Source: a virus. From it: a DNA stretch of 44,853 bases. The notes beneath the pieces are model-generated. The model did not search any database. It was not told where the DNA came from and was given only the letters and a program-made list of their open reading frames with translations. The first letter of the stretch is position 1, and every line of letters begins with the position of its first letter. Both the position numbers and the translations under genes were made by a program. This document shows positions 1 to 44,853 of this stretch, piece by piece. The stretch is taken from IMG/VR virus record IMGVR_UViG_3300046817_000553, positions 1 through 44,853 of that record; one strand, written 5' to 3'.

Positions 1-127
1 TCGTCCTTCTGGTCTCTAGTGGCTACCATCTGAACCACCTTCCCAAGGATCTGCCGGACGAGGCCAGAAATACCAGTTGAAGGCGCGTCGTGTCTGGTCA
101 CGTAGGACGATGCGTGTCTGGAAATCG
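1..127. repeat. 127-bp terminal direct repeat, left copy (assembly overlap)
   Basis: Bases 1-127 are identical to 44727-44853. The length equals a common largest k-mer in short-read assemblers, so the repeat most likely marks a closed circular contig rather than a biological terminal repeat. The stop codon of the 16-417 gene and the start of the 44150-44755 gene both lie in it and overlap sensibly once the circle is joined. Confidence 0.95.
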
Positions 128-417
128 GCTTCCTCCAGCGCTCGCATGTGGTCGGCGCAGAGGCGTAACTGCGCCGTTCCCACCTGCACATGCTCACCCG
201 CCTGTTCTCGGTAATACAAACAGACTGGACAGACGCGCGGCTCGTGTTGCGCTCGTGCCTGCGCTCTCATCTGCTCACGCGCCTCACGTATCGCCGCATC
301 AATCACCCGCCGATGCTCTACCGGCTCCGTGGGCTGTTCCGCGATGTCGATGCTGTCGACGCTATCGAGGTCACGCTCCCCCGCGTCATCGGGGAGCTTG
401 CCACTCAAAAAGGCCAT
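16..417 (-). CDS. hypothetical protein with CxxC/CxxH zinc-binding motif
   Basis: 133-residue protein, function not recognised. The N-terminal third is acidic and the middle is a charged, Arg/Ala-rich helix. A CPVC pair is followed about 20 residues later by CADHM, a possible zinc-binding Cys2-Cys-His arrangement. The ATG at 417 is chosen over an upstream in-frame start because it has a purine-rich site (AAGAAG/GAGG) and the upstream extension covers a repeat-rich non-coding stretch. Across the circular joint its 3' end overlaps the start of the 44150-44755 gene by 14 nt, so it appears to be the first gene of the long minus-strand operon. Confidence 0.6.
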   Translation of the reverse strand: MAFLSGKLPDDAGERDLDSVDSIDIAEQPTEPVEHRRVIDAAIREAREQMRAQARAQHEPRVCPVCLYYREQAGEHVQVGTAQLRLCADHMRALEEADFQTRIVLRDQTRRAFNWYFWPRPADPWEGGSDGSH

Positions 418-473
418 CGTTCTTCTTGCCTCATTTTTCGTGTAGATATTCAAACGTGCATTTCTGGAATACC

Positions 474-603
474 CGTCCACGAACCGTCCATGCGTTGACC
501 TGCGACCCGTGCGTTCCGGGGGCCTGAAGGTACTAGTTGAGTCCTGTGTACAGCGCAACCATTGGACGTGCAGCAGCAGGACTCCCTGGACGTGCGTTGG
601 ACG
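474..603. repeat. CGTCCA pairs at 11-bp spacing (putative binding sites)
   Basis: CGTCCA occurs at 474 and 485 on the plus strand, and as the reverse complement TGGACG at 587 and 598. In both pairs the two copies are exactly 11 bp apart, about one helical turn. Single copies lie at 563 (minus) and 650 (plus), and a third 11-bp pair lies at 1547/1558. They flank the start of the minus-strand operon and the SWIM gene, which fits binding sites for a phage regulator or recombination accessory protein. Confidence 0.45.
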
Positions 604-618
604 GTGCGTGTCAGCGTG

Positions 619-639
619 ACCGCTTGCTATTCAAGCGGT
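619..639 (-). other. 8-bp perfect stem-loop downstream of the SWIM gene
   Basis: ACCGCTTG at 619-626 and CAAGCGGT at 632-639 form a perfect 8-bp stem with a 5-nt loop, starting 2 nt after the SWIM gene stop. No T-run follows on the minus strand, so it is not a textbook intrinsic terminator. It could be a 3'-end stabiliser, a weak terminator or a protein site. Confidence 0.4.
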
Positions 640-641
640 GG

Positions 642-1052
642 TTAACTGGCGTCCAACGTGTCCATCCAGAACTCGTAGCGCATCTGGCCACGGAGGTTCT
701 GCGGAAGCAATCCTTTCTGCATCTGTTCCAGCAGAAGAATGCCAGCACCGGCATGCGGGCACGGGAGGCGCCGCACACCATGGGCACAGGAGCAGGACGC
801 ATCGAAGGGTGGCTCCGCGCAGAGCGTGACCGTGTGGTACACCCAGGATCGGCTGGAGCTCGGGCACGTGTAGACGAGGGTGTTGTCGAGGACTCCTTCA
901 AAGTGCAAGGTGCCATTGACGTGGTAGGCATAGGCCTGGTCAATGGCACTCTCGACCCATTGCTCGGCAGTCATCGAGCGCGCTCTGGCGGCAATGGGAA
1001 TGGGGGTCTCCCCGCTCATCCAGAACGGGGGTGTAGGAGTTGCATGTGGCAT
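642..1052 (-). CDS. SWIM zinc-finger domain protein
   Basis: 136 residues. C87-x-C89 and C98-x-H100 in CSCAHGVRRLPCPHAG match the SWIM zinc-finger signature CxCx(n)CxH, a family fold for DNA or protein binding found with helicases, transposases and recombination factors. The preceding half has alternating hydrophobic residues and aromatics but no enzyme motif. The start at 1052 has AGGAG 7 nt upstream and lies behind a near-consensus promoter with a palindromic operator (1082-1121). It diverges from the HTH gene at 1221. A regulatory or recombination role is inferred from this position only. Confidence 0.7.
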   Translation of the reverse strand: MPHATPTPPFWMSGETPIPIAARARSMTAEQWVESAIDQAYAYHVNGTLHFEGVLDNTLVYTCPSSSRSWVYHTVTLCAEPPFDASCSCAHGVRRLPCPHAGAGILLLEQMQKGLLPQNLRGQMRYEFWMDTLDAS

Positions 1053-1081
1053 TTGGGTGCTCCTTGTCTTGAACTACACTA

Positions 1082-1093
1082 TCACTGCAGTGA
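1082..1093. promoter_or_regulatory. 12-bp perfect palindrome (putative operator)
   Basis: TCACTGCAGTGA is perfectly palindromic. It abuts and shares one base with the minus-strand -10 element (1093-1098), so it spans the expected transcription start of the SWIM gene. Bound protein there would block initiation. The binding protein is unknown; the divergently encoded HTH protein (1221-1433) is one candidate. Confidence 0.5.
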
Positions 1094-1121
1094 GTATAAC
1101 ATACCCAAGTTTACCAGTCAA
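1093..1121 (-). promoter_or_regulatory. sigma70-like promoter for the SWIM gene
   Basis: On the minus strand: -35 TTGACT (1116-1121), 17-bp spacer, -10 TATACT (1093-1098) preceded by TGT, an extended -10. The SWIM start codon is about 40 nt downstream. This is one of the best promoter matches in the window. Confidence 0.65.
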
Positions 1122-1144
1122 TACCAATCCAAATGGTACTGCAC

Positions 1145-1174
1145 TTTACTTTTTGTTATGGCACATGTTAGAAT
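1145..1174 (+). promoter_or_regulatory. sigma70-like promoter for the HTH gene
   Basis: -35 TTTACT (1145-1150), 18-bp spacer, -10 TAGAAT (1169-1174) preceded by TGT. The ATG at 1221 is about 46 nt downstream. It diverges from the SWIM promoter with 23 bp between the two -35 boxes. Confidence 0.4.
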
Positions 1175-1220
1175 AGAGGAAACGGGATGCCCGTTGGTTG
1201 GGAATGAAGGGGGTGAGAGA

Positions 1221-1433
1221 ATGAACCCAAAAGATGATGAGCTTATGACCGCAGGGGAAGCGCAGGCATATCTGGAGGTGACCAAAGTGCGCATGGCCAG
1301 CTTCCTGAAGCGCGGCGACCTCACGGTGTATACCAAAGAGATCAACCGTCGCATTAAATGGGTGCGGCGGTCAGAGGTGGAAGCACTAAAGCAGAGACTC
1401 TACGCCGCAAAAGAAATGATCCCGGCAGCGTAG
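1221..1433 (+). CDS. small helix-turn-helix protein, excisionase-like
   Basis: 70-residue protein. The sequence TAGEAQAYLEVTKVRMASFL resembles the first helices of the winged HTH of MerR/excisionase-type proteins (an 'EAA.yL.vs..tv..yi..G.l' pattern), followed by a basic turn (NRRIKWVRRSE) and a recognition-like helix. The ATG at 1221 has AGGGGGTGAG just upstream, so it is preferred to longer in-frame starts that run antisense through the SWIM gene. Its place near the integrase suggests an excisionase or lysis-lysogeny regulator. It could also bind the operator at 1082-1093. Confidence 0.65.
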   Translation: MNPKDDELMTAGEAQAYLEVTKVRMASFLKRGDLTVYTKEINRRIKWVRRSEVEALKQRLYAAKEMIPAA

Positions 1434-1580
1434 AGTAGCCCCCGGGATCAGAGCCGGGCACCCAAATGCCAATTTAGACACCGGCTCATCTGTAATTATA
1501 CACCAGTAGCAGGTCAGATATCTTAGGTAATTTCTACGTTCGTAGTCGTCCACAAAACGTCCACGTAGCAAGAGGATAAA
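1434..1580. other. 147-bp intergenic region with inverted and direct repeats
   Basis: Non-coding stretch between two plus-strand genes. It contains CCCGG/CCGGG arms around 1441-1463, an 8-bp AGATATCT palindrome (1516-1523), a CTACG-TT-CGTAG inverted repeat (1534-1545), and the CGTCCA pair at 1547/1558. Its nearness to the HTH and integrase genes makes it a candidate attP/Xis region, but no tRNA-like core was recognised. Confidence 0.3.
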
Positions 1581-1823
1581 ATGAGTGATCTTACCCCGAC
1601 AGGGGAGCAGATAGCCGACTATACCTGGCTAGACAAATCGCAGAGAAGTTGGCATCTCTGGTCAGGCAACCCATTTTGGGTGCAGATGCTCTCGATCCCG
1701 CTCAAGAGCATGACGCGGGAGGAAGTTGTGGCAATGGCGCTGGAAACAGCAGCCGAAGAACGGAGACGCTTTGCAGAAGCCTTTCCGAGCATCAAATGGG
1801 AGACATTCTCCAAGGAAAACTAG
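1581..1823 (+). CDS. hypothetical protein, 80 aa
   Basis: 80-residue soluble protein of unknown function, Trp-rich in the first half (WLDKSQRSWHLWSGNPFW) with an amphipathic helix in the second (REEVVAMALETAAEERRRF). The start has AGAGGAT a few bases upstream. Its last 4 bases overlap the convergent integrase gene. A small early control protein is plausible by position only. Confidence 0.55.
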   Translation: MSDLTPTGEQIADYTWLDKSQRSWHLWSGNPFWVQMLSIPLKSMTREEVVAMALETAAEERRRFAEAFPSIKWETFSKEN

Positions 1824-2758
1824 AACTTCTCACCGATCCCCAATCGGTGGTGCTCATTCACCGCACGCTCAGTGGCCCGTGAGGCGCCGTACCGCTCGCG
1901 TATCATGCGTGAGTCCGACCAGCCGGCCAGCTGCAACAGATCGGACTCCTGGCCACCAGAAGCCAGGTAGCCATGCGCGAACCAGTGGCGAAACATATGC
2001 GGATGCAGGTGCTCGATGTGGGCTTCCTCGGCACGCTTGTACACCATCCAGCGGATCGTCGCCGGCTGCAGCTTCCCTCGGCGACCGAGCCACAGGTCCG
2101 GTAGGTTGACGTGGAGGTGACGGGCCCGCACATGGATGTATTGCCCAAGGGCTCGCACCACCTTCGGTCCGATCGCCACCGTCCTGGGCTTCCCGCCTTT
2201 GCCCCTGCGGATATGGATCAGTCCTTCGTCCAGATGCACCTCGGAGAGCAGCAAGGAGCCCAACTCATCGACCCGTAGACCTGTCGCTAAAAATGTTCTC
2301 AGGATGGCATAGTCACGCTTGTCCATGAAGGCCTTGCTCTTGTCGCAGGTGGCGAGCAGTGCCCGGATCTCCTCATCCGAGAGGATCGGTGTTTCCTTCG
2401 GTATCGGCTTGGGCCGCTTCACCCAGCGCATGGGGTTCTCTCCGGTGAGCTCGTCGTACTCGAGGCAGAAGTGGAAGAAGCTCGAGAGCGCGATGTGCGC
2501 CGTCTGGACGCTCGACTCGGACCAGATCGAGTAGAGATAGCCGAAGTACCCGGCCAACAACTCTCGAGAGACTTCCGTCACGGTCACGGTGCAGTGGGCG
2601 GCGTCCCCATCGGGGGAGAGGTAGCGGCAGAAGTGCTGCAGCAGCTTGGGATAGTTCCTGATCGTGCGAGGCGACTTGTTCTGCGCCTTCAGCTCGCGTA
2701 TCCAATCGGGAAGTAGGCTGATTAGGCTAGCGGACTGCGGGACTTTTGGACGGGGCAT
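1820..2758 (-). CDS. int: tyrosine recombinase / integrase (XerC/D-like)
   Basis: 312 residues, usual for a XerC/D-type phage integrase. The N-terminal core-binding (SAM-like) domain covers roughly residues 10-105. The catalytic domain shows R162 (TGLRVDEL), K190 in GKGGK, the H254-x-x-R257 box, W280 in LAGWSD at the usual His/Trp position, and the nucleophile Y290 (RERYG), so all active-site residues are present. No arm-binding domain precedes the core-binding domain. The start has AAGGAG about 9 nt upstream. It should integrate the genome or, if the element is episomal, resolve dimers. Its attachment site was not identified. Confidence 0.92.
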   Translation of the reverse strand: MPRPKVPQSASLISLLPDWIRELKAQNKSPRTIRNYPKLLQHFCRYLSPDGDAAHCTVTVTEVSRELLAGYFGYLYSIWSESSVQTAHIALSSFFHFCLEYDELTGENPMRWVKRPKPIPKETPILSDEEIRALLATCDKSKAFMDKRDYAILRTFLATGLRVDELGSLLLSEVHLDEGLIHIRRGKGGKPRTVAIGPKVVRALGQYIHVRARHLHVNLPDLWLGRRGKLQPATIRWMVYKRAEEAHIEHLHPHMFRHWFAHGYLASGGQESDLLQLAGWSDSRMIRERYGASRATERAVNEHHRLGIGEKF

Positions 2759-2812
2759 TGTGTCTTCTCCTTACACTTCCGAGTAGTTCGGGCAGGAAAA
2801 GAATTAAGCAGT

Positions 2813-3250
2813 ATGAAAGAGAAATGTTGTGATGCGTGCCATCAAGAAAAACCTCTCACCCAGTTCATCCGCAACAGGAATTCTCCTGATGGTCGGCAAG
2901 ATACCTGTCGAGTCTGTGTCGATGCCAGGTACCGGGTCAAAGTTGGACTACGCAGAGCGCTCGGGTTGGTGGTGCATAAATACAGCCCGGAAGCGCGACT
3001 AAAGGCCAAGTACGGAATCGACCAGAAGACCTACGATCTGATGGCTGATAAGCAGAATGGGAAGTGTGCCATCTGTGGAATTGTTGACCAGCTGGTGGTT
3101 GACCATGATCATCGACTCGAGGAGTACGGACCGGTAGCTATCCGTGGTTTGCTCTGTTCGAGTTGCAACCTCGGTCTAGGGTGTTTCAAGGACAATCCCA
3201 AACGTCTCCACGCGGCCATTAAATACCTCCGGTCTTTTGGAGCGTCGTAG
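2813..3250 (+). CDS. recombination endonuclease VII-type HNH nuclease
   Basis: 145 residues. An N-terminal CxxC...CxxC zinc element (CCDAC to CRVC) precedes a region matching the endonuclease VII family: YGIDQKTYDLMADKQNGKC, CAIC, the catalytic VVDHDH, then GLLCSSCNLGLGCFKDNP. The family cleaves branched DNA (Holliday junctions, Y-structures) and acts before packaging. The start at 2813 has AGGAAAAG upstream, and the gene diverges from the integrase across 54 bp. It is alone on the plus strand here, so it could also be a mobile homing-type nuclease. Confidence 0.85.
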   Translation: MKEKCCDACHQEKPLTQFIRNRNSPDGRQDTCRVCVDARYRVKVGLRRALGLVVHKYSPEARLKAKYGIDQKTYDLMADKQNGKCAICGIVDQLVVDHDHRLEEYGPVAIRGLLCSSCNLGLGCFKDNPKRLHAAIKYLRSFGAS

Positions 3251-3804
3251 TCTCTTTCTCCTACAACCGATGTGCTATACTGGTTTTAAATTTTTTTCGA
3301 AGGTGCGGGTAGGCAGGACCACCAACACACTTCGCGGACGACCACTCAACTGGCAGGTCAGGTGGAATCGGTGCGGAGAGTATACCATAGGGGGAGCGTC
3401 TACCCACACCTTGCCGACGATGTTGACAGTCACATTGACCCTCGACGTGTGGACGATGTGGGGAATTTCCAGAGGCGTCTCTTCCTGTGGACGAGCGCGA
3501 AGGTGTGAGTACGATTGACTTCCCATAGGGGCGTGATCTGGTAGACTTCCAGTGTCAGGGAGGCATGCCCCTGACAAGAGCACGTAGCGTTAGCTGGTGT
3601 AGAGAATCCCCCAGGTGACAGTCGTCCCGGTAGCGTGTTTCGTGTAGGGCACATGGAAGACTTCCCGACTGGTGTCTTGGACCAGCCCATCCCTCTATGG
3701 AAGTCTCCCAAGTGGAACGTGTAGTCAGTTCGGCATCTGAAATACGTAGCGACCAACGGAAGCCTTCCATCTTTGCCCCGCCCGGCAGTGGAAGGCTTCT
3801 CTGT
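3251..3804. other. 554-bp non-coding region with GGAAGnCTTCC dyads
   Basis: No convincing coding region lies between the convergent ends of the endonuclease VII gene and the 3805-4392 gene. It holds an AT-rich patch with seven T at 3285-3297; an extended -10-like TGCTATACT (3273-3281); CCATAGGGG at 3385 and 3523; a perfect stem TGTCAGGG/CCCTGACA (3553-3576); and full or half GGAAGnCTTCC dyads near 3517, 3543, 3655, 3698, 3758, 3789 and 3812. One more is inside the next gene at 3921. This resembles a partition (parS-like), operator or origin region. Confidence 0.55.
3759..3799. repeat. 11-bp perfect inverted repeat
   Basis: GAAGCCTTCCA (3759-3769) and TGGAAGGCTTC (3789-3799) are exact inverted copies around a 19-nt GC-rich loop, just after the stop of the 3805-4392 minus-strand gene. 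There is no T-run, so a terminator role is uncertain. Both arms are variants of the local GGAAGnCTTCC motif. Confidence 0.55.
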
Positions 3805-4392
3805 TTATTGGTAGTCTTCCCGATGCTCCAGTTCGCTCACTCGCTCTTCTAGTCTGTTGAGCCGATCGACAATCTGAGACAACAACTCTGCTACATCATC
3901 CCACGTTCCTGCAGGCTTCGCGGAAGACTTCCGAAAACCAGCTTCCACCATCGCACCGTGGGGGGATAGTTCCCCAGCGAGTACCTTGGTATGTAAGTCG
4001 GGACGGTCTTTTCGGAGACGGCGAAGAGCTGCTGCACTGGAAGTGCCTGTAGGTGCTTTATCTTGTATATTATACAATATAGTCGGGTGCCCAACGGGAT
4101 TTTGTAATGCCTGATCAAGCAAGTCAAGCGCCACAGGGTCATCCCCTACGATACGACGGACGAGGTCTACCGTTGTACCTAGCCCAGCGGCGGGGGGAGT
4201 AACTAGGAATGTCTCGAAACGGTCGTAGTGTACGACGCCAACACCAGGAGCATCGAACTCGTGCCAGGACCCTGTCTCAAGCAATTGCTTGAGAAGGAGT
4301 GGCGCGTTGCCGATAGCAGATTCTCCGCGCGTGATGGATGATCCCAAAGCACGGACGAGGTCTCCTCGCTCGCGCAGATTCAATTCACCCAT
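3805..4392 (-). CDS. putative DNA-binding protein, C-terminal coiled coil
   Basis: 195 residues. A conserved-looking block near residues 115-160 (TSSAAALRRLRKDRPDLH, VLAGELSPHGAMVEAGFRK) is a module I recall from many uncharacterised proteins of plasmids, phages and cyanobacteria/Chloroflexi, with an HTH-like helix pattern. The last 35 residues form a heptad coiled coil (SQIVDRLNRLEERVSELEHR), suggesting an oligomer. The ATG at 4392 overlaps the helicase stop by 8 nt (ATGGGTGA) and has GAGGAAAG upstream. With dyad repeats downstream, a partition or regulatory role is possible, but no ParA-type ATPase was seen. Confidence 0.65.
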   Translation of the reverse strand: MGELNLRERGDLVRALGSSITRGESAIGNAPLLLKQLLETGSWHEFDAPGVGVVHYDRFETFLVTPPAAGLGTTVDLVRRIVGDDPVALDLLDQALQNPVGHPTILYNIQDKAPTGTSSAAALRRLRKDRPDLHTKVLAGELSPHGAMVEAGFRKSSAKPAGTWDDVAELLSQIVDRLNRLEERVSELEHREDYQ

Positions 4393-6322
4393 TGCTTTCC
4401 TCTTTGAACTTACGCAGCATCTCGTCAATGTAATGTATTTCTTGTCCTATCTCTTCCATCGTGAGAGCATCGCGACCCTTGCCAAATCGGCGCACCAGCA
4501 TTCCACCGAACGTCTGGAAGTCAATATTCATGGTGATCGCGGCGTGCTTAGCTGTGCTGTCCAGTTGCTTTTTCAGAAGGCGCTTGCGGTGCTCCTTTGA
4601 CATTTCCTGCGCAACAGTGCGAACACCTATCGAGTTACCTTGCACATCAGCACGCAACCCCAGCATACGCTTGTATTGAGCGAGCATAGCCGGGTTCGGG
4701 AACGCGTAGCCTTGTGCCTGTAACCGGACGGCGTCTTGTTCCGCTTCTCTGTATTCATCTGGCGTGAAGCGTTCTTTCCCTCGTAAGACGCTGTCAAGTG
4801 TGGCGTCCACTGCGGTCCACGCTCTCAGGTTCGGCTCATCGTCCAACTCTCCACTAGCTTCGAGCCGTTCGAGATACGCCCGCTTCCGTTCCTCCTCGTC
4901 TATTGCCAGCTCGATAGCGTGCCGCAGTTCACTCTGGATCTCGCTGGAGATGGCTAGCAGATCGGGTACGGCTGGTACAAACAAGACAGCGTCACGAGTT
5001 TCTGTCTCACCTCGCCGACGGACGAAACGGCCAGCAATTTGCCGAAACAGGAGAGGAGACGTCTTGCGAGTGGCATATACGCCGACATACAATTGGGCGA
5101 CGTCGACGCCTTCGGAGACCATATTCACGGCCACTGCCCACTTGCAGGACCTTTCACGGAAACGGTTGAGCGCGTCGCGCGCATCCTTTTCATCGGAAAC
5201 AATCAGCTCGACTTTCTCACCTGTGAGGCTCTGCAACAGGTCTCGAATCGCTCTCGCGTGTGGTTGGTCATCAGCAATGACGAGCCCCTGGGCATCAGGA
5301 ACTGCACCATCATCCACAGTGCCTGCTCGTATAGTGGTGAGTTCTGCAATTGCTTTGCCCAGGATGGTGGGAATCCATTCTTGTTTAGGGTCAAGGATTG
5401 CCCGCATGGCCTGTGATCGGTCCTCGCGTTCTACATCTGCTAAGTCACTGAGCGACATAGTGGCAGATGTGGCCAGTTCGAGCTCCGTACACTGGATGTT
5501 CGCGTCATAGGCATGGAACTGGAGCACTCTACAAGCTGGTGGTGTTTCGCTGACTGCTTTGCCGTAAGAGTAGCTATAATCGGGCTGGATTTCCCCTTTG
5601 TAGTCATAGGCAACAAAGGGGATGCTGCCAGACTTTGGACGTCTCCAGGGGGTCCCCGTCAATCCAATGCGCAAGGTAGCATTCTCGAATCCGTGGATCA
5701 GATTCTGCCCCCATGACTTGTTGTCACCAGCATGATGAATCTCATCAAAGATGACAAGCGTGTGACGGTCGCTGCACGCCTTACGCTGGAGATCAGGCTG
5801 CGCTGCGACCTGGGCATATGTCAGGGCACAACCCTCGAAGTCTGTATAGTTTTCGTGGCCACCTTTGGCGTTCTCGGACGCTTCGAGATGGATGATCCGT
5901 TGGCCGTTCTTCCGGTCTCGGCCTAGCCATTGATCGCGGACACTCTCAGACGGAGCAATGATGACGACACGTTGAACAGTGCCACGATCCAAGAGGCGTC
6001 GCGCTAGCGTGAGTGTCCATGTTGTTTTTCCAGCACCTGGGCACGCGCAGCAGAGGAAGTCTCGTTTCTTTGCCGCCTCGTATCGCTCCAGTGCTTCCTC
6101 CTGCCATACGCGTAAGGGTTGAGCCATATTATCCCCCTTCTTGAGGTTGCATGCCGGGCACAACGCTTGCCCGTTCATTACATCAGTTACACCCCCCTTG
6201 CTGTAAGGGTGTTCGTGGTCTGCGTGCCATCCTGCCTGGAGGTCCGCTCCACAGATAGCACACTTGCCATCCTGGAACAGATAGAGCGCTACACGCTCAC
6301 GACTGTTGAACCGTCTCCTCAT
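4385..6322 (-). CDS. HNH nuclease fused to SF2 DEAD/DEAH helicase
   Basis: 645 residues. Residues 20-65 form an HNH domain with two Cys pairs (C21-x2-C24, C55-x2-C58) and the catalytic-type HADHEHP. Next comes a superfamily 2 helicase: Walker A CPGAGKTT (94-101), DEIH (193-196), LTGTPWR (221-227), and motif VI FRQIAGRFVRR. The C-terminal 180 residues are charged, helical and unassigned. A nicking or cutting head joined to an unwinding motor suggests DNA processing, such as replication restart, recombination, defence or exclusion. It overlaps the RHH gene by 26 nt, and AAGAGGAT 8 nt upstream supports the start. Confidence 0.88.
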   Translation of the reverse strand: MRRRFNSRERVALYLFQDGKCAICGADLQAGWHADHEHPYSKGGVTDVMNGQALCPACNLKKGDNMAQPLRVWQEEALERYEAAKKRDFLCCACPGAGKTTWTLTLARRLLDRGTVQRVVIIAPSESVRDQWLGRDRKNGQRIIHLEASENAKGGHENYTDFEGCALTYAQVAAQPDLQRKACSDRHTLVIFDEIHHAGDNKSWGQNLIHGFENATLRIGLTGTPWRRPKSGSIPFVAYDYKGEIQPDYSYSYGKAVSETPPACRVLQFHAYDANIQCTELELATSATMSLSDLADVEREDRSQAMRAILDPKQEWIPTILGKAIAELTTIRAGTVDDGAVPDAQGLVIADDQPHARAIRDLLQSLTGEKVELIVSDEKDARDALNRFRERSCKWAVAVNMVSEGVDVAQLYVGVYATRKTSPLLFRQIAGRFVRRRGETETRDAVLFVPAVPDLLAISSEIQSELRHAIELAIDEEERKRAYLERLEASGELDDEPNLRAWTAVDATLDSVLRGKERFTPDEYREAEQDAVRLQAQGYAFPNPAMLAQYKRMLGLRADVQGNSIGVRTVAQEMSKEHRKRLLKKQLDSTAKHAAITMNIDFQTFGGMLVRRFGKGRDALTMEEIGQEIHYIDEMLRKFKEESNG

Positions 6323-6494
6323 CAGTGATCCTCTTGTACTCTTGCCTGATTAGCCTCCTGATCATCATGGAACTCGCCCGCTCCGTCTCTGGATAGTATC
6401 GCTTCGTCAGCTCATCCAACATTCTCTGCTCCTCATTGGTCAGTCGAATACCGACTCGAATACCAAGAACTCGTGCTGATTTTTTCTCAGCCAT
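6297..6494 (-). CDS. ribbon-helix-helix-like small protein
   Basis: 65 residues. An N-terminal basic strand-like segment (ARVLGIRVGIRLTNEEQRML) followed by two helices (DELTKRYY, ERASSMMIRRLIRQEYKRI) matches the general pattern of RHH/MetJ-Arc-type DNA-binding proteins. It is first in the minus operon with the HNH-helicase and directly behind a divergent promoter pair, so autoregulation and control of the plus-strand cassette are plausible. The SD, GGAGGTGA, is very strong and fixes the start. Confidence 0.65.
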   Translation of the reverse strand: MAEKKSARVLGIRVGIRLTNEEQRMLDELTKRYYPETERASSMMIRRLIRQEYKRITDEETVQQS

Positions 6495-6517
6495 ACTTTG
6501 TCACCTCCTCACAGGAA

Positions 6518-6546
6518 AGCATACCATGCGCGCTACTATCGGTCAA
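6518..6546 (-). promoter_or_regulatory. promoter for the RHH/HNH-helicase operon
   Basis: On the minus strand: -35 TTGACC (6541-6546), 17-bp spacer, -10 TATGCT (6518-6523) preceded by TGG. The RHH start codon lies about 24 nt from the -10. Its -35 box is only 3 bp from the -35 of the opposite promoter. Confidence 0.6.
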
Positions 6547-6549
6547 GGG

Positions 6550-6578
6550 TTGACATTGATGACATCGTATGTTATCAT
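6550..6578 (+). promoter_or_regulatory. strong promoter for the plus-strand cassette
   Basis: -35 TTGACA (6550-6555, exact consensus), 17-bp spacer, -10 TATCAT (6573-6578) preceded by TGT. It gives a leader of nearly 290 nt before the first gene at 6874. A second extended -10 (TGGTATAAA, 6728-6736) lies inside the leader. Confidence 0.7.
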
Positions 6579-6663
6579 AGGAGTAGACGCTAGTTGACAC
6601 CTAGCCTTAGTACTTTTAAAAGCTTACGCGGACCTCAGCCGGGGACGACTCGGAGGGGGCTAC

Positions 6664-6725
6664 ATGCGTAAAAACTGACACTCATCGACCCGTGGCACGT
6701 CTGACCCGTCCGTCGCGAGTGTCAG
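6664..6725 (+). promoter_or_regulatory. leader with 4-codon uORF and 9-bp stem
   Basis: In the leader, GGAGGGGG precedes ATG-CGT-AAA-AAC-TGA (6664-6678), a four-codon reading frame (MRKN). Its stop codon falls on the left arm of a perfect 9-bp inverted repeat, CTGACACTC (6675-6683) with GAGTGTCAG (6717-6725). This could be a translation-coupled attenuator for the membrane-protein cassette. Apart from this and an AT-rich CTTTTAAAAG palindrome near 6613, I see nothing coding between 6579 and 6873. Confidence 0.35.
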
Positions 6726-6873
6726 CATGGTATAAAACTACTATTGGATCTGGCGCTGCCCGCCTGAGCGGTGAACTCAGACGAGCAGCTAACACAACAT
6801 GTGATTGGGCACATGCGGTGCTGGCAACAGTATAACGCATGCGCCTTCAGGTACGACACTTGGAGGTTTGCGC

Positions 6874-8031
6874 ATGAACACTCGTACCGGTTTCTTTGCA
6901 AAGATTCGTTCTCGACTCTTCGGTGAGCTTGATCCGATTGAGTCACAACTCAAAGAGATCAGCCGTCAAGGCGCTGGAATGGCGCGCGTAGCTCACCTAT
7001 GCGCTATCGTGATGATCTTCCTCTTCTCACTTGGTTCCCTTGTCGCGCTCGGCGGTGACGCCTTGAACAGCATCATCGCCGGGTGGAATCGTGGCCAGGT
7101 CGATGTCCCGTCCTCGATCAGCGTGGCGGTCTCGACCCTCTTCGTCGCGTGTATGGATGTGGGTATGGTCTATGCTGCCTCGGTGCTTCGGCGCTTAGCG
7201 GCGCGGCGGGCTGATCCCGCTGAGAAACGGTTATACACTGCGGTCATCGCTGGTGTCACCGTTCTCGAGGCTGCTACCTACGCCTACATGTCGGTACGGT
7301 ATGAGCACCCGGCAAATCTGGCGGTCCTGGCGCTCATCTTGGCCCGCGCGGCAACAGCTCCGCTGTTAAGTGTGTTTCTGGCGATGGCACGACCCATCCC
7401 GGTGTCCTCGCGTGACATTCTGTACCAGGCAGAACTCATCACGGGGACTGGCGTTTTACGACATGTCACGGTATTGGCCAACAATCCCGAGGCAAAGCTC
7501 GCCGACTTGCTCCTGATGTACCAGGCAGCTGGCTACAGCAGTGAGAGTGACCGCAAGCGTCTCTCCGATCTGATCCAGGTCGCGCAATCTGGGTCGTCTG
7601 AGAGCTCCGCTTCAGTCACAGTTTTCGAGACCGATCAGGGGCCGACGTTCCCAACCGGAGGCGGAACGCCAGTTCAAATCTCGGAAGCCCTGGATTCCGC
7701 AGAGGATCTAGGCAATGTGGTGGCGCTGGAGCGGAACTTGGAACGTTCCGTTGCGGTGCCCCTCCAACCAGCGGCAGAAGCTGTTGCTCCAAGCAAAAAG
7801 CGGCCATACCGGTCGTTCCCGACGCCTGCGGCGGAAGAGGCGGCTGGTTTCGCGGTGCTGGATGAGGCGGGCTGGACCGATGAGGGAAAGCCGGCCATGA
7901 GTAAAGCGGCATTCCGGCGCGTCATGAATATCAACAACGATGATGCACGCGCGCTCTACTCCCGGTGGTATTACTCGCGGAAGCCACACCAGAATGTGAC
8001 GCCTGGGGTTGAACAGGACGTCGCCCAATAG
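6874..8031 (+). CDS. multi-pass membrane protein with cytoplasmic C-terminal region
   Basis: 385 residues, family not recognised. About four transmembrane helices lie near residues 38-60, 85-107, 122-142 and 150-172, separated by short basic loops (LRRLAARRADPAEKR). A roughly 200-residue soluble C-terminal part has a low-complexity middle and ends in a helical segment (SKAAFRRVMNINNDDARALY) that could bind nucleic acid or protein. The ATG at 6874 has TGGAGG 7 nt upstream; the longer frame starting at 6805 lacks an SD. As first gene of the cassette behind a strong own promoter, it may be expressed in the prophage state. Confidence 0.7.
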   Translation: MNTRTGFFAKIRSRLFGELDPIESQLKEISRQGAGMARVAHLCAIVMIFLFSLGSLVALGGDALNSIIAGWNRGQVDVPSSISVAVSTLFVACMDVGMVYAASVLRRLAARRADPAEKRLYTAVIAGVTVLEAATYAYMSVRYEHPANLAVLALILARAATAPLLSVFLAMARPIPVSSRDILYQAELITGTGVLRHVTVLANNPEAKLADLLLMYQAAGYSSESDRKRLSDLIQVAQSGSSESSASVTVFETDQGPTFPTGGGTPVQISEALDSAEDLGNVVALERNLERSVAVPLQPAAEAVAPSKKRPYRSFPTPAAEEAAGFAVLDEAGWTDEGKPAMSKAAFRRVMNINNDDARALYSRWYYSRKPHQNVTPGVEQDVAQ

Positions 8032-8107
8032 ATAGTAGACTGTGTTGACAGTTCGCGCCGGACGTGTCGGACCTGCTACGGGTCATTTTATGCGCTGGAG
8101 GGGAAGC

Positions 8108-8338
8108 ATGTTTCAGATCAAGATTGCGCCTGCACATAATCTAGGTGTGATGTTTGGCACGGAGTTCGAGATAAGTCACTTCGAACTATCATCCACAGGA
8201 GACCCGCAAGACACACGTGTAAATCTCACCATAACTATCCCTGTCGTTAGTTTCGCGCAGATGCTGGATCAGAATACTAATATGGCAGATAGAACGGACT
8301 GCTTGGCTTTCTCAATAGTCGAGTTGTCCGATGATTGA
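8108..8338 (+). CDS. hypothetical protein, 76 aa
   Basis: 76-residue, beta-rich looking acidic protein (FQIKIAPAHN, VNLTITIPVVSF) of unknown function. GGAGGGGAAG immediately precedes the ATG at 8108, which is preferred to the longer frame from 8042. It is the second gene of the plus-strand cassette, between two membrane proteins. Confidence 0.6.
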   Translation: MFQIKIAPAHNLGVMFGTEFEISHFELSSTGDPQDTRVNLTITIPVVSFAQMLDQNTNMADRTDCLAFSIVELSDD

Positions 8339-8394
8339 CATAACGCCAAAATAAATTAGTACTATTTCGTCATAGACGACAAGCGAGGTTGACC

Positions 8395-8673
8395 ATGATT
8401 GTGAGTGAGGTGTTGCCTTGGCGGGAAGGGCGCTATATCATTCGCGCCTATGTTCCCAATGGCACCGACCACATCTACTCGGAGTTCCTGTTCAGGATAC
8501 CACCTGTCGAGTATGCACCGAGATCGGGTGACACGCTCGACTTTGAGAATCACGATGAGGATAGGCGCGTGCGGTTCAATCTTGGTCCGTGGATAAAGAT
8601 CACCGTCAATGACTATTCTGTGGCCTCGGGTACGTGTGTGGGAATGCCATTGACCGAAGCATTCAGATCATGA
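8395..8673 (+). CDS. hypothetical protein, 92 aa
   Basis: 92-residue protein, likely beta-sheet (REGRYIIRAYVPNG, VRFNLGPWIKITVNDY), soluble, function unknown. The ATG at 8395 has GAGG 7 nt upstream; a TTG two codons earlier is less likely. Its stop overlaps the start of the mannosyltransferase gene by 4 nt (ATGA), so the two are translationally coupled and may act together. Confidence 0.6.
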   Translation: MIVSEVLPWREGRYIIRAYVPNGTDHIYSEFLFRIPPVEYAPRSGDTLDFENHDEDRRVRFNLGPWIKITVNDYSVASGTCVGMPLTEAFRS

Positions 8674-9821
8674 AAGCCGTTCTCACCACCTGGGCAGGCT
8701 ATCTCAGCGCAGCAGCCATCGCAACGTACTTCGCGGTGCTGTTGCCGCTGCGTCCACATCCTGCTCAGGGCATGACCGTAGGGAAGCTGCTGGATCACTG
8801 GAACCGGTGGGATGCGTATGTGTTCTATCTGCCCATTGTGAAGCACGGGTACACGAAGCCAATTGACGCGACCTTCTTCCCCGGCTATCCAGCAATCGTC
8901 CACGTTCTGTGGACACTTACCGGCAAGCAGCATCTCGTCGCCGATGCTCTTGCCATCAGCGCACTCGGTCTGCTGCTAGCGCTCTTTGGACTCGCCGCTC
9001 TGGCACGACAATTGAACATTCCAACGCCACTGGTGTTGCTGTTGACCCTGACAGCCTCACCGGTGGCGTTCTTTTTGGTGGCGCCATACCCTACGAGCTT
9101 GCTGCTGGCCATCTTGGTCTGGTCGCTGTATTTCGCCAGGCGCACCACGTGGACATATCACTGGTATGCTGCTGCTGGACTCGCACTCCTGGCACCGTTG
9201 GTTCACCTGACTGGGCTGGCACTCTGGCCGGCGCTGGTGGTGGAGTTCATCGTGCAGCATCGAGGGAAGATGCGCGAGCTGCTGACGATCCTCCAGGGCG
9301 CTGTCGTGCTCTTCTCCGCTCCAGTGGGACTCGGCATCTGGTGTGCGTACACGTCTGTCCGCTACCATGATCCGCTGGCGTGGCTGCACCAGGAGCAGGT
9401 GTTCGGGCATATCCACGTGTGGCCGTGGCAGACCATCTGGCTACTCTGGCAAGACTGGCAACACTACCCGAGCTTCAGCTACGGGCAGGCACGCCTGCTC
9501 ATCGACGCGCTGCCACTCATGCTCTCGGCACTCCTGTTCGCCTGGGCGATCTCCTCGAGGAGCCTGCCGGCGTCGTTCTACGTGCTGTGGGCGCTGCTAC
9601 TCTATGCCACCATCGCATCACCGGTGGTGGGTATGCAGATCGACGACGCGATTCTCTCCGCTGGTCGCTACCTGCTACCCGCCGTTCCCGCGACGCTGTT
9701 TCTCGCCATGAAAGCCAAGGAGCCCCGCTATCAGACGGGACTGTTGTTGTGTGTCGCCCTGTGTAGTGTGCTGCAGGTGGTGTGCCTCGGCATCTACCTC
9801 AACGGCGGCTGGATAGTATGA
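8670..9821 (+). CDS. PIG-V-like GT-C mannosyltransferase (membrane glycosyltransferase)
   Basis: 383 residues with about eight or more transmembrane segments. RWDAYVFYLPIVKHGY (46-61) and FFPGYP (69-74) match the conserved luminal region of PIG-V-like GT-C mannosyltransferases, where the Trp-Asp pair includes the presumed catalytic Asp. Such enzymes transfer a sugar from a polyprenyl-phosphate donor to an acceptor at the membrane's outer face. In a virus this suggests alteration of the host's surface glycans: lysogenic conversion, receptor masking or superinfection exclusion. It is last in the plus-strand cassette, coupled to the preceding gene by ATGA. Confidence 0.8.
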   Translation: MKAVLTTWAGYLSAAAIATYFAVLLPLRPHPAQGMTVGKLLDHWNRWDAYVFYLPIVKHGYTKPIDATFFPGYPAIVHVLWTLTGKQHLVADALAISALGLLLALFGLAALARQLNIPTPLVLLLTLTASPVAFFLVAPYPTSLLLAILVWSLYFARRTTWTYHWYAAAGLALLAPLVHLTGLALWPALVVEFIVQHRGKMRELLTILQGAVVLFSAPVGLGIWCAYTSVRYHDPLAWLHQEQVFGHIHVWPWQTIWLLWQDWQHYPSFSYGQARLLIDALPLMLSALLFAWAISSRSLPASFYVLWALLLYATIASPVVGMQIDDAILSAGRYLLPAVPATLFLAMKAKEPRYQTGLLLCVALCSVLQVVCLGIYLNGGWIV

Positions 9822-9882
9822 TTATGTGAACATCGCACTGAGAGCCAAATCTGACTGATGAGCTTAGGTGCTTTCAGACAGA

Positions 9883-10209
9883 CTATGAGGGTGATTTGAC
9901 CTCATTCAACCCTGTCTTCTGACTGATAACCGTCCCGACGTCACCAGCAATGGTCGCTCCAACGGTGTCACCCTGGCTCGTGAAGTACTTCTGGACCGTT
10001 GAGGCAAGTGTGAGACCCAACGTCCCAGCCCCTACCGTGATAACGGTGTGCCAGTTGATTGTCTGCTGCTCCACCAGTGGGAGGACTGCTACTACGGCAG
10101 TCAGCAGAATACTCCAGATAACTCCCTGCAGGAACTTGAGGAAGGAGCGCTCACCCGGCGTGAGCGGAAGTTGCAGACGCGCTCGAGTAAACATAGACGT
10201 CTTGACCAT
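9883..10209 (-). CDS. putative holin
   Basis: 108 residues with two transmembrane helices (about 28-48 and 55-78; WSILLTAVVAVLPLV and VITVGAGTLGLTLASTV), a charged N-terminus and a short hydrophilic C-terminus. The size and topology suit a holin, and it directly follows the peptidase gene at 10222, making a lysis pair at the end of the late operon. AGGAG lies 9 nt before the ATG at 10209; the ATG at 10215 is an alternative with very short spacing. Holins share little sequence, so the call rests on topology and place. Confidence 0.65.
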   Translation of the reverse strand: MVKTSMFTRARLQLPLTPGERSFLKFLQGVIWSILLTAVVAVLPLVEQQTINWHTVITVGAGTLGLTLASTVQKYFTSQGDTVGATIAGDVGTVISQKTGLNEVKSPS

Positions 10210-10221
10210 GATCATTGTCTC

Positions 10222-11214
10222 CTAGATGGCCTTGATGGCCGCTACAAGGTTGAGTGCTGCTTGCACCTCTGGTGACACAGGTGCCGGTGCTGGTGGCGTG
10301 CTGGCAGCCTTCTGCGCGGCTTCATAGAGGCCGTAGAGCTTCATCCACTCCTGGGCGAGTCCAGCACCAGCGAACCGCTTGAACTCAGCGCTAGGCGGAT
10401 CGGCCACAAAGAGCGTCCCATTCGAGAGACCGAGGAAAGCGGTATTGTTTGGGAGCGCTACGCTGTTTGAGAGGCCGTCGACGCCGAGATCGCCGTTGGC
10501 CTTCATCGCTGCTAGAAAGCCAGGCGTACAGACGTGCCCTTCTGCGTCTTTCCCGCTCCCATCTGTTTCGGTGCTCCATGCCATTGCTAGTGACCTCCCT
10601 ACGAACGCAACGCCCGCGCACGGGCGTGCAGCGGCGGCGACCGCATCAGGATAGAATTGCAGCACGTTGGCCGCGTTGAAATTGTTGGCGTTATTGTTGC
10701 CACCGGCGAAGTTATCACCATCAGCATCCCACCACCCAGGCGGCAAGATCTTCGTGGTCAGCTTCGAGGCGCCCCCGGTGTTACGCCCCAGGAAGCCGGT
10801 GAAGTGGTACTGGAGATTCACCGCGTTCTCGCCCTGGCCAGAGATGACATCGACGAGTGCCTGACCATTGGCGAACTCGAGGACGAAGGGATTGCCGTGA
10901 GTGATCTGCGTGAGTGCCCACGGCTCCCAGTCGGTCCAGGGCTCCGCATACTGCCGGAAGGCGGCGACCTTCAGCCCGAGCTTGATGCCAGTGGACTGCA
11001 CGCCACCGATCGTCATCGCACCGCTCGCATCACACCAGCCATTCGCTCGAGCGAGTTGATAGACTTGCGCGGTGCTGAAGGTCTTATCGAGTACGCTGGT
11101 GGCACAGGCGGCGAGCGCTTGCAGGCCACAGGCACCCATCACGCGACCGACTCCTGGCACCAGCGCGAACTCGGTTTGCCGGTAGAGCGGAGCGGCGCAC
11201 AGGATCTCGCTCAT
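10222..11214 (-). CDS. C39-like cysteine peptidase, putative endolysin
   Basis: 330 residues. The order Cys in GACGLQALA (about residue 29), His in LQYHFTGFLG (about 137), then an acidic GWWDADGDN resembles papain/C39-fold peptidases used as peptidoglycan hydrolases by some phages. The C-terminal third includes a Pro/Ala-rich linker (STPPAPAPVSP) and helical ends. No signal peptide is visible, so export would depend on the neighbouring holin. It is at the usual lysis position after the tail genes. It may instead be a virion-associated hydrolase. Confidence 0.65.
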   Translation of the reverse strand: MSEILCAAPLYRQTEFALVPGVGRVMGACGLQALAACATSVLDKTFSTAQVYQLARANGWCDASGAMTIGGVQSTGIKLGLKVAAFRQYAEPWTDWEPWALTQITHGNPFVLEFANGQALVDVISGQGENAVNLQYHFTGFLGRNTGGASKLTTKILPPGWWDADGDNFAGGNNNANNFNAANVLQFYPDAVAAAARPCAGVAFVGRSLAMAWSTETDGSGKDAEGHVCTPGFLAAMKANGDLGVDGLSNSVALPNNTAFLGLSNGTLFVADPPSAEFKRFAGAGLAQEWMKLYGLYEAAQKAASTPPAPAPVSPEVQAALNLVAAIKAI

Positions 11215-11220
11215 TGTCCG

Positions 11221-11430
11221 CTACTCCTCGTTCCGGATTGGCTGCTGCACCACCACCTCGAAGCTGCCGTTCGCGTGCTGGATCAACTCGCTGCTGGCCG
11301 GCTCTGGCGCTGGCTCCGCTTCCTCTACCGGCTCCGCTACTGGTTCGGGTACAGGCTCCAGCGCGGCGTCAGCCTCGGTCACTGCTGTCTCTTCCTCGGG
11401 TGTTAGTTGGGTCTCTTCTTCGTTAGGCAT
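11221..11430 (-). CDS. acidic Glu/Pro-rich protein
   Basis: 69 residues with a Glu-Pro repeat in the middle (EPVPEPVAEPVEEAEPAPEP), likely disordered. It overlaps the end of the preceding membrane-protein gene by 8 nt and ends 7 nt before the peptidase gene. The ATG at 11430 is used; a GTG four codons upstream is possible. Function unknown; a flexible structural or regulatory role next to lysis genes is a guess. Confidence 0.5.
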   Translation of the reverse strand: MPNEEETQLTPEEETAVTEADAALEPVPEPVAEPVEEAEPAPEPASSELIQHANGSFEVVVQQPIRNEE

Positions 11431-12004
11431 GATTAGTTGCACTCACTTTCTTTGCTGTGGGTTTGCGTGTCGTAGTTGCCAGGGTTGGTAGGACTGCTGG
11501 GGAGGTTGTGACGGGGGGCGCTGGGATTGCTGGGGAGGTCATCAACTGCTCGAGCATCCTGGCTATGCGGAGGATTTCCCTATCCTGCTTATCGAGGTGT
11601 TCGGCCATCTGTTCGGCGTCATGCAGCGTATTCATCGTAGCATGAAACGACTCGTCAGCCTGGATCTCCCCATGTCGCCCTTGGACACCCTGGCCAACCA
11701 TGATGATCGGCAGCAACACCAGTTGCAGGAAGTAGCTGGAGACGGAGCCAAAGATGGCCGCCAGCACGAGCTGCTGGGTCAGTACAAAGACGATCGAGCC
11801 GACACCGATCCCCGCGAAGACATAGGCACAGACCATCGAGCCGACATGCTGGGAGACATAGACGGCGATCTCGTCATTCAGTCCTAGCCGCTCGGCTCGA
11901 TGCACGTGGTTCGCGTTCCGTACGACGTGTGGCCGTGGAGCATGCACATGCAGCGTCGTCGGCAGAGGCGCCTCTAGGGGCGCTGTGGTGCGTTTGGTGG
12001 GCAT
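11423..12004 (-). CDS. two-TM membrane protein (DUF1003-like pattern)
   Basis: 193 residues. A soluble His-rich N-terminus is followed by two close transmembrane helices around 55-105 (VCAYVFAGIGVGSIVFVL and SYFLQLVLLPIIMVGQ) and a conserved-looking stretch to LHDAEQMAEHLDKQDREIL with heptads. The order hydrophobic hairpin, LPIIMVGQ, charged helix recalls DUF1003-type membrane proteins, but this is from memory of the pattern. The C-terminus is Thr/Pro/Ala-rich and basic. It lies in a run of membrane proteins before the lysis genes. Confidence 0.55.
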   Translation of the reverse strand: MPTKRTTAPLEAPLPTTLHVHAPRPHVVRNANHVHRAERLGLNDEIAVYVSQHVGSMVCAYVFAGIGVGSIVFVLTQQLVLAAIFGSVSSYFLQLVLLPIIMVGQGVQGRHGEIQADESFHATMNTLHDAEQMAEHLDKQDREILRIARMLEQLMTSPAIPAPPVTTSPAVLPTLATTTRKPTAKKVSATNHA

Positions 12005-12011
12005 ACAGGAA

Positions 12012-12335
12012 CTACCTTTCTGCTGTCGTTATTTTTGCCGCCGCCGCTTTACTGGTGCTGCTACGCGCACGCCTCGGGGTGCTTCGCTCGGCGGCACGCG
12101 CTTCGAGTTCGGCCACCCGGATACGCAGTTGCTCGTTCTCCCGGCGCAGTTGGTCTATCTGGTCCATCGCTTGCCGCAGAATCACCGCGAAGCCGTTCAG
12201 CCCTGGACGCCTCCCGTCGTTCCCATGCGGGCTACTCACCAGGGGCTGCAGACGTTTCCGTACCTGTTGATAGGCGCCAAGGCCCCCGGCCGCAAGCGAC
12301 ACGACCGCGACGGCGAGTTGGAGCCACGTGTTCAT
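12012..12335 (-). CDS. single-TM coiled-coil protein
   Basis: 107 residues: an N-terminal transmembrane helix (LQLAVAVVSLAAGGLGAY), a coiled coil around 50-85 (DQIDQLRRENEQLRIRVAELEAR) and a basic Lys/Arg/Ala tail. This is the layout of spanin- or Rz-like proteins, but the tail is not lipidated and the host envelope is unknown. It starts within the ATGA overlap with the preceding four-TM gene. Confidence 0.6.
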   Translation of the reverse strand: MNTWLQLAVAVVSLAAGGLGAYQQVRKRLQPLVSSPHGNDGRRPGLNGFAVILRQAMDQIDQLRRENEQLRIRVAELEARAAERSTPRRARSSTSKAAAAKITTAER

Positions 12336-12931
12336 TTGTCTGGCTCCGTGCTTCTGGCGGTGTCTTGGACCACCTGGGTAAACTGCCTAACCAACTGCTG
12401 CTCTGCTACCGCCGCCGCGACTTCCTGTGGCGTCGCCAACGTCTCTGGGAGCGGCACCAGGCGGTTCCCAATGAAGAGAAAATGGACCACCACTAGCCAG
12501 AGCCAGAGCACCGCACCGGCATAGGTGCCCGCCTCCCGTGCCAGGAGTAGCGTCACGACTGCCCACGCACAGGCCCACATCGCGGTCCCAACGGTCGTGA
12601 AGACCCACACCGCCCAGCGGTCGGTGAAGATCGCGGCGATCTGGGAGACGCACACGATGAGGACCGAGAGACCCCAGAGTAGATGTGGCAGCCGACCATC
12701 GACGATCGCGATACCCGTGACACCAACATGCACTTGCTGCATCGGCAGCAGGAACGCCAGCGCGGCGACCCCGTAGAGTACAGTGTTGTCTATGAGGTAG
12801 ATTCTCGTGGCGGTGCTCATCTTCGGCATATGCACGCCCCCGACCGCAGGCACCCAGAGCGCCCGCACGGCGAGTCGTAGATAGTCCCATGCCGCCCGTG
12901 CGCCATGACGTTCAGGTTCCTGAACGGGCAT
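12332..12931 (-). CDS. four-TM membrane protein
   Basis: 199 residues, function unknown. About four transmembrane helices lie near 45-65, 84-104, 107-130 and 135-155 (VLYGVAALAFLLP, LWGLSVLIVCVSQIAAI, WACAWAVVTLLLA, AVLWLWLVVVHFLFI), with a helical C-terminal tail. It begins in a TGATG overlap with the upstream tail gene, so its expression is tied to the late tail operon. A holin or an adsorption- or exclusion-linked role is possible. Confidence 0.6.
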   Translation of the reverse strand: MPVQEPERHGARAAWDYLRLAVRALWVPAVGGVHMPKMSTATRIYLIDNTVLYGVAALAFLLPMQQVHVGVTGIAIVDGRLPHLLWGLSVLIVCVSQIAAIFTDRWAVWVFTTVGTAMWACAWAVVTLLLAREAGTYAGAVLWLWLVVVHFLFIGNRLVPLPETLATPQEVAAAVAEQQLVRQFTQVVQDTARSTEPDK

Positions 12932-14784
12932 CAGTTCACCCCCTTCCCGCTGTTTAATGCTTGCTGGAGCGTCTGCTGGACATGCTTGTGTGTCTGCAGC
13001 GCGCGTATCCGTTTGACCATCGTCGCCCGGTGCGCGGAGTTGCGCTCATGCTCGATCTCGTCCGCCTCTGGCAACTCCGTGTTCAGGCACTCGATCATCC
13101 CACAGGTCGGACAGTCGATCGAGAGACTGTAGTCTTCTGGCCGAACCTCTGGACGCGGCTGGGCGATGCGGAGATGCTCGGCGATCGCAAGACCGCGTCT
13201 GGTGGTATCGCAGCCATCGCAGTGGTGATCGAACGTGCCCGCCTCCAGGTCCACTGCCAGCAGCGTATTGCCGACCGTGAGGTAGTGCCTCGTGACCTCG
13301 GTCGTGCCGATTGCCGGCGCCGTCCAGCCGAAGAAGAAGCCGGCGGTGCCGAGGCTGGAGGCGGCGACACTGTTGGCATTCGTCGTCACCCCACTGGTGA
13401 GCGTGATGCTGGTCGGCGCGGAGGCGAGCATCATACGGTAGTTGAAGAATTGGCCGAAGCTGGCGCCAGCACTCGCGCAGTACGCCTGGAACCCGCAGTT
13501 GCCGAATTCGGGACTTCCTAGCGCCTGGACCGGCGCCGTAGTTGAGCCATTCATCGTCTTCTGGTAGGCTTTCGCCTCCAAGCGGGCAATCCTCGTCTGG
13601 GCGTAGTCATACCAGTTATCGCACTGCAGGGTCAGGCTCTGATTGCCGGAACTGTCCTCCGCATACTCGGTGTTCAGGATGTAAAACAGGTTCGTGCCGG
13701 CGGTGGGTAGTGTGGCAATCGCCTGCTGACGTTGGGCCAACTCAGGCACATCGATGCAGTTATCCGCCTGCGGCGCCCAGAGCGGGATGCTCGCCCCACT
13801 GGCATTCCGGACGTTCCGGAGCACCATCTGTGTCTTGTTGGTGACGTTCTGCATGATGCCTAACTGCGTCGCCTCGATCGACGAGGCCTGCGTCGCACCA
13901 ATCGTCGACGTGCCGCTGAAGTCTTGTAAATACTTCCGGTAACGGAAGGGTGCGTTGCCTTGCGTCAGTGTGGCTGTGAGCCGAGAGTCTGTCGAGGTCA
14001 CCGAGCCATAGTTGTTGTTGTTCGTGGCGTCGGTGTAGTAGATTTGCATCGAGTTATAGGCTCGGTCTGCCGCCGGTGTAATGCGCCAACTGAACACGTC
14101 GTGGCTGCTGATGTATGCCTGATAATTGACCACGGTGGAGTTCCGCAGGTGGATGAAGATCTGCCCAAGCGGGAACCCGGTCCCGTCCACCTGCGTCGCA
14201 TGCCCCCACACGCCCCACTGGTAGTCGCCGCTCTCCAAGCAGAGGTCATTGAAGATGTCCTCCATGCTGTACCCCATATAACTCACCGTGAGCGAAGCAG
14301 CGGGGTTATCGGGGAAGACCTGTGATTGGTCGGTCGAGAGTGGCATCCAGGCGTTGCGGTGGTTGGCGATCATCTCCGCCACCGCGATCTGCTGCGCGGT
14401 CTGGGTGACGTAGTTGATGTTACGGGGGTCGTCCCGCAGGCAGTTGCCGACACCAAGTGCTTGCAGATTCCAGTATTCGCCGTTCGCGTCACCCGAGAGC
14501 TCTGGCTGCGTGAGCTCGCCCAAGAACACGGCGGTAGACTGACCATTCGGTGAGAACGCGACAGGCGCGATGACGGCCACCCGCGAGAACAGGGCCAGCT
14601 CTGGACGTGGTATCCGTGAGGAGACGGCATTCAGCTTGCAGGTGAGCTGCCCGAAGCCGCCTGGCGCCACCGTGGTGAACTTCAGCGACTCCACGAACTT
14701 GCTGTAATCCACCACCGCCGATTGATAGTATCCCTGCCCCGGCGCCGTATAGCACCAGACGGATAAGCCGCTTTTCAGTGCCAT
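12931..14784 (-). CDS. baseplate / tail-associated protein with C-terminal zinc knuckles
   Basis: 617 residues. It follows the large distal tail gene and precedes lysis, where phages encode the baseplate hub or tail-associated (Tal-like) protein. The N-terminal part is beta-rich (KFTTVAPGGFGQLTCKL, VFLGELTQPELSG), typical of hub domains. The last 100 residues differ: two Cys pairs (HHCDGC, about 522/525; DCPTCGMIEC, about 558/561), then a basic helix, probably a zinc-bound module. GAGGTGA 7 nt upstream of the ATG at 14784 sets the start. Enzymatic activity is not evident. Confidence 0.65.
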   Translation of the reverse strand: MALKSGLSVWCYTAPGQGYYQSAVVDYSKFVESLKFTTVAPGGFGQLTCKLNAVSSRIPRPELALFSRVAVIAPVAFSPNGQSTAVFLGELTQPELSGDANGEYWNLQALGVGNCLRDDPRNINYVTQTAQQIAVAEMIANHRNAWMPLSTDQSQVFPDNPAASLTVSYMGYSMEDIFNDLCLESGDYQWGVWGHATQVDGTGFPLGQIFIHLRNSTVVNYQAYISSHDVFSWRITPAADRAYNSMQIYYTDATNNNNYGSVTSTDSRLTATLTQGNAPFRYRKYLQDFSGTSTIGATQASSIEATQLGIMQNVTNKTQMVLRNVRNASGASIPLWAPQADNCIDVPELAQRQQAIATLPTAGTNLFYILNTEYAEDSSGNQSLTLQCDNWYDYAQTRIARLEAKAYQKTMNGSTTAPVQALGSPEFGNCGFQAYCASAGASFGQFFNYRMMLASAPTSITLTSGVTTNANSVAASSLGTAGFFFGWTAPAIGTTEVTRHYLTVGNTLLAVDLEAGTFDHHCDGCDTTRRGLAIAEHLRIAQPRPEVRPEDYSLSIDCPTCGMIECLNTELPEADEIEHERNSAHRATMVKRIRALQTHKHVQQTLQQALNSGKGVN

Positions 14785-14788
14785 CAAA

Positions 14789-17700
14789 TCACCTCGGATA
14801 GAGATACAACGGAGAGTAGACGATGTCGCAGGCAACCGGCATGACGGTCGCAGCATCGTCGGTGACGTGGAGTAGGTACTGATTCACGCCCATTTGGAGC
14901 GATGTGTCGACCGTCGGGTCTACCTGCGGCACCGTGTCGGCGTTTGACGTTACCACCAACTGCACGTTGTTGAGGAAGACGATTGGCACCGTGCCCTTCG
15001 GGTTGGCGATGGCGTGCGCGGCATCGGCGAGCGGCGCCGCCTCCAGACTGTAGGTCGTGGTCGGCGTGACACCATCCCAGTACAGATAGACCCACTGGGT
15101 GGTCACGGCGTTACTGTTATTCGCCGAGTTCTGAATCCTCGCCTGGAACAACTCCCCATCCACTGGCAGGAGCATCACCGTATTGACCGTGAGTCCTGAG
15201 CCGCCGGTGGTGGCACCACTACCGGTGGAGACGTAGGCGGAGACCTGCGTCGGGTCACTGATCGCGCCAGTCGGGGAGATCGGCAGCTGCACCTGCCCCA
15301 GATCACAATTGGTCCAGACATTCTGCGTGGTGAGCGGGAACATTTGTGGGCCTAAGCTCGAGCCAGGCGTCAGCGTGGCGTTGCCAGCGCCGGTCACACT
15401 GAAGCCGCCTTCAATCATGAACACCTGGGTCTGGATGAAGACGTTGTTCGACGGTGCCGCATTACTGCTCTGTGCACGTGCCAGGAAGTGGTAGACGCCG
15501 CTCTCATTGTCGGTACTGCCATAGAAGACACCAGGGTTAGCGGCCAGATGATACCCGCCATAGGCGGCGTTATCGATCGTGCAGGAGCCACCGGTCGACG
15601 GGTTCACCAGTCGCATCGAGCTGGTGGAGATGGCGCGGCGTCCTAGATAGGCGAACATGGTGTGGCCAGTCGCGAGGGATGCCACATAGGTCCCCATTTG
15701 CACGATCGCCGTCGCTGGCATATCACCGAGCAGTCCACTGGTGATGAGCATCCCTGGACTCTGCGGGAACCGCAATTCCTGGTACGGCATCGTCAGCGCA
15801 CTGGTGACGGTAGCGTCCCAGCACAAGCAGTTATCTAGCCATACCGTGCCGTTGGCCGAACCCGCGCCCGTATCCGAGATCACCACGTTGATCGCCGCAT
15901 ACGCGCACGCGGTTCCAGTGGTCACACTTCCCGACAGCGCGACCCAGTTGGGTTGATTGCCGGTCAGTGTGGCGATCGTGTCGGTGCGCTGGAGCACCCC
16001 ACTGGGATTGTACTCAAGCAGTTGCAGCACAATCGTCGCCGTGGCTGATAACCCGAAACTCTTGGCCCAGATTGAGAGGTAGAGCACATCGCTGATCGCG
16101 GAGACCGGCATCGCGGTGGTACCCACCGGAGACACGCCACCCACCCAGGACTTGACCGTCATATTCGGTGTCCCTGCCGGCGGGAAGTCGACCCGAAACG
16201 CACCAGAGCTGGAGACCGGTCCGACCGGGTAGGTGTTCGCCCCCCCGTTGCCGCTCATGCCGTTCTGCATGACTGAGCCGTCCCAGGCCATCGACGTGAC
16301 GCCGGTCCCGCCATCGGCGCGTACCCAGCCCCCTGGCCCGAACAAGAAGATACGGTGGACTGCCGTGAAGGCGCCACCTATAGCCAGTGCCGCTCCGGCA
16401 GCGGCGATCTGCGGCTGCCCGACGATCGCCGTCACCCCATTCTGCGTTGAGCCGGCACTGGTGGCGACTGCGGTACCGATCGCGCCGGCGGAGTCGTTGG
16501 AGAGCGTGACCGTGGCATACACCAACTGGCCACTGATCTGCGGGAACTGCGAGACCTGTATCCAGTAGAAGTTGGTGTTGGTCAGGGTCGCCGTCTGGGA
16601 CTGGATCGTGGTCGTGACTGAGGCAATCGTCTGCTGCAACACCAGCGTCGAGCCATTGATGACGACGGCTAGATAGTTATTCGCATCGGTGAAGTGCAGG
16701 TAGAACGTCGCCGTGAGTAGCGTCACCCACTTGAAGCGCAACTGCCACAGGTTGTACGCCGACCATGCTGGTGAGCCAAAGGCGACCCGACCACCGCTCG
16801 GGATCGTCATGACGTTACTAGCCACTGTCGGGGCGCTGCCCGCCTGTACCGCGTAGGCATTGACGTTGGCAAACGTATCGTTGAACGCCTGCACCGCCGC
16901 ACCGCTAGGCGCCTCGAAGCCGGGATTGAAGACGAGGTTCTGCAGGTTCTGCCGATCGCCACGGAAGCCAGGGGCGCACTCGAAGTCAATCTGGATGCTC
17001 GGGATAGCCAGCGCCAGCAGCGCCTGTGGATCGCTCGGGATGTTGTGCTTGACGGCGACCACATCGGCGTAGGTCGCGTTCTTGCTGCCGGCAAAGGCAA
17101 TCCGGAGCGAGTACGGCGGGTTCTCGATCGCGTTCAGCAGCGCATGCACGCTATTCAGGACGGCTGGAGTGGTGCTGTTCTTGAGCCGGAGCGAGACCTG
17201 CACATGCCTGTTCTTGTACTGGACGCGGTAGATCGCCTCCCCTGGCGTTCGTGGGTTGAAGCTCCGGACATACACCTTCTCGGGCTGTGGCAGTCTCAGG
17301 CTGTTATGCTCGATCCAGAAGGTGGCGAAGTCGTTCAGGTCCAGCAGGAAGTTGTACGAGTCATTCAGGCTGTTGTAGGTCAGCACCTGTAGCGTCGAGG
17401 TGGTCGCGCTATAGGCATAGCAACCGATGTCGTAGCCATACTGCGCCGGCCACGCGACTCCGGTGATATCACTGGCTGGGGCGGCGACAGAGGTGCCGGC
17501 GCCGATGCAGGGTGAGCCGGCCGCCAGTCGATAGTTGCCGGTACCGTTCTGCTGATAGTTGACCAGCCGGGGATCGCTGGTAATCAGGTTCGTGATCGTG
17601 TCGGCGGCACCGTTCAGGGTGACTGGGCCGCTGAGATTGGCGAAGGAGCAGTTGTCGGTCAGCGTGTTCGTATTGGCGTTGGTGTAGGTGCGAATGCCCC

Positions 17701-18541
17701 AGCCGATCCCGTTGAAGCCCCCGTTCGCGCCGTTGAAGGCGCAGATGTTATTGTTGAGGACGCTATTCTGACTAGTGATCGTGTCGGAGCCGATGATGAT
17801 GCCGTTCTCTTCATTGCCGACGACCGTGTTATTGGCGATGATGCCGTTGGTGAAGTTATGCCAGCCCTGGATGCCGTTGCCGCTATAGGTGCCGACCACG
17901 AGATTGCCCTTGGCCACGGCGCCGAAACTGGCCAGATAGATGCCATGCCATTGATTGCCGCCGAGCTTCGAGCCGCAGCGGAGCACGGTGCAATTCGTGA
18001 CCACCAGCCCAAACGGATTGATGCCATCGCCGAGACCGCCGTTGTCGATCGCGCCGCCGCTGGTGTTCGCTGGTGTGTTATTGGCAATATCGTGCAGGTA
18101 ACAGCCGTTGATCGTGACGGAGGGCGTCGAGATCTCAATACCCAACAGCAGCGTCTGCGTCGGCGTACCATCAGTGACCTCGAAGCCAGTGAAGACAATC
18201 GGGCAGTAGCCACTCGACGTGTTACCACTGGCGCCACCACTGGAGAAGAAGACGCCGGCGCCACTGACGGGATTGCAGACGAGCTTGGGCATCGTGCCGG
18301 CAGTGAGCGGCTGAATCGTGAGTGCGCCATTGCCGCTGGAGGCCGCTGCTGGTGTAAACAAGACCTGCGCATTCTCGGCATAGCTGCCGGCGGCGACGTT
18401 GATGACCACGCCCCCCTGACTGCCGGCGGCGAGTGCGCTCCAGACAGAGGCGGCATGCCCCAGCGTGGCGAAGGCGGCGCCGAGAGACAGGCCGTTATTG
18501 GAGTCAGAGCCGGTGGTCGAGACATAGTAGGTGTTGGCCAT
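14789..18541 (-). CDS. large distal tail protein: beta-helix, Dit-like and carbohydrate-binding-like regions
   Basis: 1250 residues. Residues 1-375 look like a right-handed parallel beta-helix: Asn/Gly-rich repeats such as GIIANNTVVGNEENGIIIGS, ending in a YDIGCYAY-type closing strand as in choice-of-anchor Q/pectate-lyase-like proteins. Residues about 390-530 (YNFLLDLNDFATFWIEHNS onward) fit a distal-tail (Dit) type domain. The rest is beta-sandwich-like, with a jelly-roll-type stretch (NLVFNPGFE) suggesting sugar binding. It follows the tape measure, as expected for Dit. Likely role: host binding and surface-glycan degradation at the tail tip. Confidence 0.7.
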   Translation of the reverse strand: MANTYYVSTTGSDSNNGLSLGAAFATLGHAASVWSALAAGSQGGVVINVAAGSYAENAQVLFTPAAASSGNGALTIQPLTAGTMPKLVCNPVSGAGVFFSSGGASGNTSSGYCPIVFTGFEVTDGTPTQTLLLGIEISTPSVTINGCYLHDIANNTPANTSGGAIDNGGLGDGINPFGLVVTNCTVLRCGSKLGGNQWHGIYLASFGAVAKGNLVVGTYSGNGIQGWHNFTNGIIANNTVVGNEENGIIIGSDTITSQNSVLNNNICAFNGANGGFNGIGWGIRTYTNANTNTLTDNCSFANLSGPVTLNGAADTITNLITSDPRLVNYQQNGTGNYRLAAGSPCIGAGTSVAAPASDITGVAWPAQYGYDIGCYAYSATTSTLQVLTYNSLNDSYNFLLDLNDFATFWIEHNSLRLPQPEKVYVRSFNPRTPGEAIYRVQYKNRHVQVSLRLKNSTTPAVLNSVHALLNAIENPPYSLRIAFAGSKNATYADVVAVKHNIPSDPQALLALAIPSIQIDFECAPGFRGDRQNLQNLVFNPGFEAPSGAAVQAFNDTFANVNAYAVQAGSAPTVASNVMTIPSGGRVAFGSPAWSAYNLWQLRFKWVTLLTATFYLHFTDANNYLAVVINGSTLVLQQTIASVTTTIQSQTATLTNTNFYWIQVSQFPQISGQLVYATVTLSNDSAGAIGTAVATSAGSTQNGVTAIVGQPQIAAAGAALAIGGAFTAVHRIFLFGPGGWVRADGGTGVTSMAWDGSVMQNGMSGNGGANTYPVGPVSSSGAFRVDFPPAGTPNMTVKSWVGGVSPVGTTAMPVSAISDVLYLSIWAKSFGLSATATIVLQLLEYNPSGVLQRTDTIATLTGNQPNWVALSGSVTTGTACAYAAINVVISDTGAGSANGTVWLDNCLCWDATVTSALTMPYQELRFPQSPGMLITSGLLGDMPATAIVQMGTYVASLATGHTMFAYLGRRAISTSSMRLVNPSTGGSCTIDNAAYGGYHLAANPGVFYGSTDNESGVYHFLARAQSSNAAPSNNVFIQTQVFMIEGGFSVTGAGNATLTPGSSLGPQMFPLTTQNVWTNCDLGQVQLPISPTGAISDPTQVSAYVSTGSGATTGGSGLTVNTVMLLPVDGELFQARIQNSANNSNAVTTQWVYLYWDGVTPTTTYSLEAAPLADAAHAIANPKGTVPIVFLNNVQLVVTSNADTVPQVDPTVDTSLQMGVNQYLLHVTDDAATVMPVACDIVYSPLYLYPR

Positions 18542-18544
18542 CAG

Positions 18545-20659
18545 TTAGTGACCTCCGAAGATAAAGCGTCCGCCAGGCGCGGCACCGATGAGCGCCCCTT
18601 GCCGATCCAGATTTGCCAGGGCCCGCTCGATCATCATCTGCATCTCCATCTGGGTGGCACCATAGATCGTGGTGTTGCTGGTGCTGCCGCCATAGTGGCT
18701 GGTCGGTCCGTAGGTCGTATTGGAGACGCCACCACCCAGCGCTGCCCCTCCGCTATGGAATGGGTTACCGATCACCATCGCCGCCTGCTGTGCCGCACGG
18801 GAGAGGCCGGGAATGCCGCGCTGGATACCTTCGGCGAACATGTTCATCATGTGGACCATCCACTGATCATCGCCGACCAGCGGCCCCTCAGTTGGCCCCG
18901 AGTGGCCAAGAACGCTCTGTATCAGGCCCCCGACCTTGTTCTTCAGCAGGTTGCCAAAGTCGCCTAGCTTCGACTCGATGCCCTGCATGAGCATCTGGAT
19001 GAAGTCCGCGCCCCACTGCCTGAACTGGGCACCGAGATCCTTCCCCCAGCTCGTGACCGTCGCGGCGATCTTGTTCAGCGCGGCATTGATACTTGCGACG
19101 GCGGAGATAAAGGTCGCCACCAGCCCGGCCAGCGCGGCGATGACTAGGAAGATGTCGCCGACAAAGCCCTCGAGGCCTCGCCGCTGCGTCGGCGACAGCG
19201 AGTCCCAGAATTGCTTCAGCGACTGCCCAACCATGCTCAGTCCCTCCATCATCGTCGGCAGCGCATCCTGGGCGAGTTTCAAGACTTCCCCGGCGAACTT
19301 GCCCACCTCCTCGCCAATCTGACGGATCTCCGCCTGCACCTTCGCGGACTGGAGCCAGTCGCCAAACTGCTTCAGCTTCTCGTAGAGGTCTTGTACTACC
19401 TTGCCGGCGCCACCAGCCCCCGCGCCGCCGAAGAAGCCCTCCACAAACGTGGTGAGCGACGACACACCACCGCCGAGAATGTTCCCGATGACGCCAGTGA
19501 GTCCACCCAGGCTCATGCCCTTGCCGCCGGTGCCCGCCGCTTGCGCCTCCCCAAGCGTCTTATTGACCATGATGAGGATGTTCTGCAGCCCTCCGAAGAG
19601 CGAGCCCTTCTCGACCGCGCCCGTCTGTGGATCGATGCCACCCGCAGTCTGCAGCCAGTTCTGGACATAGTCCTGGAAGCTAGACCACGCGCCCCAGAAC
19701 GTCTTCGTCTCCTGCGCTTGCGCCGCCCCAGCCAGTCCACGCCCCCGTGCGAACGCCATAATCGCCGGGAGCAGCGTCGCCATGTCCTTGATCTTGACCT
19801 GCCCACCGGCGCTGACCTTCGCATCCAGGCCGTACGGAACCAGTTGGGCCGGTGAGATCCCCAGGTCAGTCCGCAACATGCGGGTAAGGCCGAAGCCCGC
19901 CGACCGAATTGCCATCGCGGCCTGCTCCAGCGTGACGCCCTGGCCGCCGTAGGCAGCGGTGCCGAGTGTCGAGGCGATGTCCGCCAGGTAGGGCAGGAAC
20001 TGCTCGATCTGCGCGGGGTTGTAACCCGCCGTGCCGAGGGTAGAGATGGCAGACCGCAGATCCATCGCGGTGAACGGCAGCTTGGGCGACTCGGCATAGG
20101 CCCACCGTGCCAGGCTCTGAGACGCTTCCAGGCCACCACCCTTGACCGTGGCAAAGAGGTATTGCCAGCTATTCACCGTCTTTTGGGTCTGCTGGTCGAG
20201 TTGGAACATCTGTTGGATCAGGTTCTCGATCCAGGAGGTGACGGCATTGATAATCGTCATCGCGCCCATGACGGCGATGAGCATGCCGAGCGTGGCCAAG
20301 AGTGGGGTAATACTGCCCATGAGACTGTCAACAGCCCCGGTGAGCATATCGACCGCATCACCCAGGGTCATTACCTCGAAGGAGGCGGCATCGGCAGAGG
20401 CGCCGGTCTGCGCCACGCCTGCTGAGGCGGTACCGGACGATGCGGCGAGATTGTCCATCGAGGCAGCGAGCACATCCACCTCGGCGGCAAGCTGATCGAT
20501 CACGGAGGCCAGCGCTTGCATCGAGGTGGCGATGTCATCGGAGGCGGAACTGGCCGAGACGGCCATGTCACCGAAGGAGGCACTAGCATCGGCAACCGCC
20601 GCTACCAGAGGCGCGGAATCGCCTGCTATTGTTATGAGGACGTCTTCTGCCCCTGCCAT
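18545..20659 (-). CDS. tail tape measure protein
   Basis: 704 residues. It has a long Ala/Ser-rich helical N-terminus (ASVIDQLAAEVDVLAASMDN), hydrophobic segments (LLATLGMLIAVMGAMTIINA; FLVIAALAGLVATFISAVA) and a Gly-rich C-terminus. It lies directly after the G/GT chaperone genes, the fixed siphovirus order. By the usual rule of about 0.15 nm per residue the tail would be near 100 nm. The GAGGCGG before the ATG at 20659 supports the start. Confidence 0.85.
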   Translation of the reverse strand: MAGAEDVLITIAGDSAPLVAAVADASASFGDMAVSASSASDDIATSMQALASVIDQLAAEVDVLAASMDNLAASSGTASAGVAQTGASADAASFEVMTLGDAVDMLTGAVDSLMGSITPLLATLGMLIAVMGAMTIINAVTSWIENLIQQMFQLDQQTQKTVNSWQYLFATVKGGGLEASQSLARWAYAESPKLPFTAMDLRSAISTLGTAGYNPAQIEQFLPYLADIASTLGTAAYGGQGVTLEQAAMAIRSAGFGLTRMLRTDLGISPAQLVPYGLDAKVSAGGQVKIKDMATLLPAIMAFARGRGLAGAAQAQETKTFWGAWSSFQDYVQNWLQTAGGIDPQTGAVEKGSLFGGLQNILIMVNKTLGEAQAAGTGGKGMSLGGLTGVIGNILGGGVSSLTTFVEGFFGGAGAGGAGKVVQDLYEKLKQFGDWLQSAKVQAEIRQIGEEVGKFAGEVLKLAQDALPTMMEGLSMVGQSLKQFWDSLSPTQRRGLEGFVGDIFLVIAALAGLVATFISAVASINAALNKIAATVTSWGKDLGAQFRQWGADFIQMLMQGIESKLGDFGNLLKNKVGGLIQSVLGHSGPTEGPLVGDDQWMVHMMNMFAEGIQRGIPGLSRAAQQAAMVIGNPFHSGGAALGGGVSNTTYGPTSHYGGSTSNTTIYGATQMEMQMMIERALANLDRQGALIGAAPGGRFIFGGH

Positions 20660-20696
20660 CGTCTACCGCCTCACTACCACCACATCAGCCACTACG

Positions 20697-21442
20697 TCAA
20701 CCTGTCCCGTGCGCTTCCGCATGCGCCTGTCGTAGCCGCTCGAACTCTTCCTCGACGCGCCGCTTCTCCGCCGCTTGCCGCTGCCGGTCTGCCGCCTGGA
20801 TCAACCGCACCCACTTCGCGCAGAACAGTTTCCAGCTCCAGCGCATGATCGCCTCGTGATGCTCCCGGAAGTAGTTCGACATCGCCTCGATAATGAGGAG
20901 AAAATCCAAATCTTCCGACTCCTCAGCACCATCAGTAGCACCGGCTACGCTGCCGGGTCGGGCTCGTTCGAGCTGCTCGGCGACGGGGTCTCGCCCGATG
21001 ACGGCTCGGTCGGCTCCGCTGTCTGCCCCTGGCTCTGATCCTGGCTGCTCGAGGAAGCCGTATTTGTACCCGGCCCGCTGAACCTCGAGGTAAGGCGTGT
21101 AAAAAAAATCTGCAGGATCGCCATCTGATTGGCCGGCGAGATAAGCGTGGCAATCTCGGCGTCGGACATCTCCGAATAGGTGTGCCGGAAGATCTCGCCC
21201 ACGATGTGGGTCAGATCGTCAGAAAGCATCTGCAGGAGCTGCCCTTGCAGTTCAAACGAGTTCTTGCCCGTGTCCGCCTCTTTGATCGCCGCCTGTTTCT
21301 GCATAAGCTGGAAGGCGAGCAGGCCCGTCGTCACTGGGATGTCATCTTTGAGGTGGAAGGCCTTGACCGAGCCATCAGGCAGCTTGAGGTTGAGCGTGAC
21401 GGTATCGACGACGAGCGCGTCGATGTTGAGTATCTGTGGCAT
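20697..21442 (-). CDS. tail assembly chaperone GT (product of -1 frameshift)
   Basis: A second frame (-1) is open without a stop from the slippery run at 21101-21108 to 20697. Slipping on T_TTT_TTT joins residues 1-114 of the G protein to a 134-residue extension ending in a charged coiled coil (QRQAAEKRRVEEEFERLRQA). The combined product is 248 residues. Both proteins are expected to bind the tape measure during tail assembly, as lambda G and GT do. The extension's FLLIIEAMSNYFREHHEAIM is a helical T-type domain with no convincing SD of its own. Confidence 0.82.
20945..21442 (-). CDS. tail assembly chaperone G
   Basis: 165 residues, zero-frame product. The N-terminal domain (LNLKLPDGSVKAFHLKDDIPV) and helical middle match the compact tail chaperones encoded before the tape measure. 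After the slippery site the C-terminus is low-complexity Ser/Pro/Glu (SSQDQSQGQTAEPTEPSSGE), typical of a read-through region under weak constraint. The ATG at 21442 (AAAGG upstream) is preferred to a GTG three codons earlier. Confidence 0.8.
   Translation of the reverse strand: MPQILNIDALVVDTVTLNLKLPDGSVKAFHLKDDIPVTTGLLAFQLMQKQAAIKEADTGKNSFELQGQLLQMLSDDLTHIVGEIFRHTYSEMSDAEIATLISPANQMAILQIFFTRLTSRFSGPGTNTASSSSQDQSQGQTAEPTEPSSGETPSPSSSNEPDPAA
21101..21108 (-). promoter_or_regulatory. slippery site T_TTT_TTT for -1 frameshift
   Basis: Eight A on the plus strand read as T in the mRNA sense. In the G frame the codons are ATT-TTT-TTT-ACA, giving the canonical heptamer T TTT TTT. The -1 frame then continues open for 134 codons. 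Its place inside the chaperone gene is the standard location for this switch. Confidence 0.82.
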
Positions 21443-21478
21443 GTGCGCCACCTTTCTAGAAGAGACAACTACGAGAGA

Positions 21479-22765
21479 CTAATAGGCCGAGGACTGGCTG
21501 TTGTTCAGCGTGAACGTGATTGGCGTTGGGAACGCTGGCGTCTTGTAGGCGCTGAACAATAGCGTCTGGTAGAGCGGCTTCGCATCGAGCTTCGGTGGGT
21601 CCAACTTGGCGCCGGTGTAGCCAACGTAGGGCAGACTCACGGCCAGGCTGTTCACACCATCACTGGTCCAGGTGGTGGTGAACGCGCCGTAGCCGACGAG
21701 GTAGCTATCCGTCGCGCCGGTGGTCGCCGAGGCACTGCCGAAGAATGTGTTCAGGTACTGCGCATAGGACTCGAAGATGACCTGGATCTGACCATCGATC
21801 TCGAAGTCACCAGGGATGAAGTACGGCGCGTAGACAAGCTCACTCTGCATGTCTTCCGGCTTGGTGCTGTTCTTCAGTGTCAACTTGAGGCTGCGTATTC
21901 CGGCGGCATTGCCCGAGGTCGAGCCATCAATGGACCAGGACGAGCCGCCGTGGAAGTGGACTAGTGGACCACCGGCCACACCGACGAGGTTGGTGCCTTC
22001 CTGGCTAATCGTGGTGAAGGTCGCCTGGATCGCGCTCTGACTGCCGACCCAGGTATGCTCTAGCTTGAGCGGCTTGCCCATGTCTGAGCTGAGTGTCAGT
22101 CCGGTGCAGACACAGTTACTGATACGGAAGACTTTGCCGAACGTCGAGTTGCCGAACGCCACTTCCCAGGCGTAGGCGTCATACGTCGTCTGCTGGCGGG
22201 TCATCACGTGCACGCTGGCATTGTTCACCACATCCGAGGTGCTGTGCGCGTTCTGGAAGGTACCGCTTTGGAGCGTATACGTGAATGGCCCGGCGCCGGT
22301 CTTCGAGGCCAGGTTGACGTTGGCCACCTCATAGGCGGCGCTGGCATAGCCTGGCGTGAAGTTGAAGAACGCATTGCCCACCGTACCGATCGCACCGTTC
22401 ACATTGAAGGTATTCGCGCCCACCGTGATCGGCGCTGACAGCGTCGTCGCCTGTGTCGGCGCCGTGAAGGCATCCGAGCCGGTGCCGAGCAGCGCTTGCA
22501 GGATGAAGCCCACGCCGATCGGACGGATGTACTCAACGACCTTCAGTTCCCACATCTGCTCGGTCTTGTACATCAGCGCGACGAACGGACTGGTGTCCCC
22601 TTCGCGCTCTTTCTGGACCTTCGTGTTCGGCTCCGCGTCGGAGCCATCAAGCCAGCGTGAGAAGAAGGTCGGCGCAACCGCAGTACCCCACACGCTTTGC
22701 TTGGCAAATCCCATGTAAAAAAGATTTTCGCGTATGCTGTTTACGCCACCTGTTGTCGCTGGCAT
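21479..22765 (-). CDS. major tail tube protein
   Basis: 428 residues, beta-rich and Gly/Ser/Thr-rich, long for a tail tube. It sits between the tail terminator and chaperone genes. MGFAKQSVWGTAVAPTFF is typical of the N-terminus of phage tail tube proteins ('aiqte.twGta..p'), and RSLKLTLKNSTKPE plus the beta-rich end fit the tube fold with an extra domain. GAGGTGG lies 6 nt before the ATG at 22765. Preceding it is a run of GGTGG units. Confidence 0.8.
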   Translation of the reverse strand: MPATTGGVNSIRENLFYMGFAKQSVWGTAVAPTFFSRWLDGSDAEPNTKVQKEREGDTSPFVALMYKTEQMWELKVVEYIRPIGVGFILQALLGTGSDAFTAPTQATTLSAPITVGANTFNVNGAIGTVGNAFFNFTPGYASAAYEVANVNLASKTGAGPFTYTLQSGTFQNAHSTSDVVNNASVHVMTRQQTTYDAYAWEVAFGNSTFGKVFRISNCVCTGLTLSSDMGKPLKLEHTWVGSQSAIQATFTTISQEGTNLVGVAGGPLVHFHGGSSWSIDGSTSGNAAGIRSLKLTLKNSTKPEDMQSELVYAPYFIPGDFEIDGQIQVIFESYAQYLNTFFGSASATTGATDSYLVGYGAFTTTWTSDGVNSLAVSLPYVGYTGAKLDPPKLDAKPLYQTLLFSAYKTPAFPTPITFTLNNSQSSAY

Positions 22766-22783
22766 GATCTACCACCTCACCAT

Positions 22784-22799
22784 CCACCACCACCACCAC
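22784..22799 (-). repeat. (GGT)n run in tail-tube leader, possible G-quadruplex
   Basis: On the minus strand a run of five GGT units precedes the tail-tube gene. GG tracts separated by single T can fold as a two-tier quadruplex. Similar TGGTGG-rich leaders precede the tape measure, decoration and protease/scaffold genes. Confidence 0.45.
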
Positions 22800-22833
22800 A
22801 CATCATCTATCGCCACGAGCGCTCTAACGCCCC

Positions 22834-23376
22834 CTACGGGAACAGCGCCCCTTCATCCACATACACCGTGATTGGCATCTGCACCCCGACTAGGATCTTC
22901 CCGATAGGCGGCGGCTTGTACACGATGGAATAGTCTGCCGCCTCCACCCCGTGCGGTCCGGAGAGGTTGCCGTCTAAGGTCTGATTCCGCTCGAAGATCA
23001 GCCACAAGCACTCGACCACCCGCAGCAACTGCTCCTGCACCACTTCCTCGGACTCATGCACCAGCCAGCACTCGACCATGATCTTGTGCGCCCAGCTGCC
23101 CCATTGCGGCGCTGCGTCGGCGTATTCGTGCCCGCTCATCGAGTAGACCATGATCGCTGGGTAGGACGGCACTAGCAGGTGCTGATGGCGCAGGAACAGC
23201 CAGGAGCCCTGCGGCTGCGGGCAGACCCCCGTCACCGCCGGCGAACCAAACGTGATCGTGATGCCGGCGCTATCGGCGATCGGCCAGATCTCACTGATGA
23301 CGCTGGTCAGATTCGCCGAGATCGTCGCCACTACACTACTCACAGCACCTGACGGACCCGGAACGACAACTGGCAT
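22834..23376 (-). CDS. tail terminator-like protein
   Basis: 180 residues. The pattern SWAHKIMVECWLVHESEEVV followed by ERNQTLDGNLSGPHG is the style of head-tail joining tail terminators: a beta strand, a long helix, then 'tldg.v'. It lies between a gpG/HK97 gp10-like gene and the tail tube, the expected slot. It should cap the growing tail tube and contact the connector. Confidence 0.65.
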   Translation of the reverse strand: MPVVVPGPSGAVSSVVATISANLTSVISEIWPIADSAGITITFGSPAVTGVCPQPQGSWLFLRHQHLLVPSYPAIMVYSMSGHEYADAAPQWGSWAHKIMVECWLVHESEEVVQEQLLRVVECLWLIFERNQTLDGNLSGPHGVEAADYSIVYKPPPIGKILVGVQMPITVYVDEGALFP

Positions 23377-23382
23377 GTGCTG

Positions 23383-23862
23383 CTACCCTATCCCTGACTC
23401 GGCGGCAAGCATCCGTATATAATCAGCGAGCCGGCGCACGATGAGCGAGCGCCGTGCCCAGGAGAGCCCGATGATGCGCCGCATCGGCATCTTCTTCGTC
23501 CCCGTCTGGTGATACCCCGCGTAGGGCACCGCTGTTCCCACGGTCACACTCGCCGGCGTCACCTCTTTGATGGCCCCGCTATTGTCGCCTGAGAGGCTAT
23601 TCGCTAGCGCACCAGTGCGGTACAGGATAGGACCAGCGCCGTAGCCTTTGCGCACCCGATCGGCAATCGTCGACGGTGCGAGCGGCGCCCAGCCACCACC
23701 AAAGAGCGCGCCTTCGGTCGCCATGTTCAGCGTGAAGTCAGCCTGCAGATCGTCGGCGATCTCTGTGAACGGCACCGAGAGATCCTTGACGTCCGCTCCG
23801 TAGGTGGCAAACTTCTGCTGGACCGTCGCAATGCCGGAGACATCAAAGGTGATCTGGATCAT
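23383..23862 (-). CDS. tail completion / virion morphogenesis protein (gp10/Mu gpG-like)
   Basis: 159 residues. The sequence LQADFTLNMATEGALFGGGWAPLAPSTIADR ('F..egrp.WaPlspat...') and GYHQTGTKKMPMRRIIGLS ('yh..G....pPaRpFlgls') are hallmarks of the phage virion morphogenesis/HK97 gp10 superfamily, which acts at head-tail joining. It lies between the head-tail connector and the tail terminator. Confidence 0.8.
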   Translation of the reverse strand: MIQITFDVSGIATVQQKFATYGADVKDLSVPFTEIADDLQADFTLNMATEGALFGGGWAPLAPSTIADRVRKGYGAGPILYRTGALANSLSGDNSGAIKEVTPASVTVGTAVPYAGYHQTGTKKMPMRRIIGLSWARRSLIVRRLADYIRMLAAESGIG

Positions 23863-23865
23863 CGG

Positions 23866-24000
23866 TTACTTCTGCCCTCTCGCCATGCCGATGTGCTTCC
23901 ACGGGTCGGTGAGCACAGATCGCGGCTGCTTCATGCGTTTGCGCCTATGCAGCGTCGCCTTCTTTGGTGCCTTCGCCTTCTTTGTCTTTGCCCAGGTCAT
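23866..24000 (-). CDS. 44-residue basic protein
   Basis: A small reading frame of 44 residues rich in Lys/Arg in the first half (TKKAKAPKKATLHRRKRMKQ). AGGAG lies 6 nt before the ATG at 24000, and the frame fills the gap between the connector and gp10-like genes with normal operon spacing. It could bind DNA or acidic capsid surfaces. Function unknown. Confidence 0.5.
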   Translation of the reverse strand: MTWAKTKKAKAPKKATLHRRKRMKQPRSVLTDPWKHIGMARGQK

Positions 24001-24022
24001 CGCTCGCTCCTGTTCGAAGTGT

Positions 24023-24595
24023 TCACATCAGACCATCACGGTTGATGCGGGTCTGTCCGATACTGAAGATCGGCTCCTGCCCGTTCTGATCGAGTGTGCT
24101 GGGACTGTAGACATTGAGCGCCGATCTCGGGTAGACGGCATGCTCAGGCTGGGGTTGCGCATCCCCGAACGGTGCGGCCCACTGCTCCTCACCATCGAGT
24201 ATCCCCACCAGGCAGGACTCGGCATAGTCGCGTTGCTCTTGCCCCCAGGTCGTGGCATCCGGCTCGTTCGCCCCAAAGACACGCATGATCGCTTCAGCGG
24301 CGGCGAGCTTCCGATTGATCTTGTTCAGCGTGCCCAAAATGGCGAGATTCGTCCCGGTGTAGGGCATGACGTAGGCGAGCTCCAGCGCGTTCTGCAACTC
24401 GATTGCCGTGTCGGTGATCATCTGCGCCACGAAGTTCTTGCTGTTCGCCGAGCTAGGCATGTTGGCGACGTCCATGAACTCCTGCTGCACATCGGCGATC
24501 GTGCAGTAGCCGTAATAGGTATTCGTCGCCGTGATCCACGAGTACGGCTTTTGTGTCACACCGGCATCAACGATTGCTGGCGGTAATGCTGGCAT
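24023..24595 (-). CDS. head-tail connector / adaptor protein
   Basis: 190 residues, mainly helical in the middle (MITDTAIELQNALELAYVM, LNKINRKLAAAEAIMRVF). The beginning (YYGYCTIADVQQEF...) and the position between capsid and gp10-like genes match gp6/gp15-type adaptor proteins that dock to the portal. AGGAG 9 nt upstream of the ATG at 24595 supports the start. Confidence 0.7.
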   Translation of the reverse strand: MPALPPAIVDAGVTQKPYSWITATNTYYGYCTIADVQQEFMDVANMPSSANSKNFVAQMITDTAIELQNALELAYVMPYTGTNLAILGTLNKINRKLAAAEAIMRVFGANEPDATTWGQEQRDYAESCLVGILDGEEQWAAPFGDAQPQPEHAVYPRSALNVYSPSTLDQNGQEPIFSIGQTRINRDGLM

Positions 24596-24866
24596 GCTTC
24601 ACACTCCTACTCGGTGTCGTCTTCTTCACGGTTTTCGTACTCTTCGCTGTCTTCGCTGGCTTGGCCTTCTGTGGCGTCTGTGGGGTCGCTGGCCTAGTAG
24701 AGGTGCTAGGAGGCTGACGACTGGCCACAGACGCTTCTTTTGCCACTACAGCGCGTTTGGCGGGTATTCTCGTAGGAACTCTAGAGGGTGCTTTTGGGAA
24801 ACTGCTCTTCAGCAGCCTCCGACTCCCCGCTGGTCCGCGCCTCTTCCATCGCCGCATCCCGCGCAC
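24567..24866 (-). CDS. alternate-frame Lys/Ala/Pro-rich tail (possible +1 frameshift extension)
   Basis: This frame stays open beyond the stop of the 24781-25137 gene and encodes about 75 residues of basic, low-complexity sequence (KAKPAKTAKSTKTVKKTT), ending just inside the next gene. It has no good SD. If not translated it would leave a 185-bp gap in an otherwise packed operon. Near the stop, TTT-CCC-AAA-A could allow a +1 slip (CCC then AAA-GCA), giving a fusion of about 189 residues. An assembly indel is an alternative. Confidence 0.4.
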   Translation of the reverse strand: MRGMRRWKRRGPAGSRRLLKSSFPKAPSRVPTRIPAKRAVVAKEASVASRQPPSTSTRPATPQTPQKAKPAKTAKSTKTVKKTTPSRSVKHASITASNR

Positions 24867-25137
24867 TCTCGTGCTCGGTCTTGGCGGCTTGCGCGGCGGC
24901 GAGCTCGGCCTTCAAGCGCTCGATCTCGGCGTCCCGCTCATCCAGGCCGCTCTGCAGCTGCTCCGGATTGAGGAATTCGGCCTCCGTCTTGAGTGTGCCG
25001 GCGCGTACCAGCGTCTTCAGCTCGTCCGGATCGCCGGGATTGCTGCCAAAAAGGGACTCCGGGACTGACGCGCCATGCGGATAGAAGATGCCGTTGTGGT
25101 GCAGTCCGCCATGCACCCGGAAGGTAGTCTTTGCCAT
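24781..25137 (-). CDS. small head protein with coiled coil
   Basis: 118 residues. A compact N-terminal part (TTFRVHGGLHHNGIFYPHGA, then an acidic PDELKTLVRAGTL) is a style common among small proteins encoded just after phage capsid genes. A Glu/Ala coiled coil follows (DERDAEIERLKAELAAAQAAK). It lies 34 nt downstream of the capsid gene. See the alternate-frame entry for a possible basic extension. Role unknown; capsid-associated by position. Confidence 0.65.
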   Translation of the reverse strand: MAKTTFRVHGGLHHNGIFYPHGASVPESLFGSNPGDPDELKTLVRAGTLKTEAEFLNPEQLQSGLDERDAEIERLKAELAAAQAAKTEHESARDAAMEEARTSGESEAAEEQFPKSTL

Positions 25138-25171
25138 GATTGTGTCTCCTCTGGACCGCTACGTGAAGACT

Positions 25172-26179
25172 TTACGCGATCGCGTTCTTGATCAGATAGC
25201 CGCACTCCTGCGAGACCAGCTTCTCGGTCTGGTTGATCGAGACTTCGTAGAAGGTCTCACGGGTCGGCTCCCACCGCCACGACCGCACCTGGAAGGAGTC
25301 TTTCCGGAACGTGATGCCAAAGGTGAGGCTGTTCAGGCTCGGGCTCGGGTTGACATACCCGATCCAGACGTTTTTGCCCCACACATAGCTTAGGTTGGTT
25401 GGCTCACCCTCAGTCGTCTGCTGGAAGGAGACCGTCGGGATCAGGACACGCATGCCCCACAGTGAGGCTTGCCCATTCACGAGGTCGCCATTGAGGAGGC
25501 TATTGATCGTGAATTTCTCAAGATCCAGGAGGCCTGGGTCGTTGTTCATCACGACGGCGACCGCAAACGGGATGACGATCACGTTCGGCAGGTAGCCGCC
25601 GGTATTGGTCAGGATCGCCTGTCGCGCGGTGTCGATCTGGCCCTTGATCGTCGAGTGCCCGCTGCCGGTCGTGTTCAACGAGGCGAAGCTGGCATTGTTC
25701 CACTGCGACGTGCCGGAGTTCGTGACGGTGTTCGACAGCGTATAGTTCGCGGTCGTGGTCACGATCGAGGCGACGCGAATCTCATAGTCCAGCATCAGCT
25801 CGTCCTGGATGCCCAGGATCTTGCTCTGCTCGAGAGACAAAGCCTGGTCGGCGTTGCTCTTCTCACGGTCGGAGACGCTTTCGGCGATCGCGTATTCGAT
25901 CGTCCGGTAGGCCGCCTCGGTGAAGCCGAAGTCGCGGACTTTGGCCGCCGTCTTGTCGGCCCGCTGGGAACCCTGACCATCAGAGCGCAGCACGCGGAAG
26001 CGCTGGTTCTTGTCCCACACATAGTAGTTGTCGTTCTCATGCGCGACGGCCTTGACCGGCATCACCTGATCGGCGATCATGACGCCAGAACTGGCCCTCC
26101 ACAGAAGCGACAGGTCGGATAACGGTACTGACTGGTGAACCGTTTGTACCGTTGCGTTTGGCGTTGCAACTGCTGTCAT
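25172..26179 (-). CDS. major capsid protein (HK97-fold)
   Basis: 335 residues. Position (after protease/scaffold and decoration protein, before connector), size and pattern fit an HK97-fold capsid protein: an N-terminal arm, an E-loop-like extended region (MPVKAVAHENDNYYVWDKNQ) and a late beta-rich domain (GMRVLIPTVSF, WGKNVWIGYV). Its arm PNATVQTVHQSVP recurs in a separate 52-residue protein (29573-29731). No long pre-arm precedes it, so scaffolding is probably supplied by the 26841-28958 protein. Confidence 0.85.
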   Translation of the reverse strand: MTAVATPNATVQTVHQSVPLSDLSLLWRASSGVMIADQVMPVKAVAHENDNYYVWDKNQRFRVLRSDGQGSQRADKTAAKVRDFGFTEAAYRTIEYAIAESVSDREKSNADQALSLEQSKILGIQDELMLDYEIRVASIVTTTANYTLSNTVTNSGTSQWNNASFASLNTTGSGHSTIKGQIDTARQAILTNTGGYLPNVIVIPFAVAVVMNNDPGLLDLEKFTINSLLNGDLVNGQASLWGMRVLIPTVSFQQTTEGEPTNLSYVWGKNVWIGYVNPSPSLNSLTFGITFRKDSFQVRSWRWEPTRETFYEVSINQTEKLVSQECGYLIKNAIA

Positions 26180-26275
26180 TTAGGTATTCTCCCCCACATC
26201 CACCCATCCACACGTGTCTACTGTGCCACCAGGGCTGGCACATACCAGCACCAGCCCACATCCATCCGCCAACGA

Positions 26276-26728
26276 TTACGGGTACACGACCTTGCCGCTG
26301 GTCGGGGCCACTTCGATCGAGATCAGGTCGCCGGCCTCAACCGCCGCCTCACGGGCACGCCCCAGAACGTACTCAGTCGCGGTCGGCGCCGTGATGACCT
26401 GCCCGGAGGCGTTCGGCGCCACCGAGTCACCATACGCGATCGCCGCCCCTGCATAGGCTTTGCAGACGCCGCGTACACAGACGCGCACCGGCTGACCAGC
26501 GGTGACCGCCGGCGCATCCTGAGCGACCCCGATGCACTTCGACGCGGCGCCAGCGAGCTTGACGTCGCCGATGCCGTTGGTGCCGGTGTCTTCCATCACC
26601 ACGTAGTACTGCGGGATGCCACCGCTGCTGTACACGATTGTCGAGCCATCCGACGACGTGTAGGACAATGCCGTCACGTTGCTAGAGGCAGTCTTCGTCT
26701 CGAAGATTGCGTTTTCCTCGAATGCCAT
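26276..26728 (-). CDS. head decoration protein (DUF2190-like)
   Basis: 150 residues, beta-rich with many Gly/Ala/Val. IGVAQDAPAVTAGQPVRVCVRGVC and AYGDSVAPNASGQV are the type of repeats seen in DUF2190/decoration proteins that trimerise on the capsid surface. It lies between protease/scaffold and capsid genes, as is common in Mu- and lambda-like orders. Confidence 0.75.
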   Translation of the reverse strand: MAFEENAIFETKTASSNVTALSYTSSDGSTIVYSSGGIPQYYVVMEDTGTNGIGDVKLAGAASKCIGVAQDAPAVTAGQPVRVCVRGVCKAYAGAAIAYGDSVAPNASGQVITAPTATEYVLGRAREAAVEAGDLISIEVAPTSGKVVYP

Positions 26729-26840
26729 GTGTGCTACTCTCCCCCACCGTTGCTGACTGACCTGCCAGCATCACCACTTACCACCACCACATCCACCCAT
26801 CACCCACAATGTCTGTGTCTCTTACGTGCTAGATCACGGT

Positions 26841-28958
26841 CTAGTGACCGGTATAGCCAGATTCTTTGGCCGCGCGCCGATAGACCATGCCCATCTGCTC
26901 ACGCGCCTGATGATCGCCCTCTTTGACCAGCACCCGCAGCTCGGCAAGGCTCACGTGGTAGTCGCGCTGGGCGATCATCTCGGCGCTATCCACCAGCTTC
27001 TGATCCTGCACGTTGCCGTTCTTGGCGTCACTGGCGCGAATCGTGCGCCGCTCTTCCATGTCGAAGCTCGTGCCCTTGCGGGACAGGTCCACAATCGCCA
27101 CCTCGAGCGCCGTCTTGATGAGGCCATGTATCGCCTCGGACGTGCCCTCGGAGAGCTTGTAGCCATCAGAGAGCATGAACTTGCGGTACAGATCCCGGAA
27201 CCGCTTGCTGATCGCCACCTGCTGCTCGGCCAGCGCTTTACCCGCCTCACTCTTAGCCTGCGACTCCGAGAGCTTGACGTGCAGCTTCGCGAAGCCGCGC
27301 AACTGCTCGCCGATCTTCGTCTCGTGCAACTGATAGCGGGCCTGCGCCAACTGCTCGCGGAGCTCGCGCGCCTCTTCCAGCGTCAGCGTGCCCTCAGTGG
27401 GCTCGGTGAGTCCGCTGCTCCGGCCAACGTTGGTGTTCTTGCCCGCTCCAGTGAGCGGCGCCGTAGCGCGTCCGGTGACCGCTTTGGGGCCCGTCAGATC
27501 GGCTTTCGGCAGATACTGATCGAGCGCATCCGAATCGTCATCGTCGGCGTCGAGCTCTTCGTCGATGCCGTCCAGGTTGGCGCCCTCGTCCATCATCTCG
27601 TCGTCAGACTCCGGGTCACCCATCTTCTCCGCCGCGACCGGAGCATCACTATGATCGGCGTCGCCATCATGCGAATGCTGGCCGAACTTGCCGTGACTGT
27701 GCCCTTTGACCGTCATCTGCGGGTGTGTATTGCTCTCGCCGTCCCACCCATCGTCTCCGCCGTCTTCGGCGTAGTCGCCCTCGTGCTCGTCATTCGAGTC
27801 ATCGGTCGGCGTGGCCAGCTTCTTCGTGCCCTGCCGATTGGCCCGTCGGGCACCAGGATTGCCGGACGGCGCGTTACCGTCGGCCTCATCCCCATCGGGC
27901 TCGTCATCGGGTTCCGCCGCGCGTCGGCTGCCGGCCATTTTGGCCTTGGCCGCACGAGCGGTGCTGGAAAGCATCACGTCGCCGCGTTGCTCCAGCCGGT
28001 CAGCCAGGAACTGGTTCAGCGTCTCCGCCTCGCTCAGTTCCCGACCATCGAGTTTCGCACTCTTGATTCGCGTCATTGTCTCCTCCACACCTTCGCTCGC
28101 CTTGGTGGACGAGCTACTGTCCCCACCATCCCCACCACTGTATTTTTTGAGCAGGTTCTGTAAGCGTTGTACTGTCCCTGCTGGAACACCACTCATGTTC
28201 TGCCCGGAGCGTGCGCCATGAATGGCTCCGAGTGCCGCCTTCACCCCATTGATATTCAGCGCCCCACGCTGGGTATAATGTCCATCCGCGTCGAGCGGGC
28301 CCGCACCCTCATACACCGGCAGCTTCCAACTGTCTTTGTTGTCCGGTGTGCCTTTGATCAGGAAGCAACTCCTGGGCAACTTGCTCTTGTTGACGCTGCC
28401 CCACGGCTTCCTGGAGATCTCCGCCAGGCTAATGCTCGGCATGTTCTTCATGAAGGGCCGGTTCGTGAGGGTCGCGCCGACCAGGACGTTTTTGTAGTCC
28501 TTGCCGGTGATGTCGGCGTGATACTCCGGCTTGACCTCCGCCGAGACGTAGCGATAGATCTGATCCTTGATGTCAGCTAGTCCCAGCCGTGTCCAGCGCA
28601 CATACGCCCACAGACCATGCGTCATCTCCGGCGAGTCACCCTTACCGATCGCGTCACCGAAGTCCAGCTTCTCGATCCAGCCTGGTGCTTTGCTGTCGCC
28701 CTCGGAGGCTTTGTGGTCGTAGTCCAGGGCGATCTCGATGCCGCGTACACCAGCGTCGAAGTTCTGCTTGATCTGCTGGAGGGTGTCTTCACTGAAGTCC
28801 AGCGTGCCCCACTGCGGGTGGTCGTAGGCGCCTTCAGGCAGGATCGGAATCCACGAGCGGTGGAAGCCATCGGTGCCTTGCTCGCCGAGTTGCAGCGCAT
28901 AGGTCCGCAGATCGCTATAGGGCCAGGATCTCGGCACGTTTCTCAGTTGTGTTACCAT
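26841..28958 (-). CDS. prohead protease (Mu I-like) fused to scaffold
   Basis: 705 residues. The N-terminal 200 match Mu gpI-type maturation proteases (EIALDYDHK, SKAPGWIEKLDF, YRYVSAEVKPEYH, GATLTNRPFMKNMPSI). A second unit (residues about 215-290: LIKGTPDNKDSWKLPVYEG, AALGAIHG, TVQRLQNLLKKY) is common in such proteins. Then come a Ser/Asp-rich linker, a very acidic patch (DEELDADDDDSD) and a long coiled coil (TLEEARELREQLAQARYQLH), as expected of an internal scaffold. The protease should cleave the scaffold during head maturation. The ATG at 28958 is chosen over one six codons upstream. Confidence 0.82.
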   Translation of the reverse strand: MVTQLRNVPRSWPYSDLRTYALQLGEQGTDGFHRSWIPILPEGAYDHPQWGTLDFSEDTLQQIKQNFDAGVRGIEIALDYDHKASEGDSKAPGWIEKLDFGDAIGKGDSPEMTHGLWAYVRWTRLGLADIKDQIYRYVSAEVKPEYHADITGKDYKNVLVGATLTNRPFMKNMPSISLAEISRKPWGSVNKSKLPRSCFLIKGTPDNKDSWKLPVYEGAGPLDADGHYTQRGALNINGVKAALGAIHGARSGQNMSGVPAGTVQRLQNLLKKYSGGDGGDSSSSTKASEGVEETMTRIKSAKLDGRELSEAETLNQFLADRLEQRGDVMLSSTARAAKAKMAGSRRAAEPDDEPDGDEADGNAPSGNPGARRANRQGTKKLATPTDDSNDEHEGDYAEDGGDDGWDGESNTHPQMTVKGHSHGKFGQHSHDGDADHSDAPVAAEKMGDPESDDEMMDEGANLDGIDEELDADDDDSDALDQYLPKADLTGPKAVTGRATAPLTGAGKNTNVGRSSGLTEPTEGTLTLEEARELREQLAQARYQLHETKIGEQLRGFAKLHVKLSESQAKSEAGKALAEQQVAISKRFRDLYRKFMLSDGYKLSEGTSEAIHGLIKTALEVAIVDLSRKGTSFDMEERRTIRASDAKNGNVQDQKLVDSAEMIAQRDYHVSLAELRVLVKEGDHQAREQMGMVYRRAAKESGYTGH

Positions 28959-28996
28959 CTTCGCCACCACCACCACTTCACACCCACCACCACAAA

Positions 28997-29413
28997 TTAG
29001 TGCTTCGCGATCACCAGTCCAGGCTTGTCCACCACCACCGGCTTCCGCATATCGGTCTGCTGCTGCATCCGTTGATTCTCCGCCGCTTGCAGGATGCCGC
29101 GCAGCAGGTCTCGATGCGCCTCGATCTGCATCGTGTGCATCTCCTCTTCGGTGCAGATGCCCTTCAGCACCAGCATGCGGCAGGCGCTGAAGCTCTCGAT
29201 ACGTGGCCGCATCTGACGTGGGTCTATCGTGTCCCGCAGGTCGATGTTATAGCCCGCTAGGGCGGTGAGTATCTGCCCCACCTCAGTGGCCATCTCCTGC
29301 CACGCTGGAATAGGCTCACCAGGAGCAGCGGAGTCAGCATCGACCACGGTGACGGTCGCCATAGTCGGGTCGGTGCGCTCCACCGCGCGGAGTCGGCGAA
29401 CTTTGCTGGTCAT
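28997..29413 (-). CDS. hypothetical helical protein, 138 aa
   Basis: 138 residues, mostly helical from about 38 onward (WQEMATEVGQILTALAGYN; HTMQIEAHRDLLRGILQAAE), soluble. AGGAG lies 10 nt upstream. It sits in the head module between very small proteins and the protease/scaffold gene. Not recognised; a head-assembly accessory by position. Confidence 0.6.
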   Translation of the reverse strand: MTSKVRRLRAVERTDPTMATVTVVDADSAAPGEPIPAWQEMATEVGQILTALAGYNIDLRDTIDPRQMRPRIESFSACRMLVLKGICTEEEMHTMQIEAHRDLLRGILQAAENQRMQQQTDMRKPVVVDKPGLVIAKH

Positions 29414-29456
29414 GTGACTGCTGCTCCTGGTGTGACTAGCGAGAATTACGGGTCAA

Positions 29457-29576
29457 TTACGGTTCAATGACAGGCATCGCTGGCGTACCATCGGTCACTT
29501 CGACGCTGCTAGCCAGGTCGCCCTCTTCGGACTCTTCCACAAGATCAGGATCGGGATTGATGACTTCGTCGCTCAT
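29457..29576 (-). CDS. 39-residue acidic protein
   Basis: Tiny acidic protein with many Glu/Asp (PDPDLVEESEEGDL). AAGGAG is upstream, and its ATG overlaps the stop of the preceding 52-residue gene by 4 nt (ATGA), which supports translation. Function unknown. Confidence 0.5.
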   Translation of the reverse strand: MSDEVINPDPDLVEESEEGDLASSVEVTDGTPAMPVIEP

Positions 29577-29731
29577 GACTGCGTTCTCCTTACGGGATCG
29601 TGTAGCTTTTCATTTCTCGGCCGCTTCGGCTTCGGCAAATTGGAGCCGCGCGGCCGTATCGTGATTGCCCCTTGCGGCGCGCTCTGATGGACGCTACCGA
29701 CGGTGGCGTTCGGGCTCGGTGTGCTCGTCAT
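29573..29731 (-). CDS. 52-residue protein copying the capsid N-terminal arm
   Basis: A strong SD (AAGGAGG, 7 nt) precedes the ATG at 29731. Residues 1-20 align to the first 20 residues of the capsid protein at 12 positions without gaps: PNATVGSVHQSAP here, PNATVQTVHQSVP there. The remainder is basic and disordered-looking (RPRGSNLPKPKRPRNEKLHD). It may arise from partial duplication of the capsid gene and could compete with or nucleate capsid assembly. ATGA overlap with the next gene. Confidence 0.6.
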   Translation of the reverse strand: MTSTPSPNATVGSVHQSAPQGAITIRPRGSNLPKPKRPRNEKLHDPVRRTQS

Positions 29732-29733
29732 CG

Positions 29734-29931
29734 CTAGACCTCCTTCAGCCACGGCATCTTCTCGACGTTGAATTGATAGAGCGGTGACTTGCGGAACTCG
29801 CTCACGCTCATACCACACTCTTTGAGCCATGCCCGCATATCTACAGGATTTGTCGGCAAATCTACGTCCCAGGTGTGCTTCGCCCAATCGGCATTCATCG
29901 GATCGGCGTCGATATTGAATGGTTTCTTCAT
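29734..29931 (-). CDS. 65-residue protein downstream of the ART-domain head protein
   Basis: 65 residues, acidic and Trp-rich at the start (DWAKHTWDVDLP), followed by a helix-turn pattern (AWLKECGMSVSEFRKSPLYQF). GGGAGAGG precedes the ATG at 29931. It lies 13 nt after the effector-bearing gene. A role as antidote or chaperone for that gene is a possibility from order only; it may equally be an ordinary small head protein. Confidence 0.6.
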   Translation of the reverse strand: MKKPFNIDADPMNADWAKHTWDVDLPTNPVDMRAWLKECGMSVSEFRKSPLYQFNVEKMPWLKEV

Positions 29932-29944
29932 GTCGAACCTCTCC

Positions 29945-31852
29945 CTATTTGAAATATGCGTGATAGTGGACATGACTGATACCACCCAACACCACCATCT
30001 CTGCTTCGCTCTTGCATCCAAAGCCAGTCATTGCTGTAGACAAGATGCGCCCAACGGGAACATCGGCAGACATCGTCAGTGCGTAGTTCCCACCGCCTGA
30101 AAAGGCACCCGTGAACATGATTCCGGCTATACCAGAACTAAACGAGAACGATGACAATGGATGCAAACCCACATCCGTCTCGCCTTCAGCCCTTCCAGAG
30201 CCCCAATGGATGCCAGCCGGAGCAGATGCCTCTGACTTGAAAGACATCCCGCGATAGAGTGTTACAGTTTCGATCCCGTTCTTTGCGAAGTAGTCTTGCG
30301 TTGCATCATATTGCGCCCGTGCAAACCCTCGGAAGGCTTCAGGATGTGTCGCATAGAGATCCTGTCCCTTTGCCAGCCGCGATCCAGACGTAGTGAGCGG
30401 TGAGTCATGCAGCCCAAATTCGTCCTTTGTTGCCAACTGCTGCGCTACCGCATAGGGGCTTTGACTGCCTTGCGCCCAACTGCGTACCAACGTACTCGCC
30501 ATCTGCTCTGGTGTCTTGCCTTGCTCGTCTGCCATCGCTTGGAAGTCTTTATTGTCACTCATGCGGTTAGCTAAGTCTTTGGCGATACGCGCCTTGGACT
30601 GCGAGGCTCGCTCTTGCTTGTTGCCAGCGTCGAACGTCTGCTTAAGTTCGTCATAACTCGGTGATCCACCAGTACCCACAGAACGGAATGACGCTCCCTG
30701 ATGCCGTGGGTTAGCTTCGCGTTTACCACCCGCACCGCGTCTCGTTCGTCCTTGCCCACGTGCTACCGTGGTCTTGGCACCGCTCCCATACGTGAACCTT
30801 CCCTTACCATCGTGGTTCGGGTTGTAGAGCTTGATCGTCGGCTGCTCCAGTTCACTGCCACGGAAGTCTTGCGACAGCTTCGCCTCCGCTTTCAGCTCGT
30901 CGTAGTGTTCCTGCACCCAGGCGGTCCACGCCTCCAGCTCCTGATGCTGATCAGGCAGATGCGGATCGGGCCAGTCACGAGTCGTCAACCACTTCACCCA
31001 TTCCTGATTGATCTGCGACTCGCTCGGCGGCTCCACGTAGTCGGACCACCACGGCGTAAACTCACCCCGTGCCGCCGCAGCGCCCCACTGGCGCAGCACT
31101 TCCAGTGGATCAGGCAAGAACACTGGCGGCGGAGCGAGTCGTGCTACCGCGTTGCCCCAGCGATCCCACGCTTCCTCGATCCGCTGCACGATGGCCTGCT
31201 GCTCCGGCGTCAGGGCGTCCCACGCGGGCAACGGACTCGGCAGATCCTCGGCGCCGAACATGTCCGGCATCTCGGGCAGGTTGCGTCGAACCACGTCCCA
31301 GGCGTCGGCGGAGTTGCGGAAGTCATCCAGCGCTGCCTTCTGCTCAGCGGTCAGGGCCGCGCCCTGCTTCGGGAACGACACCGACGGCACCGACTTCGTG
31401 ACGAGTTCACCAGCGCTGTCGTACCCGGTCGGCAGGAAGTCATTCCACTTCGCGGCGATTGCCTTGCCGAGCTCCGCCGCCGCAGTGCCGGTCGGGTACT
31501 CGTAGCTGAGACTGCACTTGCATGCCGCCCCGCATTCCGTCTGCCCATCGCCAGGACTCTGCGTCAACTGATTCGAGCCAGCACCCGCCCACGGAGGATC
31601 GTAGGGGCTGCCAAGCGCTAAGTCTGGGCAATCGCTACAATGATCGGTCTTCACTTCACCAAGCAGCCAGTAAAGCGTTGCATACGGACTGGCTGAATCA
31701 GAGGCACCAGCGTCACTGTAGCCATCCTGCAAACCGCTCCACACGATCTGGCCCTGCAGCACCGTGCGATTGGCTATCCCTGGCGGCAGGGGAACCGTCG
31801 AGTCGAACATCCAGGAATCGGCGTTGTCGGTCGCCTCACGTGGCGTGATCAT
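29945..31852 (-). CDS. MuF-like head protein with ADP-ribosyltransferase domain
   Basis: 635 residues. The start (GEVKTDHCSDCPDLALGSPY, then CGAACKC) is the metal-binding C-terminal half of a MuF/SPP1 gp7-type minor head protein. After a long helical region (about 160-335) comes LYNPNHDGKGRFTYGS (342-357), then a C-terminal domain with LYRG (R534), SSFSFSS (568-573) and SEAEM (E616/E618). These match the R-STS-ExE signature of ADP-ribosyltransferases of the VIP2/C3 type. It would be packaged in the head and injected with the DNA to modify a host target. It starts in an ATGA overlap with the 46-residue gene. Confidence 0.8.
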   Translation of the reverse strand: MITPREATDNADSWMFDSTVPLPPGIANRTVLQGQIVWSGLQDGYSDAGASDSASPYATLYWLLGEVKTDHCSDCPDLALGSPYDPPWAGAGSNQLTQSPGDGQTECGAACKCSLSYEYPTGTAAAELGKAIAAKWNDFLPTGYDSAGELVTKSVPSVSFPKQGAALTAEQKAALDDFRNSADAWDVVRRNLPEMPDMFGAEDLPSPLPAWDALTPEQQAIVQRIEEAWDRWGNAVARLAPPPVFLPDPLEVLRQWGAAAARGEFTPWWSDYVEPPSESQINQEWVKWLTTRDWPDPHLPDQHQELEAWTAWVQEHYDELKAEAKLSQDFRGSELEQPTIKLYNPNHDGKGRFTYGSGAKTTVARGQGRTRRGAGGKREANPRHQGASFRSVGTGGSPSYDELKQTFDAGNKQERASQSKARIAKDLANRMSDNKDFQAMADEQGKTPEQMASTLVRSWAQGSQSPYAVAQQLATKDEFGLHDSPLTTSGSRLAKGQDLYATHPEAFRGFARAQYDATQDYFAKNGIETVTLYRGMSFKSEASAPAGIHWGSGRAEGETDVGLHPLSSFSFSSGIAGIMFTGAFSGGGNYALTMSADVPVGRILSTAMTGFGCKSEAEMVVLGGISHVHYHAYFK

Positions 31853-31989
31853 GCTTCGGTATCGTCGTCCTCTGCTGGTGGGTTTGCTTCATCTTCGGCT
31901 GCAATCTTGTCCCAGACTTCATCCAGAATTTCGTCGTCTTCTGGATCTAACTCGATCTGCTCGGCCTTCTGGGGTTGCTCCTCGGGCAT
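31849..31989 (-). CDS. 46-residue acidic protein between two effector-bearing genes
   Basis: 46 residues, strongly acidic (LDPEDDEILDEVWDKIAAED). It starts in a TAATG overlap with the GNAT-like gene and ends in an ATGA overlap with the ART gene, so all three are translationally coupled. It could be a head-protein adaptor or an inhibitor of a neighbour. Similar small acidic proteins occur at this place in other phages, as far as I recall. Confidence 0.55.
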   Translation of the reverse strand: MPEEQPQKAEQIELDPEDDEILDEVWDKIAAEDEANPPAEDDDTEA

Positions 31990-33326
31990 TACTTTCCTCC
32001 CTTTGCTGCTGCTTTCGCGGCTCGGTAGGCTTTCAACGTGCGGAGACTGCGGCTGCCAGGGCGTAGACTGAATGACATATCCATCTGGATGCCAAACATT
32101 TTCCACCAGTTACGACCGCCACTTGTCTTCATGAACTGACTTACGCGGCTGAATCCTTCGTATGGCGTGCCTGCGAGACCATTCCGGAAGCCGCGCGGCA
32201 AACTGGCATCGTAGCCTAATCTCGGCCAAGTGTAATAGCCGTTGAACAGACCTTCCTCACGAGCGGCAAGCGTAACAATCTTGCTGACGCCGAGCCTTTG
32301 CGCACCTTCCACCTGATTGGCAAATACTTGAGTGCCGAAACCTTTGCCAGTCTTTCCGTCAACCATGAAGTAGTCATTGTGCAAGACAATGTTATCGCCT
32401 TCTTTGTAGACTTCGCGGTCATTGTAGAAAGTGGCGTTCCTGCCCGCTTTGCCTTCGGTGTGGATCAGCAGTTTCTCACCATCCGTAGAGACGGTTACAT
32501 CAGCATTCTTCGGCGCTCCGACCAGAGAGCGATAGTCATCCTCGGTGAGTGCGCGACCGAATATCTGCTGACTGGTAGCATCGGTCTCTTCAGCCGAGTG
32601 CATTGCGTCCATGTTGCTGTACGCAGTTCGCAGTGAGTTCAGAGAATCATCCATCTCCTTAGCGGCCGCGTCATACTGCGCGTCTCGATCTTCGTCAGCT
32701 ATTCTGTAGCTACTAGATCCTCGACTACCACCAGCCTGAAGTATTCGGTTCGTCTCGCGAGAAAGTCGCGCGTCTGCGTTTCTGGCGCGTTCCTGTGCTT
32801 GTGTGACCCGACTACGAGCCGCTGCGATCTCGTCTGGCGTGTGCCCCTTTGTGAACGTCGACCCATAGGTGAATTTGCCATGACTGTCGTGGTTCGGGTT
32901 GTACAGCAGAATCGTGTCGGAGAGCGTCTGACTGTTCCTGACGTAGCTCTTGATCTCGTGCGCCATCTTCAGCACACTGCCGAGCGCGTAGTACGCCAGG
33001 CGCTTCTGTGTCTGCTGCTCATCGGGCGGAAGGTAGCGATGCTGTACCGTGCGATTGGAGACGGCGGGCCAGTAGTCCTTCTGCCCCTCGTGATGTCCCG
33101 CTGCATAGGCAGCACGCATGAGGCTGATGTGGCGATTGATGAACCGGGTATCCGCACCAGGCTCGCCCCGCTGCACTTCCCGCGCATACTGTCTCACCGA
33201 ACGCTGCAACCGCTTCACCGTCGTCGTGTGCAGACGCTGGAAGTCGGGATCGTCTTCCGTGATCCTACGCAGATCAGGTTGCGCTCCACGTTGGGAAGCA
33301 TCCACGAGCAGGAGAGCGGCACTCAC
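31989..33326 (-). CDS. head morphogenesis protein with GNAT-like C-terminal domain
   Basis: 445 residues. Residues about 20-135 (VKRLQRSVRQYAREVQRG; ISLMRAAYAAGHHEGQ) resemble the N-terminal helical half of MuF-type minor head proteins. LYNPNHDSHGKFTYGS (141-156) then introduces a helical spacer (160-245) and a domain (about 280-385) with GKGFGTQVF (327-335), like the acetyl-CoA pyrophosphate loop of GNAT acetyltransferases, then LGVSKIVTLAA and FNGYYTWPRLGYD. Its 5' end overlaps the portal stop (ATGA). The MuF metal-binding half is in the next large gene, so the classical protein seems split. Confidence 0.7.
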   Translation of the reverse strand: MSAALLLVDASQRGAQPDLRRITEDDPDFQRLHTTTVKRLQRSVRQYAREVQRGEPGADTRFINRHISLMRAAYAAGHHEGQKDYWPAVSNRTVQHRYLPPDEQQTQKRLAYYALGSVLKMAHEIKSYVRNSQTLSDTILLYNPNHDSHGKFTYGSTFTKGHTPDEIAAARSRVTQAQERARNADARLSRETNRILQAGGSRGSSSYRIADEDRDAQYDAAAKEMDDSLNSLRTAYSNMDAMHSAEETDATSQQIFGRALTEDDYRSLVGAPKNADVTVSTDGEKLLIHTEGKAGRNATFYNDREVYKEGDNIVLHNDYFMVDGKTGKGFGTQVFANQVEGAQRLGVSKIVTLAAREEGLFNGYYTWPRLGYDASLPRGFRNGLAGTPYEGFSRVSQFMKTSGGRNWWKMFGIQMDMSFSLRPGSRSLRTLKAYRAAKAAAKGGK

Positions 33327-35218
33327 TCGGCACCTCCGCTCTGCAAGCTTGGGCAGCTTCCGCCCTCAGCACGGCACACACAGTCAGCGGCACAGGTGCA
33401 TTCCACCGCTGGCGTCTCCGGGGAGCAATCGCAGACCGCCGCAGCCGTCACACGCAGTTCTGCCAGTCGTGCAATGTGCCGTACACCCCGCTCGGTCGCA
33501 TCGCGGCCATAGATCGCCGAGAGCGCCTCATTCAGCAGGCGTGTATCGACGCTGGCACTCTGCTCCACCAGACCCGCAGCGGTGGCACTCGAGGCTTGTG
33601 TCTTGCCATCGTCCACCTCATCGGCAGGATTCTCCGGGATGCCCTTGTTGAGCCCTGGCTTCGTCTCCTGGGCTGCACTTCCAGGTTGCCGCGCGTTCTT
33701 GTCCGGTGCGGTCGGGTTCGTGGCCACCACCACATCCTTGGGTGCTGACGGCGCTCCAACCAGTTTCCGCACGTAATCCTCGAAGCCGGGATCGTTGCTG
33801 ATGAAGCTGGCCATGTTCTGGATCGCCAGCGAGACATCCTTGACATCGGTATCAGCGAGTGGCTCGAACTCCACCGTCGGATAGATCGAGACGCCATCAT
33901 AGTTGTAGTCCACCAGCTCGGGGATCGCGTCGGTGTTCAGCACACTAGCGATGTAGGTCGCGACGCCTTCCTCGCACTGCATGAACGTCTTCGTCTGAAC
34001 GTCGGCTAGCGCATAGCTGCCGGTCTCGTTGCTGCCGAGGTTGATGAACTGGGCAAGAACGTTCCTAGCAATCTTCAGGTCGTGGTGCATGATCGCGTTG
34101 ACGATCTCCATGTTGCCACGCATATGCGGATCAGGGAACTCGATCTTCTGCCCGAACGGCAGCACCACACCCATCGAGTCCGACACCCGCATATTCTGCA
34201 ACTGCTTGAGCATCGCATTCGCCGCCGCCTGGTTCAGGTCACTCGGCCCCAGACTGCCAACTGGCGCCATCGTCGCGGTACGCTCAACAGCAATCGCCTG
34301 GATCTTGTAGAAGCCATCCAGGTAGTACCAGTGCTTGTAGGCGGACCGGAGCACACTCCAGCCATCGTAGTTGTTGCCCTCTTGCCGCCAGGCGAAGCGC
34401 AAGATCCGATCAGCGTGAATGTCCTCGAACTCGACGCGCCAGTTCTTGAAGGTGCGCTGCTGAATACCCACGAGCTGGGAATCGGCGCCGACCCACCAGC
34501 GCCACAGCGTTCGCTGCAGGAGTGGCTCGAAACGAGCCCACTTGATCCAGCCATCATCATCCACTCTGAACCACTTGGCGAAGACGGAGAAGCCGAAGGG
34601 CAGCATCAGGAGGATATGCTGCAGGATCGACTGCCACTGCTGCCGAATGACCCGTCCTTCGGTCGAGGTGTAGAGCATGTCGTGGAACAGACACGACTCC
34701 ACAAAGCTGGCGATCTCCTTGTCAATCGGTGCCGTCGAGGCCGGCTTGATACGCCAGGTGGTCCGTTCGATCGGCAGGTAGAGCATCTGCAGCACGGTGT
34801 TGATCTGCGCATCGTTGCGGCGCATCTTCTCATAGACGTCGATCGCATCGCGCCAATAGAAATCGGGGTTGTATTCGTCATCCTGGGCGACGATGCCGGC
34901 GAAGATCTGGTTGCCGGCGGCACCGACCGCATCCAGCGGCGGCTTGTTGGGGTCGACGCCATCCATCTTGGGGAACGGCTTGTCGCCATTGTCCAGCGCC
35001 GAGAAGCCAGCGGCAGACACGAACGGGGAAGAGCCAGGGTTACGCTTGTTCGTCATCGGCACCACAATGGGCTTGGTGGCATCGGCCAGCGCAATTGCGG
35101 TGCTGCTTTCACTATGGCCATTAGTCTTCGCGGCGGCTTCGACGACGAGACGATTCGCACTGCGATCCTTCCGTGCGGGATCGTGCCGGTAGCCTCGGTT
35201 GTTGTGCCGTCGAGCCAT
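33323..35218 (-). CDS. portal protein (DUF935-like)
   Basis: 631 residues. DAIDVYEKMRRNDAQINTVL, LPIERTTWRIKPAS, FGFSVFAKWFRVDDDG and DRILRFAWRQEGNNYDGWS are the conserved style of DUF935/Mu gp29-like portals, the 12-mer channel for DNA. The last 45 residues form an unusual Cys-rich tail (eight Cys: CDC, CTC, CVC and others), which may bind metal. Gene order terL, small beta protein, portal, head morphogenesis fits. Confidence 0.85.
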   Translation of the reverse strand: MARRHNNRGYRHDPARKDRSANRLVVEAAAKTNGHSESSTAIALADATKPIVVPMTNKRNPGSSPFVSAAGFSALDNGDKPFPKMDGVDPNKPPLDAVGAAGNQIFAGIVAQDDEYNPDFYWRDAIDVYEKMRRNDAQINTVLQMLYLPIERTTWRIKPASTAPIDKEIASFVESCLFHDMLYTSTEGRVIRQQWQSILQHILLMLPFGFSVFAKWFRVDDDGWIKWARFEPLLQRTLWRWWVGADSQLVGIQQRTFKNWRVEFEDIHADRILRFAWRQEGNNYDGWSVLRSAYKHWYYLDGFYKIQAIAVERTATMAPVGSLGPSDLNQAAANAMLKQLQNMRVSDSMGVVLPFGQKIEFPDPHMRGNMEIVNAIMHHDLKIARNVLAQFINLGSNETGSYALADVQTKTFMQCEEGVATYIASVLNTDAIPELVDYNYDGVSIYPTVEFEPLADTDVKDVSLAIQNMASFISNDPGFEDYVRKLVGAPSAPKDVVVATNPTAPDKNARQPGSAAQETKPGLNKGIPENPADEVDDGKTQASSATAAGLVEQSASVDTRLLNEALSAIYGRDATERGVRHIARLAELRVTAAAVCDCSPETPAVECTCAADCVCRAEGGSCPSLQSGGAE

Positions 35219-35228
35219 GAGACTGCCT

Positions 35229-35618
35229 CTACTTGCCCTGGATGCTGATCGTGTACACGATGCTAGTGACCGTGCCGCCGGCGACGAGCACCACCTGGAA
35301 GAGATTGCCGAACGAGACTGGCGCGGTATTCGAGCCCGAGAAGCCAGAGCCGATGCTCACGGATTGCTTGCCGGTGGCGTTGATGCTGGCGCCTTGATAG
35401 ATCTGGTAATAGACGCCATCAGCGCCTTTGCGGTTGACCGTGAGCTGCAGCGTCGGCGACGTGCCCGTGATTGTCGTCACGTTCAGGTCGATCGCGAGCT
35501 CGGTCAGCGTGCCACCAGCGATGTCACTGGACGTCTGGGTGCCGGCGGCGACAAAGCTGCCGGTGAGGGTCGCTCCCGGCGAGAGGTTGATCGGTGCGCG
35601 GTTGACTGCTTGTCCCAT
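35229..35618 (-). CDS. beta-rich structural protein, 129 aa
   Basis: 129 residues, almost entirely Gly/Ser/Thr/Val-rich strands (GATLTGSFVAAGTQTSSDI; GTVTSIVYTISIQGK) with few charges, as expected of a small jelly-roll or Ig-like virion protein. AAGGGGAG precedes the ATG at 35618. It lies between terL and portal, where head fibre or decoration proteins can occur. Family not identified. Confidence 0.6.
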   Translation of the reverse strand: MGQAVNRAPINLSPGATLTGSFVAAGTQTSSDIAGGTLTELAIDLNVTTITGTSPTLQLTVNRKGADGVYYQIYQGASINATGKQSVSIGSGFSGSNTAPVSFGNLFQVVLVAGGTVTSIVYTISIQGK

Positions 35619-35632
35619 CTCTATTGCTCCCC

Positions 35633-36967
35633 TTACAGCGATCTCTTCATCAGCGACACCCCACCGAACGGCCTGTCTTCCGGCTTCGCTCTCAGTTGCT
35701 CGATCACCGCCTGCGCGATCCTGACCGAGCCGCCATGTCCGAGCCCCCAGCAGGCCAACGCGAAGGCAATCACACAGTCGTCGTGCATGCCTTGCGGCGC
35801 ATTCATCCGGATGACTCCCGCTGGCGTGCGTTCGTACTCGTAGCTCTCCAGCTCATTCGTGAGCGTCGTCAGGCTGGCCGGAAAATGCACTTGCTGCTGC
35901 TCCACCATCAGCACCGCATTGTCGATCAGCGCGCTTTTCGTCGCATGCGTGAGCTTGTACGGCAGCACGTTCAGGCCACCACGCTGCAAGTCGTCATAGA
36001 TCGGGTCACCCAGACCAGTGGCATCCAGGATCACTTGTGCGTTGTTCCAGTCCTGCGCTAACCGGGCAATGCGCTCTTTCTGCAACGGCCAGGAGGCACG
36101 GTTGAACCGATCCATCGCGACGATGCGCTGCTCTTTCAGGTCGGCGACGATGCAGACGGTGTAGTCTTCCATCTTCGCCAGGTCCACGCCAACGACGTAC
36201 TGCCTGCCCCAGTTGGCTGGTGCGTCCTCGAGTGAGCCGGCATGACACATCCGGACGTTACGAAACACGCCACCGCTATCATCCACAAACTCAGCGTCCC
36301 ACTCCTGACGAAACGTCCGTTCCGAGACTTGCTCTTTCGCCAGGTGGTAGGCTCGTCGAATCTGCGGCATCGGGTTGGCCGAACTGGGAGCGGTAAAGCT
36401 CCGGATCTCGCGTTGTGCCTCATCCTGGCCGACTTGCCACATCCGCCAGAACCAGTTCCGCCCCCACGGTGTGGAGATCGGCATCAGCTTGCCGGAGCGG
36501 TCAGCCAGCGTCGGCAGTATCGCGTCATACACCGCCGTCTCCGTGACCTTCGCCGCCTCATCCACAATCGCCAGATCGAAGGCGTCCCCGCGAATACTGG
36601 CGCAATCGTCCTCACCGGTATACATGCCGATGTAGCCGCCGCCATGCCGAGGATCGACTTCGAGGCGTCGGTCATTCTCCCAGATCCTGACCGCCTCGAT
36701 CGACCGCAACTCGGCGAACGCGTTCTTCAGCATCGACCAGAGCGGATAGCCGTTCTTGTAGGTCGGCACGATCCAGGCGCAGCGTCCACCCCGTGCGGCA
36801 AAGGTCGCCTCGAGCACGAGGCCCAGCGTCGACTTGCCCCAGCGTCGGCCCATGGCGAGGCAGACGGTGTCGGCGTCATTCAGCGCTTCGGCTATCCGCA
36901 ATTGATCCGGCCGCAACTTCGGCAATTGCAGTGCGGGCAATGAACTCGACGGGGATGTTACCGCCAT
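35633..36967 (-). CDS. terL: terminase large subunit
   Basis: 444 residues. ATPase: Walker A-like GRRWGKST (about 40-47), Walker B LAIVDEAAK, coupling STPWGRN. Nuclease: VGVDLAKMEDYT, LDATGLGD and MHDDCVIAFALA supply the acidic RNase H-type active site. It cuts and pumps DNA into the prohead. The ATG at 36967 lies 92 nt inside terS in another frame, an unusually long overlap. The TerL N-terminal LRPDQLRIAE motif (before Walker A) shows that translation must begin upstream of the terS stop. Confidence 0.92.
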   Translation of the reverse strand: MAVTSPSSSLPALQLPKLRPDQLRIAEALNDADTVCLAMGRRWGKSTLGLVLEATFAARGGRCAWIVPTYKNGYPLWSMLKNAFAELRSIEAVRIWENDRRLEVDPRHGGGYIGMYTGEDDCASIRGDAFDLAIVDEAAKVTETAVYDAILPTLADRSGKLMPISTPWGRNWFWRMWQVGQDEAQREIRSFTAPSSANPMPQIRRAYHLAKEQVSERTFRQEWDAEFVDDSGGVFRNVRMCHAGSLEDAPANWGRQYVVGVDLAKMEDYTVCIVADLKEQRIVAMDRFNRASWPLQKERIARLAQDWNNAQVILDATGLGDPIYDDLQRGGLNVLPYKLTHATKSALIDNAVLMVEQQQVHFPASLTTLTNELESYEYERTPAGVIRMNAPQGMHDDCVIAFALACWGLGHGGSVRIAQAVIEQLRAKPEDRPFGGVSLMKRSL

Positions 36968-37280
36968 TGGGACCAGTGACCTCGTGTCTCACTTTGGGTT
37001 GACCGTAGAAATCGGGATACCGGCGTTCGAGCTTCCACGCCGCTGCTTGCCAGTTGCCATCTTCGGCGGCCCGTTCGATCAGCGCGAGCCAGCGTTGACT
37101 GGCTTTGGCTTCGGCTTTTTCTACCAGTTCCGCAAATCCCGGCTTAGTATTGATCCATTCGCACCAGGTGGTCTCAGAGATTCCGGCGGCGTGGGCAGCG
37201 AGCTTGTGGTAGCAACCAGCAGATAATGCTTGCTCAATAACCTTGAGAGTGGCTTTGGTGTACTTGCTCGGAGCTGCCAT
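36876..37280 (-). CDS. terS: terminase small subunit
   Basis: 134 residues. An HTH near the N-terminus (HKLAAHAAGISETTWCEWIN) is followed by a helical oligomerisation region (GFAELVEKAEAKASQRWLAL; WQAAAWKLERRYPDFYG), the normal plan of TerS DNA-recognition subunits. The start at 37280 (MAAPSKYT) has only a weak AAAGG, and its leader carries six perfect stem-loops (37322-37532) that might regulate translation or be the packaging site. Confidence 0.85.
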   Translation of the reverse strand: MAAPSKYTKATLKVIEQALSAGCYHKLAAHAAGISETTWCEWINTKPGFAELVEKAEAKASQRWLALIERAAEDGNWQAAAWKLERRYPDFYGQPKVRHEVTGPNGGNIPVEFIARTAIAEVAAGSIADSRSAE

Positions 37281-37321
37281 CCGTATAGAACCTTTGATCG
37301 AAAACTGCCGAAAATGAACTA

Positions 37322-37532
37322 CCACCAATGCCGATTGGTGGAACTATGTGCAATTGTCCGCAACTCGGACAAACGTCCGCGACTTGTGAGAAGGTCGCCT
37401 TCTCACCGCCAATGTATGTCACGTAATGGACTTGTGCTAATGCTTCTTAGCACAAGTGGGTGCTGTCTCCATGCAGTACTGTCTTGTATATCAGACAGAC
37501 TGCAACTGTCCACTTTTGCGTACGATTACGCA
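37322..37532. repeat. array of six perfect inverted repeats upstream of terS
   Basis: Six stem-loops with different sequences: CCACCAAT/ATTGGTGG (37322-37341, loop 4), TTGTCCG/CGGACAA (37354-37372, loop 5), GTGAGAAGG/CCTTCTCAC (37386-37406, loop 3), ACTTGTGCTAA/TTAGCACAAGT (37430-37457, loop 6), CTGTCT/AGACAG (37479-37498, loop 8), TGCGTA/TACGCA (37517-37532, loop 4). Arms of 6-11 bp are exact, centres 31-48 bp apart, and no T-runs follow. The region 37281-37571 has no convincing gene. Candidates: pac/cos site, structured RNA leader or single-strand origin. Confidence 0.65.
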
Positions 37533-37571
37533 TGCTTAGACGGTCCATTCGTACACAGAGTCACAGTTTTG

Positions 37572-37808
37572 TCACTTTTCTGTCAGCGTCTTCTTCGGGG
37601 GTGGGCCACCTTGGCTATACGATGTTGGTGGTGAGGGAGGCACGTAGCGTCTGACGGCATCGCAGAGACAACATTTCTCCCACCCATCGGCGAGTGCGCC
37701 AGGTTGCCAGAAATGATCGCAGGCAGCAGGGAGCGCGATGATTCTGCCATTCATGTCGTATTTGCTCCACTCGCCAGCCTTTGGTTTGCGATTCTTGCCT
37801 TTGCTCAT
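37572..37808 (-). CDS. small zinc-motif protein, 78 aa
   Basis: 78 residues with a basic start (SKGKNRKPKAGEW), CDHFW and about 16 residues later CCLC, a possible zinc site, and a Pro-rich tail. The ATG at 37808 overlaps the preceding gene's stop by 4 nt (ATGA). It is the last gene of the replication block before the terS leader. Function unknown. Confidence 0.6.
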   Translation of the reverse strand: MSKGKNRKPKAGEWSKYDMNGRIIALPAACDHFWQPGALADGWEKCCLCDAVRRYVPPSPPTSYSQGGPPPKKTLTEK

Positions 37809-38110
37809 GCGGCTGTTTCTCCCCATCGGCGATACTTGCCGTAGTTGACCATCCAGAAGTCGCCTGGGCTATCGACGCGACTGAAGGGCAGCATGCTTTC
37901 GACCTTGAGATCCACCAGGAGGTCGGCGAGCTGCTCCTTCCACTTCCCGAACTGCTGCTCGGCGATGAGAAATGCGGAGCACGTTTGCCGCGCAATGTGG
38001 TTCTCTGCCGGCAGGAACCAGTCACTGCGTTCGCCGACCTTCATGTCCCACAGGAGCATATACAGCCGATCCTGGGTATCACCATCGAACTCATCCACGA
38101 TGCTAGCCAT
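37805..38110 (-). CDS. hypothetical protein, 101 aa
   Basis: 101 residues, soluble, with helices AFLIAEQQFGKWKEQLADLL and a Trp-rich C-terminus (FWMVNYGKYRRWG). A GGTGGGGG stretch lies ahead of the ATG at 38110, only a few bases after the zinc-finger gene's stop. Not recognised; in the early replication block by position. Confidence 0.55.
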   Translation of the reverse strand: MASIVDEFDGDTQDRLYMLLWDMKVGERSDWFLPAENHIARQTCSAFLIAEQQFGKWKEQLADLLVDLKVESMLPFSRVDSPGDFWMVNYGKYRRWGETAA

Positions 38111-38114
38111 CTAC

Positions 38115-38291
38115 TTACCCCCACCTTTCTAGGACGCCATCACAATCCATGCAGACCGTCCTACCGTCATCGAGAATAAAGCAGTCATGACAGATGGGGT
38201 CGTTACACTCGTCACAAGTGAACTCCGATTCTTCACCACAATAAACGCAATGCTGTGGAGGCTCCGTCTCAGGCAGTTCCTGGTCTAACAC
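38115..38291 (-). CDS. four-CxxC zinc-finger protein (GTG start)
   Basis: 58 residues with four closely spaced pairs: CVYC, CDEC, CHDC, CMDC, probably binding two zinc ions (B-box/zinc-ribbon-like). A GTG start at 38291 is proposed because GAGGAG lies 7 nt upstream; a longer ATG frame would code through the GC-rich palindrome and lacks an SD. It is the first gene after the iteron region and could be a regulator or a protein-interaction factor of replication. Confidence 0.6.
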   Translation of the reverse strand: MLDQELPETEPPQHCVYCGEESEFTCDECNDPICHDCFILDDGRTVCMDCDGVLERWG

Positions 38292-38308
38292 GTATTTTCT
38301 CCTCGCGC

Positions 38309-38322
38309 GCGTGCGCGCACGC
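38309..38322. repeat. 14-bp perfect GC palindrome
   Basis: GCGTGCGCGCACGC is perfectly self-complementary with alternating purine-pyrimidine steps. It sits between the zinc-finger gene and the iteron array, and may be an operator or part of the origin. Confidence 0.55.
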
Positions 38323-38337
38323 ATCCAAAAACGGTGA

Positions 38338-38510
38338 CACTGATTACAGTTCGGGGAAATTCAGGAGTGTTACCAATCATCTAGACAGTTACACTTCCTA
38401 CCAACTGATTACACTCGGCAATTCAAACGGAGTGTAATCAGTGTAACCATCGTAATCACTGTAATCATCATCATCACTGTAACCACCTTTTATAGAGAGA
38501 CCATTACAGT
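38338..38510. repeat. iteron-like array, candidate replication origin
   Basis: From 38431 to 38484 six 9-bp units follow head to tail: AGTGTAATC, AGTGTAACC, ATCGTAATC, ACTGTAATC, ATCATCATC (degenerate) and ACTGTAACC. Inverted or dispersed copies flank them: CACTGATTACAGT (38338), AGTGTTACCA (38366), CAGTTACACT (38386), ACTGATTACACT (38404), CATTACAGT (38502, across the helicase stop). AT-rich sequence follows. Nearness to the RepA/DnaB-N-type helicase gene makes this the best origin candidate in the window. Confidence 0.65.
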
Positions 38511-40039
38511 CGATCTGGGAGACAATATTTGCCATAACTCCGGGATGCAAGGGCTTCGGCCTTCACCATTTTGCGGAGCATGTTGCGTAACGAGTTCTCC
38601 TTGGATACGTCTCCAGCAAAGCCAAGGACTTGTGCAATTTCATTCGGTCCGACTTCTGCGCCAGGGCCAGCATCCTTGATCACCTGGATGATCTCGCGCC
38701 GCTGATCAGATACCCGCGTGGTCAGCAGTGTCTTGGTGTCGTACTGCACCACCTCGTCATCCCAGACAATGCGAGGAATGGCATCCTGGGCGTCAGAGGC
38801 AAAGGAGAAGGCGAGCGCATCCCCTTGCCGGCCGATATTGGACTTTACTGGTGCCAGTACTCGTTTGGCGTCACCATCAGGATGCGCCACAAGCATCAAG
38901 CCAACTCGAGCGAGCCCCACAAAGGCAATCGAGCCACCTCCACGGTACAGGGCATTGTCCCCTCCACTCTTATTCAGGTGACGCACGACCAGGATCGCGC
39001 AATTGGTGCGCATTCCCATCGTGGCAAGTGGCATGAGCGCACTTCTTACCTCGGTATCGTTGTTGGTCTTCACGCCAGCATCCAAAACGGCGGTAATTGG
39101 ATCAATGATCAGCAGCTCAATGCCTTCGCGCATGATCACCTCCTCGAGAAGCGGCACATCGCGAGGGATGGAGAGCATGCGCTCATTCATCATGCCCGTC
39201 TCGGGATCAGTGTGCGCCGTAGTGGCGATGGAGCGGATACGGTGCAGATCCGCGCCTGCCGCCTCCAGACGTGGCCTGATGGTGTCGGCAACATCATCTT
39301 CAGGCGTGAAGAGCAGGACATTGGCAGGATGGGCGTGTGGCCGTGGATCATGCGGCAGCGTTGCGCCACGGCTCACACGCGCCGCTATATCAAGCGTCAG
39401 GAAGCCTTTCCCGACGCCAGGATCACCATCAAGCATCGTCACTTTCCCACGTGCGATCCGACGATGCCACAACCAGGATACGGCTTGCGCCTCCACGTCC
39501 TCGACCAACATCCCTGCGGTCGGTTTATTCGTGGCAAGCGAGTGATTCAGTCGGCGCTGCTGCAGCAATTCCAACTTAGCCATCGCGAGCTCTGGACTGA
39601 GCATACCGGTCATCAGTTCCGCGCCGATCCCCATCTCTTGACGTTTCAGGGAATCCTCAAAGACCACACCCGCCAGCGCCAGGGCGTCATCAAAGGGACT
39701 CAGACCACTCTCCAACTCGTGGATGTAGACCTGCTTCACCAGCCCCAATTTGCCCATGCGTTTGAGTTCTTCGTCCGCCAACGCCGGAGTGATCAGTTCC
39801 TCTCGCGCAGCAATACGAGAGAACGCCTCAAAGACCACCTCGTGCCGGTGATCGAAGAAGTCCTGGCTCCTCAGCATCTCCAACACCAGCGGCACATCCT
39901 CGGGGCAGCGGAACAGCTTGCCAAGCAAGTTCCGTTCAGCCTCCGTGTTGATAGGTTCTACTGGCTTGAGAGGAACTGGCTCCCTGCGCGGTCTGGGTTT
40001 CTTCCCGCCACCAGTTTGCCCGGGGAAGCTTGCCGCCAT
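38504..40039 (-). CDS. replicative helicase: DnaB-N domain + RepA/AAA_25-type ATPase
   Basis: 511 residues. Residues 30-95 (NTEAERNLLGKLFRCPEDVP) match the DnaB N-terminal domain. The ATPase has Walker A GDPGVGKG (205-212), Walker B LLIIDPI and a sensor-like VVRHLNKSGG, the arrangement of RSF1010 RepA-type hexameric helicases (AAA_25). A C-terminal winged-helix-like segment follows (GPNEIAQVLGFAGDVS). The combination is typical of phage and plasmid helicases acting at the fork. The iteron array starts at its 3' end. Confidence 0.82.
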   Translation of the reverse strand: MAASFPGQTGGGKKPRPRREPVPLKPVEPINTEAERNLLGKLFRCPEDVPLVLEMLRSQDFFDHRHEVVFEAFSRIAAREELITPALADEELKRMGKLGLVKQVYIHELESGLSPFDDALALAGVVFEDSLKRQEMGIGAELMTGMLSPELAMAKLELLQQRRLNHSLATNKPTAGMLVEDVEAQAVSWLWHRRIARGKVTMLDGDPGVGKGFLTLDIAARVSRGATLPHDPRPHAHPANVLLFTPEDDVADTIRPRLEAAGADLHRIRSIATTAHTDPETGMMNERMLSIPRDVPLLEEVIMREGIELLIIDPITAVLDAGVKTNNDTEVRSALMPLATMGMRTNCAILVVRHLNKSGGDNALYRGGGSIAFVGLARVGLMLVAHPDGDAKRVLAPVKSNIGRQGDALAFSFASDAQDAIPRIVWDDEVVQYDTKTLLTTRVSDQRREIIQVIKDAGPGAEVGPNEIAQVLGFAGDVSKENSLRNMLRKMVKAEALASRSYGKYCLPDRL

Positions 40040-40094
40040 GTTTCACGACTATTTCTAGTGCCGCTCTGGCACCGCTATTCCACGACGACGAGAC

Positions 40095-40274
40095 TTACCA
40101 TCCCCGGCTCTGCAGCCGTCGGTACTCTGCGATCCGCTCCAGATCCTGCCGGTTCAGCTCGATCTCCTGGGGATCAGGCGGCGCATCGCGAAACGCTGCC
40201 ATCACGAACAGCGAGAGCGCCACGAAGAATGCCGCCAGCAGCAGACCGATCGCCATGACTGTTGTACTGTTCAT
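40095..40274 (-). CDS. 59-residue single-TM protein
   Basis: Small gene starting in the ATGA overlap with the methyltransferase stop (GAGGAG upstream). An N-terminal transmembrane helix (MAIGLLLAAFFVALSLFVMA) is followed by a charged helix (LNRQDLERIAEYRRLQS). Function unknown; a membrane-anchored early protein within the replication block. Confidence 0.55.
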   Translation of the reverse strand: MNSTTVMAIGLLLAAFFVALSLFVMAAFRDAPPDPQEIELNRQDLERIAEYRRLQSRGW

Positions 40275-41362
40275 GCTGTCTCCTCTTGTGTGGGTTCTAC
40301 TGGCGCACTCCAGAGCACCGGCTGTGCGGACTCTCGGAGAATGCGTTGCTCTGCCATCTCGCAGTAACTGGGGTTGAGCTCGATGAGGAGGTAGTGCCGG
40401 CTGTGAGTTCTGGCCACCACACCGACGGTGCCGCTACCACCAAATGGGTCAAGCACGATGCCACCAGCAGGACAGCCAGCCAGGATACACGGCTCGACCA
40501 ACGCCGGCGGGAAGGTGGCGAAGTGCGCCTCTGGGAAAGGATGGGTTGCTACTGTCCAGACTGAGCGCTTATTAGCTCCATGAGCCATCTGCTCAGAGCG
40601 GTCCATGAGATCCCATCGGTCATTAAATCCAGCATGCCTCCGACTATGCCCGCGTTGATAAGCAACGCGGGCGCCTTTCTCGCGGCCGTTTCGGTGGAAT
40701 GATCCATGAGCACCAGCGCCTGTGTCCCAACCATCCGGCATCTTGGTGTAGCGACTCAGATCGCGTGCCGGCTCCCTGATTGCAGCTGCATCGTAGAAGT
40801 ACCGCTCCGACTTCGAGAGCAGGAACAGATACTCATGCGCCTTCGTAGGCCGATCCTGCACGCTCTCCGGCATAGGGTTCGATTTGTGCCAGATGATGTC
40901 TGAGCGCAGATACCAGCCATCTGCCTGGAGCGCAAAGGCAATTCGCCACGGAATCCCCATCAGATCTTTTGACTTCAACCCAGGAGTGGATCTGAGGCTA
41001 CCTGTGTTGTGTCCTCGGTGTGGGTGTGTCTCGATCTCAGATCGAGACACCGGTGAATACATCACGTCGGAGTCTTTACGCCCTTGAGCGCCCCAGCTAC
41101 CAGCATAGGAATCTCCCAAATTCAGCCACAGGGTGCCATCGCTCCGGAGGACGCGCCGCACCTCCTCGAAGACGGCGACCATCGTATGCAGGTACTCATC
41201 GAGCGTCTTCTCCAAGCCGTACTGACCCGGCGCACCATAGTCGCGTAGGTTCCAGTAAGGGGGGCTCGTCACGACCGTCTGCACACTCTCATGCGGCAAG
41301 GACCGCAGCACACGGAGCGCATCCCCCTGGATGATCTGGTCCACCGGCAGATCACTGTTCAT
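40271..41362 (-). CDS. DNA methyltransferase (N4-C / N6-A, TSPPY type)
   Basis: 363 residues. Motif IV TSPPYW (32-37) comes before motif I DPFGGSGT (about 312), the beta-class order, with SAM-binding VVARTHSRHYLLIELN after it. The TSPPY variant often indicates N4-cytosine methylation. The region between the motifs includes a target-recognition-like insert. No cognate restriction enzyme lies beside it, so it probably protects phage DNA from host restriction. Coupled by ATGA overlaps on both sides. Confidence 0.88.
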   Translation of the reverse strand: MNSDLPVDQIIQGDALRVLRSLPHESVQTVVTSPPYWNLRDYGAPGQYGLEKTLDEYLHTMVAVFEEVRRVLRSDGTLWLNLGDSYAGSWGAQGRKDSDVMYSPVSRSEIETHPHRGHNTGSLRSTPGLKSKDLMGIPWRIAFALQADGWYLRSDIIWHKSNPMPESVQDRPTKAHEYLFLLSKSERYFYDAAAIREPARDLSRYTKMPDGWDTGAGAHGSFHRNGREKGARVAYQRGHSRRHAGFNDRWDLMDRSEQMAHGANKRSVWTVATHPFPEAHFATFPPALVEPCILAGCPAGGIVLDPFGGSGTVGVVARTHSRHYLLIELNPSYCEMAEQRILRESAQPVLWSAPVEPTQEETA

Positions 41363-41616
41363 GCTGTCTCCTTTGCCTGTCGCTCAAATGCTCTTTTGCG
41401 CTTGTTTGGCTGGTGTGCCGGAGTCATCCGAAACCCTTGTGCCGGCCGTCTCTCCTCCCCATCCATCACATGTCCCAGTGCGATCATCTGCAGACGGGCT
41501 AGCACATCCTGGTACTCCTGCCAGTCTTCCTCAGTGGCGAAGCATTCACGACTGCCGAAGGAACCAGTCAAGACGCTCGTCCTTCGCCGTGGTCGTGGTC
41601 GTTGTGTTCTAGTCAT
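41359..41616 (-). CDS. hypothetical protein, 85 aa
   Basis: 85 residues: an Arg-rich N-terminus (RTQRPRPRRRTS), a helix (WQEYQDVLARLQMIALG) and a basic C-terminus. TGATG and ATGA overlaps with its neighbours show coupling. Function unknown. Confidence 0.55.
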   Translation of the reverse strand: MTRTQRPRPRRRTSVLTGSFGSRECFATEEDWQEYQDVLARLQMIALGHVMDGEERRPAQGFRMTPAHQPNKRKRAFERQAKETA

Positions 41617-42026
41617 CAGGTCGCTCCTCTCACGCCGGCGGAACGGAGCGCGCGTTCGGTCCAGTCGAATGCCTCGCCGCTGTCAATCATCTCGGGGGTG
41701 ATGATCAGGAGCTTCCAGCCGATACAGGTCAGCGCGTTCAGCTTCTCGGCATCGCGCGTGAGCCCTCGTCCGCTGGTGTGTCCACCCTTCTGCCAGATTT
41801 GCCCCTGGATCTCGATCGCCAATAGGGCCTCGTAGTAGCCATAGTCGTAGCGGTAGCGGCGGCCGGGAATGAGCATCACCTGTGGTTTCGGTCGTGGGTA
41901 ACCGGCCATCGCAAGCGGCAGCGCCACATGCTGGAAGTAGGCGAGCTCGTGCTTGTCTCGGTTAGCCGCCACCGTCTCCCGTCGTAGGACAGCCAGTGGA
42001 TCAGGCAGCTTCCGTTTGGCAACCAT
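41616..42026 (-). CDS. VSR/DUF559-like nuclease
   Basis: 136 residues. RYDYGYYEALLAIEIQGQIW, HTSGRGLTRDAEKLNALTCI, then GWKLLIITPEMI fit the phage VSR/PD-(D/E)XK-type pattern ('fDfa.p...avEi.G..w..g.H.rg.g...D.eKyn.a...GW.vlr.t'). Such enzymes act on branched or mismatched DNA. Its TGATG overlap with the RecT-type gene suggests a recombination partner. Confidence 0.75.
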   Translation of the reverse strand: MVAKRKLPDPLAVLRRETVAANRDKHELAYFQHVALPLAMAGYPRPKPQVMLIPGRRYRYDYGYYEALLAIEIQGQIWQKGGHTSGRGLTRDAEKLNALTCIGWKLLIITPEMIDSGEAFDWTERALRSAGVRGAT

Positions 42027-43102
42027 CAGTGGTTCCTCCTGCTAGCGGCAACGCCAGCCTGATCCACAAGTTGGCCGAGATCCTTCATGATCTGCTCGAA
42101 GTCGTTGCCATGCTGCGCGCATATCTCGCTGAGTTCGCCGTCAGGAAGCATCAGCGGTGCGGCCATACGCCGAATCTTCTGGCGCTGGTCACTGGTGAGG
42201 ATGGCCTGCTGTATATGCCTCTGCCTGGCTTCGTAGACGTTGAGCGCTTCTTCAGTCGCGGCATAGGTACCGTGGTGCTCACGAGATTTGTCGTATTGCT
42301 CTTCAGTCAGTCCGAGTCCCAACGCACGGGCCTTGAGTTCCTGCTCCAACTGTTCGATGCTTTTTGCCGGCGCCTCAGGTCTCTCGGTCTTGTGTTTTCG
42401 TATAGGCGTGGGTTCTGGTAATGCGTTCGTGCGGTTGCCTGGATAGGTCGCCTGAGCTCGTGCAATTGTGTCCTCGATCTGTTCTGGTGTCATCTCCAGC
42501 AAGCGTGTCTGAGCTTCCTCTATCACCTCAGTGATCACCGGAGCGGCGATCTGGGCCGGCGCGCTGTTATCCACCCGATCGGCCTGCATCATCTCCTCAT
42601 CCGTGTAGAGTCCACTCGTCTCCGCTGGGAAGGCTTTCCGCAAGGCAAGGCTTTCGGCGACCTTGGCCAGCATCAGGTACGGCATCTTGTTCCACATCGG
42701 GCTAGACTCTTGCACGTATTCCTTCCAGCGCGCTGTCGCCGTGTAGGCGCATCTCTGACCCGCTACCCACTTGTAGACGGTCACCGTGGCCTTGTTCGGG
42801 TGTGCTGCTGTCTCAGTGTCATAGACCGCGTCATCGGTCCCTACGTGCCGCCTGGAGCGATGGGCGAGTAAGCGGTACCCATCGATGCCCGTCTGAATCG
42901 TCATCTTCCCGCTACGCATGATCGCGTAGATTTGCCGGTGCAGCGGATTGAGCCCCGTGCTTCGGCACACTTCCAGGAAGTACGCCAGCTCCTGATCGCT
43001 GACACCTTTGGCCACTGAGTTCTTGATGATCTCGATCTGCTCACCCGTGAATCCGTGGCCAGTTTCAACGGGTACGAGGCTCTGTGCTATACTCTTGTCC
43101 AT
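42026..43102 (-). CDS. RecT/Bet-family single-strand annealing protein
   Basis: 358 residues. GFTGEQIEIIKNSVAKGVSD, FLEVCRSTGLNPLHRQIYAI, QTGIDGYRLLAHRS, KMPYLMLAKVAESLALRKAF and PAETSGLYTDEEM are the conserved blocks of the phage Bet/RecT family. It anneals single strands during phage recombination. The last 150 residues are charged and variable. The ATG at 43102 (AAGGGA upstream) is chosen; a longer frame reads through the structured leader. Confidence 0.9.
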   Translation of the reverse strand: MDKSIAQSLVPVETGHGFTGEQIEIIKNSVAKGVSDQELAYFLEVCRSTGLNPLHRQIYAIMRSGKMTIQTGIDGYRLLAHRSRRHVGTDDAVYDTETAAHPNKATVTVYKWVAGQRCAYTATARWKEYVQESSPMWNKMPYLMLAKVAESLALRKAFPAETSGLYTDEEMMQADRVDNSAPAQIAAPVITEVIEEAQTRLLEMTPEQIEDTIARAQATYPGNRTNALPEPTPIRKHKTERPEAPAKSIEQLEQELKARALGLGLTEEQYDKSREHHGTYAATEEALNVYEARQRHIQQAILTSDQRQKIRRMAAPLMLPDGELSEICAQHGNDFEQIMKDLGQLVDQAGVAASRRNH

Positions 43103-43265
43103 AGCTATTCCCTTTCTGGGAGAAGTCTTTCTAGGCCCTTCTAGGCTTTCTCGCCTATTACTGTGGGCCATTTCATGGATTGGAGGTGCTGTCTCCAACC
43201 GAACCGAATTGCTACGATTACTCTCGACCGCCTGCTTCCTGCAAGAACTCAGGCGGTCACTTTTT
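43094..43265 (+). ncRNA. possible plus-strand antisense RNA ending in an intrinsic terminator
   Basis: A perfect 9-bp stem GACCGCCTG (43226-43234)/CAGGCGGTC (43250-43258) followed by ACTTTTT (43259-43265) is an intrinsic-terminator shape on the plus strand, though all genes here are on the minus strand. TGTGCTATACT (43083-43093, extended -10-like) could start a transcript of about 170 nt antisense to the recT leader and SD. A second stem TTGGAG/CTCCAA lies at 43180-43198. No good -35 is visible. Confidence 0.35.
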
Positions 43266-43274
43266 GTCTGCTAC

Positions 43275-43631
43275 TCAGTCACCGCCGTTTCTCACATGGA
43301 GTTCCCACACTGCGCTCTCAGCGGCCCACTCCCTGGAATACCCTTGCTTGACCAGCTTCTCTTCCCAGTCCTTTAGGAACTTCTCTTCTCTAGCGTCGCG
43401 CTGCTCTTCCCACAGCCCTTGCCGTGTCTTGAACCAGGAAGATTTGAACTCGAAGGTGTAGCTATTGTTTTCCTCATCCTCTTCGGTATCGCCTTGCCAC
43501 GCCTTGACGTACCACCCGCCCGTCCAGGAGTTGATCTTGGCTTCAGCGTGCCACTGAGATCCCCAGGCCCACTTCGCCTCATTGTTGATCTGGGTAGCCA
43601 AGCGCTCTGCTTCTTGTCGGTCCATTGCCAT
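43275..43631 (-). CDS. hypothetical protein, 118 aa
   Basis: 118 residues, Trp-rich and charged (WAWGSQWHAEAKINSWTGGWY; FLKDWEEKLVKQGYSREWAA). The ATG at 43631 has AGGAG 8 nt upstream; another ATG two codons earlier has too short a spacing. Not recognised; first gene after the DNA-binding-like 43643 gene. Confidence 0.6.
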   Translation of the reverse strand: MAMDRQEAERLATQINNEAKWAWGSQWHAEAKINSWTGGWYVKAWQGDTEEDEENNSYTFEFKSSWFKTRQGLWEEQRDAREEKFLKDWEEKLVKQGYSREWAAESAVWELHVRNGGD

Positions 43632-43642
43632 GTTCATTTCTC

Positions 43643-44146
43643 CTATGCCGGGTCTTGCCCGTACTGCTCCCGCAACATCCGTCGCTCAATCTTGGCCAGT
43701 CGTGCCCGCTCCATGCTCGCCTCGTCTTTGCGGCGAATCCTCCGCTCTAGCTCATCGGGTGGCAGCTTGTGCTCCGGGTCGATCTGCTCCGCGTAGTGCC
43801 GGCGTTTGCCCTGCACCGCACGGTTCCCGATCTCCTGCGCGCTATATTTTGCCGCGTTCTCCAGCGTGGCAATACGGGCTCGAGAGCGCTGGGCCGCCTT
43901 CACCAGCTCCGGGCTCGGCTTGATCCGCTTCGGGTCGACTCGCCACTCCGCCTGCAAGCGCTTGATCTCCGCCCCCGTGATGCGATAATGTCCATGCTCG
44001 TCCAGAATTGCCTCAATGTCGCCGCAGCGTATCCGCAGGTAAATGTCAGATCGCTTGATGCCGAGCAGCCCCAGAGTGGCTACCTCCGTCGGTGAGAAGT
44101 CGGCGGCATCCGGAATCGGCGCATGCGGTATCCGAGGTTTTCGCAT
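43643..44146 (-). CDS. putative HTH DNA-binding protein, 167 aa
   Basis: 167 residues. FSPTEVATLGLLGIKRSDIYLRIRCGDIEAILDEHGHYRI has the helix-turn-helix plus wing pattern of excisionase/MerR-type domains, with a following helix (TGAEIKRLQAEW). The remainder is highly charged and helical (LPPDELERRIRRKDEASMER). AAGGAG lies 9 nt before the ATG at 44146. An early regulator or replication-initiator-like protein is possible. Confidence 0.6.
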   Translation of the reverse strand: MRKPRIPHAPIPDAADFSPTEVATLGLLGIKRSDIYLRIRCGDIEAILDEHGHYRITGAEIKRLQAEWRVDPKRIKPSPELVKAAQRSRARIATLENAAKYSAQEIGNRAVQGKRRHYAEQIDPEHKLPPDELERRIRRKDEASMERARLAKIERRMLREQYGQDPA

Positions 44147-44149
44147 CGC

Positions 44150-44755
44150 TCACGCTCCTTCCTTCTCTGGTGGGTCGTCGTCCTCGGGCCATTCGCCACG
44201 CGCATGGAGCGCCGCAGCATAGAGGCGGGCAATCACCTCAAACGTGAGGGGGAACTTCAGCTCGCAGTAGTTCTTGTTGGTGTCTTCCCACCACAGATCG
44301 CCACCGCCATCCGGTCGCAGCGCCGCACGATAGCGAAGCTCTCCACCGGCAGGCAGCAGACGCCTGACCAACTCATAGCTGACCCACCCATCGCTCTGTC
44401 CGATCGGCACCGGCGTTACATCTGGTGGTGGACCCGGCAACACTAATCGCGAGGTGGGGATGTCACTGAAGACCGATCGGCGCCGCTGCTCCTGTTCCCA
44501 GGCGCGCAGCCGCTGCTCTCTCGTGCGCGTGTCACTTGGGCGTGGGAGATGCGCGATGCCAGCAGATTGCCCCTGTAACGCGCTAGCATGACCACCAGGG
44601 TGTCTTGGCCGCTCTACAGGTTCCAGTGGTCGTATCGGCGGCTCAGGTGCTCTCCTGGTCACTCCATCGCGTTTGGCAGCGTTTCTGATCTTGCTCCTGA
44701 TGATGCCCTGGCTGTCGTCTGGCCAGTCGTCCTTCTGGTCTCTAGTGGCTACCAT
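44150..44755 (-). CDS. hypothetical protein, 201 aa
   Basis: 201 residues: a basic, Pro/Arg-rich N-terminal half (disordered-looking) and a folded C-terminal part (GWVSYELVRRLLPAGGELRY, then DLWWEDTNKNYCELKFPLTF). GGGAAGGTGG directly precedes the ATG at 44755, which lies in the terminal repeat. It overlaps the end of the 16-417 gene by 14 nt across the joined circle. Not recognised. Confidence 0.6.
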   Translation of the reverse strand: MVATRDQKDDWPDDSQGIIRSKIRNAAKRDGVTRRAPEPPIRPLEPVERPRHPGGHASALQGQSAGIAHLPRPSDTRTREQRLRAWEQEQRRRSVFSDIPTSRLVLPGPPPDVTPVPIGQSDGWVSYELVRRLLPAGGELRYRAALRPDGGGDLWWEDTNKNYCELKFPLTFEVIARLYAAALHARGEWPEDDDPPEKEGA

Positions 44756-44853
44756 CTGAACCACCTTCCCAAGGATCTGCCGGACGAGGCCAGAAATACC
44801 AGTTGAAGGCGCGTCGTGTCTGGTCACGTAGGACGATGCGTGTCTGGAAATCG
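44727..44853. repeat. 127-bp terminal direct repeat, right copy
   Basis: Exact copy of 1-127. Joining the two removes one copy and yields a continuous minus-strand operon. Confidence 0.95.

Follow-up and report, generated by a model that had tools for sequence, protein, structure and literature searches.

Do the four plus-strand genes at 6874–9821 of a temperate phage genome form a single system that alters or guards the surface of the host cell, as was originally predicted from the sequence, or were they brought together from separate sources? The window analysed here is the whole of virus record IMGVR_UViG_3300046817_000553 (44,853 nt). Our best explanation, held at a probability of about one half, is lysogenic surface conversion by the glycosyltransferase (GT) that gene 4 encodes, with gene 1 acting separately. 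A conversion or exclusion function thus survives from the original prediction as a reasonable reading of the GT, whose GT-C assignment is backed by our results, but the four-gene 'module' does not.

The phage and the layout of its cassette

The ends of the record are identical, so it represents a complete closed circle of ~44.7 kb rather than a fragment. Its gene set (integrase, terminase, Mu-type portal, DnaB-type helicase, RecT and DNA methylase) is that of a temperate tailed phage (Table 1); no tRNA or Rfam match was found when a tRNA-derived attP was looked for. Elsewhere in the genome, an N-terminal HNH endonuclease is fused to a phage-helicase-like SF2 (ResIII-type) helicase (4385–6322, minus strand). 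A second metagenome contains a 100% identical fragment of the phage, in which the cassette region was not detected. Judged by portal (50%), the nearest prophage belongs to a Chloroflexi metagenome-assembled genome and is collinear with the phage between terminase and tail. Several genomes of the same class carry DNA resembling the tail and lysis genes of the phage. A Chloroflexota host is therefore probable, and its class is probably Ktedonobacteria. Related tail genes, some with lysin or holin genes, also stand in the chromosomes of several Chloroflexota genomes (L153, L161, L162 and L166); they may represent tail-derived particles or what is left of prophages.

Table 1. Features of the cassette, its flanks and the phage genome
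Feature	Position	Strand	Basis and remarks
Direct terminal repeat, 127 bp, exact	1–127 = 44727–44853		Sequence identity of both ends
Tyrosine integrase	1820–2758	−	Pfam, 7.1e-26
Small RHH/Arc-like candidate repressor gene, divergent from the cassette	6297–6494	−	Weak matches: PHROG Arc-like 0.066, Pfam RHH_1 0.41
Sigma-70-type promoter TTGACA-17-TATCAT, extended −10	6550–6578	+	11/12 consensus matches; the host's own promoter rules may differ
Near-perfect 21-bp palindrome TGATGACAT-CGT-ATGTTATCA	6557–6577		Overlaps −10; single copy in window; candidate operator
Untranslated leader, ~290 nt	6586–6873	+	Folds better than shuffles, z −2.8
Gene 1, 385 aa: four-helix membrane domain, cytoplasmic tail, putative HTH-like C terminus	6874–8031	+	Homologues, model, coding signal
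Gene 2, 76-aa orphan	8108–8338	+	ATG 8108 behind GGAGGGG, a strong Shine–Dalgarno sequence; coding signal
Gene 3, 92-aa orphan; ATGA overlap with GT start	8395–8673	+	Coding signal; without clear relatives
Gene 4, GT-C (PIG-V-like) polytopic glycosyltransferase, 383 aa	8670–9821	+	Structure model, alignment, family matches of relatives
Last gene of the lysis operon, holin-like; convergent with the cassette	9883–10215	−	Relatives in Chloroflexota tail/lysis modules; putative function, from position
Candidate lysin (peptidase-like)	10222–11214	−	Relatives adjoin tail genes in L153 and L161, and occur in L152; putative function

All four genes are present as predicted: scored with the codon usage of the phage itself, each frame exceeds the other five frames and 500 base shuffles, gene 2 narrowly so (9.3 against 6.5 for the best shuffle). 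The coupling of genes 3 and 4 is likewise borne out, by an ATGA overlap at 8670–8673, and the GT start has no Shine–Dalgarno sequence of its own. A sequence matching the strong promoter ascribed to the cassette is present, with a TG before its second hexamer, at a corrected position ~295 bp upstream of gene 1; promoter-like sites in the region number 6, against 1.8 ± 1.3 in shuffles. The palindrome overlapping it and the RHH-like protein encoded divergently could possibly form a repressor–operator pair, as far as the sequences suggest, and the leader that follows has no meaningful match in Rfam. The cassette had been placed at the edge of the late operon. It does adjoin the lysis operon, 61 bp separating the GT gene from the holin-like one, but is convergent with it.

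A GT-C enzyme of probable host type

Absence of a GT-C fold had been set as an observation that would refute the original prediction. The AlphaFold model of gene 4 is of high confidence (pLDDT 93.1, pTM 0.92), and each of its strong matches in the PDB is either a GT-C enzyme or a complex that includes one (OST/PglB/AglB, ALG3, ALG9, ALG12, ArnT, AftB, PIG-U, PimE, Pmt4 and Emb; many at probability 1.00 and TM ~0.4–0.55). On the evidence of this predicted structure, gene 4 is a genuine GT-C enzyme. The WDA and FFPGYP motifs are both present as described; an alignment of 30 sequences shows no variation at D48 (of WDA, first outer loop), F70 or P71, and the residues kept also include G60–Y61, P131, Y140, L185, R333 and P340. 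As in other members of the family, D48 would be the catalytic acidic residue. Pfam PIG-V (PF04188) is matched by 23 of the 30 aligned sequences (best 3.7e-11) and NCBIfam NF046093, 'cell surface glycopolymer formation', by 26; the phage GT itself has no match among Pfam (PIG-V included), PHROG or NCBIfam models.

Relatives of the GT occur in 106 of 400 Chloroflexota genomes in a sensitive whole-genome search (25–39% identity among the matches listed), and a single-sequence scan of genome contigs returned none. They are scattered, sometimes tandem, chromosomal genes, and at the four loci inspected no obvious glycopolymer operon surrounds them. The phage protein forms a long branch (1.79) in the tree, placed without a supported clade. 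GT-C-like matches in a viral structure library are few (two at E < 0.001, few at high probability), those at high probability being without annotated function. We read gene 4 as a host-type GT-C enzyme.

Gene 1, the two orphans and the four-gene question

The claim that gene 1 has four transmembrane segments agrees with the four long helices of its AF2 model, itself of low confidence. Searching relatives of the Chloroflexi genome that carries the portal-nearest prophage gave eight good homologues in four genomes (four copies in G118; G214, G246 and G277), 37–55% identical over roughly the first 260 residues, with fragments elsewhere. The neighbours of these homologues encode a tyrosine integrase, an HTH_17 excisionase, an XRE regulator and a primase of AEP-TOTE-like type that bears a CHC2-like zinc finger, which places the gene 1 family in integrative elements of Chloroflexota; the primase follows the homologue in G118, and in other elements the integrase and excisionase lie near. 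No GT gene was found near the homologues at these eight element loci. A family of integrative elements in one Chloroflexota class (L103–L106, L107, L108, L102 and L098/L099) combines a four-helix membrane protein with an integrase and either an AEP-TOTE-like primase or another replication protein, four copies of such elements residing in G118. The gene 1 family may offer a marker for them.

These neighbourhoods raise the possibility that gene 1 is the functional core of the cassette and the GT a passenger. Gene 1 would then be an SpdB/DUF2637-like membrane protein whose tail binds DNA and which helps the element to persist, to spread or to hold immunity. Beyond the integrase, excisionase, primase and XRE genes beside its relatives, this idea draws on the DUF2637 genes that adjoin or lie near the integrase in the three actinophage records inspected that have one (D29, UhSalsa and Whack), and on SpdB2, an oligomeric DNA-binding membrane protein (PMC4170104). 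The AF2 model of gene 1 is, however, poor, and Pfam DUF2637 (PF10935) is unmatched; a profile–profile comparison, in register over an IVDG motif, reaches only 2.6% probability (E 0.018, 58 columns; E 0.25 for an unrelated control). We consider this reading unlikely, yet worth keeping in view. In all, 583 actinophage records (for example, L173–L175) encode DUF2637-like membrane proteins, annotated for the most part as hypothetical or even as excisionase.

Genes 2 and 3 may be young phage genes. No relative of gene 2 was found in the family libraries, and gene 3 has no relative in IMG/VR by single-sequence search and one marginal partial match (0.0065) in 400 genomes. A true four-gene exclusion module would make gene 1 a membrane sensor or anchor, genes 2 and 3 cytoplasmic regulators or acceptors, and the GT the enzyme that modifies the receptor; it would account for one strand, one promoter and the ATGA coupling of genes 3 and 4. 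Against it stand the lack of clear gene 3 relatives, the eight gene 1 loci described above and the distribution of the genes: searches of IMG/VR, of phage and plasmid records, of 25 records related by portal or terminase and of Chloroflexota genomes did not recover the four together, an absence that falls short of proof because these collections contain no close phage relative covering the cassette slot. The original prediction had named failure to co-occur elsewhere as grounds for giving up the system, and since co-occurrence is absent from the data searched, the system fails on those terms; we regard the module as improbable.

IMG/VR holds no close relatives of the GT, gene 1 or gene 3 by single-sequence search, or of the GT or gene 1 by alignment; phage and plasmid records hold none of the GT or gene 1; and neither gene lies beside the lysis or tail relatives in G214, G174, G206, G118 and G277. 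A GtrA gene (L161) and a GT2 gene (L166) near tail or lysis relatives were judged chromosomal. The portal-nearest prophage (L004/L118) was considered as a source of the same region and set aside, its tail region being followed by a CRISPR array in place of the cassette. This array is large (L118:8300–15540), directly downstream of the tail genes, and has no match to the phage.

Proposed surface conversion and comparison with known systems

The preferred reading, surface conversion of the lysogen by the GT, would make the cassette a moron region of mixed origin whose genes came from separate sources. Its transcription in the prophage would probably start from the 6550 promoter; the integrase, the orientation of the GT opposite to the lysis operon and the separate promoter all point to a lysogenic role. 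The donors of such GT-C enzymes are lipid-linked sugars on the outer side of the membrane. Fold and family suggest that the phage GT would there add a sugar, likely mannose, to a glycan or protein of the host surface, with a polyprenyl-phosphate sugar as donor; this change would in turn alter phage adsorption to the lysogen. Gene 1 would encode a protein of mobile elements, anchored in the membrane, that serves a separate purpose (maintenance, spread or immunity) and is no partner of the GT. The ATGA overlap counts against this explanation, as the sequence arrangement points to joint action of genes 3 and 4 at least. So do the lack of any family-model match and the long branch of the phage GT, and the solitary position of its chromosomal relatives outside glycopolymer operons. 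If the explanation is true, a lone PIG-V-like GT-C enzyme in a phage would mean that phage surface conversion is not confined to gtrABC, and the gene would offer direct access to the receptor glycans of Chloroflexota, whose temperate phages are little known.

Among known families, gene 1 recalls DUF2637/SpdB of actinobacterial plasmids and phages. It shares a four-helix N-terminal domain, a cytoplasmic tail and a putative HTH-like end, and in both families the genes adjoin integrase or replication/partition genes of mobile elements, several DUF2637/SpdB genes lying next to integrase or ParA genes; it differs in having no Pfam match, and the similarity of profiles given above does not establish homology. 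Ktedonobacteria grow as a mycelium, and SpdB serves the spread of elements in Streptomyces. It is conceivable, though doubtful, that gene 1 belongs to a membrane-anchored DNA-binding family that, like SpdB, helps the element to spread or to be maintained across the mycelium, with the phage adding surface-glycan conversion; the novelty would then be an undescribed family common to a temperate phage and to integrative elements of Ktedonobacteria.

In layout, the cassette can be likened to the two-component prophage defence of Sbash and Butters (gp30–gp31), in which a four-pass membrane protein and a cytoplasmic protein act after injection, for example by membrane depolarisation. Such pairs are found in mycobacteriophages (PMC7542560), and the present temperate phage likewise encodes small soluble proteins after a membrane protein of four helices. 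PADLOC nevertheless has no match for any of the four genes, the cytoplasmic tail of gene 1 is large, and its relatives are followed by primase, excisionase or other genes, not by genes 2 or 3, so that we think a defence of this type very unlikely. Least probable of all is action of the GT in the lytic cycle, such as glycosylation of virion or lysis proteins or of the envelope before release, which its place beside the lysis operon might suggest but which sits poorly with a strand opposite to the late genes, a separate promoter and active sites that, in GT-C enzymes of this kind, face the outside of the membrane.

For conversion by the GT, the closest analogy would be the GtrABC serotype-conversion operons of P22 and the Shigella phages, where again a temperate phage carries a polytopic GT that uses a lipid-linked sugar and likely targets a surface glycan. 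The phage differs in that no GtrA-like flippase and no GT2-like (GtrB) donor synthase was found among the cassette neighbours and window ORFs. Within gtrABC operons the last step falls to GtrC, the enzyme that varies, while GtrA and GtrB are conserved and in some cases interchangeable (PMC3688519, PMC11436027), which makes a lone GtrC-like enzyme working on a host polyprenyl-phosphate sugar plausible; the phage GT would act as such a lone GtrC, the host supplying the lipid-linked sugar. As a protein, the phage GT differs from PIG-V/Mannosyl_trans2 (PF04188) and NF046093 in falling below both models, in its long branch and in being phage-borne, but it shares with these members of the GT-C superfamily the fold and the WDA and FFPxYP motifs, and its relatives match their models.
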